Assembly (NCBI GenBank): GCA_905182125.1
Contig: CAJJAV010000018.1
Span: 1 to 46,572, forward strand
DNA from: an uncultured Candidatus Poseidoniales archaeon
Lineage (GTDB): Archaea > Thermoplasmatota > Poseidoniia > Poseidoniales > Poseidoniaceae
Reading direction: 5' to 3'
Length of the DNA stretch: 46,572 nucleotides
Made by a program: the position numbers and the translations under genes. Numbering within the stretch: the stretch's first letter is position 1; each line of letters begins with the position of its first letter. Of this stretch, positions 1-46,572 are shown piece by piece. The notes beneath the pieces were generated by a model, which was given only the letters and a program-made list of their open reading frames with translations, did not search any database and was not told where the DNA came from.

Positions 1-75
1 AATGGCCAGCATTTCACGGGCATTTTCAACGATCTTTATGCTGCAATTTTCGGTTGGGAAGATATAACGATTCAT
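1..75 (-). CDS. possible 5' end of an unidentified gene leaving the window
   Basis: Reading leftwards from an ATG at 75-73, 25 codons are open to the window edge and begin MNRYIFPTENCS. I do not recognise the product. A TATA-like TTTCAAATAC (minus strand, about 109-118) lies upstream, resembling the boxes before the HMG-CoA synthase and phytoene synthase genes, but its centre is about 38 nt away rather than 25. The plus strand is also open in one frame from the edge to a TAA at 157-159, and a T9 tract follows at 203, so an alternative is the tail of a plus-strand gene. Too short to decide. Confidence 0.25.
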   Translation of the reverse strand, partial: MNRYIFPTENCSIKIVENAREMLAI

Positions 76-117
76 GTTATCACGATATTTCTCGAAGTTA
101 CCCCTGGGGTATTTGAA

Positions 118-135
118 ACACGCGGTGGCGCGTGT
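118..135. repeat. perfect 7-bp inverted repeat, 4-nt loop
   Basis: Arms ACACGCG and CGCGTGT flank GTGG. It overlaps the TATA-like box of the possible minus-strand gene at the left edge, so it could be an operator. No T-run follows directly. Function is inferred from position only. Confidence 0.45.
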
Positions 136-202
136 ATTTTTCTATCTTTACAGGTTTATTAATAGTGGAATAGGCCCCCGAATCGGAAAAATGTCCGGAC
201 TG

Positions 203-211
203 TTTTTTTTT
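203..211 (+). terminator. T9 tract, possible archaeal terminator
   Basis: Nine consecutive T follow the 8-bp palindrome GTCCGGAC (193-200). Archaeal RNA polymerases can terminate at T-rich tracts without a hairpin. No plus-strand gene is certain upstream, so this is tentative. Confidence 0.3.
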
Positions 212-230
212 CATCAAAATCACTGTCTTT

Positions 231-251
231 TGCAAAGGGCCCCCCTTTGCA
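231..251. repeat. perfect 9-bp hairpin, 3-nt loop
   Basis: Arms TGCAAAGGG and CCCTTTGCA around CCC. It lies about 75 nt upstream of the TATA box of the TSP3 gene. Candidate operator or the terminator hairpin of an upstream transcript; no T-run follows on either strand. Confidence 0.45.
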
Positions 252-324
252 CAGACGGATAAACAGAGGGTACCGTTCGTATTCCCGTTCGAGCAATGGG
301 CCCCCCTTCGTATGGTGGCCTAAC

Positions 325-333
325 TAAATTATA
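325..333 (+). promoter_or_regulatory. TATA-like box for the TSP3 protein gene
   Basis: TAAATTATA is centred about 26 nt before the ATG at 355, the spacing expected for an archaeal promoter whose transcript starts at the start codon (leaderless). There is no Shine-Dalgarno sequence before this ATG, which fits. Confidence 0.55.
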
Positions 334-354
334 CTCCCACGGCCAGCGAAGCCC

Positions 355-2082
355 ATGCGCGGGAAGAAGAAAGGTCTAACTTTTTTCTTGATGGCATTAT
401 TCATAATCGGTTTTTTGCCGATTACCAACTCAGTATCAGCGGAAGATGAAGTAGATAACTGGCCAGAAAATGATGCATGGTTACACATCGAACTAATTTC
501 ATGGTCAGCAAATGAAACCGTTGAATGGGATAGTAATGGAGGCCTTCCAGATCCTATTTTCAAAATATGCATCGACGCTGATGGTGACAATTTAGATTGT
601 ATCAATACTCCAACTTGGGAAAACCAAATGACGCTCAATAATTCTTGGAATTACTCAATTGATATTCCAGACCACACTAACATTCTCAACATCACAATCG
701 AATGTGAAGACAATGATGCACTCAATGATGATGAATGCGATATGAATTCTGAGTTGGGTGAGTGGAAATTGTATGCCGAATACAACTGGTCTACGACTCC
801 TACAGTTACAGTATCTGGTAACGGTGATGGCGACGGAAATGAAACATGGAAGAATGCAGCCTCAACTTGGAGATTTACCATTGGTGGATTTGGTGATGAA
901 GATGGCGATGGTATTTCAGACACCGATGATGAATGCCCGAATACTCCAGAGGGTGAAGAAATAGATCAGGATTGGTGGCATTGGGGCTGTTCTTCAAGCC
1001 AAATCGATAGAGACGAAGATGGAGTTACTGATGATATGGATTTGTGCCCATCAACTTATTCTTGGTGGACTGTTGATAATGATGGATGTTCTGATGAGCA
1101 GTTGGATGATGATAATGATGGGGTAAGCAACGCTGATGATGATTGCCCATATACTCCTGAAGATTTTAATGCGTTGAATGTGAGAGGGTGTTCATCTGAA
1201 GATTTACAAGATACAGATGGTGATGGAACACCTGATTTTGAGGATCAATGCTCAAACACGCCTCTCGGGGCAGTGGTCGATTACATGGGTTGTCCGGGCG
1301 ATTCGGATGCTGACGGCGTATTCAACGGAATTGATGAATGTTCAAACACAACCCAAGGCTCTACTGTGAACTCATTAGGGTGCTCAGACGCTGATGGTGA
1401 CGGAATCTATGATACTCAAGATGAATGTGAAAATACTCCTTTAGGAGCTACTACAGACTCCAATGGATGCCCAATGGATTCAGATTATGATGGGGTTTAT
1501 GATGGAATTGATAAATGTCCTTCATCAGATAACCCAACTCCTTCAAATATGGATAAGAGCAGTGAAGTCGACTCTACTGGTTGTTTTGTTGAGGCAGCCG
1601 AGAGTGGAAGCACTTCTGAATTAGCAGCGGGATTCTTGGGCGTGATGATTATTATTGCCGTGGTTATCTTTGGAGTGCGTAGAGTTCGAAGTCCTAAACA
1701 AGAACAAGTATTCTATGCACAAACTCAATCCGTAAGATCTCCAGTTCAACAACAATTTGTTTCAACGCCACAGATTTCATCACGTGAAAGAGAACTGGAA
1801 AATCAAAGTAGACAAGCACAAATCGAAGCACAAAGATTACGTAAAGAATTGGCAAATCAAGCTCGATTCACCCAGCAACTGCAAAGTGAGGTTGCTCAAA
1901 AGCAAATGTCTGATGCGGCTCTTGCTCAAAAGCAAAATGAGTTGTTTGTCGCTCAGAAAGAAAAAGAAGAGTTGGAAGCCAAACTAGCAGAAGCTGAAAA
2001 GAATACTCCTATCGTTCAAAACATCACTTACAATATTCAAGACAGTGCTATTTCTGGAGATATTACAAATAAAATTAATTGA
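355..2082 (+). CDS. secreted, membrane-anchored protein with thrombospondin type 3 calcium-binding repeats
   Basis: A 575-aa surface protein. Residues 1-29 form a signal peptide (MRGKKK, a hydrophobic core, cut near SVSA). After a beta-rich region with many N-x-S/T sites come about seven TSP3-type repeats (roughly residues 180-395), each a D-x-D-x-D-G loop followed by D-x-C and N-T-P, as in DEDGDGISDTDDECPNTP; these bind calcium in known families. One membrane segment (GFLGVMIIIAVVIFGV) is followed by RRVRS, then a Gln/Glu/Lys-rich coiled coil of about 90 residues and a tail ending NIQDSAISGDITNKIN. The topology implies an extracellular repeat stalk and a cytoplasmic coiled coil. The gene is more AT-rich than the downstream operons. 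The ligand and role are unknown; adhesion or cell-surface structure is possible. Confidence 0.85.
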   Translation: MRGKKKGLTFFLMALFIIGFLPITNSVSAEDEVDNWPENDAWLHIELISWSANETVEWDSNGGLPDPIFKICIDADGDNLDCINTPTWENQMTLNNSWNYSIDIPDHTNILNITIECEDNDALNDDECDMNSELGEWKLYAEYNWSTTPTVTVSGNGDGDGNETWKNAASTWRFTIGGFGDEDGDGISDTDDECPNTPEGEEIDQDWWHWGCSSSQIDRDEDGVTDDMDLCPSTYSWWTVDNDGCSDEQLDDDNDGVSNADDDCPYTPEDFNALNVRGCSSEDLQDTDGDGTPDFEDQCSNTPLGAVVDYMGCPGDSDADGVFNGIDECSNTTQGSTVNSLGCSDADGDGIYDTQDECENTPLGATTDSNGCPMDSDYDGVYDGIDKCPSSDNPTPSNMDKSSEVDSTGCFVEAAESGSTSELAAGFLGVMIIIAVVIFGVRRVRSPKQEQVFYAQTQSVRSPVQQQFVSTPQISSRERELENQSRQAQIEAQRLRKELANQARFTQQLQSEVAQKQMSDAALAQKQNELFVAQKEKEELEAKLAEAEKNTPIVQNITYNIQDSAISGDITNKIN

Positions 2083-2141
2083 AATCATTCAATGTTCAAT
2101 CCCATTTCTGAGTAAAATACGAAGGGGTTATCCGATTACCC

Positions 2142-3251
2142 TTAGCAATCATATGAGAATGCGATGGGCTTGCAGTGGGTCGCTGCTAACGCTACCGTCT
2201 GTATCGGCCCACTGAATACCCTTTGATCGGGGAAAAAAGCGTTGAAAGAGCAATTTGCAAGTTTCCGATAAAAGTTGAGGGTTAACCGACGGCTCAGGAC
2301 ATCCCCGTTTCGTCGGACTGCTTCCTTGAGAATGGCGTTATAGGCCATGCACATCAACCGAGGCGATCGTCGTGCATCCTTGTCCAGCAAGGGCATAAGT
2401 CCCAGAGCATTGTTCCGGTTGGCCACCACGTGGTCGATGTAGTGGCGCATGAAGTTTTGCCATGCTGGGCGTGTAGCGAGGGTAGGGTCGGTTAGATCAT
2501 CGTGTGTAAGTCCGAACTTTGCAAGCTCTTCTGTTGGCAAGTATATGCGATTGCGCTCGAGGTCTTCCTGGATATCTCTGAGCACGTTCACGAGTTGCAA
2601 AAACAATCCCATTTCGACGGCATGGCGCCGAGCGTTTGGGTCGGTGTAACCATAAATTTCGATTAAGCACAGGCCGACGGTGGATGCCACGCGGTAACAA
2701 TAACGTCGTAGGTCTTCAAAACGAGCGTAATTTGTTTCAAACAAGTCATCTTCCATGCCATTGATAAGTTCATGAAGATGAACAATTTCAATAGGATACC
2801 GTTGCAATGTATCTGCCAGAGCAATGAATACCGGGTCTGTCATTTTCACACCTGTTTCAATACCATCTAACTTTTCTCGGAATGAAAGTAAGGCTCGGAG
2901 ACGAATAAAGTGCTCTTCTTTCGAATATAATGTATTAAATGTTCTTTCCTCGAGTAAGTCTTGACAATGCTTTTCAGTTAACAAATCCAAATGGCTCAAA
3001 TCTTCATCAGGAAACCAATCACCATCAACAATGTCGTCAACTCGGCGACAAAAAGCATAGAGCGCATTGACTGATTTTCTTTTTGACTCCGGAAGGTATC
3101 TGAAAGATCGGAAAAACGAGGAAGATGCTCTCCTCGCTATGTGTTCACATTCAGTATAAGCAAGTTCAACGTGTTCACTAACACTCAAATCGGTTTCATC
3201 ACTAAGAAGGAAGATTGACGACACATGATTCACCCAATGATTACATTCCAC
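2142..3251 (-). CDS. crtB: phytoene/squalene synthase family protein
   Basis: It condenses two prenyl diphosphates head to head (phytoene from two GGPP, or squalene from two FPP), feeding carotenoid, retinal or other isoprenoid synthesis. Both Asp-rich Mg-diphosphate motifs are present: YAFCRRVDDIVDG and NVLRDIQEDLERNRIYLP. The RYCYRVASTVGL segment is also typical of the family. At 369 aa it is longer than the usual 280-310 aa because of about 25 extra N-terminal residues and a C-terminal tail. The frame opens with GTG at 3251; a TATA-like box at 3260-3269 suggests the real start may be GTG 3233 or GTG 3224. The half encoding the N-terminus (about 2770-3250) is clearly more AT-rich than the rest. 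Phytoene versus squalene cannot be settled by reading alone. Confidence 0.85.
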   Translation of the reverse strand: MECNHWVNHVSSIFLLSDETDLSVSEHVELAYTECEHIARRASSSFFRSFRYLPESKRKSVNALYAFCRRVDDIVDGDWFPDEDLSHLDLLTEKHCQDLLEERTFNTLYSKEEHFIRLRALLSFREKLDGIETGVKMTDPVFIALADTLQRYPIEIVHLHELINGMEDDLFETNYARFEDLRRYCYRVASTVGLCLIEIYGYTDPNARRHAVEMGLFLQLVNVLRDIQEDLERNRIYLPTEELAKFGLTHDDLTDPTLATRPAWQNFMRHYIDHVVANRNNALGLMPLLDKDARRSPRLMCMAYNAILKEAVRRNGDVLSRRLTLNFYRKLANCSFNAFFPDQRVFSGPIQTVALAATHCKPIAFSYDC

Positions 3252-3259
3252 GCCTATTC

Positions 3260-3269
3260 ATATTTGAAG
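3260..3269 (-). promoter_or_regulatory. TATA-like box for the phytoene synthase gene
   Basis: The minus strand reads CTTCAAATATG, nearly identical to CTTCAAATAG upstream of the HMG-CoA synthase gene. Its centre lies about 31 nt from GTG 3233, which argues for a start downstream of the longest open frame. Confidence 0.4.
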
Positions 3270-3303
3270 TGTGGTTTTTTTAACAACGACAAAAAAGCGG
3301 TCA

Positions 3304-4976
3304 TCAAGCCAATTGTGTCCAATCGACGTCTGCTTCAGCCATTTCGACCTCTTCAACGTCCATTTGTGCCAGTTGCAGTTTGCCTGACAGTTCGTCGTTC
3401 ACTGCATGCCAGTAGGAGTAGGCTTCAATGACCCAAATCCCAGATTCACGGGTACCGTTTCCACTGCCCTTCACACCGCCAAACGGCAAGTGCGCTTCAG
3501 CGCCTGTGGTTGAATTGTTGATCCCAGTCATTCCAGCCTTGATTCCGGTTTTGTAGCGGTACGCTTCGAGTCGATCATTGGTGTAGATCGCAGAGGAGAG
3601 ACCATACGGGCTTGCGTTTGCAAGGTGGAGAGCGTGGTCGAAATCCGTTGCTTTACAGATGGTGACTGCAGGGCCAAACACTTCTTCGTGGAAGCATTCC
3701 ATGTCTTCTGTCACATCGGTGAAAACGTGAGGCCACATGTAGACACCGTCTTCAGCAGTGCTGAGGAAGTTGGATGGTTTGTTATCGCTCGAAATTCGAC
3801 CTCGGCCGTGAGCCAAGGTCGCACCAGATGCCTTGCACATTTCAACAGCGGAAAGGAAGTCCTTAGCGTACTTTTCGGAGAGCATTGGCCCGTAGAGAAC
3901 ACCATCGTGAACCAGAGAATCGCCGATTCGAGTTGTTTCGACCTTGGCCATGAACTTCGTCATGAAGTCGTCATAAATTTCCTCATGGATGATTCAAATT
4001 TCCAAGTGAAGTACATCGTTGTCCAGCTGTTCCAAAGGCACCCCAATAGGCGCCTTCAACTGCGTTATCGAGGTCTGCACTTGGCATCACAACCAATGGA
4101 TTCTTCCCACCGAGTTCAAGAGAACATGAGACTAAATTTCGACCACAGACTTCGCCGATCATCTTGCCGACTTCTGTCGAGCCAGTGAACGAGATCTTGT
4201 TGACCCGTCCTTCATCGACAGCGTCGACCAAGTGTTGGCCAGCACCGCTACCCTTTCCCGTGGACGAGGTTAATCACGCCGTTGGGTAGGCCTGCCTCGT
4301 GCATAATACGGGCAAGGGCAAACGAAAGCAAAGGTGCGTCTTGTGGACTCTTCCAAACGCAAGTGTTTCCGCACATGATGGCTGGAATCATCTTCCAGAA
4401 TGGAACGGCTGCAGGGAAGTTGCAGGCATTGATGATGCCACAAACCCCAAGAGGGCGTCGGTAGGTGAACAGTTCCTTGTCCGGAAGTTCTGAGTTGACG
4501 GTTTGACCGTACAATCGGCGACCTTCAGATTGGAAGAAGAGGCACGTATCGATGGCTTCTTGGACCGAACCCGCCGCTTCTTTGAGGGTTTTACCAATCT
4601 CACGGGTTTCAAGCGCAACGATGGCGTCTTTGTGATCCATGAGCAAGCGTCCCATGTTACCAATGATTTGACCACGGGTTGGAGCAGGTGTTGCAGCCCA
4701 ACCAGGGAATGCAGCGTGAGCAGCGTCAAGAGCAGCATGAACATCAGCCTTGGTTGACAATGGGAAGCTTCCCAAGGTGTCGTTGAGGATGGCTGGGTTG
4801 ATCGAGGTAAATGTTGCACCATCGCTGGCCGAAGTCAATTGACCGTTGATGATATTGTAACCTTGGACGGACGGTTTTCCGTTTGGATTTTCATTGGCGA
4901 GGAACTCGAGGCCGGTTTCTAAGACGTGAACCATGGTTGGGCGAACAAAACGCCCCTCTTCAAAGTGATGGAACAC
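3304..4976 (-). CDS. NAD(P)-dependent aldehyde dehydrogenase, frame broken by two single-base insertions
   Basis: It oxidises an aldehyde to a carboxylic acid. The C-terminal stretch SGKLQLAQMDVE and the FGGVKGSGNGTRESG block recall bacterial semialdehyde dehydrogenases and ALDH7-like enzymes; the substrate is unknown. Catalytic Glu (SLELGGKNPLVV) and Cys (GTAGQRCTS) are present, as is the NAD site FTGSTEVGK. The frame runs in three pieces: 4976-4248, 4231-3983 and 3963-3304. Dropping one C from CCC at 4251-4253 restores VHGKGSGAGQHLVDAVDE, and dropping one T at 3993-3994 restores SLGNLIIHEEIYDDFMTKF. With both corrected it is a normal full-length enzyme, so sequencing error is more likely than decay. 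The start is GTG 4976 (TATA-like TTCTTATC about 23 nt upstream) or ATG 4934. Confidence 0.8.
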
Positions 4977-5112
4977 GGGAGAAGGTCCTCACACGATAAG
5001 AACCATGGAAAATCGACATTAGGTTAAAATGGGGTCGGCGTGAACCAATATAAGAGAGGGGTGGCATTGAGGTTTAAATGAACTCGGCCACACATCTTGA
5101 GGAAGTGAACAT
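4977..5112. promoter_or_regulatory. divergent promoter region between aldehyde dehydrogenase and CDC48 genes
   Basis: The minus strand carries TTCTTATC (4996-5003) about 23 nt before GTG 4976. A second TATA-like element, CCAATATAAG (5045-5054), could serve either strand. On the plus strand GGTTTAAATG (5071-5080) precedes a Shine-Dalgarno-like GAGGAAGTGA (5099-5108) and the ATG at 5113. Confidence 0.45.
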
Positions 5113-7352
<2,240 letters not shown>

Positions 7353-7407
7353 GCCGTCCACTGTAGGCGACGCATTGATGGAGCGAAACCCGCTCGGAGG
7401 GTCACAT

Positions 7408-7417
7408 AAGGAGGTGA
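7408..7417 (+). promoter_or_regulatory. strong Shine-Dalgarno sequence
   Basis: AAGGAGGTGA, nearly fully complementary to the 16S rRNA tail, ends 6 nt before the ATG at 7424 and fixes that start. The neighbouring 5-bp hairpin GAGCG/CGCTC (7381-7395) lies between CDC48 and this site. Confidence 0.75.
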
Positions 7418-7423
7418 AACACC

Positions 7424-7666
7424 ATGGCCATATTTGCGCGAGAGAAATCATCGGTAGGGACGTGGTCGATTCACATCCTCGAGCGCCTGGGTGAACTGAA
7501 GGACCTCGTTTTCGACACCCCTACAGGCACCGTCGTCGCCCTTCGGGTCCGGATTGAACGGGATCTCGAGCCGAGCAAATTGCCTTGGGAAGTGGTTGAT
7601 GGCCTCGTCCAAATACCGGCCGATGATATCAGCCGAATTGCCTCACGGATTCATCTTAAACGCTAA
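7424..7666 (+). CDS. small PRC-barrel-like protein
   Basis: An 80-aa soluble protein. The pattern GELKDLVFDTPTGTVVALRV, then WEVVDGLVQIPADDISRIA, resembles the PRC-barrel fold found in archaeal proteins of 75-100 aa with mostly unknown roles (RNA processing and regulatory partners are known for bacterial members). It follows CDC48 by 71 nt with a very strong ribosome-binding site, so it may be cotranscribed with CDC48, and a T7 tract lies downstream. The family assignment is from pattern only. No specific function can be given. Confidence 0.65.
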   Translation: MAIFAREKSSVGTWSIHILERLGELKDLVFDTPTGTVVALRVRIERDLEPSKLPWEVVDGLVQIPADDISRIASRIHLKR

Positions 7667-7686
7667 AATTACCGCTTTGATAGCAG

Positions 7687-7693
7687 TTTTTTT
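7687..7693 (+). terminator. T7 tract downstream of the PRC-barrel-like gene
   Basis: Seven consecutive T begin 20 nt after the stop codon, with no stable hairpin. This is a plausible archaeal T-tract terminator separating the CDC48 unit from the DUF58 operon. Confidence 0.4.
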
Positions 7694-7803
7694 CAACCGA
7701 ACAACCTGCTTTGTACAGAGCATTTGGTTGACAACAAGTAACAACCTTCTAAACCGATGCGGGAGCGTCCTCATGTCGGAATCGTGCTCCAGTTGGTAAT
7801 CTC

Positions 7804-9411
7804 ATGTTAAGCGGCCGCAACATCAACTACCGAAGATTCGGCCTTCAAGCCGCATTTTGGTTTGTCTTGACGCTGCTCTTGATGACGGTTTTACTCAATT
7901 TTGTCAACCTTTCCAACACCAACCAATTGTCAGCATATGATGACGATTGGGACGATATGTCTGCATTCAGAGCGGACCTCAAAGACGCTGGAATCAAGAC
8001 CAGTTCCCTGGTCAGCAGCCCGCTGTTGCTTGCGGACATCGAAGATCCACGCAACACCACCTACATCGTTGCCGGAGTTGAACGTGACACACTCTCCTTG
8101 CCACAATTCGATGAAGATGGCTTCATCACCATCGCAGCAGATGATGGATACTCTCCTTCTGAAATCGATGCTATTGTCGAATTTGTTGAAGCTGGCGGTA
8201 CCGCCCTGGTGCTCGAAGATTACGGCTTTGCAGGCACCATAGCAGAGGCCTTTGGTGTCCGTTACACTGGCTACCAACTCTATGACACAACCTACGTCCC
8301 AGAACTGGATTACAACTTCATTTGGATGTGCGTTCAAGCAACACCTTGTGGCATGAATGGCAGTGCCATCGACCAGTCCACAGTCTCAGTGCACAACCGC
8401 TGGAGTGGAAATTTGGGCGAAGGCGAGCACCCTTGCAGCATCCTTGATGGCCAATCAATGGACCTCGAGGATGCCGGACTTTGCACCCAGCACTGGAACG
8501 CAGGTGAAATTCAATACAACGCCACATACCAAGTCTTGCTCAACGACATCACGGCACTCGAACTGATTCCAGGTGTCCGCGGAGCACTGCCAGAAGTGTC
8601 GGTCCGAGCCGTCACAAGCAACGAAGCAACCGTCGACGTCAATGGAGACGGTGAGATTTGGGTCGGCAATGAGCAGAACTCTGAAACACCCGATTTGTGG
8701 GGTCAATTCAACCTCAGTTTCGAAGCATGTGCTCGAAGCACATGCGATCCAAACGATGGTGGGCGCATCGTGTTCATGGCAGACGGTTCAGCACTGATCA
8801 ATGCCATGTACGACTATGAAGGCTTCAATGAAGGCAAGTATGGCCCAACCAACAAAACCATCCCTGAAAATGACAACCGCAAGTGGGCAATGGACTTCAT
8901 CGCTGAAGCGTTGATGTCGACCGAAGCTGACGAAGTTGGCCAGCCATCTGAAACGGCCATGGTGATCTTTGACGAATCCCGTCACCCGCAGAACGCATTG
9001 CTGGCCGATTCCTACAACACCATCTACTTCCTCTTGGTGTACTTTACCGGAGAAGGACTGGCTATGCTCCTACTGTTCTTGGTGCTCTTCGTTACCTTCG
9101 AAGCCGTTCTTCTGAAGAAGCGTGACCCGGAACCATGGCGACACGTGTTCAGCATTATTTACTACGGGTTTGGCGATGCCAACAGGTACACGTACTACGC
9201 TAAAAGCGACAAAATTCGACAAGTGTTCCTCTCCAAGGTCCGCAATCAAAACGGGTTGAACCGAGAAGAATTCCATGCCATGCCGGCAAAGGACCTCGTG
9301 TCGCTGATCAATGATCCAGTGTTGGCGAAGTTCGCCATCGAACCCAGCAAATATTCGCTCGAACAAACCGTTGCAGTCGTCAAACGAATCAAAGCGTGGG
9401 GCAGAACCTGA
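7804..9411 (+). CDS. membrane protein with DUF4350-like extracytoplasmic domain
   Basis: A 535-aa protein with an N-terminal membrane segment (FWFVLTLLLMTVLLNFV), a long outer region of about 380 residues, a second membrane segment (LAMLLLFLVLFVTFEAVLL) and a cytoplasmic tail of about 100 residues. The outer part contains IDAIVEFVEAGGTALVLEDYG and later GGRIVFMADGSALIN, the pattern of DUF4350/GATase-like domains encoded beside DUF58 genes. It is the first of three closely spaced genes (6-nt gap to the next). By analogy with bacterial DUF4350-DUF58-transglutaminase/MoxR clusters it may take part in envelope assembly or stress tolerance, but no activity is established. No MoxR gene is adjacent. 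Confidence 0.65.
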   Translation: MLSGRNINYRRFGLQAAFWFVLTLLLMTVLLNFVNLSNTNQLSAYDDDWDDMSAFRADLKDAGIKTSSLVSSPLLLADIEDPRNTTYIVAGVERDTLSLPQFDEDGFITIAADDGYSPSEIDAIVEFVEAGGTALVLEDYGFAGTIAEAFGVRYTGYQLYDTTYVPELDYNFIWMCVQATPCGMNGSAIDQSTVSVHNRWSGNLGEGEHPCSILDGQSMDLEDAGLCTQHWNAGEIQYNATYQVLLNDITALELIPGVRGALPEVSVRAVTSNEATVDVNGDGEIWVGNEQNSETPDLWGQFNLSFEACARSTCDPNDGGRIVFMADGSALINAMYDYEGFNEGKYGPTNKTIPENDNRKWAMDFIAEALMSTEADEVGQPSETAMVIFDESRHPQNALLADSYNTIYFLLVYFTGEGLAMLLLFLVLFVTFEAVLLKKRDPEPWRHVFSIIYYGFGDANRYTYYAKSDKIRQVFLSKVRNQNGLNREEFHAMPAKDLVSLINDPVLAKFAIEPSKYSLEQTVAVVKRIKAWGRT

Positions 9412-9417
9412 GGTGAG

Positions 9418-10674
9418 ATGATGTGGACACGTAAGGCCTCTTTCACATTCACTGGCGGGATCGCCTTGGTGCTCATCGGCATGATGATTTCGAACCTTCA
9501 GATGATGATTTTAGGCCTCACTTTTGTGGCCTTCATCGTTGTGAACTCTTGGATTTCAGGGCACGGGGAAGTCGAGGTGCAACGCACCCTTTCGGCCGAT
9601 AACCTGTACAAGGGCGATGATTTGTACGTCGAACTGTTGGTCACCAACCGTTCAAATCGAAACACCCAACTGCTCGAAGTCTACGACAACATTCCACACG
9701 AAATGAAACTGCGAAGCGGTCTCAATCAGATGCGCCTCAACCTCAAACCCGGAGAGAGCGCCCGTATTCGCTACGTCCTACGATGCCCTCTTCGTGGTCA
9801 TTACTCAATTGGCCCAGTCTCCCTTCGTTCACGAAACACCTTCAATTTGAGCGTCGATGAAATGTACGTCGACCATCACAGCGACATCGTCATTTTCCCT
9901 CAAATTAAGGAAGTTGAAGAAGCCTTTCTCCGTTCAAGAACCCCAAAGATGTACACGGGTGCAACCACCCTCCGCACACCTGGTCAAGGCTCAGAATTCT
10001 ATTCACTGCGCGAATATGTCCCCGGAGATCCGTTCAAGAACATCAACTGGAAAGCATTCGCCCGAACTGGTGAATTGATGGTCAACGAAAAGTGCCGAGA
10101 TGCGGTCACTGACCTCTACCTCTTGCTCGACAGCCGTGACATCGCCCGGATTGGAACTGTTCTCAAGAACCCCTTGGAAATGGGCACCGTCTCCGCTGCA
10201 AGCCTTGCTGCGTTCTTCCTCAAGCGACGTGACTCCGTTGCTCTAGCGATCTTCGATGAGAAACTTTCCTACCTACCACCTGACACCGGAGATAAGCAGT
10301 ATTTCAAAATCCTCAGCGCTCTTGCTGGAGTTTCCCCTAAGGGTTCAATGCCGTTACAAGCGGTTACAAATTCCCTTAGTGGTCGGTTCAGCCGTGGAAG
10401 TCCTGTGTTCATCATCTCCTCATGCGAAGGTGATGGTACGGTGCCTGCGGCGGTGCGCGACCTTGTTGGGCGAGGTCACGAAGTCACGGTTCTGTCTCCA
10501 TCGAGCATCGATTTCGAACGTCTTGTCAGTCGTATTCCTCGCATGTCCTACGAGGTGCTGAAATTGGAACGGCAAAACCGTCTGACTACTTTGGCAGGAT
10601 CTGGGGCTCAAGTCATTGATTGGATGCCAGACATGGATTTGTCTCAGGCATTGATGCAAGTGAGGGGGTACTGA
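9418..10674 (+). CDS. DUF58 domain membrane protein
   Basis: A 418-aa protein with two N-terminal membrane segments (residues about 8-45), a beta-sandwich-like region (residues about 55-150, with SLRSRNTFNLSV) and the DUF58 signature LREYVPGDPFKNINWKAFAR at about residues 200-220. After it comes a von Willebrand A-like fold (DLYLLLDSRD, then ASLAAFFLKRRDSVALAIF). DUF58 proteins normally work with MoxR-type AAA ATPases and membrane partners; their biochemical role is unsettled. A Shine-Dalgarno-like TGAGGTGAG overlaps the previous stop, showing translational coupling. The gene opens with two consecutive ATG codons. Confidence 0.85.
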   Translation: MMWTRKASFTFTGGIALVLIGMMISNLQMMILGLTFVAFIVVNSWISGHGEVEVQRTLSADNLYKGDDLYVELLVTNRSNRNTQLLEVYDNIPHEMKLRSGLNQMRLNLKPGESARIRYVLRCPLRGHYSIGPVSLRSRNTFNLSVDEMYVDHHSDIVIFPQIKEVEEAFLRSRTPKMYTGATTLRTPGQGSEFYSLREYVPGDPFKNINWKAFARTGELMVNEKCRDAVTDLYLLLDSRDIARIGTVLKNPLEMGTVSAASLAAFFLKRRDSVALAIFDEKLSYLPPDTGDKQYFKILSALAGVSPKGSMPLQAVTNSLSGRFSRGSPVFIISSCEGDGTVPAAVRDLVGRGHEVTVLSPSSIDFERLVSRIPRMSYEVLKLERQNRLTTLAGSGAQVIDWMPDMDLSQALMQVRGY

Positions 10675-10676
10675 GT

Positions 10677-11900
10677 ATGGCAGAAGATGTTGGACTTCAA
10701 CGGGATGTCACCGTCAATGGCGACTTCCACTCCCGAACCCTCCACCTCAAGCTGTTGCGAAAGCAGTGGCAAATCATTGCCCTCCAAGTCATCGCCACCG
10801 TCGCTCTTGTCGGCATGTACCTCGAAGTGGTCTCAACCTATGTTGTTGGCTCCATCGACCACACCATGCTGTTCGATACCATTGAGGTTCTCATTGGTCA
10901 GCAGTTGCCAATCGGTGATTTCCTTACCGGTGAAGGCAACAGTGGCCTTGGTCGTTTCTCTGTGCCACTGGTCCTGGGTCTCTCATTGGGTGGAAGCATG
11001 GCTTTCCTTGCTTTCCAAACCCCAAAGACACAACAGCGAATCAAACTCGGATTCATCATCACGCTGATCGTGGTGCTGGTCGGACGCCTCATCATTTCCT
11101 GGGGCTTTTCTATGCTTACATCGTTTGATTTACGCCTGCCCGACCAAGGTGAATTAGCAACTCTTGAGTGGCCTCTTTTGATGATTATGTCGTTGATGAT
11201 TATGTTCATTTATCTCTTACCTGTCATCATGGGTACACGGGGCATCTGGGGACTTTCTCGTCGTTCAATCGCTTGGTCCATCGGATTCACACTCCTCTTC
11301 CTTGGTATCCACGCCATCCTTGCCTTCCCTCTCATCAATGGCCAACTTGGCACCTACGGGGAGGCATTGGCCACAGTTGAAACACAGTTTACCGAACCGA
11401 CCATTGGCCTGTTTGGATTGATGCTTGTGACCAGTGAACAGTTTGCCCTCATCATGATCGCCATTCTGATCATGGTGTTCCAAGAGTCGTCCTACGGTGT
11501 GATTCGTTACCTCGAATACGCCTACCGACTGCCAGAGTCATGCAAGCGTGACCCTGAATATGTGAGGCAAATGGACAACGTTCTCAACACGCACCTCAAG
11601 CACACCTTCGGATTCTTGGGACTCACTGGCATCGCCACCATGGTCGCTCTTGGGTTCCACAGTGTCTTGCTGGACATCGTCGAAGGTTCCACTGGGAGTC
11701 AATGGGCCGGACAGGTTTCCGAGTCGATTGAACTCTCCTTGACCTATGGATTGGTCATCTCGGCGCTGATGTTCTTGAGCATCATGGCGTTGTTGCGCTT
11801 CTTCGTTCCATGGGAACGTGTTTGGGGCTTGATCAATTCAGTTCGAGGACAAACACCAATGACAGCGTCGAACCCTGCCAAAGAAGTCGTTGAACTTTGA
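10677..11900 (+). CDS. polytopic membrane protein of the DUF58 operon
   Basis: A 407-aa protein from ATG 10677, 2 nt after the DUF58 stop and behind GAGGGGG. The open frame extends further upstream to 10620, but that part lies inside the DUF58 gene. It has about eight membrane segments (for example WQIIALQVIATVALVGMYL and LLMIMSLMIMFIYLLPVIMG) and a short cytoplasmic loop, RYLEYAYRLPESCKRDPEYV. No family is recognised. Its position as last gene of the operon suggests a membrane partner of the DUF58 and DUF4350-like proteins. It converges on the minus-strand gene ending at 11904, with only 3 nt between. Confidence 0.75.
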   Translation: MAEDVGLQRDVTVNGDFHSRTLHLKLLRKQWQIIALQVIATVALVGMYLEVVSTYVVGSIDHTMLFDTIEVLIGQQLPIGDFLTGEGNSGLGRFSVPLVLGLSLGGSMAFLAFQTPKTQQRIKLGFIITLIVVLVGRLIISWGFSMLTSFDLRLPDQGELATLEWPLLMIMSLMIMFIYLLPVIMGTRGIWGLSRRSIAWSIGFTLLFLGIHAILAFPLINGQLGTYGEALATVETQFTEPTIGLFGLMLVTSEQFALIMIAILIMVFQESSYGVIRYLEYAYRLPESCKRDPEYVRQMDNVLNTHLKHTFGFLGLTGIATMVALGFHSVLLDIVEGSTGSQWAGQVSESIELSLTYGLVISALMFLSIMALLRFFVPWERVWGLINSVRGQTPMTASNPAKEVVEL

Positions 11901-11903
11901 AGG

Positions 11904-12152
11904 TCAATCCGAAAGCACTCGTTGCAACAGGCGACCAAACGATTCACTGAGCACCATCAGAGCAATCGGTAAACCACACCATCCGGCAAGGATCGAAAGC
12001 CATCCCGGCGAGTCGACTCCATCCATCACGATTGGTTGCAAAAAGAAAAACGCGATAACTGCACCAACGAACATCAACCGTTCAAGGTACATCGGATATG
12101 TTCTGCCACCCGATTCATCACGGGCCATGAGGGTGGTTGGTTCTTCACTCAT
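11904..12152 (-). CDS. small two-helix membrane protein in the Roadblock operon
   Basis: An 82-aa protein. A soluble N-terminus with YPMYLERL precedes two membrane segments (MFVGAVIAFFFLQPIV and WLSILAGWCGLPIALMVL) and a short tail, FGRLLQRVLSD. The ATG at 12152 stands behind GAGGTG, and the coiled-coil gene ends 9 nt upstream, so it is the last gene of a three-gene operon. It could be a membrane anchor for the coiled-coil protein, which is an inference from context. No known family is recognised. Confidence 0.65.
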   Translation of the reverse strand: MSEEPTTLMARDESGGRTYPMYLERLMFVGAVIAFFFLQPIVMDGVDSPGWLSILAGWCGLPIALMVLSESFGRLLQRVLSD

Positions 12153-12161
12153 TCAAACACC

Positions 12162-15100
12162 TCAGAGGTCAAGCCCAGAAAGTCGAGCTTCGAGCGCTGC
12201 AAGAGCGGGGTCGGGTGCTGATGTCGGCGCTGGTTCCTTGCGATGTTCCCAAGACGCATCCAGTTGAGCAAGTTCTGCTTCAAGAGCAGCGCGTTCATCG
12301 CTGCCGTCGAGATCGACCTGCGTGGTCTGTGATGCAACGGGTGCTTGTTGGGTGTTTGAAGCATCATCGATTGCTTCATCAGTTGGAACTGGCATGGATT
12401 CCCACCCTTTTTCATCAGCCACTGAAGGTTCAGTGGGCGCATCAAGCGAAACCGGGATTTCGCCTGCAAGGGATGACTCCATGGTTGAAATCATGGTTTC
12501 TTCAACGGGTGTTCGTTGACCGGCTGGGATTGAGTCCCGCTCGTATGGAAGCAAACCATCGCGTTGGAACTCCCACAACATACCGCGTGGAATACCATCT
12601 GCGAGACCAGACGCATCAAGCTGAGTGATCAGTTCTTCAAGCACACGTGCGGTATCTTCCAACGCAACTGCTTCGCCAGCATCGCGTTGATCAGCTTCAA
12701 GATAAATATCGTCAAGTGCAACTTGAATCAGTTTGCGTGTGGACTGAGCAATGCTTGGTAGTGCTTCAGGCCGCGTGCAGTTGTTGAGAAGGGCTTCGAC
12801 CTCTTCTGGAGGGGCACCAAGCCGCGTAAGTTGTTCCAGAACATTTCGCAACCGTCGCAACATGGTGATCGAGCGGTCGTAGTCTTCGAGCAAGTGTTCT
12901 AAATCGAGGACGACATGGCCAACCGTTTCACCGAGTTGGTGTTCGAGGCGTTGTTGGACAGACCATCGAGCCAAACCACGAACCGCTCCAGCAGTTTGTG
13001 GCACCTGGCGTTCAAGCAACGTCATGACTTCACTTGAGAGCAAATGTCGAGGTGTTGCTGCAACATGGTCAACGGTTGATTGAATGACTTGCAAACCGCG
13101 TTCCACGGCTCGGTCAAGCAGTGTTACCGAATAGCCGAGTGCCCGTGCATGTTCGAGCCGTTCCAAAACCGGGCCAAGGCCGTCGAAGGTTTGAGCATCA
13201 TCGAGCAATGCTTGTGCGAGTGGTTCTTCAGCAAGACGAGCACGGAGGCGTTCTGCTTCCTGAATGTCAGCAACAGCCGCTTCGTGCGCTTCGGACAATG
13301 CCTCCGCACGTTCGATCAAGGATGCTAATTCTGCTTCCGCATGGCCTCGACGGGCCCCGAGGTCGCCAAGTTCACGGAGGACTTGACGGCGTTCATCCAT
13401 CAGTTCACGCAGTTCTGCTTGGACTTGAGCCTGGCGTGCTTCGTCGGTTGCGAGGCGAGTCCGATCCTCTTCAGACCGACGACGGCTTGCTTTTGCTTCA
13501 CCTTCGATGGCGGACAACTCAGAGTTGTTGGTCTTGATTTTCTCGTCGAGGAGCAAGACTTCTGCTTGAGCTCGAGCGTGACGTTCTCGAGTTGCAGCGA
13601 CTTGTTCCTGAAGGACTTGAAGCCGACGTTCATCGTCTTCAGATTGTTGACGGATGGAGGAAAGTTGTTGGCTGTGGGTGTTGAGGTCAGCGTTCAGTGC
13701 TGCTTCTTTGAGTGACATGTCCTCGATGGCTGTGCGCAAAGTTTCGCTGGAAGATGCATCGCCAAGTGCCTTCGCCAATTCTGCAGCACGTTGGGAAACT
13801 TGGTGCTCCAATTCATTGACGCGTCGAACCAACCGTTCTGCTCGGTTTTCGGCTTGTTCTGAGGTTGCCTTTGATTGAGCCAGTTCCACTTGCATGGTTC
13901 CGAATTTGCTGTGTGCTTCTTCGAGAGAAGTCGTTGATTCTGTTCGGGTTTCAGAGGCTTCACGAGCAATGATTTGAGCAGCACTGGTCGCCGCCATCGC
14001 TTCATTCAGGCGGTTTTGGACGGTTGCCTTTTCCTTTTCGAGCTCGTCGATTCGATGGTCAGCTGATTCGAGACGTCGTCGCAGACCTGCGTCCACTGCA
14101 AGTGGTTGAGAAACTTCACCACCCAATCCACCGCTCACTTCGTCCACAGTTTCAGAGAACACGGCTGATGAACGGCTCTTTCGTAGATTTTCCATTCCAC
14201 TTTCAAATCCGTACAAGTCGGTGAGTTTGGAAGCCAGATTGGCACGACGACTTTCAGAGCGGGTGCGGAGGGTGACCAGGAGGTCTTGCAAGTGATCGAG
14301 ACTGAATTCCTCGATGTTTCCTGATTCACGGGACACAATGCTGCCAGATGGCAAGCGGTGCAACTTGAGCACTCGAGTTGAATCTGTGAATGTCAGCATG
14401 GCTTCTTCCATGCTTTGGCCTTCTGGAGCAGCGATACCAACGGGTATACCGCGAGCCAACAGCACTGAAATACAGGTTGAAGATTGACCAGATTGTAAGT
14501 GGCCTGTGACTTGTTCATGCATGGCTGCTGACAACATTGAAAGAATGGCATCGGGGCCGCCTCGGCCTTCTCGTAGAACAAAACCTTCTGGGATTGGACC
14601 GCCTGAAGCGCCGATTGCACCAATCTCTCCGTCGAGCGTACCTGCTACAGCTGAGATGAGTCTGGCATGGTCTGCGTTCGCTTCGGTCCAAACACCCAAG
14701 GAGGCATCGCCAGATTGAGCAAGCAAGAGCGCGCCACCTTCGTGGTGCATGGTCCAATGTGAAGCCGATGGTTCAAGACCTTCATCGATGATGGAAATTG
14801 ACATTGCTGCAAGTGAAGCATGGATTTCTCGTGCCAGCACTTCAGGGTCATTTGGTAGTTCACCAACGCTGTCGATCAGGAGACCTTGGTCAACTGCAAT
14901 CGCGCCACGAACGGTGTCCCGCCCGACCAGAGCGTGGAGAACAGCCGACAAATCGCGAGACATCAACCGTTGCAATGCATCACCGCGGGCGAGCAAGCCT
15001 TGTCGGTCAGCAGGATGTTCGAATGCTTCAGGGAGGACTTCTGCAACGCTTCCGAGCCCGACGAGAGAATAGGATTGGGCAATGAAGCGAGAAGACCCCT

Positions 15101-15335
15101 CTGCTTCAATCTCTTCGAGGCGTTGACGTGCATCGCCACCAGCGAGCAAGACTTTGCCCTTCCCCGATTCAGCGAGCCAACCAACAATGCGTCCAGCCCG
15201 AACAAGTCGATGACCGGCAGGCGTCTTACGGCGTCCAATCCAAGTGCTGATGACACCGTGATCAAATGGCTGTATTGTTCCGTCTTCAACCGATATGGCT
15301 TCTTCGATTGGTGTTCCTTGCGGCAGGTTAAACAT
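12162..15335 (-). CDS. large Roadblock/LC7-coiled-coil protein
   Basis: A 1057-aa protein with no known counterpart that I can name. Residues about 1-120 form a globular start. Residues about 125-235 fit a Roadblock/LC7 domain (VRGAIAVDQGLLIDSVGE, then GGALLLAQSGDASLGVWTEA). Residues 240-400 are mixed. Residues about 415-755 form a long SMC-like coiled coil rich in E, R, Q and A. Residues 755-930 are helical (HLLSSEVMTLLERQVPQTAG). The tail to 1057 is acidic and probably disordered, ending in a short helix, LAALEARLSGLDL. The start at ATG 15335 is 9 nt after the small Roadblock gene, so the two are coupled. Roadblock proteins regulate small GTPases or dynein-like motors. Here a structural, trafficking or polarity role is possible; none is shown. 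Confidence 0.8.
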   Translation of the reverse strand: MFNLPQGTPIEEAISVEDGTIQPFDHGVISTWIGRRKTPAGHRLVRAGRIVGWLAESGKGKVLLAGGDARQRLEEIEAEGSSRFIAQSYSLVGLGSVAEVLPEAFEHPADRQGLLARGDALQRLMSRDLSAVLHALVGRDTVRGAIAVDQGLLIDSVGELPNDPEVLAREIHASLAAMSISIIDEGLEPSASHWTMHHEGGALLLAQSGDASLGVWTEANADHARLISAVAGTLDGEIGAIGASGGPIPEGFVLREGRGGPDAILSMLSAAMHEQVTGHLQSGQSSTCISVLLARGIPVGIAAPEGQSMEEAMLTFTDSTRVLKLHRLPSGSIVSRESGNIEEFSLDHLQDLLVTLRTRSESRRANLASKLTDLYGFESGMENLRKSRSSAVFSETVDEVSGGLGGEVSQPLAVDAGLRRRLESADHRIDELEKEKATVQNRLNEAMAATSAAQIIAREASETRTESTTSLEEAHSKFGTMQVELAQSKATSEQAENRAERLVRRVNELEHQVSQRAAELAKALGDASSSETLRTAIEDMSLKEAALNADLNTHSQQLSSIRQQSEDDERRLQVLQEQVAATRERHARAQAEVLLLDEKIKTNNSELSAIEGEAKASRRRSEEDRTRLATDEARQAQVQAELRELMDERRQVLRELGDLGARRGHAEAELASLIERAEALSEAHEAAVADIQEAERLRARLAEEPLAQALLDDAQTFDGLGPVLERLEHARALGYSVTLLDRAVERGLQVIQSTVDHVAATPRHLLSSEVMTLLERQVPQTAGAVRGLARWSVQQRLEHQLGETVGHVVLDLEHLLEDYDRSITMLRRLRNVLEQLTRLGAPPEEVEALLNNCTRPEALPSIAQSTRKLIQVALDDIYLEADQRDAGEAVALEDTARVLEELITQLDASGLADGIPRGMLWEFQRDGLLPYERDSIPAGQRTPVEETMISTMESSLAGEIPVSLDAPTEPSVADEKGWESMPVPTDEAIDDASNTQQAPVASQTTQVDLDGSDERAALEAELAQLDASWEHRKEPAPTSAPDPALAALEARLSGLDL

Positions 15336-15344
15336 TTTATCAAC

Positions 15345-15683
15345 TCACTGGGGGGTGGTGGCCAAGATTCGGCGATCCCTGTCGAGGGCATGACGCCATC
15401 GAGCAAGACGCCCGCCTCTTCCTGACAACGCGACAATTCGTGTTGGCGATGCAACATCGATCATCAATCGTTCTTCACCTTCGCACCATACTTCGTACAC
15501 AGCCCCCAAACCGAGGGCATCAGCCGATTCAAGCGCAGCAGAAACAACGTCAACAGCGTGTTCGAAAGGAGGCATAGCCCCTTCATCGCCAACGCTGGCC
15601 AACAAGTTCCCACTATCGTCAATCAGCATGGCCTGTTTCACGCCTTCAAGGCGATACAATCCGGCCAGCGCACGTTGCAACAT
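15345..15683 (-). CDS. Roadblock/LC7 domain protein
   Basis: A 112-aa single-domain protein. LARALYRLEGV-type opening helix (LQRALAGLYRLEGVKQAMLI), the strand pair VKQAMLIDDSGNLLASVG, the long helix FEHAVDVVSAALESADAL and the strands VYEVWCEGEERLMIDVAS match the MglB/Roadblock fold. Such proteins form dimers and act as GTPase-activating or scaffolding partners of Ras-like GTPases. No GTPase gene is in this window. It is the first gene of the operon with the Roadblock-coiled-coil protein, so a heteromeric Roadblock pair is likely. The upstream spacer carries a hairpin. Confidence 0.8.
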   Translation of the reverse strand: MLQRALAGLYRLEGVKQAMLIDDSGNLLASVGDEGAMPPFEHAVDVVSAALESADALGLGAVYEVWCEGEERLMIDVASPTRIVALSGRGGRLARWRHALDRDRRILATTPQ

Positions 15684-15736
15684 AGATGCTCAAACCTTTC
15701 GTCAGCGTTGTGGCCTTCAAGAAGTTTTGTGCTTCC

Positions 15737-15754
15737 ATCCCCCTAAAGGGGGAT
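15737..15754 (-). repeat. perfect 7-bp hairpin in the Roadblock operon leader
   Basis: Arms ATCCCCC and GGGGGAT around TAAA, 54 nt upstream of the Roadblock start. If the TTAATTTGG box at about 15763 is the promoter, the hairpin falls at or near the 5' end of the transcript. It is similar in style to the hairpin before thrS. Confidence 0.45.
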
Positions 15755-15995
15755 TTGAGGACCCAAATTAATTCCCCAACTGGATTCACGTCAGAAAGTG
15801 CCGCGGAACACAGAAAAAGACATGTTTTCCGCGCATGTATTTCGATGAAATAGCACCCTTTTCATGTTTGAAAGGTCGTTTAGATCGTAGTCAAGAGTGA
15901 TGATTTTCCAATTGGGAAATCAAATTTGCAATTAGAATTTATCGAGTGATGTGAGGCGAGCGATGGCCCCATTCTAATGTCCGGCGTGCGGGGAG

Positions 15996-16005
15996 TTCAA
16001 ACATA
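15996..16005 (+). promoter_or_regulatory. TATA-like box for the tRNA thiolase gene
   Basis: GTTCAAACATAA is centred about 25 nt before ATG 16026. This fits a leaderless transcript and shares TTCAAA with other boxes in the window. Confidence 0.4.
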
Positions 16006-16025
16006 AGCCGCTCCACCGATGGTTC

Positions 16026-17018
16026 ATGGCAGATGAGACTACGCAGGGATTCACCGTCCCACAATGCGATAGTTGCTCACGTCCAGCTGTGCTCGAACAA
16101 GCCTATTCGGGCAGAATTTTGTGCAACGAACACATGGCCAAGTCGGTTCGAAAGAAAATCGCAAAGGAACTTCGCCAACAACTCGTCCTCCCTAAAGACA
16201 AGGACACCACCATCTTTGTCGCCATCTCGGGCGGAAAAGACTCCGCAGTGTTGCTTGACAGCCTGGTTGATCTGATTGGTGAACGCCCCGATGTTCGCAT
16301 TGTTGCAGGGACTGTCGACGAAGGCATCGAAGGCTACCGACCCCCTTCTCTCGAATGCGCTCAAGTGTTGTGTGACCAACTCGGCATTGAATTCATCACC
16401 GTCTCCTATCCAGAATTAAGTTTCAAAGAAATGGATGAAGTCGCACAACGAATCCCTGGGTTGCTGGAAACCAATCCAAGTTCGCCTCGGCTTCCGTGTT
16501 CATATTGCGGCGTATTCCGTCGCCAAGGCATCAACCACCTTGCGGACCGTATTGGTGCAGACATCATTGCGCTGGGCCACAATTTGGACGACATGGCTCA
16601 AACCGTGTTAATGAACATGACAAATGGGGACCTCGACCGAACGCTCCGGCTCGCCCCGCACACGACGAGTGTGGTCGAAGGAATGGCACCACGAATCGTA
16701 CCACTGCGATGGATTCCCGAACAGGAAGTCCATCTCTACGCCCTCCATCGAAACCTGCCCCTCCATCACGAAGAATGCCCCCATGCCGAAGGAGCCTTGC
16801 GATGGCGGCACCGGGAAATGGTGGCTCAGATGGAAGCCGATTCACCCGGTACACGGCACGGATTACTTCGCATGGCAGACAACATCAAGGCGCTACGAAA
16901 CCGTTCATCGGATGATGCACTCATCATTGCTCCACCAACACCGTGCCCAAAATGTGGTGCAATGACTTCTGGAAGTCAGTGTAAGGCTTGCGATTTCAGA
17001 GCACTTTTGAACGACTGA
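16026..17018 (+). CDS. ncsA: tRNA 2-thiouridine synthetase, NcsA/TtuA/Ctu1 family
   Basis: A 330-aa PP-loop ATPase that adenylates a tRNA uridine so that sulfur can be inserted, at U34 (NcsA/Ctu1) or m5U54 (TtuA). An N-terminal zinc finger (C14, C17, C33, H36) precedes the PP-loop SGGKDS at 68-73. The CSYC motif near residue 158 and LGHNLDDMAQTVLMN follow, and a C-terminal zinc ribbon, CPKCG plus CKACD, closes the protein. All catalytic elements look intact. The sulfur carrier would be a SAMP/ubiquitin-like protein, not seen here. It converges directly on pyrI: the stop codons abut at 17018/17019. Which uridine is modified cannot be told from sequence reading. Confidence 0.9.
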   Translation: MADETTQGFTVPQCDSCSRPAVLEQAYSGRILCNEHMAKSVRKKIAKELRQQLVLPKDKDTTIFVAISGGKDSAVLLDSLVDLIGERPDVRIVAGTVDEGIEGYRPPSLECAQVLCDQLGIEFITVSYPELSFKEMDEVAQRIPGLLETNPSSPRLPCSYCGVFRRQGINHLADRIGADIIALGHNLDDMAQTVLMNMTNGDLDRTLRLAPHTTSVVEGMAPRIVPLRWIPEQEVHLYALHRNLPLHHEECPHAEGALRWRHREMVAQMEADSPGTRHGLLRMADNIKALRNRSSDDALIIAPPTPCPKCGAMTSGSQCKACDFRALLND

Positions 17019-17495
17019 TCAAAGTGCGTTCTTGACCAATTCATCGAGGTCTTGAGGGCGACCGCAGTAATGGCAACGAAGGTGCAAAGGATCTCGGCTC
17101 ACGACCCGAAGACGGTGAGGTTGAGGTTCACGAGCATTTGTTGTGATGCAGTTGGAGAAGGTGCATCGCACGACATTGACGACTTCTTCGCCGAGGTTGA
17201 TCGACAACTTTTCTGCAACGACATAGGCGCGAATAATCGCGACGTGGGCCTCAGGGGCGACAAGGGCTAGGCGATCAAGTTCCCCTTGCGTCAGCTCTCG
17301 GTCTTCGACTTTGATGATGTCCTTTGATCCTAGTTTCTTGGAAGGGACATTCATGACGAGTGAGACGGGAACGGATGTTTCCCCTGCGATACCGAGCATC
17401 TCGAGCACACGGAGCGCTTGACCAGAAGGCACGTGATCGATGACTGTACCGTTCCGGATGGCTGTGACACGGCGCATGCTTTGTTCATTGGACAT
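17019..17495 (-). CDS. pyrI: aspartate carbamoyltransferase regulatory subunit
   Basis: A 158-aa allosteric chain that binds nucleotides and holds PyrB trimers together. The N-terminal allosteric domain contains VIDHVPSGQALRVLEMLGI. The C-terminal zinc domain has four cysteines in the CTFSNC ... CHYC arrangement. The length is normal. The ATG overlaps the pyrB stop by one base (TGATG), so translation is coupled. The presence of PyrI points to a holoenzyme subject to feedback by CTP/ATP, and CTP synthase is encoded 11 kb away in the same window. Confidence 0.95.
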   Translation of the reverse strand: MSNEQSMRRVTAIRNGTVIDHVPSGQALRVLEMLGIAGETSVPVSLVMNVPSKKLGSKDIIKVEDRELTQGELDRLALVAPEAHVAIIRAYVVAEKLSINLGEEVVNVVRCTFSNCITTNAREPQPHRLRVVSRDPLHLRCHYCGRPQDLDELVKNAL

Positions 17496-18445
17496 CAGAG
17501 CACACCTCCTTCAGCAGAAACATCGGCAGGAACGGTGACGCCGAGCAGACGGCAAAGTAAAGCCATACGGGCCACAACGCCATTGAACGCTTGTTCGAAG
17601 TAGCGAGCGTGTCGACTTGAATCAACCGCTGGGTGGATTTCATCGACCCTTGGGAGTGGGTGCATGATGATCATATCGCCCTTTACGTTATCGAGATGAC
17701 GTGAATCGAGTTTGTAAGCGCCAGCGCAGCGAGCGTATTCGTCTTCATCAGCAAACCGTTCTTTTTGAATCCGAGTCATGTAGACAACATCCGCATCACT
17801 CATGGAGCCGTACAGGTCTTCTGTCTCGGTCACAGTGGCACCATTTTCACGCAAGTCCGATACGATCTCGACCGGCATGCGGAGCAAATCAGGGCTGGCG
17901 AATGTCAGTTCGCAACCGAACCGAGTCAAAGCATGTGAGAGGGAGTGGACGGTTCGTCCATAACGCAAATCTCCAGCGAGAACGACTTTGAGTCCGTCCA
18001 AGCGGCCATGGGCTTGCCTGATGGTGAACAAATCCAACATCGTTTGTGTCGGGTGGTGTCCAGCGCCGTCACCACCGTTGAGGATGGGCACACTAGCGGC
18101 GTCTTGAGCGTATTGAGCTGCACCTTGACGTGGGTGACGCATAGCGATGATGTCGGTGTAGCCGTCGACCATCTGGATTGTATCAAAGAGGGTTTCGCCT
18201 TTGACCACAGAGGAAGTTTTGACATCGCCAAGATTGACCACATCGCCGCCAAGACGCTTCATTGCTGTCTCGAAGGACATTCGAGTCCGGGTGCTGGGTT
18301 CAAAGAAGAGGTTTCCCAAAATGCGCCCACGCAAGAGAGGTAGGTACAACTCGCCTCGGGCCACAGGCAAAAGGCGTTCTGCGTCATCCAAAATACTGAG
18401 GATCTCTTCATTCGTCAAGTCATCCATGGTGATTAGGCCCGTCAT
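17495..18445 (-). CDS. pyrB: aspartate carbamoyltransferase catalytic subunit
   Basis: It makes N-carbamoyl-aspartate from carbamoyl phosphate and aspartate, the first committed step of pyrimidine synthesis. The carbamoyl phosphate loop FEPSTRTRMSFE (STRT at residues 51-54), the GDGAGHHPTQTMLDL segment and the aspartate-site loop HPLPRVDEIHP are all present. The chosen ATG at 18445 (MTGLITMDDLTNEE) gives 316 aa, the family length, and lies behind GGGAGA; the frame stays open to 18550, but those residues do not look conserved. It forms an operon with pyrI. Confidence 0.95.
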   Translation of the reverse strand: MTGLITMDDLTNEEILSILDDAERLLPVARGELYLPLLRGRILGNLFFEPSTRTRMSFETAMKRLGGDVVNLGDVKTSSVVKGETLFDTIQMVDGYTDIIAMRHPRQGAAQYAQDAASVPILNGGDGAGHHPTQTMLDLFTIRQAHGRLDGLKVVLAGDLRYGRTVHSLSHALTRFGCELTFASPDLLRMPVEIVSDLRENGATVTETEDLYGSMSDADVVYMTRIQKERFADEDEYARCAGAYKLDSRHLDNVKGDMIIMHPLPRVDEIHPAVDSSRHARYFEQAFNGVVARMALLCRLLGVTVPADVSAEGGVL

Positions 18446-18583
18446 ATCTGCTCGTCTCCCTTTCTTAGGCAGCGAACGATACCCATGAACATTCCCGTCA
18501 GAGCAGTTGAGGCGCCTCCGTGCCAGCAGCGACCCAGACCCCTGATGCAAGGGAAGCCTCCCCGCTCAATCATGGGAGCGGAG

Positions 18584-18591
18584 TGATTATC
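18584..18591 (+). promoter_or_regulatory. TATA-like box for the 587-aa membrane protein gene
   Basis: TGATTATC is centred about 27 nt upstream of ATG 18615, again the spacing of a leaderless archaeal transcript. A GC-rich partial inverted repeat (CCGCTC/GAGCGG, 18561-18581) precedes it. Confidence 0.35.
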
Positions 18592-18614
18592 ACCATGCCA
18601 TCAAAGTCAGGACC

Positions 18615-20378
18615 ATGGTGGACGCTTGGGCCGATGTTGAAACGGCTATTGAGGCGGCCATCAAACAACGCCAACAACGCTTGGAGCGTTTGACGACTGC
18701 ATCAGCGCTTCTCCTCCTCAGCGGAGCGTTATGGCTCATGTGGCCAAGTTTGAACGCAGCGATGAACGGGGAATCCGGATTGCTGAAAGGACTCGGCTTA
18801 CCATTGCTGATTATTGTCTGGGGTTTGATCATTCAAGACCTCGTGGTCGATGACCCCCGAGCCAGAACGAGGGTAGGGTCCGCTGCAAGCGTTGCATGGC
18901 CTGTCCTTTTGGTCACGGCGAGTCAATCTCTTGAAGTGGGCCGGCCGAGCATGCTTGTTGGCAGTTTCGTGATCGCAGTGGTTGCATTGTGCTGTTTCAA
19001 CGCTTCAAAGTCAATTCTCCAAGGTGGCCTAGATGTTCTGCGATGGCGAGCGGTGATGACCGGTTTAGGAGCGGTTGTTGCTGTGTCTCTTTTTGCAGGC
19101 AACACACCCGAATCAATGACCTATGAATGGTTGGCCTCAGTTGCCGCCTTAGTGGTCAGCTTTGGCCTCACTGGTTACATTTGGGTCGTCGGCGATGACC
19201 AACGTGCAGAGCGGAAGAAGTTCAGTCGTCGTCTTGATGAAATCGAGGGGCGCCTGTTGGAACTCAAAGCCGGTGGCGCTGCAGTGGACCAGGCTTCAAG
19301 CTTGATCATGACCGCCCGAGAAGAAGGTCATGTTGATCCACATCACGGAATGAATTTGTTGAATGATGCAGAAGATGACATCGAACGATCGTTGTCCCTC
19401 TCGGGTGATGTCGAGGCCATTCGAGCAGATGCACGAGCGAGCATGGATGAGGCTGAATCCATCGCACCAACAGCCAAGCGACCACGGAAGTCGTTCGATA
19501 TGGGCGAGCGGGAAGTCAAACTTGGCTCCCTTCGTGAAGGTGAAATGCTGTTCCGGCAATCGAAAAAATACGCCAATGAAATCATTGAATGGTGGGGTGT
19601 TGCTGAGAAAGCAATTGCCGAAGCTGCGCGTCAATTGCAAGGGAAAAGCGGCGACGGTATCAATCACCTTAGAGAAATGCTTGCTGATGCGAGAAAGAAG
19701 TTGGCTTCTGAGGCACCGAAGAAAGCCTACGAGTTCGCTGTTGTCATCCCTGTACAACTCGCTGCAGATGATGATGCTCTCGGAAAAGCGGCAATGTCCC
19801 TCAAAGAAGCAGAGCGGCAATTGAAGCAAACCGACGGACTGGACATTACCGTGATGACCGAGCGTCTCGCTCAAGCAGAAGCAGCCCTCGATGATGGAAA
19901 CTCAGGTCAAGCCATTGGCTTGGCAGACGGCGTGGTCCGTTCGATTCAAAACGAACGGGAAGCAATGGACGACGTTCAACGGGCCTTGCGTCAACGCAAG
20001 AAATTGAGTGCACAGTACGAATTAAGGGACGACAGCGAACACTGGGATGGGCGCATGCAAGCCATCGAACAAGCGGCTGATGAACGACGCTGGAGTGAGG
20101 CATCCGAACTTCTCGCAACCATCAATCAAGACCTCGATAAAGAAGGCAAAGCGAGCGAAGAAGCCCTCGAACTGTATGACTTTGTCATGGATGAATGGCG
20201 CACTCTGCGCAACCAGTGTGAAGCTGGAGCAATCAAAGTTGATGATGATGACCGCCGGGCTACAGAGCAGGCGATTGCTCTGGCAGAAGAAGGACTGAGC
20301 GTGGGAAGAATCGAAGATTGCTTGGACCAACTTGGTGTCGCAGATGCTGCAATGGAACGTCTACGAAGAAGAATTTAA
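18615..20378 (+). CDS. membrane-anchored coiled-coil protein of unknown function
   Basis: A 587-aa protein. An N-terminal helix (residues 1-25) is followed by about six membrane segments up to residue 195 (for example ALLLLSGALWLMWPSL and WPVLLVTASQSL). The remaining 390 residues are cytoplasmic, Ala/Glu/Arg-rich helices with repeated patterns such as AEAALDDGNSGQAIGLADG, partly coiled coil and partly TPR-like. No enzyme motif is visible. It converges with the 850-aa membrane protein (6 nt between stops). A scaffold or sensor role is conceivable but unsupported. Confidence 0.7.
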   Translation: MVDAWADVETAIEAAIKQRQQRLERLTTASALLLLSGALWLMWPSLNAAMNGESGLLKGLGLPLLIIVWGLIIQDLVVDDPRARTRVGSAASVAWPVLLVTASQSLEVGRPSMLVGSFVIAVVALCCFNASKSILQGGLDVLRWRAVMTGLGAVVAVSLFAGNTPESMTYEWLASVAALVVSFGLTGYIWVVGDDQRAERKKFSRRLDEIEGRLLELKAGGAAVDQASSLIMTAREEGHVDPHHGMNLLNDAEDDIERSLSLSGDVEAIRADARASMDEAESIAPTAKRPRKSFDMGEREVKLGSLREGEMLFRQSKKYANEIIEWWGVAEKAIAEAARQLQGKSGDGINHLREMLADARKKLASEAPKKAYEFAVVIPVQLAADDDALGKAAMSLKEAERQLKQTDGLDITVMTERLAQAEAALDDGNSGQAIGLADGVVRSIQNEREAMDDVQRALRQRKKLSAQYELRDDSEHWDGRMQAIEQAADERRWSEASELLATINQDLDKEGKASEEALELYDFVMDEWRTLRNQCEAGAIKVDDDDRRATEQAIALAEEGLSVGRIEDCLDQLGVADAAMERLRRRI

Positions 20379-20384
20379 GTTCAA

Positions 20385-22937
20385 TCAAAGGTCAAGCAAA
20401 CCCTTGTTCTTAATCGCTTTCAGATCCAAGCCCCCAGGGAATCCAAGGTCCACAGGCATGCCAGAAATCGTCACAATCAGACCACTGAGGTGAAGGTAAA
20501 GGCAGGGCGGCAGATTGGTTTGGTCAATCTTCGACAACATTTTCCAACCATTGTTCCCTTTCTTTGAAGCGATGGTAAGTTCATTTGAGCGACCATGTGC
20601 AATCCATGCATTGGCAGACCACGCATGCTGTTTTTGGGATTTGCGAGGGAAACTCGGAGCAGGCAAGACAACGTGCATCTTGCCCCACTCTTCATCCAAA
20701 TTGGTACCGGATTCTGTCGCCCACTCAATATTGGTCACCTCGCTGGAACGATGCTGTGTGAGCCCTAAGCGAGCAAAATAGCCGAGTAAAGCGCGCAGGT
20801 GAGGGTGACGTCGGTGTTCTTTTCCAAGGACTTCTGCCAGGCCTACAGCAGTATTGACTCGGTCAGCGTCGAGGTGCAGCAAGCAGCGAACGACCTCACC
20901 ATGAATCCAAGATTCAATGCTGTGTTTCTTGATGAACCGTTCAAGCAAGTTGAGCGCTGCTTCACTTTCTCTTGCCAGACGCATTCGGGCGATATCTCCG
21001 AGTAAAAATAAGCGCCCTGCTGGCGTGTCCATGTACTTGAGTTCAGACCGGCTGGTGTTGGTTTCAAACCGTCGAACAAGATCTATGTTCCGTCGCATGA
21101 TGCTGTCCATTGAGAGAAGTGGTTTGTGGCGTACATCAAGCACACGACTCTTTGGAGCGAAGAGCGAAGCAACCCATTGAAGCCGCGCCGCCTCGATGTT
21201 ATCGTCTGGGAGAATTTTCAATCTCGGTTTCGATTCTGATAAATCCCTCTGAGCGAGGCTGGCCGCAGAAAGTGAAAGGCGAGCATAACCTGCCGACTTT
21301 GCGCCACCTAGAGCAAGCAACGATACTGCTTCTTCTTCTGCTTCGTTCCATCGACCCAAACCCGCGTACATGGTCATCACTGCGTTTGTTTTACGGGCCA
21401 AACCCAACCCGTCGATAGCGTCACCGTGTCCTTTGAGAATATCATCAAACTGGCTCATTGCATCGACCCATTCGTCCTTTGCGATGGCGGTGGTAAGAGG
21501 TTGTTTCTTGAGGTAGATGACATCTTCCATCTCAGAGAACCGTTGGCGTCGATCACCGAGTGCTGCATCGAATGTAATGTCATCAAGGCGGGACCCTACA
21601 CGCAGGGATTTGACCCAAATTGTAAGGAAGGCAACCTGACCACCAGAGGCTAACATCCAGGTTAATTCTTCCAATGCGTCTTTTGTTAAGAACGAGCAGA
21701 CGGTTGAATCCCATGAACCGCATTGTGAGCCTTGTGGTAGGAAGCTGGAATCCCAAAACGTGATCATTCCGAGGGCTAAAAGAAGCATGGATTGCCCAGC
21801 AAACCCGGTGAAACAAAAGTTCAGTACTTTTGCCTGTTGGGACCTTTCTGCCCGCAACAAGCGGCTATCTGCTAATTTGATACCACCTGCGCCAGAGACG
21901 TCTTGAACATCGAGGAACAAGATGCGAGCCACTTCATAGACAAACAGGAAACCAATGATGGCCACGTTTAGCAAAAGGAACAACAGAACCATGGTGACAA
22001 TGGGCACGCGAATGCCATCGATCGGAATGAAGGAAAACAGTTCAATGAGTCCGAAGCCGAGCAAGCCTCCTTCCTCCATGAAGGTGGTTTGTGGTCGGTA
22101 TTCAGGGAGCGCAAGCACCTGGTCTGAATGCGTGAGGAGGTTTGGGTCGAGCAACAACACAACGAGCGACACGAGCGTGTTAAATGCAACAAAAGGCATC
22201 ACAATGAGGTTGAAGTTAACAATTTGGGCGACAGCCTGTTGACGAGCATTTGGGGTGTGATTGTGGAACGGTGATGCTTCACCACCAGCTATTTTCTTAG
22301 AGGATTGGCGCAGTGAACGCCAGGAAGAACCTAAGATTCGCCCATAGGCCAACACCGAGGGGGAAAACATGGTGAACGCTGCGATGCTGAATCGACGGTC
22401 ATCTGGGACCTCGTTCACGCCAAGGGCCACATACAGAGCGCCCACCAGACCAATCCAAATGGTCAGTAGAATACCGTAAGTGTAATTTTGCCACTTGCTG
22501 GATTTTTGAAGCGAGGCACGGTCTTGCCCAATGGGTTTGATGACCTGCGCACCGAGTGAGGAACCGCTTGAAATGAGGGCTGGTAAAGCGATGAACATCA
22601 AGGCAATGGCCACCGATGGAGCATGGTAACCCGGAGAAAGATCAAACCGGGCCATGAGGAATTCAAAGAACAAAATCAGCACGCCAACAAGAGCAAACAG
22701 GTACGTCGTAACACCAAACCTCATTCCGGGCGAATTGAGCAATATTTTCGCTTCCCCGGCGTTGCGGGTGACCTGGTGAACTTCATAGCGCAGTTCACCG
22801 GTTTGGAAAGCCACTTGCAAACCACTCAATTGGCGTGGGACCACTTGTGTCCAAAAGAACCAAGCTGTGATGGCAGCGAGGAAGATTGGCACAATTGCAG
22901 CGGGGGTAACCCCCTCAACAATTGGTGGTGTTTGCAT
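20385..22937 (-). CDS. large polytopic membrane protein with helical-repeat C-terminus
   Basis: An 850-aa protein. About ten membrane segments lie in residues 1-460 (for example IVPIFLAAITAWFFW and FGVTTYLFALVGVLILFF), with a cytoplasmic stretch SSWRSLRQSSKKIAGG between groups. Residues about 480-850 are soluble with TPR-like helices (WNEAEEEAVSLLALGGAKSAGYARL). The start is ATG 22937 behind GGAGGCC, 14 nt after thrS, so it is probably translated from the thrS transcript. I recognise no family. The arrangement of a membrane domain plus helical repeats recalls the convergent neighbour at 18615-20378, and the two may act together, which is an inference. Confidence 0.7.
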   Translation of the reverse strand: MQTPPIVEGVTPAAIVPIFLAAITAWFFWTQVVPRQLSGLQVAFQTGELRYEVHQVTRNAGEAKILLNSPGMRFGVTTYLFALVGVLILFFEFLMARFDLSPGYHAPSVAIALMFIALPALISSGSSLGAQVIKPIGQDRASLQKSSKWQNYTYGILLTIWIGLVGALYVALGVNEVPDDRRFSIAAFTMFSPSVLAYGRILGSSWRSLRQSSKKIAGGEASPFHNHTPNARQQAVAQIVNFNLIVMPFVAFNTLVSLVVLLLDPNLLTHSDQVLALPEYRPQTTFMEEGGLLGFGLIELFSFIPIDGIRVPIVTMVLLFLLLNVAIIGFLFVYEVARILFLDVQDVSGAGGIKLADSRLLRAERSQQAKVLNFCFTGFAGQSMLLLALGMITFWDSSFLPQGSQCGSWDSTVCSFLTKDALEELTWMLASGGQVAFLTIWVKSLRVGSRLDDITFDAALGDRRQRFSEMEDVIYLKKQPLTTAIAKDEWVDAMSQFDDILKGHGDAIDGLGLARKTNAVMTMYAGLGRWNEAEEEAVSLLALGGAKSAGYARLSLSAASLAQRDLSESKPRLKILPDDNIEAARLQWVASLFAPKSRVLDVRHKPLLSMDSIMRRNIDLVRRFETNTSRSELKYMDTPAGRLFLLGDIARMRLARESEAALNLLERFIKKHSIESWIHGEVVRCLLHLDADRVNTAVGLAEVLGKEHRRHPHLRALLGYFARLGLTQHRSSEVTNIEWATESGTNLDEEWGKMHVVLPAPSFPRKSQKQHAWSANAWIAHGRSNELTIASKKGNNGWKMLSKIDQTNLPPCLYLHLSGLIVTISGMPVDLGFPGGLDLKAIKNKGLLDL

Positions 22938-22951
22938 AATTTGGCCTCCAG

Positions 22952-24979
22952 TTATTCTTCCTTTTCGACAATTACGAGGGAGGGTTGAGCCACTTTCGTA
23001 TCGATTTCTTCACGTATGGCTGTGATGAAGTCTTCAAGCCCCATGCCGCTGATTTGATCTCCGTTTCGAGCACGCAGACTGACGGTTCGCCCTTCTGCTT
23101 CACCGTCACCAACGATGACCATGTACGCTGGTTGCAACTTTCGGTGGTTTCGAATCTTCTTCCCAATGGTGTCGTCACCGTCGTCAACTTGAACGCGGAT
23201 TTCATTCGCTTTCAATGCCTCAGCGACTTCACTCGCATACGCCTTATGCTTTTCAGAGATGGTGATGATGTGGCACTGCGTTGGTGTTAACCAGGTTGGG
23301 AACTTGCCAGCGAAGTGTTCGATGAGCACACCACAGAACCGTTCCATGGATCCGAACGGAGCGCGATGAATCATGACCGGGCGGTGGATTTCCCCATCGT
23401 TCCCCTTGTATTCGAGACCGAAACGTTCGGGCAGGTTGTAATCGACTTGGACGGTGCCCAATTGCCATTCCCTCCCAATGACGTCTTTGACGACGAAATC
23501 GATCTTTGGACCGTAGAAAGCGGCCTCGCCTTCCTCTTCTGACCAGTTCACACCAAGGGATTGAGCGGCTGCTCGACAAGCCTCCTCGGCTTTGTCCCAA
23601 GCTTCCTTCTCTCCGACATACTTGTCAGAATCCGAGTCGCGCAAGCCAACTCGGACACGATAATCAGACATGCCTAATTTTTCGAAGATGATCTGAACAA
23701 GTTCGATGCACCCCAGCACTTCTTGAGCGATTTGATCTTCTGTAACGAACAAGTGTGCATCGTCTTGAGTAAAGCCACGGACCCGTGTCATGCCCGATAT
23801 TTCACCAGATTGTTCCCAGCGGTAGACGGTTCCGAATTCTGCCAATCGCAGTGGAAGGTCACGGTAAGAGCGTTGTTGAGAGGCATAAATCTTGACGTGA
23901 TGAGGGCAATTCATCGGTTTGAGCATGTAACCATCGATGTCACCGGATTTCATCAGGTTGGCTAATTCGCCGCAAGTGCACCCTTCATCGGCTAACTTTT
24001 TCATCAAATCTCGTTCAATGAGTGGTGGGTATTGGGACTCTTGGTAATACGGGAAGTGACCAGATGTGCGGTAAAGGTCGAGTTTTCCAACGTGAGGCGT
24101 GAAAACTTGAGAATAGCCTTGACGACGCAGATGGAATGAGATGAAGTCTTGCAATTCCTGACGGATAATCGAGCCACGAGGAGTCCAGAGGATCAAGCCC
24201 TGACCGACTTCCTCGTCGATATGAAACAGTTGCAAATCCTTGCCGAGCTTTCGGTGGTCTCGCTTTTTTGCTTCTTCGAGGCGGGTTAATGTTGCTCGAA
24301 GTGCCTCTTTTGTCGGTTCGACGATGCCGTAGATCCGGACGAGTTGTTCACGGTCCTGATCGCCTCGCCAATATGCAGAAGAAACGCTGGTAAGTTTGAC
24401 ATTCATCAGCCGGGAAGTGTTTGGCACGTGAGGCCCTAAGCACAAATCGTACCATTCATCTTGTTTGTAGATGGTTGAGCCGCCACCATCTTCGATTTTG
24501 TCTTGGATGATTTCTAATTTGTAGGGATTGTCTGAGAAATGGTCGTTCAGTTCCTCGTCGGAAAGTTCGATTCGCTCAACAGTGAAGTTCTTTCGAGCCA
24601 ATTCTTGCATTTTTTTCTGAATGGGCTTCAGATCGGATTCAGTGATTGCTTCCATTGCGAAATCATAGTAAAACCCGCGGTCGATGGCAGGTCCAATGGT
24701 CGGTTTGGCATGTGGGTACAGCGCCATAACGGCTTGTGCAAGCAGGTGGGCAGCGCTGTGTTTGAGAATATGGATGCCTTCATCTGATTCTGTGAAGATG
24801 CCTTCGACTGAGCAATCCTCATCGATCGCTCTGGACATGTCGCATTCAGCACCGTCAATACGAGCGGCGAGGCACCCGTGTTTTCGACCAAGCGCATCGG
24901 TGATGACTTCTGCACAGGTGATTCCTGAAGCATACTCGTTAACCGTTCCGTCAGGCAAAGTAACTTTGATGAGTGACAT
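22952..24979 (-). CDS. thrS: threonyl-tRNA synthetase, bacterial/eukaryotic type
   Basis: It charges tRNA-Thr with threonine. The 675 aa run as a TGS domain (1-62), an N2/SAD editing domain with HSAAHLLAQAV and CLGPHVP, a class II catalytic core and an anticodon-binding domain. The core has motif 2 YRWEQSGEISGMTRVRGF followed by TQDDAHLF, the zinc-site Cys in KPMNCPHH, and motif 3 HRAPFGSMERF. Many archaea instead use a ThrRS with an unrelated D-aminoacyl-tRNA deacylase-like editing domain, so this gene was probably acquired from bacteria. A segment with CTCGELANLMKSGDIDG sits before the KPMNCPHH motif. The ATG lies behind GAAGGAGC, and a hairpin sits just upstream. Confidence 0.97.
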   Translation of the reverse strand: MSLIKVTLPDGTVNEYASGITCAEVITDALGRKHGCLAARIDGAECDMSRAIDEDCSVEGIFTESDEGIHILKHSAAHLLAQAVMALYPHAKPTIGPAIDRGFYYDFAMEAITESDLKPIQKKMQELARKNFTVERIELSDEELNDHFSDNPYKLEIIQDKIEDGGGSTIYKQDEWYDLCLGPHVPNTSRLMNVKLTSVSSAYWRGDQDREQLVRIYGIVEPTKEALRATLTRLEEAKKRDHRKLGKDLQLFHIDEEVGQGLILWTPRGSIIRQELQDFISFHLRRQGYSQVFTPHVGKLDLYRTSGHFPYYQESQYPPLIERDLMKKLADEGCTCGELANLMKSGDIDGYMLKPMNCPHHVKIYASQQRSYRDLPLRLAEFGTVYRWEQSGEISGMTRVRGFTQDDAHLFVTEDQIAQEVLGCIELVQIIFEKLGMSDYRVRVGLRDSDSDKYVGEKEAWDKAEEACRAAAQSLGVNWSEEEGEAAFYGPKIDFVVKDVIGREWQLGTVQVDYNLPERFGLEYKGNDGEIHRPVMIHRAPFGSMERFCGVLIEHFAGKFPTWLTPTQCHIITISEKHKAYASEVAEALKANEIRVQVDDGDDTIGKKIRNHRKLQPAYMVIVGDGEAEGRTVSLRARNGDQISGMGLEDFITAIREEIDTKVAQPSLVIVEKEE

Positions 24980-24993
24980 AGTGCTTGCTCCTT

Positions 24994-25010
24994 CAACCCC
25001 TACGGGGTTG
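24994..25010 (-). repeat. perfect 7-bp hairpin just upstream of the thrS ribosome-binding site
   Basis: Arms CAACCCC and GGGGTTG around TAC. It sits directly upstream of the Shine-Dalgarno AAGGAG of thrS and about 70 nt downstream of the preceding minus-strand stop. It may be a leader hairpin affecting thrS translation or the end of the upstream transcript. No T-run follows on the minus strand. Confidence 0.45.
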
Positions 25011-25081
25011 CTTCTCCCTCATCAAACCACCACTCTTACGGAGTCGAAATCGGCCTTCGTGGACCTGTAAGGCCCCAACCG

Positions 25082-25651
25082 TTACCAAGGATACTTGAGG
25101 TTCCAATAGATTCCGTCGAAAATGATGCACTGGATGCCAAGGAGGACTGCTCCAACCAGCATAGCACCGCCCCCAGGAACGCCATCTTGCCTTGCGGAAA
25201 AAGCCAACAGCCCCATCATAATGTTTCCAAGACAGACCAACATGAGAACGCCCACAACTAACATCGGCGTCCAACTGGATTCGTGTTCAATGTGGTAAAT
25301 GGTGGCCTCCAACCAAAGAGCGCTGGGAATGACCACAAGCGCAAAGGCCAACAGGAGCCGTCCACTTCCATGGCCATTGGATTCGCCCCATGGCCATCGC
25401 AACTCATCGATGCCACTCGCTTCATTTTGATAGAGAATGATCCACCAATACATCAGGAAACCAAACGCTGCAAGAAACATGAATGGAACAATGAACTTGG
25501 CTTGCGACCATTCAATTCCGCCCCACAATGCTGTCGTATCGGGGGCGTGTGAAACACCGTAACCATAGGACACCAACACCAGTGTTCCAAAGATGAAAAT
25601 GAAAATGCGAAGGAACTGGCGTGAGACTTGCATGATGTTGCCAACAGCCAT
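25082..25651 (-). CDS. five-helix membrane protein of unknown function
   Basis: It has five clear membrane segments, among them IFIFIFGTLVLVSYGYGV, FIVPFMFLAAFGFLMYWWII, LLAFALVVIPSALWLEATIY and LVVGVLMLVCLGNIMMGLLAF. The C-terminus is short and ends NLKYPW. I chose ATG 25651 (MAVGNIMQV; AGGTG upstream), giving 189 aa. ATG 25699 would add 16 residues and overlap the preceding gene by 23 nt. No family is recognised. It lies in a run of minus-strand genes with the acidic 110-aa protein. Confidence 0.65.
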   Translation of the reverse strand: MAVGNIMQVSRQFLRIFIFIFGTLVLVSYGYGVSHAPDTTALWGGIEWSQAKFIVPFMFLAAFGFLMYWWIILYQNEASGIDELRWPWGESNGHGSGRLLLAFALVVIPSALWLEATIYHIEHESSWTPMLVVGVLMLVCLGNIMMGLLAFSARQDGVPGGGAMLVGAVLLGIQCIIFDGIYWNLKYPW

Positions 25652-25676
25652 TGACTGATAAGCACCTGTATTGGCT

Positions 25677-26009
25677 TTACCATTCAACGTCGAATTCATC
25701 ACCCAATACGCTTGAGGCAACATCGATCACTTCAGACTTGGATTTGTCTTCTGGAACAGAGGACTGCGAGGTTATCTCTTGATCTTGATTCGGGTTTGCT
25801 ACAACAAATTCCTCACGGTCTTCAACCGCTTCGTAGGTTTTGTTGTAGAGGATGGGTTGTGGTTCTGTGGATGGTTCAGCAGAGGGAATTTGGTACGCTG
25901 CCTGTTCGTCTTCGATGGGGGGTAAGTTTGCCTCTCCAGCCTTGAGTTCAGAGAACCCCTTGGCCAAAGCGTCTTCGAGGGATGGCGTTCGCTTCTGATG
26001 ACGGCTCAT
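25677..26009 (-). CDS. small acidic, probably disordered protein
   Basis: A 110-aa protein. After a basic start (MSRHQKRTPS) it is rich in E, D, P, S and Q and lacks membrane segments and cysteines. A helix LEDALAKGFSELKAGEANLP is the only predicted structured stretch. It ends in DEFDVEW, 25 nt before the start chosen for the five-helix membrane protein. No function can be suggested; it may be a soluble partner of the neighbouring membrane proteins. Confidence 0.5.
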   Translation of the reverse strand: MSRHQKRTPSLEDALAKGFSELKAGEANLPPIEDEQAAYQIPSAEPSTEPQPILYNKTYEAVEDREEFVVANPNQDQEITSQSSVPEDKSKSEVIDVASSVLGDEFDVEW

Positions 26010-26060
26010 GTTGCGAACAAACCTCGCCTAGCACATCAATGCTCGCGCTGTTTAGTTCAC

Positions 26061-26822
26061 TTACTCTTCGTTTTCTGAAGGTTCAGCCTTGCCCTCAAAC
26101 GAAACTTCGGGCAAGAATGAAAGGATTGTTCCTAAGATCCCCGCCACGAGCACGTATTCCCAAGCCGCACCCGTGTTAATGGCTGGTTCGAGAGCCTCGG
26201 TGCAGAATTCAAGCATGTTCGAGGCTGAAGCGTTGTAAGCATCCCAGTCGAAATCACCACCCCAAACCGCTATTTGGGCTGTGATCATTTTGTACAGACC
26301 GACGGCTGCAGAGAGGGCTGCACCCAACCGCATCCAAAGAATTCGTTTGAATGAGGGTGAACGCCGCCAGATTCGTGCCGATACGAAAGTCACAAGCAAA
26401 CACCAATACACGCCGTTGTAGAAGATATCCATGGCGTAATGGCCATGCATTGGACCATCCGTATCCCAAGGCACGGTCCCGATTCGAATGCAGGAAAAGG
26501 CCCCAATTAATCCGGGAAACACCGCAAGATGGTTCAGGACATGCCAAACCTGGCCGTGCCCTCCTTTGGTGAGACGTTTCATGTTCATCGAATGAAGTTC
26601 CATTACGACCCAAAACACAAGGAATCCGCTGACAAAAGTACCAACCGTGAAAATCCTGTCACCGGGTTCATACAGATCGAAATCTGAAATGTAAGGCAAC
26701 CATGCGCGACATCCGTTCATCAACCATGTCGCATAGCCAAGCACCAGCCAAAGGCTTGTGGCGCCAATCATGCTCAAAATGGCGAGGCGTCGGCGCTCTG
26801 CATGGTCCATAGTTGTCCACAT
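26061..26822 (-). CDS. Frag1/DRAM/Sfk1-like six-helix membrane protein
   Basis: About six membrane segments. After the first (ILSMIGATSLWLVLGYATWL) comes WLPYISDFDLYEPGDRIFTV, which matches the P-[FY]-I-S-D loop typical of Frag1/DRAM/Sfk1 (CWH43-like) proteins. Later segments include VLNHLAVFPGLIGAFSCI and YNGVYWCLLVTFVSARIW. The frame is open to 26957, but that would overlap the start of the divergent NAD-kinase-like gene. ATG 26822 (MWTTMDHAERRR) or 26810 is more sensible, giving about 253 aa. Eukaryotic relatives act in lipid remodelling and autophagy; the role in archaea is unknown. Confidence 0.65.
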   Translation of the reverse strand: MWTTMDHAERRRLAILSMIGATSLWLVLGYATWLMNGCRAWLPYISDFDLYEPGDRIFTVGTFVSGFLVFWVVMELHSMNMKRLTKGGHGQVWHVLNHLAVFPGLIGAFSCIRIGTVPWDTDGPMHGHYAMDIFYNGVYWCLLVTFVSARIWRRSPSFKRILWMRLGAALSAAVGLYKMITAQIAVWGGDFDWDAYNASASNMLEFCTEALEPAINTGAAWEYVLVAGILGTILSFLPEVSFEGKAEPSENEE

Positions 26823-26898
26823 ATGCTGGTCTTTTTGAGCCCACCGCTGGACACTGAAACGCACAGGCCTTCTTGAAGGGGAACCACTTCGACCATCC

Positions 26899-28095
26899 AT
26901 GCGCATCGGCCTTGTTGTCAACCCAGACGCAGGCCTTGGGGGCCGACTCGGATTCAAGGGCAGCGATGGTCGGGCTGCCGAAGCACGGGCTGCTGGTGCA
27001 GAAGACCGCGCAGGACCCCGTATGGCTCAATCGTTAACCTCGCTTTCAGCCATCATGGGAGGGTCACTCAATCGCATTGCAGCAACGGTGACCTTGGTGG
27101 GCTGGGAAGGACGCATGGGCGGTACATGGGCCCCTGAACCAACTGAACACCTCACCTTCGAATCCATCGGGACAACGCCCGAAACAACCTCTGATACCGA
27201 CACTTTTGCTTTGGTCGAACACCTTGTCCAATCAGGCGTTGAAGGCATCGTTTACGCTGGCGGAGATGGCACAACCCGTGACATCGTTAAGGCCTTGGAA
27301 ACCATTGGAAGCGCTGCTCAAGAAATCCCCCTCATCGGCGTACCTGGTGGCGTGAAGATGCATTCAGGATGTTTCGCAACCACTCCAAAAGCAGCTGCAG
27401 AAGTCGTGCTTGCTTTCGTTCTGGGCGATCTGCGATGTGCCATCACCGAAGTGATGGATTTGGATGAAGACGTCTACCAGCAAGGGGTTTGGAAAGTGCG
27501 GATGTATGGCGAAGCCTGGACACCATCCAGCCCGAGGTTCATGCAAGGTGCCAAAGAACAAGTTGAACGGTCAAGTGAAGTTGATACCATCGAAGGTCTC
27601 GCCAATCATGTTCAAACATTGCTTCAAGATCAGCCCGATTTAATGATCGTATGGGGAAGTGGCGGAACATTGCGACGAATAGGCGAGCATGTCCACCTTG
27701 AGTTGACGCTTTTAGGCATCGATGTTCAAGGCCCGTCAATCGAGGGAAAGCGTGAGTTCCACGCCGACCTTAATGAACAACAATTGATCAATGTGCTCGA
27801 TCAACATGTGGATGAGGACGGTGAACAGCGCCCACGCATCCTGCTTCTTTCCCCGATGGGTGGCCAAGGCTTTTTGATTGGGAGAGGTAACCTGCAACTG
27901 TCACCTGATGTGCTTCGAATCATTGGCCTTGAGAGCATTCTTGGCGTTGCCACGCCAGCCAAACTCATCGGACTTAACGCCGTTCGAATCGATACTGGAG
28001 AACCTTCCCTTGATGTTGAGTTTCAAACAAAACGGTTCATCAAAATACTTCAAGGATTCAGGACAACCCGATTAATTCGGATTCAAGAAGCGTGA
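26899..28095 (+). CDS. ATP-NAD kinase family protein
   Basis: A 398-aa protein. The start MRIGLVVNPDAGLGGRLGFK and the motif VYAGGDGTTRDI (GGDGT) define the NAD kinase/diacylglycerol kinase fold; IPLIGVPGGVKMHSGCFA is the third conserved block of the archaeal-type family. The C-terminal half (about residues 180-398) is longer than in plain NAD kinases. It would phosphorylate NAD to NADP or a related substrate. The conserved N-terminus fixes the start, although no TATA box or Shine-Dalgarno is obvious. It converges with pyrG (7 nt between stop codons). Confidence 0.8.
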   Translation: MRIGLVVNPDAGLGGRLGFKGSDGRAAEARAAGAEDRAGPRMAQSLTSLSAIMGGSLNRIAATVTLVGWEGRMGGTWAPEPTEHLTFESIGTTPETTSDTDTFALVEHLVQSGVEGIVYAGGDGTTRDIVKALETIGSAAQEIPLIGVPGGVKMHSGCFATTPKAAAEVVLAFVLGDLRCAITEVMDLDEDVYQQGVWKVRMYGEAWTPSSPRFMQGAKEQVERSSEVDTIEGLANHVQTLLQDQPDLMIVWGSGGTLRRIGEHVHLELTLLGIDVQGPSIEGKREFHADLNEQQLINVLDQHVDEDGEQRPRILLLSPMGGQGFLIGRGNLQLSPDVLRIIGLESILGVATPAKLIGLNAVRIDTGEPSLDVEFQTKRFIKILQGFRTTRLIRIQEA

Positions 28096-28102
28096 TTTTC
28101 GC

Positions 28103-29734
28103 TCAAAGTTGACCGGTCGAGGCCTTTAACAGACCAAGGAATGGAGGGCTTGGCCTTCCTGGACGGCTCTTGAATTCTGGATGGTATTGAACACCGATGT
28201 AGTAAGGATGGCCTTCGAGTTCAAAGATTTCGCATCGCTGGCCGGTTTCGTCTTTTCCAACAAACACGAGGCCTGCTGCTTCGATGCGTTCAATCAGATC
28301 TGGGTTCACTTCGTAGCGGTGGCGGTGGCGTTCGTCAACCGACTCGCCTTCACCATAAAGTCGCTTGATTGCACAGTCGTCAACTTGCCAGAGCGTTGGC
28401 CGTGCGCCGAGTCGCATGGTTCCACCTAAGTGGGTTTTCGAAATCTCAGGCATGAAGACAACTGCTGCTGTCTTGGCGTTTTCATCAAACTCTGTCGAAT
28501 TAGCGCCCTCAAGACCAAGCACGTTGCGGCAGAATTCGATGGTTGCGACTTGAAGTCCGAGGCAGATTCCGAGGTAGGGTGTGTTTGAAGTCCGTGCATA
28601 GTTGGCAGCGAGGATTTTACCCTCAACACCGCGGTCGCCAAAGCCACCTGGAACAAGGACACCATCGGCTTGTTTCAATTGCGCCCACGCCGTGTCGTGC
28701 TCATTCTTGTCGCCCCAATCAGTTTCGAGGTGACTGGCTTCAATCCAGTCGATGATGAGCTTGCGGTCAACGGCCATAGCGGCGTGTTGGAGGCTCTTGA
28801 TCACGGAGAGATAGGCATCGGAGAGGTTGGTGTACTTTCCAACCATTGCTATGTGCACTTCTTCGCTAAGTGTGTCAAGATGATGCGCCATGATTTTCCA
28901 GTCAGAAAGCAAGGAAGTCGAATGGCAATCAACGCCCAAAATATCACACAGTCCCTGTTCTTGGAGCATCAAGGGAACGTGGTAGATGTTCGGGACGTCA
29001 TGCGTTGACATCACTGCTTGTGGAGGCACGTGGCAGAAGGCTGCCAATTTCTCTCGGGTTTCATCGTTCAACGGTGCTGTTGAACGGCAAACGAGGATGT
29101 CGGGTGTGATACCAAGGCCTCGCAGTTCCTTGACTGTGTGCTGGGTTGGTTTTGTCTTTTGTTCTCCAACTGGCCCCATGACGGGAACAAGAGAAACGTG
29201 GACGAATGTGACGTTTTCGCGTCCCACACGGAATTGGAACTGTCGGAGCGCTTCGATGTAGGGGGACGATTCAATGTCTCCAACCGTGCCACCGAGTTCG
29301 ATGATGCATGCATCTGGAATTTCGTCACTGCCATCAGCGGGCTGATGTGCGACATCTTCGATCCATTCCTGAACCGCATCGGTGACATGGGGAATCACTT
29401 GAACCGTTTTACCGAGGTAATCTCCTCGGCGTTCGGCTTCGATGACTTTAGAGTAAATTTTCCCTGTGGTGAGATTGTTATCTTTTCCGAGGTTAATGTC
29501 GAGGAAACGCTCGTAGTTGCCAAGATCCAAATCGACCTCGCCGCCGTCGTCGAGAACGAACACTTCTCCGTGTTCAAACGGCGACATTGTACCAGCATCG
29601 CTGTTCAAATATGGATCTATTTTGATAGAAGTGACTCGCAGGCCAGCGCTTTTCAGCAAAACGCCGATGCTGCTTGCTGTTACTCCTTTGCCCAATCCGG
29701 ACAGGACGCCTCCGCTAACAACAACGTACTTCAT
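28103..29734 (-). CDS. pyrG: CTP synthase
   Basis: It amidates UTP to CTP using glutamine. The N-terminal synthetase domain starts [20 protein letters not shown] with the P-loop, followed by [20 protein letters not shown]. The C-terminal glutamine amidotransferase has the nucleophile Cys in [10 protein letters not shown] and the His-x-Glu pair in [14 protein letters not shown] 29734 gives 543 aa, the usual length; the frame extends 14 codons further but that part is not conserved. Together with pyrB and pyrI this gives the window three pyrimidine genes, in separate units. Confidence 0.97.
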
Positions 29735-29865
29735 GCACATCAACGGGCTTTTAGGCCGTCGCGCCTCCCATATCAACCTACCTCAACAAACCAGTATTTC
29801 CCCTTCCCCCATGGTGAGCGAAGAATCAAAAGGCGGGCCCACTGAACATCAGCAAGAGGGAGAAC

Positions 29866-30918
29866 ATGGACAGCATTCCGAGCACCATGGTAGCATGGAC
29901 AAAAACCCTCGACACTGCTGGCGGTTTCACCAAGGAGGAACACCCTGTTCCCAGTCCTGGTCCTGATGAAGTACTCATCAAGACCCATTCCACATCGGTC
30001 TGTGGTACAGACATCCATATTTGGAAATGGGACCAATGGAGCAAAGAAAACGTACCGCTCGGTACCATCACAGGTCACGAAACCTGTGGAGAAGTCGTCG
30101 CAGTCGGCGAAGGAGTCACTCACCCGGCAGTTGGCGATCTGGTCGCCATCGAATGCCACTTTGCCTGTTGGAACTGCCCTCGATGCGATGAAGGCAACGC
30201 CCACATTTGTGAAAATGGTTCGATTTTTGGCGTTCACATCAACGGTGCGTTTGGACCTTACTTCGTAGCACCTGCCGTTAACGCTCGACAGATTCCTGCT
30301 GGCCTTGATCCGGGACACGCCTCCATCCAAGATCCCCTTGGCAATGCAATTCACACCTTGACTGGCGGTCCTGTTGAGGGCGCAACTGTTGCCATCCATG
30401 GACTTGGACCAATCGGTTTGTTCGCCGTTAATGCAGCCAAAGCAATGGGAGCAAAGATGGTCATCGCCATCGACTGGGACAATGAATTCCGAATGAACCT
30501 AGCAACGGAACTTGGCGCTGATTTGGTCCTTGGAAAGAACAACGATGTGATCGCAGAGATCTTGAAAGCAACCGAGGGGCGCGGGGTCGATAATTCGTGC
30601 GAATTTTCAGGTTCGCCAGAAGCTCTTGCCAACACAATTCACAGCACGCGAATGGGTGGCTACGTCAACGTGCTCTCTGTCTATGGAAACTCAATGCCGG
30701 AAGTGCCAATGAACGAAGTTGTGTTCCGCTACCTGCACCTCAAAGGCATCAATGGGCGAAAGATGTGGTCGACATGGGACACCATGCACGATTTGCTCGA
30801 GCGTGGTTTGATCGATGTCAAGCGGGTGCTCACACATCGAATGAACATCGATGAATTCCCTCAAGCAGTCGAACTCGCCATCAGTGGCGAATGTGGCAAA
30901 GTCGTATTGGACTTTTGA
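29866..30918 (+). CDS. tdh: L-threonine 3-dehydrogenase (zinc-dependent MDR family)
   Basis: It oxidises L-threonine to 2-amino-3-oxobutyrate with NAD. In its 350 aa the catalytic zinc ligands C46 and H71-E72 are present, the structural zinc site is C101, C104, C107, C115, and the NAD-binding loop is GLGPIGLFAVNAAKAMGAK. The segment GRKMWSTWDTMHDLLERGLI is characteristic of Tdh rather than generic alcohol dehydrogenases. GAGGGAG lies just before ATG 29866; ATG at codon 8 is an alternative. It ends 2 nt from the convergent HMG-CoA synthase gene. Neighbouring a 2-amino-3-ketobutyrate ligase would strengthen the call, but none is here. Confidence 0.9.
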   Translation: MDSIPSTMVAWTKTLDTAGGFTKEEHPVPSPGPDEVLIKTHSTSVCGTDIHIWKWDQWSKENVPLGTITGHETCGEVVAVGEGVTHPAVGDLVAIECHFACWNCPRCDEGNAHICENGSIFGVHINGAFGPYFVAPAVNARQIPAGLDPGHASIQDPLGNAIHTLTGGPVEGATVAIHGLGPIGLFAVNAAKAMGAKMVIAIDWDNEFRMNLATELGADLVLGKNNDVIAEILKATEGRGVDNSCEFSGSPEALANTIHSTRMGGYVNVLSVYGNSMPEVPMNEVVFRYLHLKGINGRKMWSTWDTMHDLLERGLIDVKRVLTHRMNIDEFPQAVELAISGECGKVVLDF

Positions 30919-30920
30919 GT

Positions 30921-32492
30921 TCAGGCGCCAACCCAGCGGTATCGGCGAGCACCTTCGTCAACGCCTTCATCGCCAATCTCAACCAGTGCAAATTCACTGC
31001 GAGGTGTGACAACGCTTTCATCTTGGATACCCTTGTGGAGGTTTTCGTAAGTGACGTGATCGATGGCCATGCGTCCAGCGAGCCGTTCGAACAAGTGCCA
31101 GCCAGCGACGACTTCTCGCCAGCGGTGATTGACCTTCCCTTCGAACACCTTGGCTTTTGCACCCGACCCATAACCACAGAGTCCAAACAAGGTGTTGTCG
31201 AGGTTACAATTCTCTTCGAAGTCAGACTCAAACGTCGACATGAGGGCGAGGAAAATGGATCCGGTGTACTGATTTCCGATCAAACTGCTAGCACGTTGAC
31301 CTTTCTCGATTCGGCTTTCATGGAATTTGAGGTATTGTGGAGTCTTTGAAATGGCTCTACGGTAGCCATCCATAGCCTTCTCCCAAATCTCAATGATTTG
31401 AGGGTCATCTGAATCATGAGGTGCTGGCATGGGGCCAATTTGTTCTGCAACTGCAGTCCACATCTCTGTTGCTTCACAATCATGGCGGAAAATATCAGGG
31501 AACATTCGCTTTGCTTGGAAAGCATAAGGAAGGTGCATGATGATCCTCGACCATTGTTGAGTCAAGCGTTCATCCTCATCGTGTGTGTAACGTCCTGTTT
31601 TTTCCGCTTTACCAGCAAAATTGTGGAAGGCTTGTCGAACTGCAGATTGGTAGCAACGGTTCGAAAATTGTCCGTCAAAAATCGGTTCATCGCGATGCAC
31701 ACTTACCTTCGCTTCGCCGTGAGAAAAGATGCCTAACTTGCGCACTGTTGATTCTGGCAAGTGGCGGATCATCCGCTCAACAAGCCCTTTCTTGACGGTT
31801 TGGCCCGTCTCTTGAGCCAATTGAAGCACATTGGTGATCACTGAACGGAGGGTGACTTCCCGTCGAGGTTTGAAAAAATCATGCACAGGAGTCGTGGAAA
31901 CACCAATGCAGTCTGGGATCTCCAAAAGGCGCGGATTGCGGCGGATTAACAACGCTCCCCCACCAGCGCCTTGGGTGTATTCACCGGAAGATTCCAAAGC
32001 GTACTTGGCATTGTCAGAGAAGATCACGATTCCAGTTCGCTCGTCGTGTTCGGTGGAACGAGCAACCCAGTCCAGTGTGGTGTGAAGTGCATCGACGGCT
32101 CCGATGCAAGCAAAGGTCATGTCAACAACGTCGCAGTTTCGAAAGCATTCTGTCCCGTACCGTTCTTCATAGCGTTGGGTGAGCATGTCGACGATGTATG
32201 TCGCCGTTGGTTTGGCTCCATCCAAAGCAGATTCGGTTCCGAGGTACATTCGGCCGATGGTGTTCGGATCCAATCCATTGCGATCGATGATCTGCATCAC
32301 CGCCATTGCACCCATCGTAGCAGTGTCTTCGTGGACGTCGGGTATGGACATGGCTTCGAGGCCAAGTCCCTTGTTCAACTTACCAAAATCAGCTCCGCGA
32401 AGTTCGGCAAAATCCCTCATGTCCATGTAAAGACGAGGGAAGTGAATGGCGATGTCATCGATACCGACACAGATTTCACTATCAGTTCCCAT
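30921..32492 (-). CDS. hydroxymethylglutaryl-CoA synthase (MvaS-like)
   Basis: It condenses acetyl-CoA and acetoacetyl-CoA to HMG-CoA, the entry to the mevalonate route for archaeal isoprenoid lipids. The nucleophile is C129 in DMTFACIGAVDALH. The general base region is ALESSGEYTQGAGGGALLI and the HxPxxxxxK motif reads MHLPYAFQAKR. The form resembles bacterial/eukaryotic HMG-CoA synthases (about 520 aa) more than the shorter 350-aa archaeal type, with inserts around residues 320-400. ATG 32492 is preferred over the open GTG at 32510, because a TATA-like box lies 26 nt upstream, so the mRNA is leaderless. The protein has 523 aa. Confidence 0.85.
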   Translation of the reverse strand: MGTDSEICVGIDDIAIHFPRLYMDMRDFAELRGADFGKLNKGLGLEAMSIPDVHEDTATMGAMAVMQIIDRNGLDPNTIGRMYLGTESALDGAKPTATYIVDMLTQRYEERYGTECFRNCDVVDMTFACIGAVDALHTTLDWVARSTEHDERTGIVIFSDNAKYALESSGEYTQGAGGGALLIRRNPRLLEIPDCIGVSTTPVHDFFKPRREVTLRSVITNVLQLAQETGQTVKKGLVERMIRHLPESTVRKLGIFSHGEAKVSVHRDEPIFDGQFSNRCYQSAVRQAFHNFAGKAEKTGRYTHDEDERLTQQWSRIIMHLPYAFQAKRMFPDIFRHDCEATEMWTAVAEQIGPMPAPHDSDDPQIIEIWEKAMDGYRRAISKTPQYLKFHESRIEKGQRASSLIGNQYTGSIFLALMSTFESDFEENCNLDNTLFGLCGYGSGAKAKVFEGKVNHRWREVVAGWHLFERLAGRMAIDHVTYENLHKGIQDESVVTPRSEFALVEIGDEGVDEGARRYRWVGA

Positions 32493-32513
32493 CAGCAAAA
32501 GGTCACACACCCC

Positions 32514-32523
32514 CTATTTGAAG
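32514..32523 (-). promoter_or_regulatory. TATA-like box for the HMG-CoA synthase gene
   Basis: CTTCAAATAG on the minus strand is centred 26 nt before ATG 32492. The same CTTCAAATA core precedes the phytoene/squalene synthase gene at 3260-3269, the other isoprenoid gene in the window. Confidence 0.5.
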
Positions 32524-32563
32524 GAACTACCAAATGTCTTGGCTTTGAAGCAGGTTTGACAAG

Positions 32564-34156
32564 TCATTCCATTTCTGGGACATCGGCCATTACTGGGTTT
32601 TGTTTTGCCCACAGCACATCATCGATTCGGAGGACAGAGATTGCTGCTTCAGTCGCACCTGCAATCCCTTGATCTAAAATCAGCAGAGGTTCAATCACCC
32701 CGATCTCAACCATGTTATTCGGCTGACGTCCAAGAACATCAAGTCCGATTCGGTCGGCGATTTCTTCCGGTGCATTCGATTGGGCTGCAACCAAAGTGAG
32801 CAAGGTGTCAATTGGATCGAGGCCTGCATTTTCTGCAAGCACACGGGGAATAACCTCGAGAGCGTCGGCAAAGGCTTCGACCCCCAGTTGTTCGCGTCCT
32901 GGAATGGATTCAGCATAGCGTCGCAAGCGTCGAGCAAGCGCCACGTGTGTTGCGCCACCTCCGGGAACAAGCCGTGCATCTTCGACAAGTTGGCATGCAA
33001 CACCGAGAGCGTCGGCAAAGCAGCGCTCAACTTCACCGAGCACAGCCTCCGTGCTGCCACGAGCGATGAACGTAGCACCGCCCTCTTCGGTTTCGACAAT
33101 CCAGTGAACTGTGCTGCCCCAAGTCTCGTTTTTACTTGAGATGAAAGCGCCAAGGTCAGAGGTTTTGGCCCGCTTCACATCGTGAACAAGCGTAGCACCG
33201 CAGCCACGTGCAAGCAGGTCTAAGTCTGAACGAGCGACTCGGCGGAATGCCTTGATTCCGGCCTTGGTCAGCATCATTCGTGCGTCATCATCAATGCCTT
33301 CTTTGCAGGCCAACAGATCAACGCCGAGGGCCTTGAGTTGAGCGACTTGCTCTTGGAGCAAAGCTGTTTCTTTATCCCTGAAAGCATCCAGAACCCCGGT
33401 CGAAGTGACGTTGAGTTTCACGTTTCCCATCATCGCTCTGCGCTCTAACCCACCATCGATCAGCAGGATTTTCCCGCCCTTGATGTGGCGAGGCATGTCA
33501 TTGTGAATGCGGTTCTTAGCCAACACCAAACCAGTGACAAGTTGACTTTCACCGATGGTACCACCGGATTGTGGAAGGATTTTGACGCGAGTTGGGTCGG
33601 CAAGTGTGCCCTGCTCGTCGGTGACGACAATGGCTTCTGCTGCGTCAAGGGCTAACTGGGCAAGCAGTTTTTGCATGCTTTCGTGACCTTTACCGGTTAA
33701 ACAGGTTTTGGTAGCAAGGATTCGATGGTGTCGTTCTGAGGCGAAAGAAAGCCCACCAAGCGCTTCTCGCGCATGGACTTCTGCCATTCTGAAACCGCGA
33801 GCAATGATCGCTGGATGGACACCTTGGGTGACCAAGTGCCAAGCATTTTGCAGCATCTCGGCGCTGATCAGCACCGTTGAAGTGGTGCCGTCTCGTGCGA
33901 TTTTATCTTGGACAGAGGAGGCGTTGATCATCATTCGAGCCACTGGATGCTCGACTTTGGCGGATTCCAAAACGGTCACGCCGTCGTTGGTGACCATGGT
34001 TCGACCGTCGTCATCGATAAGCAACTTATCGAGGCCTCGTGGACCAAGCGTAGAACGGACCGCACCAGCCAATGCAAGCGCAGCCTGAATGTTCTTCTGG
34101 AGTGCACTGCGACCGGTTGACCGGTCGGTGTCCTTCAGGATTGAAACATCGCTCAT
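32564..34156 (-). CDS. thermosome subunit (group II chaperonin)
   Basis: A 530-aa ATP-dependent folding chamber subunit. Equatorial, intermediate and apical domains are all present: VRSTLGPRGLDKLLIDDDG, VTNDGVTVLE, the GTT motif ARDGTTSTVLI (residues 87-97) and VPGGGATHVALARRLR, followed by IPRVLAENAGLDPIDTL. Most thermosomes have GDGTTT; here Arg 88 replaces the first Gly, and the usual Gly/Met-rich C-terminal tail is missing (ends ADVPEME). It may be a divergent paralogue. It is preceded by a TATA-like box 27 nt upstream and lies downstream of dnaK on the same strand, so the region is a chaperone block. Confidence 0.95.
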   Translation of the reverse strand: MSDVSILKDTDRSTGRSALQKNIQAALALAGAVRSTLGPRGLDKLLIDDDGRTMVTNDGVTVLESAKVEHPVARMMINASSVQDKIARDGTTSTVLISAEMLQNAWHLVTQGVHPAIIARGFRMAEVHAREALGGLSFASERHHRILATKTCLTGKGHESMQKLLAQLALDAAEAIVVTDEQGTLADPTRVKILPQSGGTIGESQLVTGLVLAKNRIHNDMPRHIKGGKILLIDGGLERRAMMGNVKLNVTSTGVLDAFRDKETALLQEQVAQLKALGVDLLACKEGIDDDARMMLTKAGIKAFRRVARSDLDLLARGCGATLVHDVKRAKTSDLGAFISSKNETWGSTVHWIVETEEGGATFIARGSTEAVLGEVERCFADALGVACQLVEDARLVPGGGATHVALARRLRRYAESIPGREQLGVEAFADALEVIPRVLAENAGLDPIDTLLTLVAAQSNAPEEIADRIGLDVLGRQPNNMVEIGVIEPLLILDQGIAGATEAAISVLRIDDVLWAKQNPVMADVPEME

Positions 34157-34177
34157 GATAGGGCCACCGGACTTCTC

Positions 34178-34187
34178 GCCATAAGGT
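34178..34187 (-). promoter_or_regulatory. TATA-like box for the thermosome gene
   Basis: GACCTTATGG on the minus strand is centred 27 nt upstream of ATG 34156, consistent with a leaderless transcript separate from dnaK. It is a weak match to the archaeal consensus. Confidence 0.35.
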
Positions 34188-34220
34188 CAACTCTTGGCAA
34201 GGTCAAGGCTGTGGTGACGC

Positions 34221-36113
34221 TCAGTCTTCGTCCTCGTCAACAACTTCGAAGTCTGCATCGACAACATCATCGCCACCGACATTGATCTCGCCGTCGTCTT
34301 CGGAGCCGTCTTGCTCCGCCATCTCAGCTGCTGCAGCTTCGTACAACTTAGCAGAAACGGCATGCATTGCTTCTTCGACTTCCTTGACCTTGGCTTGGAT
34401 CGCTGCATCGTCGATGGTGTCAATGTCCAACGGCTTACCGTCTTCATCTTGAACCAACTTTTCGAGTTCATCGAGATGAGCCTTGACCGGATCGGTTTCG
34501 GATTCATCGAGTTTGTCTGCAGATTCGTCAAGCGTACGTCGGGTTTGGTAGACCACTTGGTCCGCCATGTTCCGGAGTTCGACCTTGACCTTTCGCATTT
34601 GGTCTTCCTCTGCAAACTTCTCTGCATCAGCAATCTTGGCTTGGATGTCATCTTCAGACAGGGAGGTTTGGGCTTCAATCTTGACAGATTGTTCCTTGCC
34701 TGTGCCCATGTCCTTGGCGCTCACATCAACGATCCCATTGGCATCAATATCGAAGGTGACTTCGATTTGTGGTGTTCCACGGGGTGCGGCCGGAATGCCC
34801 ATCAAGGTGAATTCGCCAAGTGTGACGTTGTCTTTAGCGAAATTACGTTCACCTTGCAGCACGTGAATGGTGACGGCTGGTTGGTTGTCGCTGGCCGTGG
34901 AGTAAATCTCGGAACGGCGGGCGGGAATGGTTGTGTTGCGTTCGATCATGGTGGTCATAACGCCACCGAGCGTCTCGATACCGAGTGTGAGCGGTGTAAC
35001 GTCGAGCAAGAGGATGTCGGAAACACCTTCGTCACCTGCGATGATACCAGCTTGAAGAGCTGCCCCCAGAGCGACAGCTTCATCGGGATTGATTCCCTTG
35101 TAAGGTGCTTTACCGGCTTCCTTCTCGACCGCTTCTTGGACAGCAGGAACACGTGTGGAACCACCGACAAGGATGACCTTGTCGACGTCGCCTTTCTTGA
35201 CCCCTGCGTCTTTCATGGCTTGGCGGGTTGGCCCCATGGTGGCTTCGATCAACTTCGAGATGAGGTCTTCAAACTTGGCTCGGCTTAGGGTCATATCCAT
35301 GTGTTCAGGTTGACCGTCACGCATGGTGATGAAGGGGAGGTTGATTTGGGTTTGTTGCGTTCCGGAGAGTTCGATCTTTGCTTTCTCGGAGGCTTCCTTT
35401 AGTCGGGACATTGCTTGTGCATCTTTGCTGAGGTCGATGCCGGTGTCGCGCTTGAATTCTGCAACCATCCATTCGATGACGAGGTCATCAAAGTCGTCGC
35501 CACCAAGCTTGTTGTTTCCGGCCGTAGCCTTGACTTCAATCTGAGGTTGACCGTCGACTTGGTAGATCTCCAAAACAGAGACGTCAAAGGTCCCTCCACC
35601 AAGATCGTAAACCAGAATGGTTTGATCTTCGCCTTTGTCAACACCGTAAGCCAAAGCAGCCGCCGTTGGCTCGTTAATGATTCGGAGAACTTCCAAACCA
35701 GCAATCCTGCCTGCGTCTTTTGTTGCTGTTCGTTGAGCATCTGTGAAGTAAGCAGGGCATGTGATGACAGCTTGCTTGACTTCGTGCCCGAGGTATGCCT
35801 CTGCATCAGCCTTCAACTTCTGGAGAATGAATGCGGAAACTTCCTGTGGGGTGTAGTCGGTTCCATCGATGTTGGTCTTCCAATCAGTTCCCATGTGACG
35901 CTTCACCGAGATCATGGTGCGACCGATGTTGGTGACCGCTTGTCGCTTTGCAGTGACACCAATCATTCGTTCGCTTCCGTCTTTGGCAAATGCCACGACG
36001 GAGGGGGTTGTTCGTGCACCTTCTGCATTGGGGATGACAACGGGTTCACCGTTCTCAATCGTTGCAACACAGCTGTTTGTCGTTCCTAGGTCAATTCCAA
36101 TTACTTTGCTCAT
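34221..36113 (-). CDS. dnaK: Hsp70 chaperone DnaK
   Basis: A 630-aa ATP-dependent Hsp70. The nucleotide-binding domain starts [14 protein letters not shown], with [16 protein letters not shown] and [11 protein letters not shown]. The substrate-binding domain follows ([27 protein letters not shown]) and the helical lid ends in an acidic tail, [16 protein letters not shown]. The first quadrant ([16 protein letters not shown]) lacks the 23-25-residue insert of proteobacterial DnaK, as in Gram-positive and archaeal Hsp70s. Archaeal dnaK genes are bacterial in origin. No dnaJ or grpE is in the window; the upstream gene is Hsp20-like instead and may be cotranscribed (25-nt gap). Confidence 0.97.
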
Positions 36114-36138
36114 TTCAAATCACTTTCCGTTTTTTTTT

Positions 36139-36843
36139 TCAAAAGATGGGGATTCCACCGTCGTCGTCTTCATCGTCGTCGTCGTCGTTGTTGTCGTCAT
36201 TGCCGAAATCGAGGCTTACTTCTGGTGCCTCTGGGCTTGAATCGTCAGTGGTCTTTGCAGAGCCCTGCGGTGTGAGTTTGAGGGTGATGTCAAGGATGCC
36301 GTTGTTCAGCGACCAGTCGACCACATCTTCGCAAGGGTGCGGCAATTGAATGCGAGCAAGGGGTGCAGGGAGGGTGTCTTTGATGACTTCAACACGCTCG
36401 CCTTGGCGGACCAAAGCCAATTCGAGTTCACTCTCTTCGACATCGCCTCGGAGGGTGAAATCAACGGTAACCGCCATGTTCCAACCGTCCAAATAGACAT
36501 CATTGGCTGGGATAGTGATCAGTTCATCGAGGGGTTCTTCGACTTCCGGTGCCTTGATTTCAACAGGACTTGCATCCACCTGGACGTCCATGCCTAGGTT
36601 GCTCAAGATGTCCTCCATGGGTTTTCCAGATTGGAACATCTTAGCGAGGTGAGAGAGGTCGAAATTGAAATTTACGTCGCCTTTAACGATTTTTTCAGCG
36701 TCAAGACCCATGCTTTCGAACTGTGAACGGAATTGTTCCATCATACCTCGAATTTGCTCTTTATCCATGCTCATACCCATGTTTTGGAACATTTCAACCA
36801 ACTGTTCAATCAACTTTTCTTCCCATTCGTCTGACCCAGCCAT
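36139..36843 (-). CDS. Hsp20-like domain protein upstream of dnaK
   Basis: About 234 aa from ATG 36843 (an in-frame GTG at 36852 is also possible). The N-terminal third is helical and Met-rich (EKLIEQLVEMFQNMGMSM). The middle to C-terminal part (about residues 105-200) resembles an alpha-crystallin/CS-type beta sandwich: YLDGWNMAVTVDFTLRG, then WSLNNGILDITLKL. The tail is almost pure acidic residues and ends GGIPIF. The gap to dnaK is 25 nt and includes an A10 tract on this strand. The family is not named with certainty; a holdase or co-chaperone working with DnaK is the natural inference. Confidence 0.65.
   Translation of the reverse strand: MAGSDEWEEKLIEQLVEMFQNMGMSMDKEQIRGMMEQFRSQFESMGLDAEKIVKGDVNFNFDLSHLAKMFQSGKPMEDILSNLGMDVQVDASPVEIKAPEVEEPLDELITIPANDVYLDGWNMAVTVDFTLRGDVEESELELALVRQGERVEVIKDTLPAPLARIQLPHPCEDVVDWSLNNGILDITLKLTPQGSAKTTDDSSPEAPEVSLDFGNDDNNDDDDDEDDDGGIPIF
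36158..36199. repeat. triplet low-complexity repeat coding poly-Asp
   Basis: Nearly pure TCG/TTG/TCA triplets (plus strand) encode the Asp/Asn/Glu tail of the Hsp20-like protein. A T10 homopolymer lies beside it at 36130-36139. Length changes here would be in-frame in the repeat but not in the homopolymer, which overlaps the stop codon. Confidence 0.7.
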
Positions 36844-36897
36844 TGACTTCACGCTCCATTACTTAACCATCGGTTACATAGTGGCCTGCAAGTCACC

Positions 36898-36907
36898 CTA
36901 TATCAAG
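36898..36907 (+). promoter_or_regulatory. TATA-like box for the M28 peptidase gene
   Basis: CTATATCAAG would place the transcription start near 36929. That leaves a leader of about 60 nt if translation starts at ATG 36991, or almost none if it starts at ATG 36934. Confidence 0.4.
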
Positions 36908-36990
36908 TTCACGAAATGGGTCCCCCTGCATGGATGCGCTCTTCGAAAATCAATCAAAGCCAATCCCTAAGAAGGACAAACTGTGCGCCA

Positions 36991-38409
36991 ATGACAGGGA
37001 AGCACATGTCAAACTCACTCAGCGCATTCGGTTTGATTGTCCTCATGCTCCTGGCACCACTGGCTGGATGCTTTGGAGAGGCTGAAAACAACAGCACAGG
37101 GCAAGAGGATGCATTCATGATTGATTTCCTACCTGCCGGGGAAGCGCCCTTGCGTGCTGGCGAATGGCACACCTTCACCCTCAAAGGCGAAGGCACTCGT
37201 TTGGTCGTCCCCCAGGATGTCCTTTTGTTCGTGGACAACAGCGTCGTCCCGCTCGGTGTCATCCAAGTCCAAGACGCCAACCTTCTCAACGGCAAGATCC
37301 TGACGACACCCTATGTTACAGCAACAACCCTCACCGTCGTTTACGCCGACGGCACGGCTTCAACGATCGATCTCGAGGTCGGGAATGGAACGCCAATTGT
37401 CAATGGTGAAGAGTGGCTTGACAAAATGAAATTCATCCTCAATGTATGCACCGACTCCACCCAATGTGGCGGGTACATCAACCGTTGGATGGGCACCCCA
37501 AACCCGGCTTTTGAGCGGGCAGCGAGTTTCTTCCACGGCCATTTCGAGGGGCTGGGCTATGAAACTCACATCATGCGAGTTACCGATCACCTGAACCCGT
37601 CGCAACCAGAATCTCTGAACATTATCGCATGGAAAGACGGGCGCTCAGATGCTTGCGTTCAAGGAATGGGAGCCCACATGGACATCGCCCCTCCAGCATC
37701 CCCCCCCGCCGGAGGAACCTACGAAGGAGCCTATGACAACACGGCTGGAACCGTAGCCATGATGCTCTTTGCAAAGGCTTTCGTCGATATGGAATTCGAA
37801 TGCGATACATTCCTTGCTTTGTGGTCATCAGAAGAGGAAGGTTTGCGTGGATCAAACGCTTTCGCAAACAATGACTGCGATTACTGCTTGCCGCAAGATA
37901 AGGAACTAAGGTTTTACATCAATATGGACATGATGGGTATCTCTTGGCCTGCCCTCAAAGAATCTGGTGATCCGTTCCCGTACCACGCTTGGTCTGGGCC
38001 TGACACTGACCCTGAAGTGGACGAACTTGCAATCACCGAAGTCATGGATCATGTCCATCGTAATATCCTGAAAGCCCCAATGGATCTTCGGATTGAAGGG
38101 TCGTATGGTGCTGGATGCGACCAGCATTGGGATGAGCATTACAACTTGGTCATGGATGTTCACGAGGACACCTTCGGGCGATCAGACCATGTGACATTCA
38201 GAGATAAGGGAGCTCAGACGATCTTCCACCTCGGCGCCTATGACGACGATTACAGCGCTTACCACTCCCCACAAGACACCTTGTCAAATATGATCACATC
38301 GGTTGGAGGGGAAGCAGAACTTCAGAAGTCAATCCAGTTTGTTATGTGGGCGGCTATGCTTGAATTCATGTTCGCTGATCAAACCCCTGAGGTTCGAAAC
38401 CTCGAATGA
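36991..38409 (+). CDS. M28-family zinc peptidase, predicted lipoprotein
   Basis: About 472 aa from ATG 36991. The signal peptide ends with a lipobox, LLAPLAGC, so the mature protein should be lipid-anchored on the cell surface. The M28 zinc-ligand blocks are visible: GAHMD, AYDNTAG, WSSEEEGLRGS (catalytic Glu pair), NMDMMG and the final His in YSAYHSPQDTL. Two Cys pairs (CTDSTQC and CDYC) may form disulfides. Such enzymes are aminopeptidases, fitting a protein-degrading heterotroph. The frame is open from 36916; ATG 36991 gives a charged n-region (MTGKH), while ATG 37006 or 36934 remain possible. Confidence 0.85.
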   Translation: MTGKHMSNSLSAFGLIVLMLLAPLAGCFGEAENNSTGQEDAFMIDFLPAGEAPLRAGEWHTFTLKGEGTRLVVPQDVLLFVDNSVVPLGVIQVQDANLLNGKILTTPYVTATTLTVVYADGTASTIDLEVGNGTPIVNGEEWLDKMKFILNVCTDSTQCGGYINRWMGTPNPAFERAASFFHGHFEGLGYETHIMRVTDHLNPSQPESLNIIAWKDGRSDACVQGMGAHMDIAPPASPPAGGTYEGAYDNTAGTVAMMLFAKAFVDMEFECDTFLALWSSEEEGLRGSNAFANNDCDYCLPQDKELRFYINMDMMGISWPALKESGDPFPYHAWSGPDTDPEVDELAITEVMDHVHRNILKAPMDLRIEGSYGAGCDQHWDEHYNLVMDVHEDTFGRSDHVTFRDKGAQTIFHLGAYDDDYSAYHSPQDTLSNMITSVGGEAELQKSIQFVMWAAMLEFMFADQTPEVRNLE

Positions 38410-38425
38410 ATGCTAAAAAACAGCA

Positions 38426-38433
38426 CTTCAAAA
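38426..38433 (+). promoter_or_regulatory. TATA-like box for the 148-aa membrane protein gene
   Basis: CTTCAAAAGC is centred 26 nt before ATG 38456. It shares the CTTCAAA core with the boxes of the two isoprenoid genes. Confidence 0.35.
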
Positions 38434-38455
38434 GCAAACCTGCACATGCAAAAGC

Positions 38456-38902
38456 ATGTCCGAAGTGATTGATGACGTGGAAATTCACCCAGTCAAGGCC
38501 CTATGGAAAGTCATAGCAGGCTCGACGGTCATCGCTTCACTGTGCTGCTTACCATCGGTTGTCTTGGTGATGCTCGGGCTCGCAACCGTGTCCACAGGCG
38601 CCGCTCTCTCCGATACATTGTATTGGGGAACTGACGGCTATGCTTGGTTCCGCCCCGCCATGGGCGTTGTCGCCGCCATTAGCGTCGTCATTGGGTTGGT
38701 GATGTACTTCAGAAACCAAGGGATTTGTACCATCGACCAAGCCAAGCGCTCCCGTCGAAAAATCATCAACACCTCCCTGCTCGTTCTGTCCATCACTTAC
38801 GTCAGCTATCTGCTGTTCAACTACGTCATCTTGACAGAACTTGGTATCCAGTTCGGCTTGCCTTGGGAATCAAGCCGGTCGTCCTACATGTTCTGGCGAT
38901 GA
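38456..38902 (+). CDS. small membrane protein with a CCLP motif
   Basis: A 148-aa protein with three membrane segments. The first, VIASLCCLPSVVLVMLGLA, contains a paired-Cys-Leu-Pro motif reminiscent of MerT-like metal transport proteins, but no periplasmic metal-binding domain is present. The others are MGVVAAISVVIGLVMYF and LLVLSITYVSYLLFNYVIL, with a basic loop QAKRSRRKI between. Its stop codon abuts the stop of the convergent phosphopantetheinyl transferase gene. The family and role are unassigned. Confidence 0.6.
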   Translation: MSEVIDDVEIHPVKALWKVIAGSTVIASLCCLPSVVLVMLGLATVSTGAALSDTLYWGTDGYAWFRPAMGVVAAISVVIGLVMYFRNQGICTIDQAKRSRRKIINTSLLVLSITYVSYLLFNYVILTELGIQFGLPWESSRSSYMFWR

Positions 38903-39658
38903 TCAGGCGTTGCTGCGCGTCGTCTTGCAGCCAACGCCCCAATCGCCCTCAATCATTGCCTCTCGTGTTGCTTGGAGCAGGGCATCTTCTGCCGTCACTG
39001 TGCCGCGTAAGCCAGGCGTTAAAGCGAGGGCGATGAAAGCACCATCTTGAATCCATTTTTCCAATTGTATTTTTGAATCCTCAATTGAAATATTAACTAA
39101 ACCTACTCCAATTGGAATTTCAATAACTCTCGGATTGAGATGCATACCTAAACCGAGGGATTTTTGCACTGCTTCTTTGCCAACCCATGCTTCGATAGCC
39201 AGTTCAGGATGAGTGTCCAGGTGATTCAATTCTTCACCCTTCGCCATCATATCGAAAGCGTTTTTTTGAATTCCCCGTTCCTTCGATTCGGCATCGACGC
39301 CGATCTGCCATCCATGTTCCACCAGAGCCACATAGGCCCATCCGTCGCTGTGTCCAAGACTGATTGAAGGCAAAGCTGTGTTTTTCCAAACACCAGGGAT
39401 GTAGGTGAGGTACGGTGCTCGGTGTTCTGTTCGTTCAACTGAAATCATTGAAGCATCAAAACCCCATTGACGAAGAGCTTGTTCGAGCAAGAGGCGCCCT
39501 GAAAGGTGCTCATCAGTTCGCTTCTGAATGGCAAAGGTCGCCACTTCATCGGCATGAGCGAGGGTGACATCCTGCACATCATGTGTGCGTACTCGGCAGC
39601 GGAGCACCAAACGTCGTGGTTCATCCGCACCCGGTGGGTGGAGAACTTGAACCGTCAT
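38903..39658 (-). CDS. 4'-phosphopantetheinyl transferase (Sfp type)
   Basis: It transfers phosphopantetheine from CoA to carrier domains. In about 251 aa the signature runs ISLGHSDGWAYVAL, then the Mg-binding GVDAESKERG, and, about 40 residues on, the W-x-x-K-E-A motif in EAWVGKEAVQKSLGLG. ATG 39658 follows a strong Shine-Dalgarno (39664-39670) and lies 13 nt after the stop of the large synthase, so the two are translated from one mRNA and the synthase carrier domains are the obvious substrates. The stretch about 39050-39180 inside the gene is strikingly AT-rich compared with both ends. Confidence 0.88.
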   Translation of the reverse strand: MTVQVLHPPGADEPRRLVLRCRVRTHDVQDVTLAHADEVATFAIQKRTDEHLSGRLLLEQALRQWGFDASMISVERTEHRAPYLTYIPGVWKNTALPSISLGHSDGWAYVALVEHGWQIGVDAESKERGIQKNAFDMMAKGEELNHLDTHPELAIEAWVGKEAVQKSLGLGMHLNPRVIEIPIGVGLVNISIEDSKIQLEKWIQDGAFIALALTPGLRGTVTAEDALLQATREAMIEGDWGVGCKTTRSNA

Positions 39659-39663
39659 TTCCG

Positions 39664-39670
39664 CCCCTCC
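39664..39670 (-). promoter_or_regulatory. Shine-Dalgarno of the phosphopantetheinyl transferase gene
   Basis: GGAGGGG on the minus strand ends 5 nt before ATG 39658 and begins just after the synthase stop codon (39672-39674). It decides the start of the transferase. Confidence 0.7.
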
Positions 39671-39671
39671 A

Positions 39672-42600
39672 TCATCGATCAAGCGTGAAAGCATCTTCAT
39701 CCGATACGGGAGCCATTCCCTTGAGTCGCAACCCTTTGAGGGCCAAAACCGGAGCGTTATCATCACCGACGATGACCACATCGTGAACGGTCACGCCAGC
39801 CTCTTCAACAGCGGTTCTGATGCTCCTCATTCGGAGCTGTTCATCTTGTTCTGGAACCCGGAGCATGGACGACCATTCGATGCCAACGGGTAAGGAGGAG
39901 AAACCTTCGCTCTCCATGGCGACCAAGCCAGCGTTTTGGAACCCTGCTTCGATCAGCATTGGAAGCGCTTCGAGCAAGACAATTTCACCATCTGCTTCGT
40001 GAGCAAACTGATCGGATGCAGGCAACTGATGACGCATCAAAGCAACACCATCGGCACCGGGTGCTGAAGCATCGCCGACACCACGGAGCACGCCTCCGTG
40101 TGATTGGAAGCGAGGACCGTGGAAGTACCGTCGATAGATGAATGAAGGCAATTCAACAACTTCCCCGGGTGCAGGAACACCAACATCAGGTAAGGCCTCA
40201 ACCTCTGCTTGGAGGAACGGACGAAGATCATCGCACTTTCCAACCAACCGAACCGAGGCTTTGTGATGTTCACGTTCGCCAAAGATTTCCCCTTTCGAAT
40301 TGGTCAGATCAGAGACGAGTCGGCATGTGACCCACGTCAGATCGTTTTCTGTCCGATCGAATTCCGCATGGATACGAACGGTCATAGCGCCTTTAAGCAA
40401 CTTCACAGGAAGACCAAACTCAACCGATTCAAACCCGGCCAAGCAGGTGGATGGACGGAGCAGGAGGGCTGTTTCAGCAAACATTTCCAATGCCATCACA
40501 CCAGGGTGATACGGCACGCCTTCGATGGCGTGATCGCCCAAGAATGGATGGTCGGCAACCGACAGCGTGGATTGAGTCACGAGTGATCGCTCTTCTTCGA
40601 AGGAGAGAACCTTGTCAACAAACGGGAACCGTGCTGGGTCAGCGATGATCGCTGCCATTTCACCCGGAAGTCGCAGAGGCGCTTCTCTGAACGCGTCAAA
40701 GAAGTCCATTGAACCGAGGGAACCGCAACCGATCACTCGGCGCTTTCCACCAGCAAGAGCCTCATCGACAAAGATGGTGACACCTTCCTCAACAGACAGC
40801 GTGTCGATGCCTGCTGCAGCGAAGACGGCTTCAATCGAGCCACGGGTCGCCATGCCAACATCGCGCCATCCAGTCCAGCCAATGGCAACAGCACGGCAGA
40901 TGCCTGCTGCAGTCAAGCGAGCCATTTCAGCATCAAGAACACTGTTCGCAGCAGCGTAGTCTGTTTGTCCAGCGTTACCGAACCGTCCTGCTACGCTTGT
41001 GAAACAAGCAGCGAATCGGGGTGTTTCCGCACCGGATGCTACACATGCAGCAAGCATGCACTGCCAGCCATCGACCTTGACACGAACGACTTTGTCGAAC
41101 ACCCCAGGATCTTTGTCGGCAACGAGTTTCGAATCTTCAAGCCCAGCGCCATGCACCAAACCAGTGATTGGACGTTCCATCGCCGCACCAACCGCTTCCA
41201 TTCCCTCTCGGTCCAGGACGTCAACGGGGTGGTAAGAAGCCGTATTACCGGTGCTATGAATCGAATTTAACGTCACATAAACATCCCTGCTACGGGTGAA
41301 CTTCTGCCATGCAGCGTTCCATTCAACCATGGTGACCTTGCCAGATGTACTTGCGGAAGTGAGGCGGTCTCGTAACGACATCCTTTCTCGTTCAAGTTCC
41401 TCTTCATCCCACGTCACCCAGGATTCAGTCTGCTCAATCAGTCGGGACCGTCCGAGCAAGGAAAAGTGCGCTCCAGCCTTAGGGGAGGCTTCTGCAACAC
41501 CAATAATCGAAGCCGCAGTGACACCAGAGCCACCGCCAGAAACAAGCCATGTATCATCACTAAGCAACGGCTTTCGTTCTTCAACAAGGTCCTCGGCAAA
41601 GGCTACAAGGGCCCAGCGCCGTGAATCTCGATCAAGTCCAACTTCAATTTCGCCTGCCAGATTAAACACATCATTGTAAATCATCTCGGCAGCTTCAACC
41701 GGATCTAAAATCAATTCAGGATGAACGTCAAGGGCTCGGCATCGCAGATGTGGCTGTTCGAGTGCATAGGATTTGGTCACACCAGATGCAGCACACTGAA
41801 CGGCATTGAAACGTTCACCGATGTTGCCATGGCGTCCGTCCAAAGCGGTGACTGATGCAACAACGCCGGTCTCGAGGGAAGCAAAGTGAGCATCAAGCCC
41901 TTGAAGCAGGGCGAAGTATCCATGTGCAGCCAAAGCGATCTGCGAGGAAGGCAGGCCATCTTCAGACCATGAAGCGCTCGCCAACTTGAGGGGAGCCATG
42001 TGGAGCAAAGCCGTGACGTTGTGACCACTCAATGCTTGGCATACCGCAGCAATGTGTTCAGGATTGGCTGGATCTGCACGGTACACTGTGCGCTTTCCTT
42101 CCTGTTGCATCGACATATCCCGAATGTTGCTTTCGAATCCGATGCGGATGGCTTCCATGCCCTCTGCTTCGACGCGCTCACAGAATGATTCTGCAATCCC
42201 CCAACCATCGTCGGTGACAACGGCAGTACCGCTCAGTGCGAGTGGAGCCCCTAGGCCTGGTGCAGCTTCGACTTCAATTTGCCAACGGCGTGATTCAACA
42301 GGTGAACCTGTCGAGTGGACAACGCCAGGTTCCACTTCTGTGGACTCTTGAGTCGAAACGGGTGTTGATGCCACGCCGCCCTTCATTCGAACGATGTAGG
42401 CGGTGAAGTGATTCAGTGTTGGGTGGTCCGAGAGAACAAAATCCTCATCCAATGGAAGATCAAAGATTTCTCGTACATCGCCCATGATTTCGGCTTGCTT
42501 GACGGTATCAATGCCCAGTTCCCCTTCGAGGTCTTGGTCCATCTCGATGAAGTCAGCCGGATAACCCGTATGCTTGACAACAATCTCGACTAATTTGCCG

Positions 42601-45600
42601 TCGACTTCGTCATCAGACTGAGCAATCGTGGCCGCCACAGGCGAAGGCACAGCCGGTGCTGCTGGAGGTGTCGCCGTTGGAGTTGGTGCTTGGCGTTTGA
42701 GGCCGAAACTGGTGATGCCACACCCCCCTGCATGCGTTGAATGTAGGCAATCATATGATTCAAGGTCGGGTAGTCTGAGAGAACGAAATCTTCATCCAAA
42801 GGCAAACCAAACCGATCGCGAATGTCAGCCATGATTTCTGCTTGCTTCACCGTATCAATGCCCAGTTCACCCTCGAGGTCTTGGTCCAGTTCGATGAAAT
42901 CTGCCGGATAACCGGTGTGCGTGACCACAACTTCAACCACGGTGGTTCGAAGGTGCTCATCATCAACGACCACTGCGGCAGGTGAGGCAACAACTGGAGC
43001 AGTTTGCGCAGCCGCTGGTGGCGGAGTTGGCGTTACTACTGTTGGTGCTGTAACCGCTGGAGCAGGGACTGCTACAGAGACATCTCCCCCGCTCATGCGT
43101 TGGATGTAGCCGATCATGTGGTTCAGCGTTGGATAGTCCGAAAGTACGAATTCTTCATCCACTGGTAAGTTGAAACGATCCCGAATATCAGCCATAATTT
43201 CAGCTTGCTTGACGGTATCAATGCCAAGTTCACCTTCAAGGTCTTGATCCAATTCCACGAAATCTGCTGGATAGCCGGTGTGGTTCACAACCACATCGAT
43301 GACGGTTGTGACAATGTCTGCATCATCGGAAACTGACGCTGCAACAGGTGCAGCCTTCGGCGTAGGTGCAGGAGGTTGAATCTGAGGCTGAGCCACGGGT
43401 TGAGGGGTTGGCACTGCCATCGGTGTTGGGGCAATGGATGGTTTACCCTCGAACGGTGCAGTGATTGGCCATGGTTCACCTTGAACCCCTCCGTGGAGGT
43501 TTTCTTCACCGTTGACATACGCCACCAACTTCTGATCGAGTAAACGCATCACGACATCATCAGTACCTGCCAATTTACGGTTCCATGCTAGGAACTTGCC
43601 GCCATCGATTCGTTCACCTTGGACCGGCCAACGACGAACGAGTGAGAGCGCCATTTGAGAACCAAATCCGGCTGCAAATCGTAAACCGTACTTCAGGTTT
43701 GGATAGTCGCCACCCGTTGAGAGGTTGAGGTCACCCAACTCAGGGTCGGTTTCTTTGTGATTGGCAATCGGGGGTATACGCCCAGTTTTCATGCCGTGGA
43801 ACATGCTGGCATCTTCGATGCCAACTGCCATTGGATGGCCTGTGAAGCCCTTCGTGTTAGCAATGACAAGTTTGTCTGTGCTGTGGGTGAAGGTGTCGCG
43901 AAGAGCACGAACTTCAGATTGGGCGGAACCGCCACGAGCGGGTGTGTAGGTTTCATGGGAAAAGAACACTGTATTCGGGGCGATTTCGTGTCGGTCGAGG
44001 CCCCATTGGCGCTCCATTGAAGAGACGAAATTATCGACTGTTTCAGCGACGTGATCGACATCGAGCCGCGTTCCATGGAAAGCGGAATTGGCTGTTGTTG
44101 CTCCAAGAAGTTCTGCAATTGGTTGCACGCCACGTTCCTGTGCTTCGGAATTCCTTTCGATGACAAACGCAGCAGCGCCCATTCCGAGAATCAGGCCATT
44201 GCGGCGGCGGTCGAACGGTAGGGCTGTTTCTTCAACAACGTTGTTGGTAGCAGCAGCTCCAGAGGCTGCGAAGCCTCCACCGATCCATTCCCACATGTCA
44301 TCACCGGTGACATCGTCAGCCGAGATGATGACCACACGGTCAACACGGTCGCAATTCAGCCAGTCTTCGGCAACGCCAAATGCAGCAGTAGCAGAAGCGC
44401 AAGCAAGATTGATGATTGTGTTTGGACCACGTATTCCCGAGTACTGAGCAAATTGTGAATGGCCCATAGCCAACGTTTGGAACAGGTAGCGACGGTCAAA
44501 CCGTCCCTCGCCATCATCGCCGTTGGTTTTAGCATGCTTCAACGCCATTTGGAACCCTGGGAAACACGAAGCGAAGACGATGCCTGTGCGGTCTCGCGTA
44601 TGTTGAGGAACTTGCCAGTTTCGAATCAGACGAAGACCACCTTTTCCGATTTGTTCAACCGGGGTCAATGGAATCGCTGCGTCACGCAGAGCAAGAAGTC
44701 CTGCTGCCATACCGAGTTGAGTCGTGATGTCCCATGCCAAGATCACTTTTGGATCGATACCGAATTCTTCTGCAAGATCAAAGGCACCCTTGACACCAGC
44801 AAGTTGTGGCACATCGCCAAACTCTGTGGCTTGGTCCATGTTCACTGAACCGTCCCGTCCTTTGATGAGTCGAACCAAGTTCTTGTCAAGCAAGCGTTGC
44901 TTGTAGTCGTCGGTCACTTCTGAAATACAGGTTTCTCCTCGAACGAGCCGCTCGAATGTGTCTTCATCGAACACACGCTCTCCACCAGGTAATCCCAGTG
45001 AAACACCCGTGATAACAAATGGATCGGCTCGTCGAAGGCTCATTGGGTCATGGCCCTGTGCGGAGGTGCTGATTGGATTGGTATGTTGTGCAACGCGGGA
45101 CATCGATGTCTTTGGCGTCCAAGAGGTCGGTGGCGACGTCACCCATCGGGCCACATCTGCAATCGTTTCTGCACCACTGACGTCAACTTCTGGATCGGTG
45201 ACCGTTTCAGCAGCGAGCGTTTGGAACAACGCAGCAATGTTGTCTTCACTCATGCCAAGGCCGAGTCGAAGGTTGACCATGCCGTGACAGAATCGAGCGG
45301 GGTAGTTCGTGAGGGCAGCAATGCGGTCACCAAGGTAAGCATCCTTAGCCTTTTGAGCGGCTACTTCGGGATCTTGAGGTGGTGACGGTGCTTGGTGAAT
45401 CACCTGCACGCTTGCGGCTGGTGCAGCGCTAGCCGAGGATGGCAAGGGCCGGGAGCGGGTCTTCAAATCAGCCGAAGGGGCTGTTTTTTGGTGTGCTTCG
45501 ATCGGCCCAGCACGGAATGCTTCGGTCAACATTGGCGAAGTGGGTTCTGGCCAATTCACGGGGCGGCCCGCAAGTGCCATGGTGGCAAGTGCCGTGAGGA

Positions 45601-46572
45601 ACGTGGCGATTCCGCCTTGCTTTGGATGGTTTGTCATCACTGGCAAGTGCGGCTGGCCTTCGAGGATTTGAACCGCAAACATGCTCAATGCTCGCTTCGG
45701 ACCAACCTCGATGAAAGCACGAGCTCCCGCTTCATACATCGTTTGAATCTGAGAAGTCCATTCGACTGACGACGCCATTTGCAACGCCAATTTACTGAGG
45801 ATTGCAGCCTTTGAGGCCTCTAAATCTTCGGAATCAGAGGGGTTCATTGGATAGAACTCTCCATCGACGTTGGCAGTGATGGGGATGGTCGGCCATCGGA
45901 TTTCCAGCCCTTCAAGGAAGCGTCGAAGAGGTTCATTTGCAGGTGCAACAATTCGAGAGTGGAACGCGTGAGAGGTTGCCAGCAGCATGCATTGGAACCC
46001 TTGTTCTTCAAAGGCAGCCATAGCGGCTTTCACTGGTGCGGTTTCACCGGCAATAACGGTCATCTTTGGTGAATTCTTATTGGCAGCAATGACGTAGCCA
46101 TCGATGGAATTGATGATCGTTTCGACTTCAGAATACGGTGCACCGACGCTTGCCATGAGTCCTTTGTCTTCGATTTCAACAGCACCCATTTCTGTGCCTC
46201 GGGCGGCGGCAGCCCTCAGTGCACCATCCATGTCAAGGATACCAGCGGACATCAAGGCAGCGTATTCGCCGAGCGAATGCCCAGCAACCATGTCGGGTTT
46301 GAGACCATGATCATTGAGCGCACGCTCAATAGCGAGATCGGCGGTGAGCATGGCGGGTTGAGTGTATTCGGTTTGTTTCAGTTTGTGCTCTGCCTCGGCT
46401 TGTTCTGCTTTGGAAAGGTTCGACCGAAGGACAAAGCTAGAGAGGGTTTCACCATCGAGAACTTCTGTCATCGTCTCATCAGCTTGAGCCCACACTTGCT
46501 GAACTGCAGCATAACGCTGGTAGAGATCATGCGTCATACCGACGTATTGACTGCCTTGACCGGGGTACATGT
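39672..46572 (-). CDS. type I fatty-acid/polyketide synthase-like megaenzyme, 5' end outside the window, one frameshift
   Basis: About 2,300 residues are visible. The order is an acyltransferase (PGQGSQYVGM; GHSLGEYAAL; malonyl-type HAFHS), a ketosynthase (about 45030-43600; Cys in NLACASATAAFG, His in FSHETYTPARGG and NTKGFTGHPMAV) and three tandem carrier domains. A ketoreductase follows (LVSGGGSGVTAASI; GRFGNAGQTDYAAANS), then a hot-dog dehydratase (HPFLGDHAIEG; YHPGVMALEMFAE; FHGPRFQS). No thioesterase or enoylreductase is seen. The layout and the ketoreductase resemble PfaA-type polyunsaturated fatty acid synthases. The Met at 46570 lies inside the acyltransferase motif, so the protein starts beyond the edge. 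The frame changes near 42692, in the Pro/Ala linker between carriers 2 and 3; one added base gives NAQAPTPTATPPAAPAVP. The product is unknown. Confidence 0.88.
42375..43325 (-). repeat. three tandem acyl carrier domains in the synthase
   Basis: Carrier 1 lies at about 43085-43325, carrier 2 at 42715-42955 and carrier 3 at 42375-42610, each about 80 residues and joined by Pro/Ala/Thr/Val linkers. They are near-identical (DLEGELGIDTVKQAEIM in all). The phosphopantetheine attachment position, Ser in the DSL/DSI motif of known carriers, is Thr in all three: codons at 43214-43216, 42851-42853 and 42504-42506. Tandem near-identical carriers are typical of PUFA synthases, where they raise output. 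Confidence 0.85.

What the first reader, a model, noticed from the sequence alone, without database searches (positions are those of the whole stretch)
38903..46572. Archaeal PUFA-synthase-like megaenzyme with its own phosphopantetheinyl transferase
The sequence shows AT-KS-ACP-ACP-ACP-KR-DH in one gene, followed 13 nt later by an Sfp-type transferase with a strong ribosome-binding site. Archaeal membranes are built from isoprenoid ethers, and type I fatty acid or polyketide synthases are rare in archaea. The catalytic Cys-His-His of the ketosynthase, the Ser of the acyltransferase and the Ser/Tyr region of the ketoreductase are intact, so the enzyme should work. The malonyl-type acyltransferase plus ketoreductase and dehydratase would give an unsaturated or hydroxylated acyl chain. 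This could be an undescribed archaeal lipid or metabolite pathway. The organism and product are inferences.
Basis: partly seen in the sequence, partly recalled or inferred. Interest (0 to 1): 0.82.

Follow-up and report, generated by a model that had tools for sequence, protein, structure and literature searches.

The report
Fatty-acid synthase of ocean-surface archaea
The window ends inside a giant fatty-acid-making enzyme of Marine Group II archaea, encoded beside a helper gene that switches it on; its relatives form a complete three-gene operon in many of these archaea, whose lipids are unknown, and its carrier domains have threonine where serine is the rule.

Summary
The window stops at a contig end inside the gene and carries one frame break. 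Relatives show the whole: a ~2,940-aa KS1-AT-(ACP-like)-KS2-ACPx3-KR-DH protein, preceded by a FabI-like enoyl reductase gene (64 of 69 loci) and followed by a phosphopantetheinyl transferase (58 of 59). It is archaeal, not chimeric: 98 of 389 sampled Thermoplasmatota genomes match its second ketosynthase. Selection is strongly purifying (dN/dS ~0.05). With KR, DH and ER all present, the likely product is a saturated acyl chain, not the unsaturated or hydroxylated one proposed. It falls below the PfaA cut-off and resembles the bacterial 'Type R' secondary lipid synthase, plus a DH and a FabI-type ER. In nine Marine Group II genomes searched, its ACPs are the only carrier domains found, and in eight the neighbouring transferase is the only one found (the ninth has a divergent candidate). 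Yet the attachment residue is Thr, not Ser: 233 of 240 distinct ACPs. Either Thr is phosphopantetheinylated, or this strongly conserved system does not work as read. Product and role in the membrane remain inferred.

The parts
42590..46570 (-). 5' part of the megasynthase reading frame (1326 aa), truncated at the contig end: AT - ACP-like - KS2 - ACP1 - ACP2; KS1 lies beyond the contig end
   Evidence: full gene in L004:9593-18418
45566..46567 (-). Acyltransferase domain (PF00698), GHSLGEY and SHAFHS motifs
   Evidence: E 2.2e-37; motifs
45131..45337 (-). ACP-like stretch, probably a degenerate ACP (Glu where the attachment residue would align, a Ser one place before; alignment by eye)
   Evidence: resemblance read by eye, no Pfam match; modelled with fair to high confidence (residues 1-70)
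43619..45043 (-). KS2: second ketosynthase, catalytic Cys/His/Lys/His kept
   Evidence: FabF fold (model mean pLDDT only 64); residues in its 99%-identical relative L004
43103..43303 (-). ACP1 (PF00550) with LGIDTVKQ: Thr at the attachment site
42740..42943 (-). ACP2 (PF00550), Thr at the attachment site
42590..42650 (-). Frame break in the ACP2-ACP3 linker, absent from the relative L004
39672..42650 (-). 3' part of the megasynthase reading frame (ACP3 - KR - DH)
42393..42596 (-). ACP3 (PF00550), Thr at the attachment site
40731..41558 (-). Ketoreductase domain (PF08659), Ser/Tyr motif kept; outer bounds approximate
   Evidence: motifs
39675..40637 (-). Dehydratase domain, double hotdog, HxxxGxxxxP
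   Evidence: model mean pLDDT 86 matches PKS dehydratases of CurJ, CurF and MAS-like PKS
38903..39658 (-). Sfp-like 4'-phosphopantetheinyl transferase (start ATG 39658, 13 nt after the PKS stop, GGAGG 7 nt upstream of the ATG)
   Evidence: the only PF01648 match found in this genome

Best explanation
This is the truncated end of the de novo fatty-acid synthase operon of a Ca. Poseidoniaceae (Marine Group II) archaeon: FabI-type enoyl reductase, then KS1-AT-KS2-ACP3-KR-DH megasynthase, then phosphopantetheinyl transferase. Inferred mechanism: the PPTase loads phosphopantetheine on the tandem ACPs, at Thr; AT loads malonyl from malonyl-CoA; KS1 and/or KS2 condense iteratively; KR, DH and the separate FabI-like ER reduce fully, giving a saturated acyl-ACP. 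This is passed, without a thioesterase, perhaps to the PlsC-like acyltransferases of the genome. Shown here: gene order, domain content, conserved catalytic residues, purifying selection, and co-conservation of the three genes. Inferred: all chemistry, chain length, acceptor, modification on Thr.
For: Full architecture and ER in L004. ER upstream in 64 of 69 loci and PPTase downstream in 58 of 59 (84 loci examined, the rest too short on that side or without the needed matches). FabI Tyr-x6-Lys in 66 of 66 ER homologues. KS Cys/His/Lys/His in all 49 family KS rows aligned. dN/dS 0.049 and 0.045 for the two parts of the synthase, 0.106 for the PPTase. In this genome the gene holds the only full ketosynthase match (two others are partial, 27 bits), the only PF00550 matches and is beside the only PF01648 match. 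In 8 further MGII genomes all 21 PF00550 matches lie in this gene, and the single PF01648 match of 7 of them lies just downstream of it. The genome also has two PF01039 carboxyltransferases and three PF01553 acyltransferases, a family not found in the four archaeal control genomes.
Against: No thioesterase or reductase release domain was found by Pfam in the full protein. The synthase was not found in 16 of 24 f2 genomes, seven of them over 90% complete, so it is not essential to the whole order. Ser-to-Thr at the carrier site would normally suggest inactive ACPs. The PF00550 genome search is not fully sensitive: it missed ACP3 here and some known ACPs of G112 and G043, so a diverged carrier elsewhere could be missed too. 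Outside MGII an ER was seen in only 2 of 10 loci, and L141 gave no DH match by BLAST and no KR Tyr motif. Carboxyltransferase substrate is unassigned. No product or expression data. The MAG lacks KS1 and ER because the contig ends.
Confidence: 0.62

Rival explanations
1. A secondary-lipid or polyketide synthase: the same enzyme makes a special, partly reduced or polyunsaturated product (signal, pigment, protective lipid) and is not a general fatty-acid synthase.
For: Patchy presence in f2 (8 of 24). Architecture like the Type R secondary lipid synthases (PMC3098273 section 7). Best NCBIfam model for the full protein is PfaA, though below cut-off. In 8 of 10 non-MGII loci no ER was seen nearby (several of these loci are short).
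Against: In MGII a FabI-type ER is beside it in 64 of 69 loci. It holds the only full KS and the only ACPs found in the genome. No tailoring genes were recognised among the L004 neighbours scanned.
Confidence: 0.27
2. The ACPs are not modified on Thr: the synthase is a conserved but non-canonical machine, or a different residue carries the arm. (Not exclusive of the other readings.)
For: Ser is the rule for carrier domains (general knowledge). All eight bacterial reference loci with ACP matches other than Nonomuraea carry Ser (the SgcE and Natrinema loci gave no match), as do six of seven plasmid ACP hits.
Against: The adjacent PPTase is kept although no other carrier was recognised in the genome. 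18 of 233 Thr-ACPs have no Ser anywhere in the 70-aa domain. Two f2 genera carry Ser at the same site, and one protein has Ser then three Thr, as if the two were interchangeable.
Confidence: 0.2
3. Chimeric assembly or bacterial contamination.
For: Bacterial-type enzyme; one frame break at a linker; the window ends inside the gene.
Against: Same gene in dozens of MGII genomes including a 1-contig genome (G073); L004 flanks include a TBP-like gene; dN/dS ~0.05.
Confidence: 0.01

Closest known systems
Type R secondary lipid synthase (Shulse & Allen 2011, PMC3098273, section 7 read; Koribacter, Solibacter, Elusimicrobium, Roseiflexus)
   Same: One protein KS-MAT-'CLF'-ACP(3-6)-KR followed by a PPTase gene
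   Different: Here archaeal; has a DH; a FabI-type ER gene precedes it; the 'CLF' position is a KS with catalytic residues kept; ACPs carry Thr. Type R sequences could not be reached, so kinship and their ACP residue are untested. The words archaea, euryarchaeo- and threonine do not occur in that paper's main text.
Nonomuraea gerenzanensis KS-AT-KS-ACP-KR-DH protein (L110:10252-17919)
   Same: Same architecture, KS1 49% and KS2 49% identical, Thr in its ACP; its KS2 groups with Poseidoniales inside the archaeal clade (94/90, just short of the tool's star)
   Different: One ACP; next to a fused acetyl-CoA carboxylase (1821 aa) and an acyl-CoA dehydrogenase; no PPTase among the nine ORFs scanned there
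PfaA of bacterial PUFA synthases (TIGR02813)
   Same: KS-AT-tandem ACP-KR order; best NCBIfam match
   Different: Below cut-off (838 vs 1010 bits); extra KS2; no PfaC-like KS-CLF found in this 82%-complete genome; adjacent ER is FabI-like
Enediyne PKSE (SgcE, L161)
   Same: Type I; a PPTase domain is fused in some Thermoplasmatota relatives, as recalled for PKSE
   Different: Its KS falls in a bacterial group apart from the Poseidoniales KS1; here two KS and several ACPs

Membership tests
PfaA (TIGR02813) | Score above the curated cut-off of 1010.1 bits | tested here: not met
   838 bits for the full-length L004 protein
PfaA/PUFA synthase system | Partner PfaC (KS-CLF-DH-DH) | tested here: not met
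   PF00109 in this genome: KS2 of this gene plus two partial matches of 27 bits; genome 82% complete
PfaA/PUFA synthase system | PfaD-type enoyl reductase | tested here: inconclusive
   The adjacent ER is FabI-like; PfaD was not searched genome-wide
Type R secondary lipid synthase | KS-MAT-CLF-ACP(3-6)-KR in one protein | tested here: inconclusive
   Order met in L004 and others, but the second KS keeps Cys/His/Lys/His, so it does not look like an inactive CLF; ACP number 2-6; extra DH
Type R secondary lipid synthase | Downstream PPTase gene | tested here: met
   58 of 59 loci
Type R secondary lipid synthase | KS clusters with Type R KS in a tree | not testable with these tools
   No Type R sequence could be fetched; the genome search takes only its own genome handles as centre
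Type I iterative fatty-acid synthase (functional class) | KS, AT, ACP, KR, DH and ER all present with catalytic residues | tested here: met
   ER as a separate gene; second catalytic residue of DH not tested; ACPs have Thr for Ser
Type I iterative fatty-acid synthase (functional class) | Makes fatty acids | not testable with these tools
   No product data
PP-binding carrier domain (PF00550) | Ser as phosphopantetheine attachment residue (general knowledge) | tested here: not met
   Thr in all three window ACPs and 233 of 240 distinct family ACPs; domain score above cut-off
Sfp-type PPTase | PF01648 above cut-off and G(V/I)DxE ... W-x2-KE-x3-K motifs (motifs recalled) | tested here: met
   Window: 29 bits vs 25, GVDAE and WVGKEAVQK; the N-terminal model PF17837 is below its cut-off. 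My pattern missed the first motif in a number of the relatives

The most novel reading that the evidence does not exclude
Thermoplasmatota archaea, including the abundant Marine Group II, make fatty acids de novo with one type I synthase whose carrier domains are phosphopantetheinylated on threonine, by a co-evolved PPTase that has no other substrate in the cell; the acyl chains help build the so far unidentified MGII lipids.
Probability: 0.35. Interest if true: 0.9.

Novelty: new variant of a known kind. Interest (0 to 1): 0.74.

Why it matters
Which lipids MGII archaea make is an open question: known archaeal lipids could not be assigned to them in MGII-dominated waters (PMC6962369, passages) and none of 270 MAGs encodes the archaeal glycerol-phosphate backbone enzyme (PMC6461757, passages). 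Here the vague 'putative fatty-acid pathway' becomes one conserved, compact operon that can be expressed and assayed. If its ACPs are modified on Thr, a rule of carrier-protein chemistry, Ser as the attachment residue, has a natural exception. A 2008 screen reported no type I PKS in archaeal proteins (PMC2568958, passages).

Tried and rejected
Chimera or contamination: rejected. PfaA membership: rejected by cut-off. KS2 as a chain-length factor: rejected by residues (the same alignment did show a second Persicobacter domain without Cys/His). Two separate genes at the frame break: unlikely, because complete relatives are one ORF. The structure model of the ACP-like + KS2 stretch is weak (mean pLDDT 64), used only for the fold. 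KS1 placement against bacterial KS is not resolved (bacterial reference KS group with Poseidoniales KS1 inside the archaeal KS1 set, with several open forks). The KS tree took 24 archaeal loci chosen for diversity, Nonomuraea, Azospirillum and 11 other reference loci; L148 was not given (same genus as L149), and six long reference rows are flagged by the tool as unsure. Literature: all 10 searches used. Searches found no paper; (GIDTVKQ and three Thr-phosphopantetheine phrases) covers only exact phrases in the held papers. One search (Poseidoniales + polyketide) listed three papers; the passages with those words do not concern this gene. Villanueva 2017 is not held; its content is known to me only through PMC6962369, PMC6461757 and PMC7852524. 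Papers: PMC3098273 section 7 read plus passages; passages only from PMC6461757, PMC6962369, PMC7852524, PMC9723583, PMC11237513, PMC6336850, PMC6864105, PMC2568958, PMC9582728, PMC6741140, PMC9287336, PMC10160649, PMC12965618, PMC9502895.
Full report
What is there. On the minus strand of 38903-46570 lie two overlapping open frames and a PPTase gene. Pfam finds AT, KS and two PP-binding domains in the first, PP-binding, KR and PKS_DH_N in the second, and ACPS (PF01648) in the third. The window is G000:C18:1-46572 of an 82%-complete, 31-contig genome. The open frame runs to its last bases; DNA of the ER and its upstream genes from L004 finds no match elsewhere in this genome, and no second full KS is found, as expected if the contig ends here.

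The full gene. A scan of named genomes (close relatives; best 80 of 92 kept) returned 76 loci; 75 bear titles of Poseidoniaceae, Poseidonia, Poseidoniales, euryarchaeal or Thermoplasmatota records and one (L056) a bin named Rhodobiaceae. In the closest, L004 (97% identical), the gene is one frame of 2941 aa, L004:9593-18418, with KS1, AT, KS2, three ACPs, KR and DH. Nine bases before it ends a 264-aa protein matching FabI-type enoyl reductases (PF13561 1.6e-70; NCBIfam FabI models are best but below cut-off). The frame break of the window lies between ACP2 and ACP3 in a Pro/Thr-rich linker; L004 is continuous there. Of the loci held then, 48 had an open frame of 2600 aa or more; many others are cut by contig ends.

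Operon conservation. Of 84 MGII-type loci examined, 69 had KS1 and KS2 matches and enough upstream DNA: the ER was there in 64. Four of the five misses (L036, L041, L048, L074) are contigs that begin inside the gene, and in L058 the distance was just over my limit. Of 59 with enough downstream DNA, 58 had the PPTase; the exception, L151, has a 218-aa ORF there with PPTase-like motifs, read by eye. All 66 ER homologues keep Tyr-x6-Lys. In other Thermoplasmatota families the synthase carries a PPTase domain at its C-terminus in the four proteins scanned (PF01648 in L135, L136; L137, L142), and an ER lies next to it in L137 and L139, 2 of 10 such loci.

Is it functional? All 49 KS rows of the family that were aligned (Thermoplasmatota and Nonomuraea, KS1 and KS2) keep Cys/His/Lys/His; a second Persicobacter KS-like domain in the same alignment does not. 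AT, KR and DH motifs are kept in the MGII rows as far as those rows reach (the four f2 rows end before DH). In one search a simple pattern for the DH motif missed L137, L142, L145 and L146 and the two truncated loci, and the KR Tyr pattern missed L141; L142 does have a PKS_DH_N match. Window against L004 gives dN/dS 0.049 (AT-ACP2), 0.045 (ACP3-DH) and 0.106 (PPTase). The DH model (mean pLDDT 86) matches PKS dehydratases; the KS2 model, weaker, matches FabF.

Distribution. KS2 searched in 389 Thermoplasmatota genomes drawn evenly: 98 match at 1e-20, i.e. 67 of the window's family f1 (five f1 misses are listed), 15 of f2 and 16 of six other families (the list of misses is capped). Among 59 close relatives 38 match the AT-KS-ACP query: 30 of 35 in f1 (the five misses are 57-83% complete) and 8 of 24 in f2, seven of the f2 misses being over 90% complete.

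Thr at the carrier site. With patterns that allow any residue: 149 of 149 ACP motifs in 48 long MGII proteins read Thr; over all loci at that stage, repeats included, 305 Thr and 4 Ser, two of the Ser from an Azospirillum outgroup; at DNA level, any codon allowed and repeats included, 458 ACN and 21 TCN, nothing else. Distinct ACP domains: 233 Thr, 7 Ser (here the pattern allowed only S or T; domains with ambiguous letters, stops or cut ends were dropped, and Azospirillum left out). Per locus, 94 loci: 85 all-Thr, 4 all-Ser (L148-L151, f2 genera g9 and g2), 1 mixed (L142), 4 with no motif. Nonomuraea also has Thr; the eight other bacterial reference loci with ACP matches and six further plasmid hits have Ser. 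In this genome the only PF00550 matches are these ACPs and the only PF01648 match is this PPTase. In eight more MGII genomes all 21 PF00550 matches lie in this gene; the one PF01648 match, found in seven, lies on the same contig just past its 3' end. Six of the eight are Thr-type, two (G035, G050) Ser-type. A PPTase kept under selection with only Thr-bearing carriers in sight implies that Thr is the acceptor. This is inference: no chemistry was seen, and the search is not fully sensitive (it found 2 of 3 ACPs here and missed some in G112 and G043). That serine is otherwise the rule is general knowledge.

Lipid context. The genome has GGGP synthase, no G1P dehydrogenase match (PF13685 rings in 13 of 14 controls), three PF01553 acyltransferases (frames of 269, 541 and 545 aa) and two PF01039 carboxyltransferases. 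This agrees with the literature: no G1PDH in 270 MAGs (PMC6461757, passages); [quoted passage not shown] Those passages do not describe this synthase. The terms polyketide and ketoacyl had no hits in PMC9723583, PMC11237513, PMC6336850, PMC6864105 and PMC6741140.

Closest known. Type R secondary lipid synthases share KS-MAT-CLF-ACP-KR plus PPTase (PMC3098273 section 7). The only close bacterial sequence reachable was Nonomuraea, whose KS2 groups with the Poseidoniales ones inside the archaeal set, 94/90, just short of a starred branch. The direction of transfer cannot be told, since Type R sequences are missing from the tree.

Verdict. A real, conserved archaeal type I fatty-acid-synthase-like operon, new as a variant of a known kind, with an odd and testable carrier residue. 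The product, the release step and any role in the membrane are inferred.

Noticed in passing
window:42590-42650: Frame break in the ACP2-ACP3 linker of the window's copy, absent in the 97%-identical relative; the linker is Pro/Thr-rich and repeat-like.
   Followed up: partly
window:1-4000: G+C is 0.42-0.48 against about 0.49-0.55 elsewhere; the stretch holds a squalene/phytoene synthase (2142-3251) and a TSP_3-repeat protein (355-2082).
   Followed up: no
window:12162-15335; 18615-20378; 20385-22937: Large ORFs of 1057, 587 and 850 aa without a Pfam match.
   Followed up: no
window:45131-45337: ACP-like stretch between AT and KS2, more divergent across MGII than the other domains (found by BLAST in only some f2 loci); possibly a structural relic of an ACP.
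   Followed up: partly
L148-L151: Two f2 genera have Ser instead of Thr in all ACPs; their PPTases give the weakest matches to the window-type PPTase (45-54 bits or none, against 74-172 in the other MGII loci).
   Followed up: partly
L056: A bin named as a Rhodobiaceae bacterium holds an MGII-type contig with this gene, probably misbinned.
   Followed up: no
L014 and L059: One MAG (UBA258) holds two different copies of the locus (76% and 85% to the window), suggesting a mixed bin or two copies.
   Followed up: no
L166: A Natrinema (haloarchaeal) plasmid carries a type II-like set: KS, ACP, holo-ACP synthase, FabG.
   Followed up: no
L110:10252-23386: The Nonomuraea homologue sits beside an 1821-aa fused acetyl-CoA carboxylase, a plausible malonyl-CoA supplier.
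   Followed up: partly
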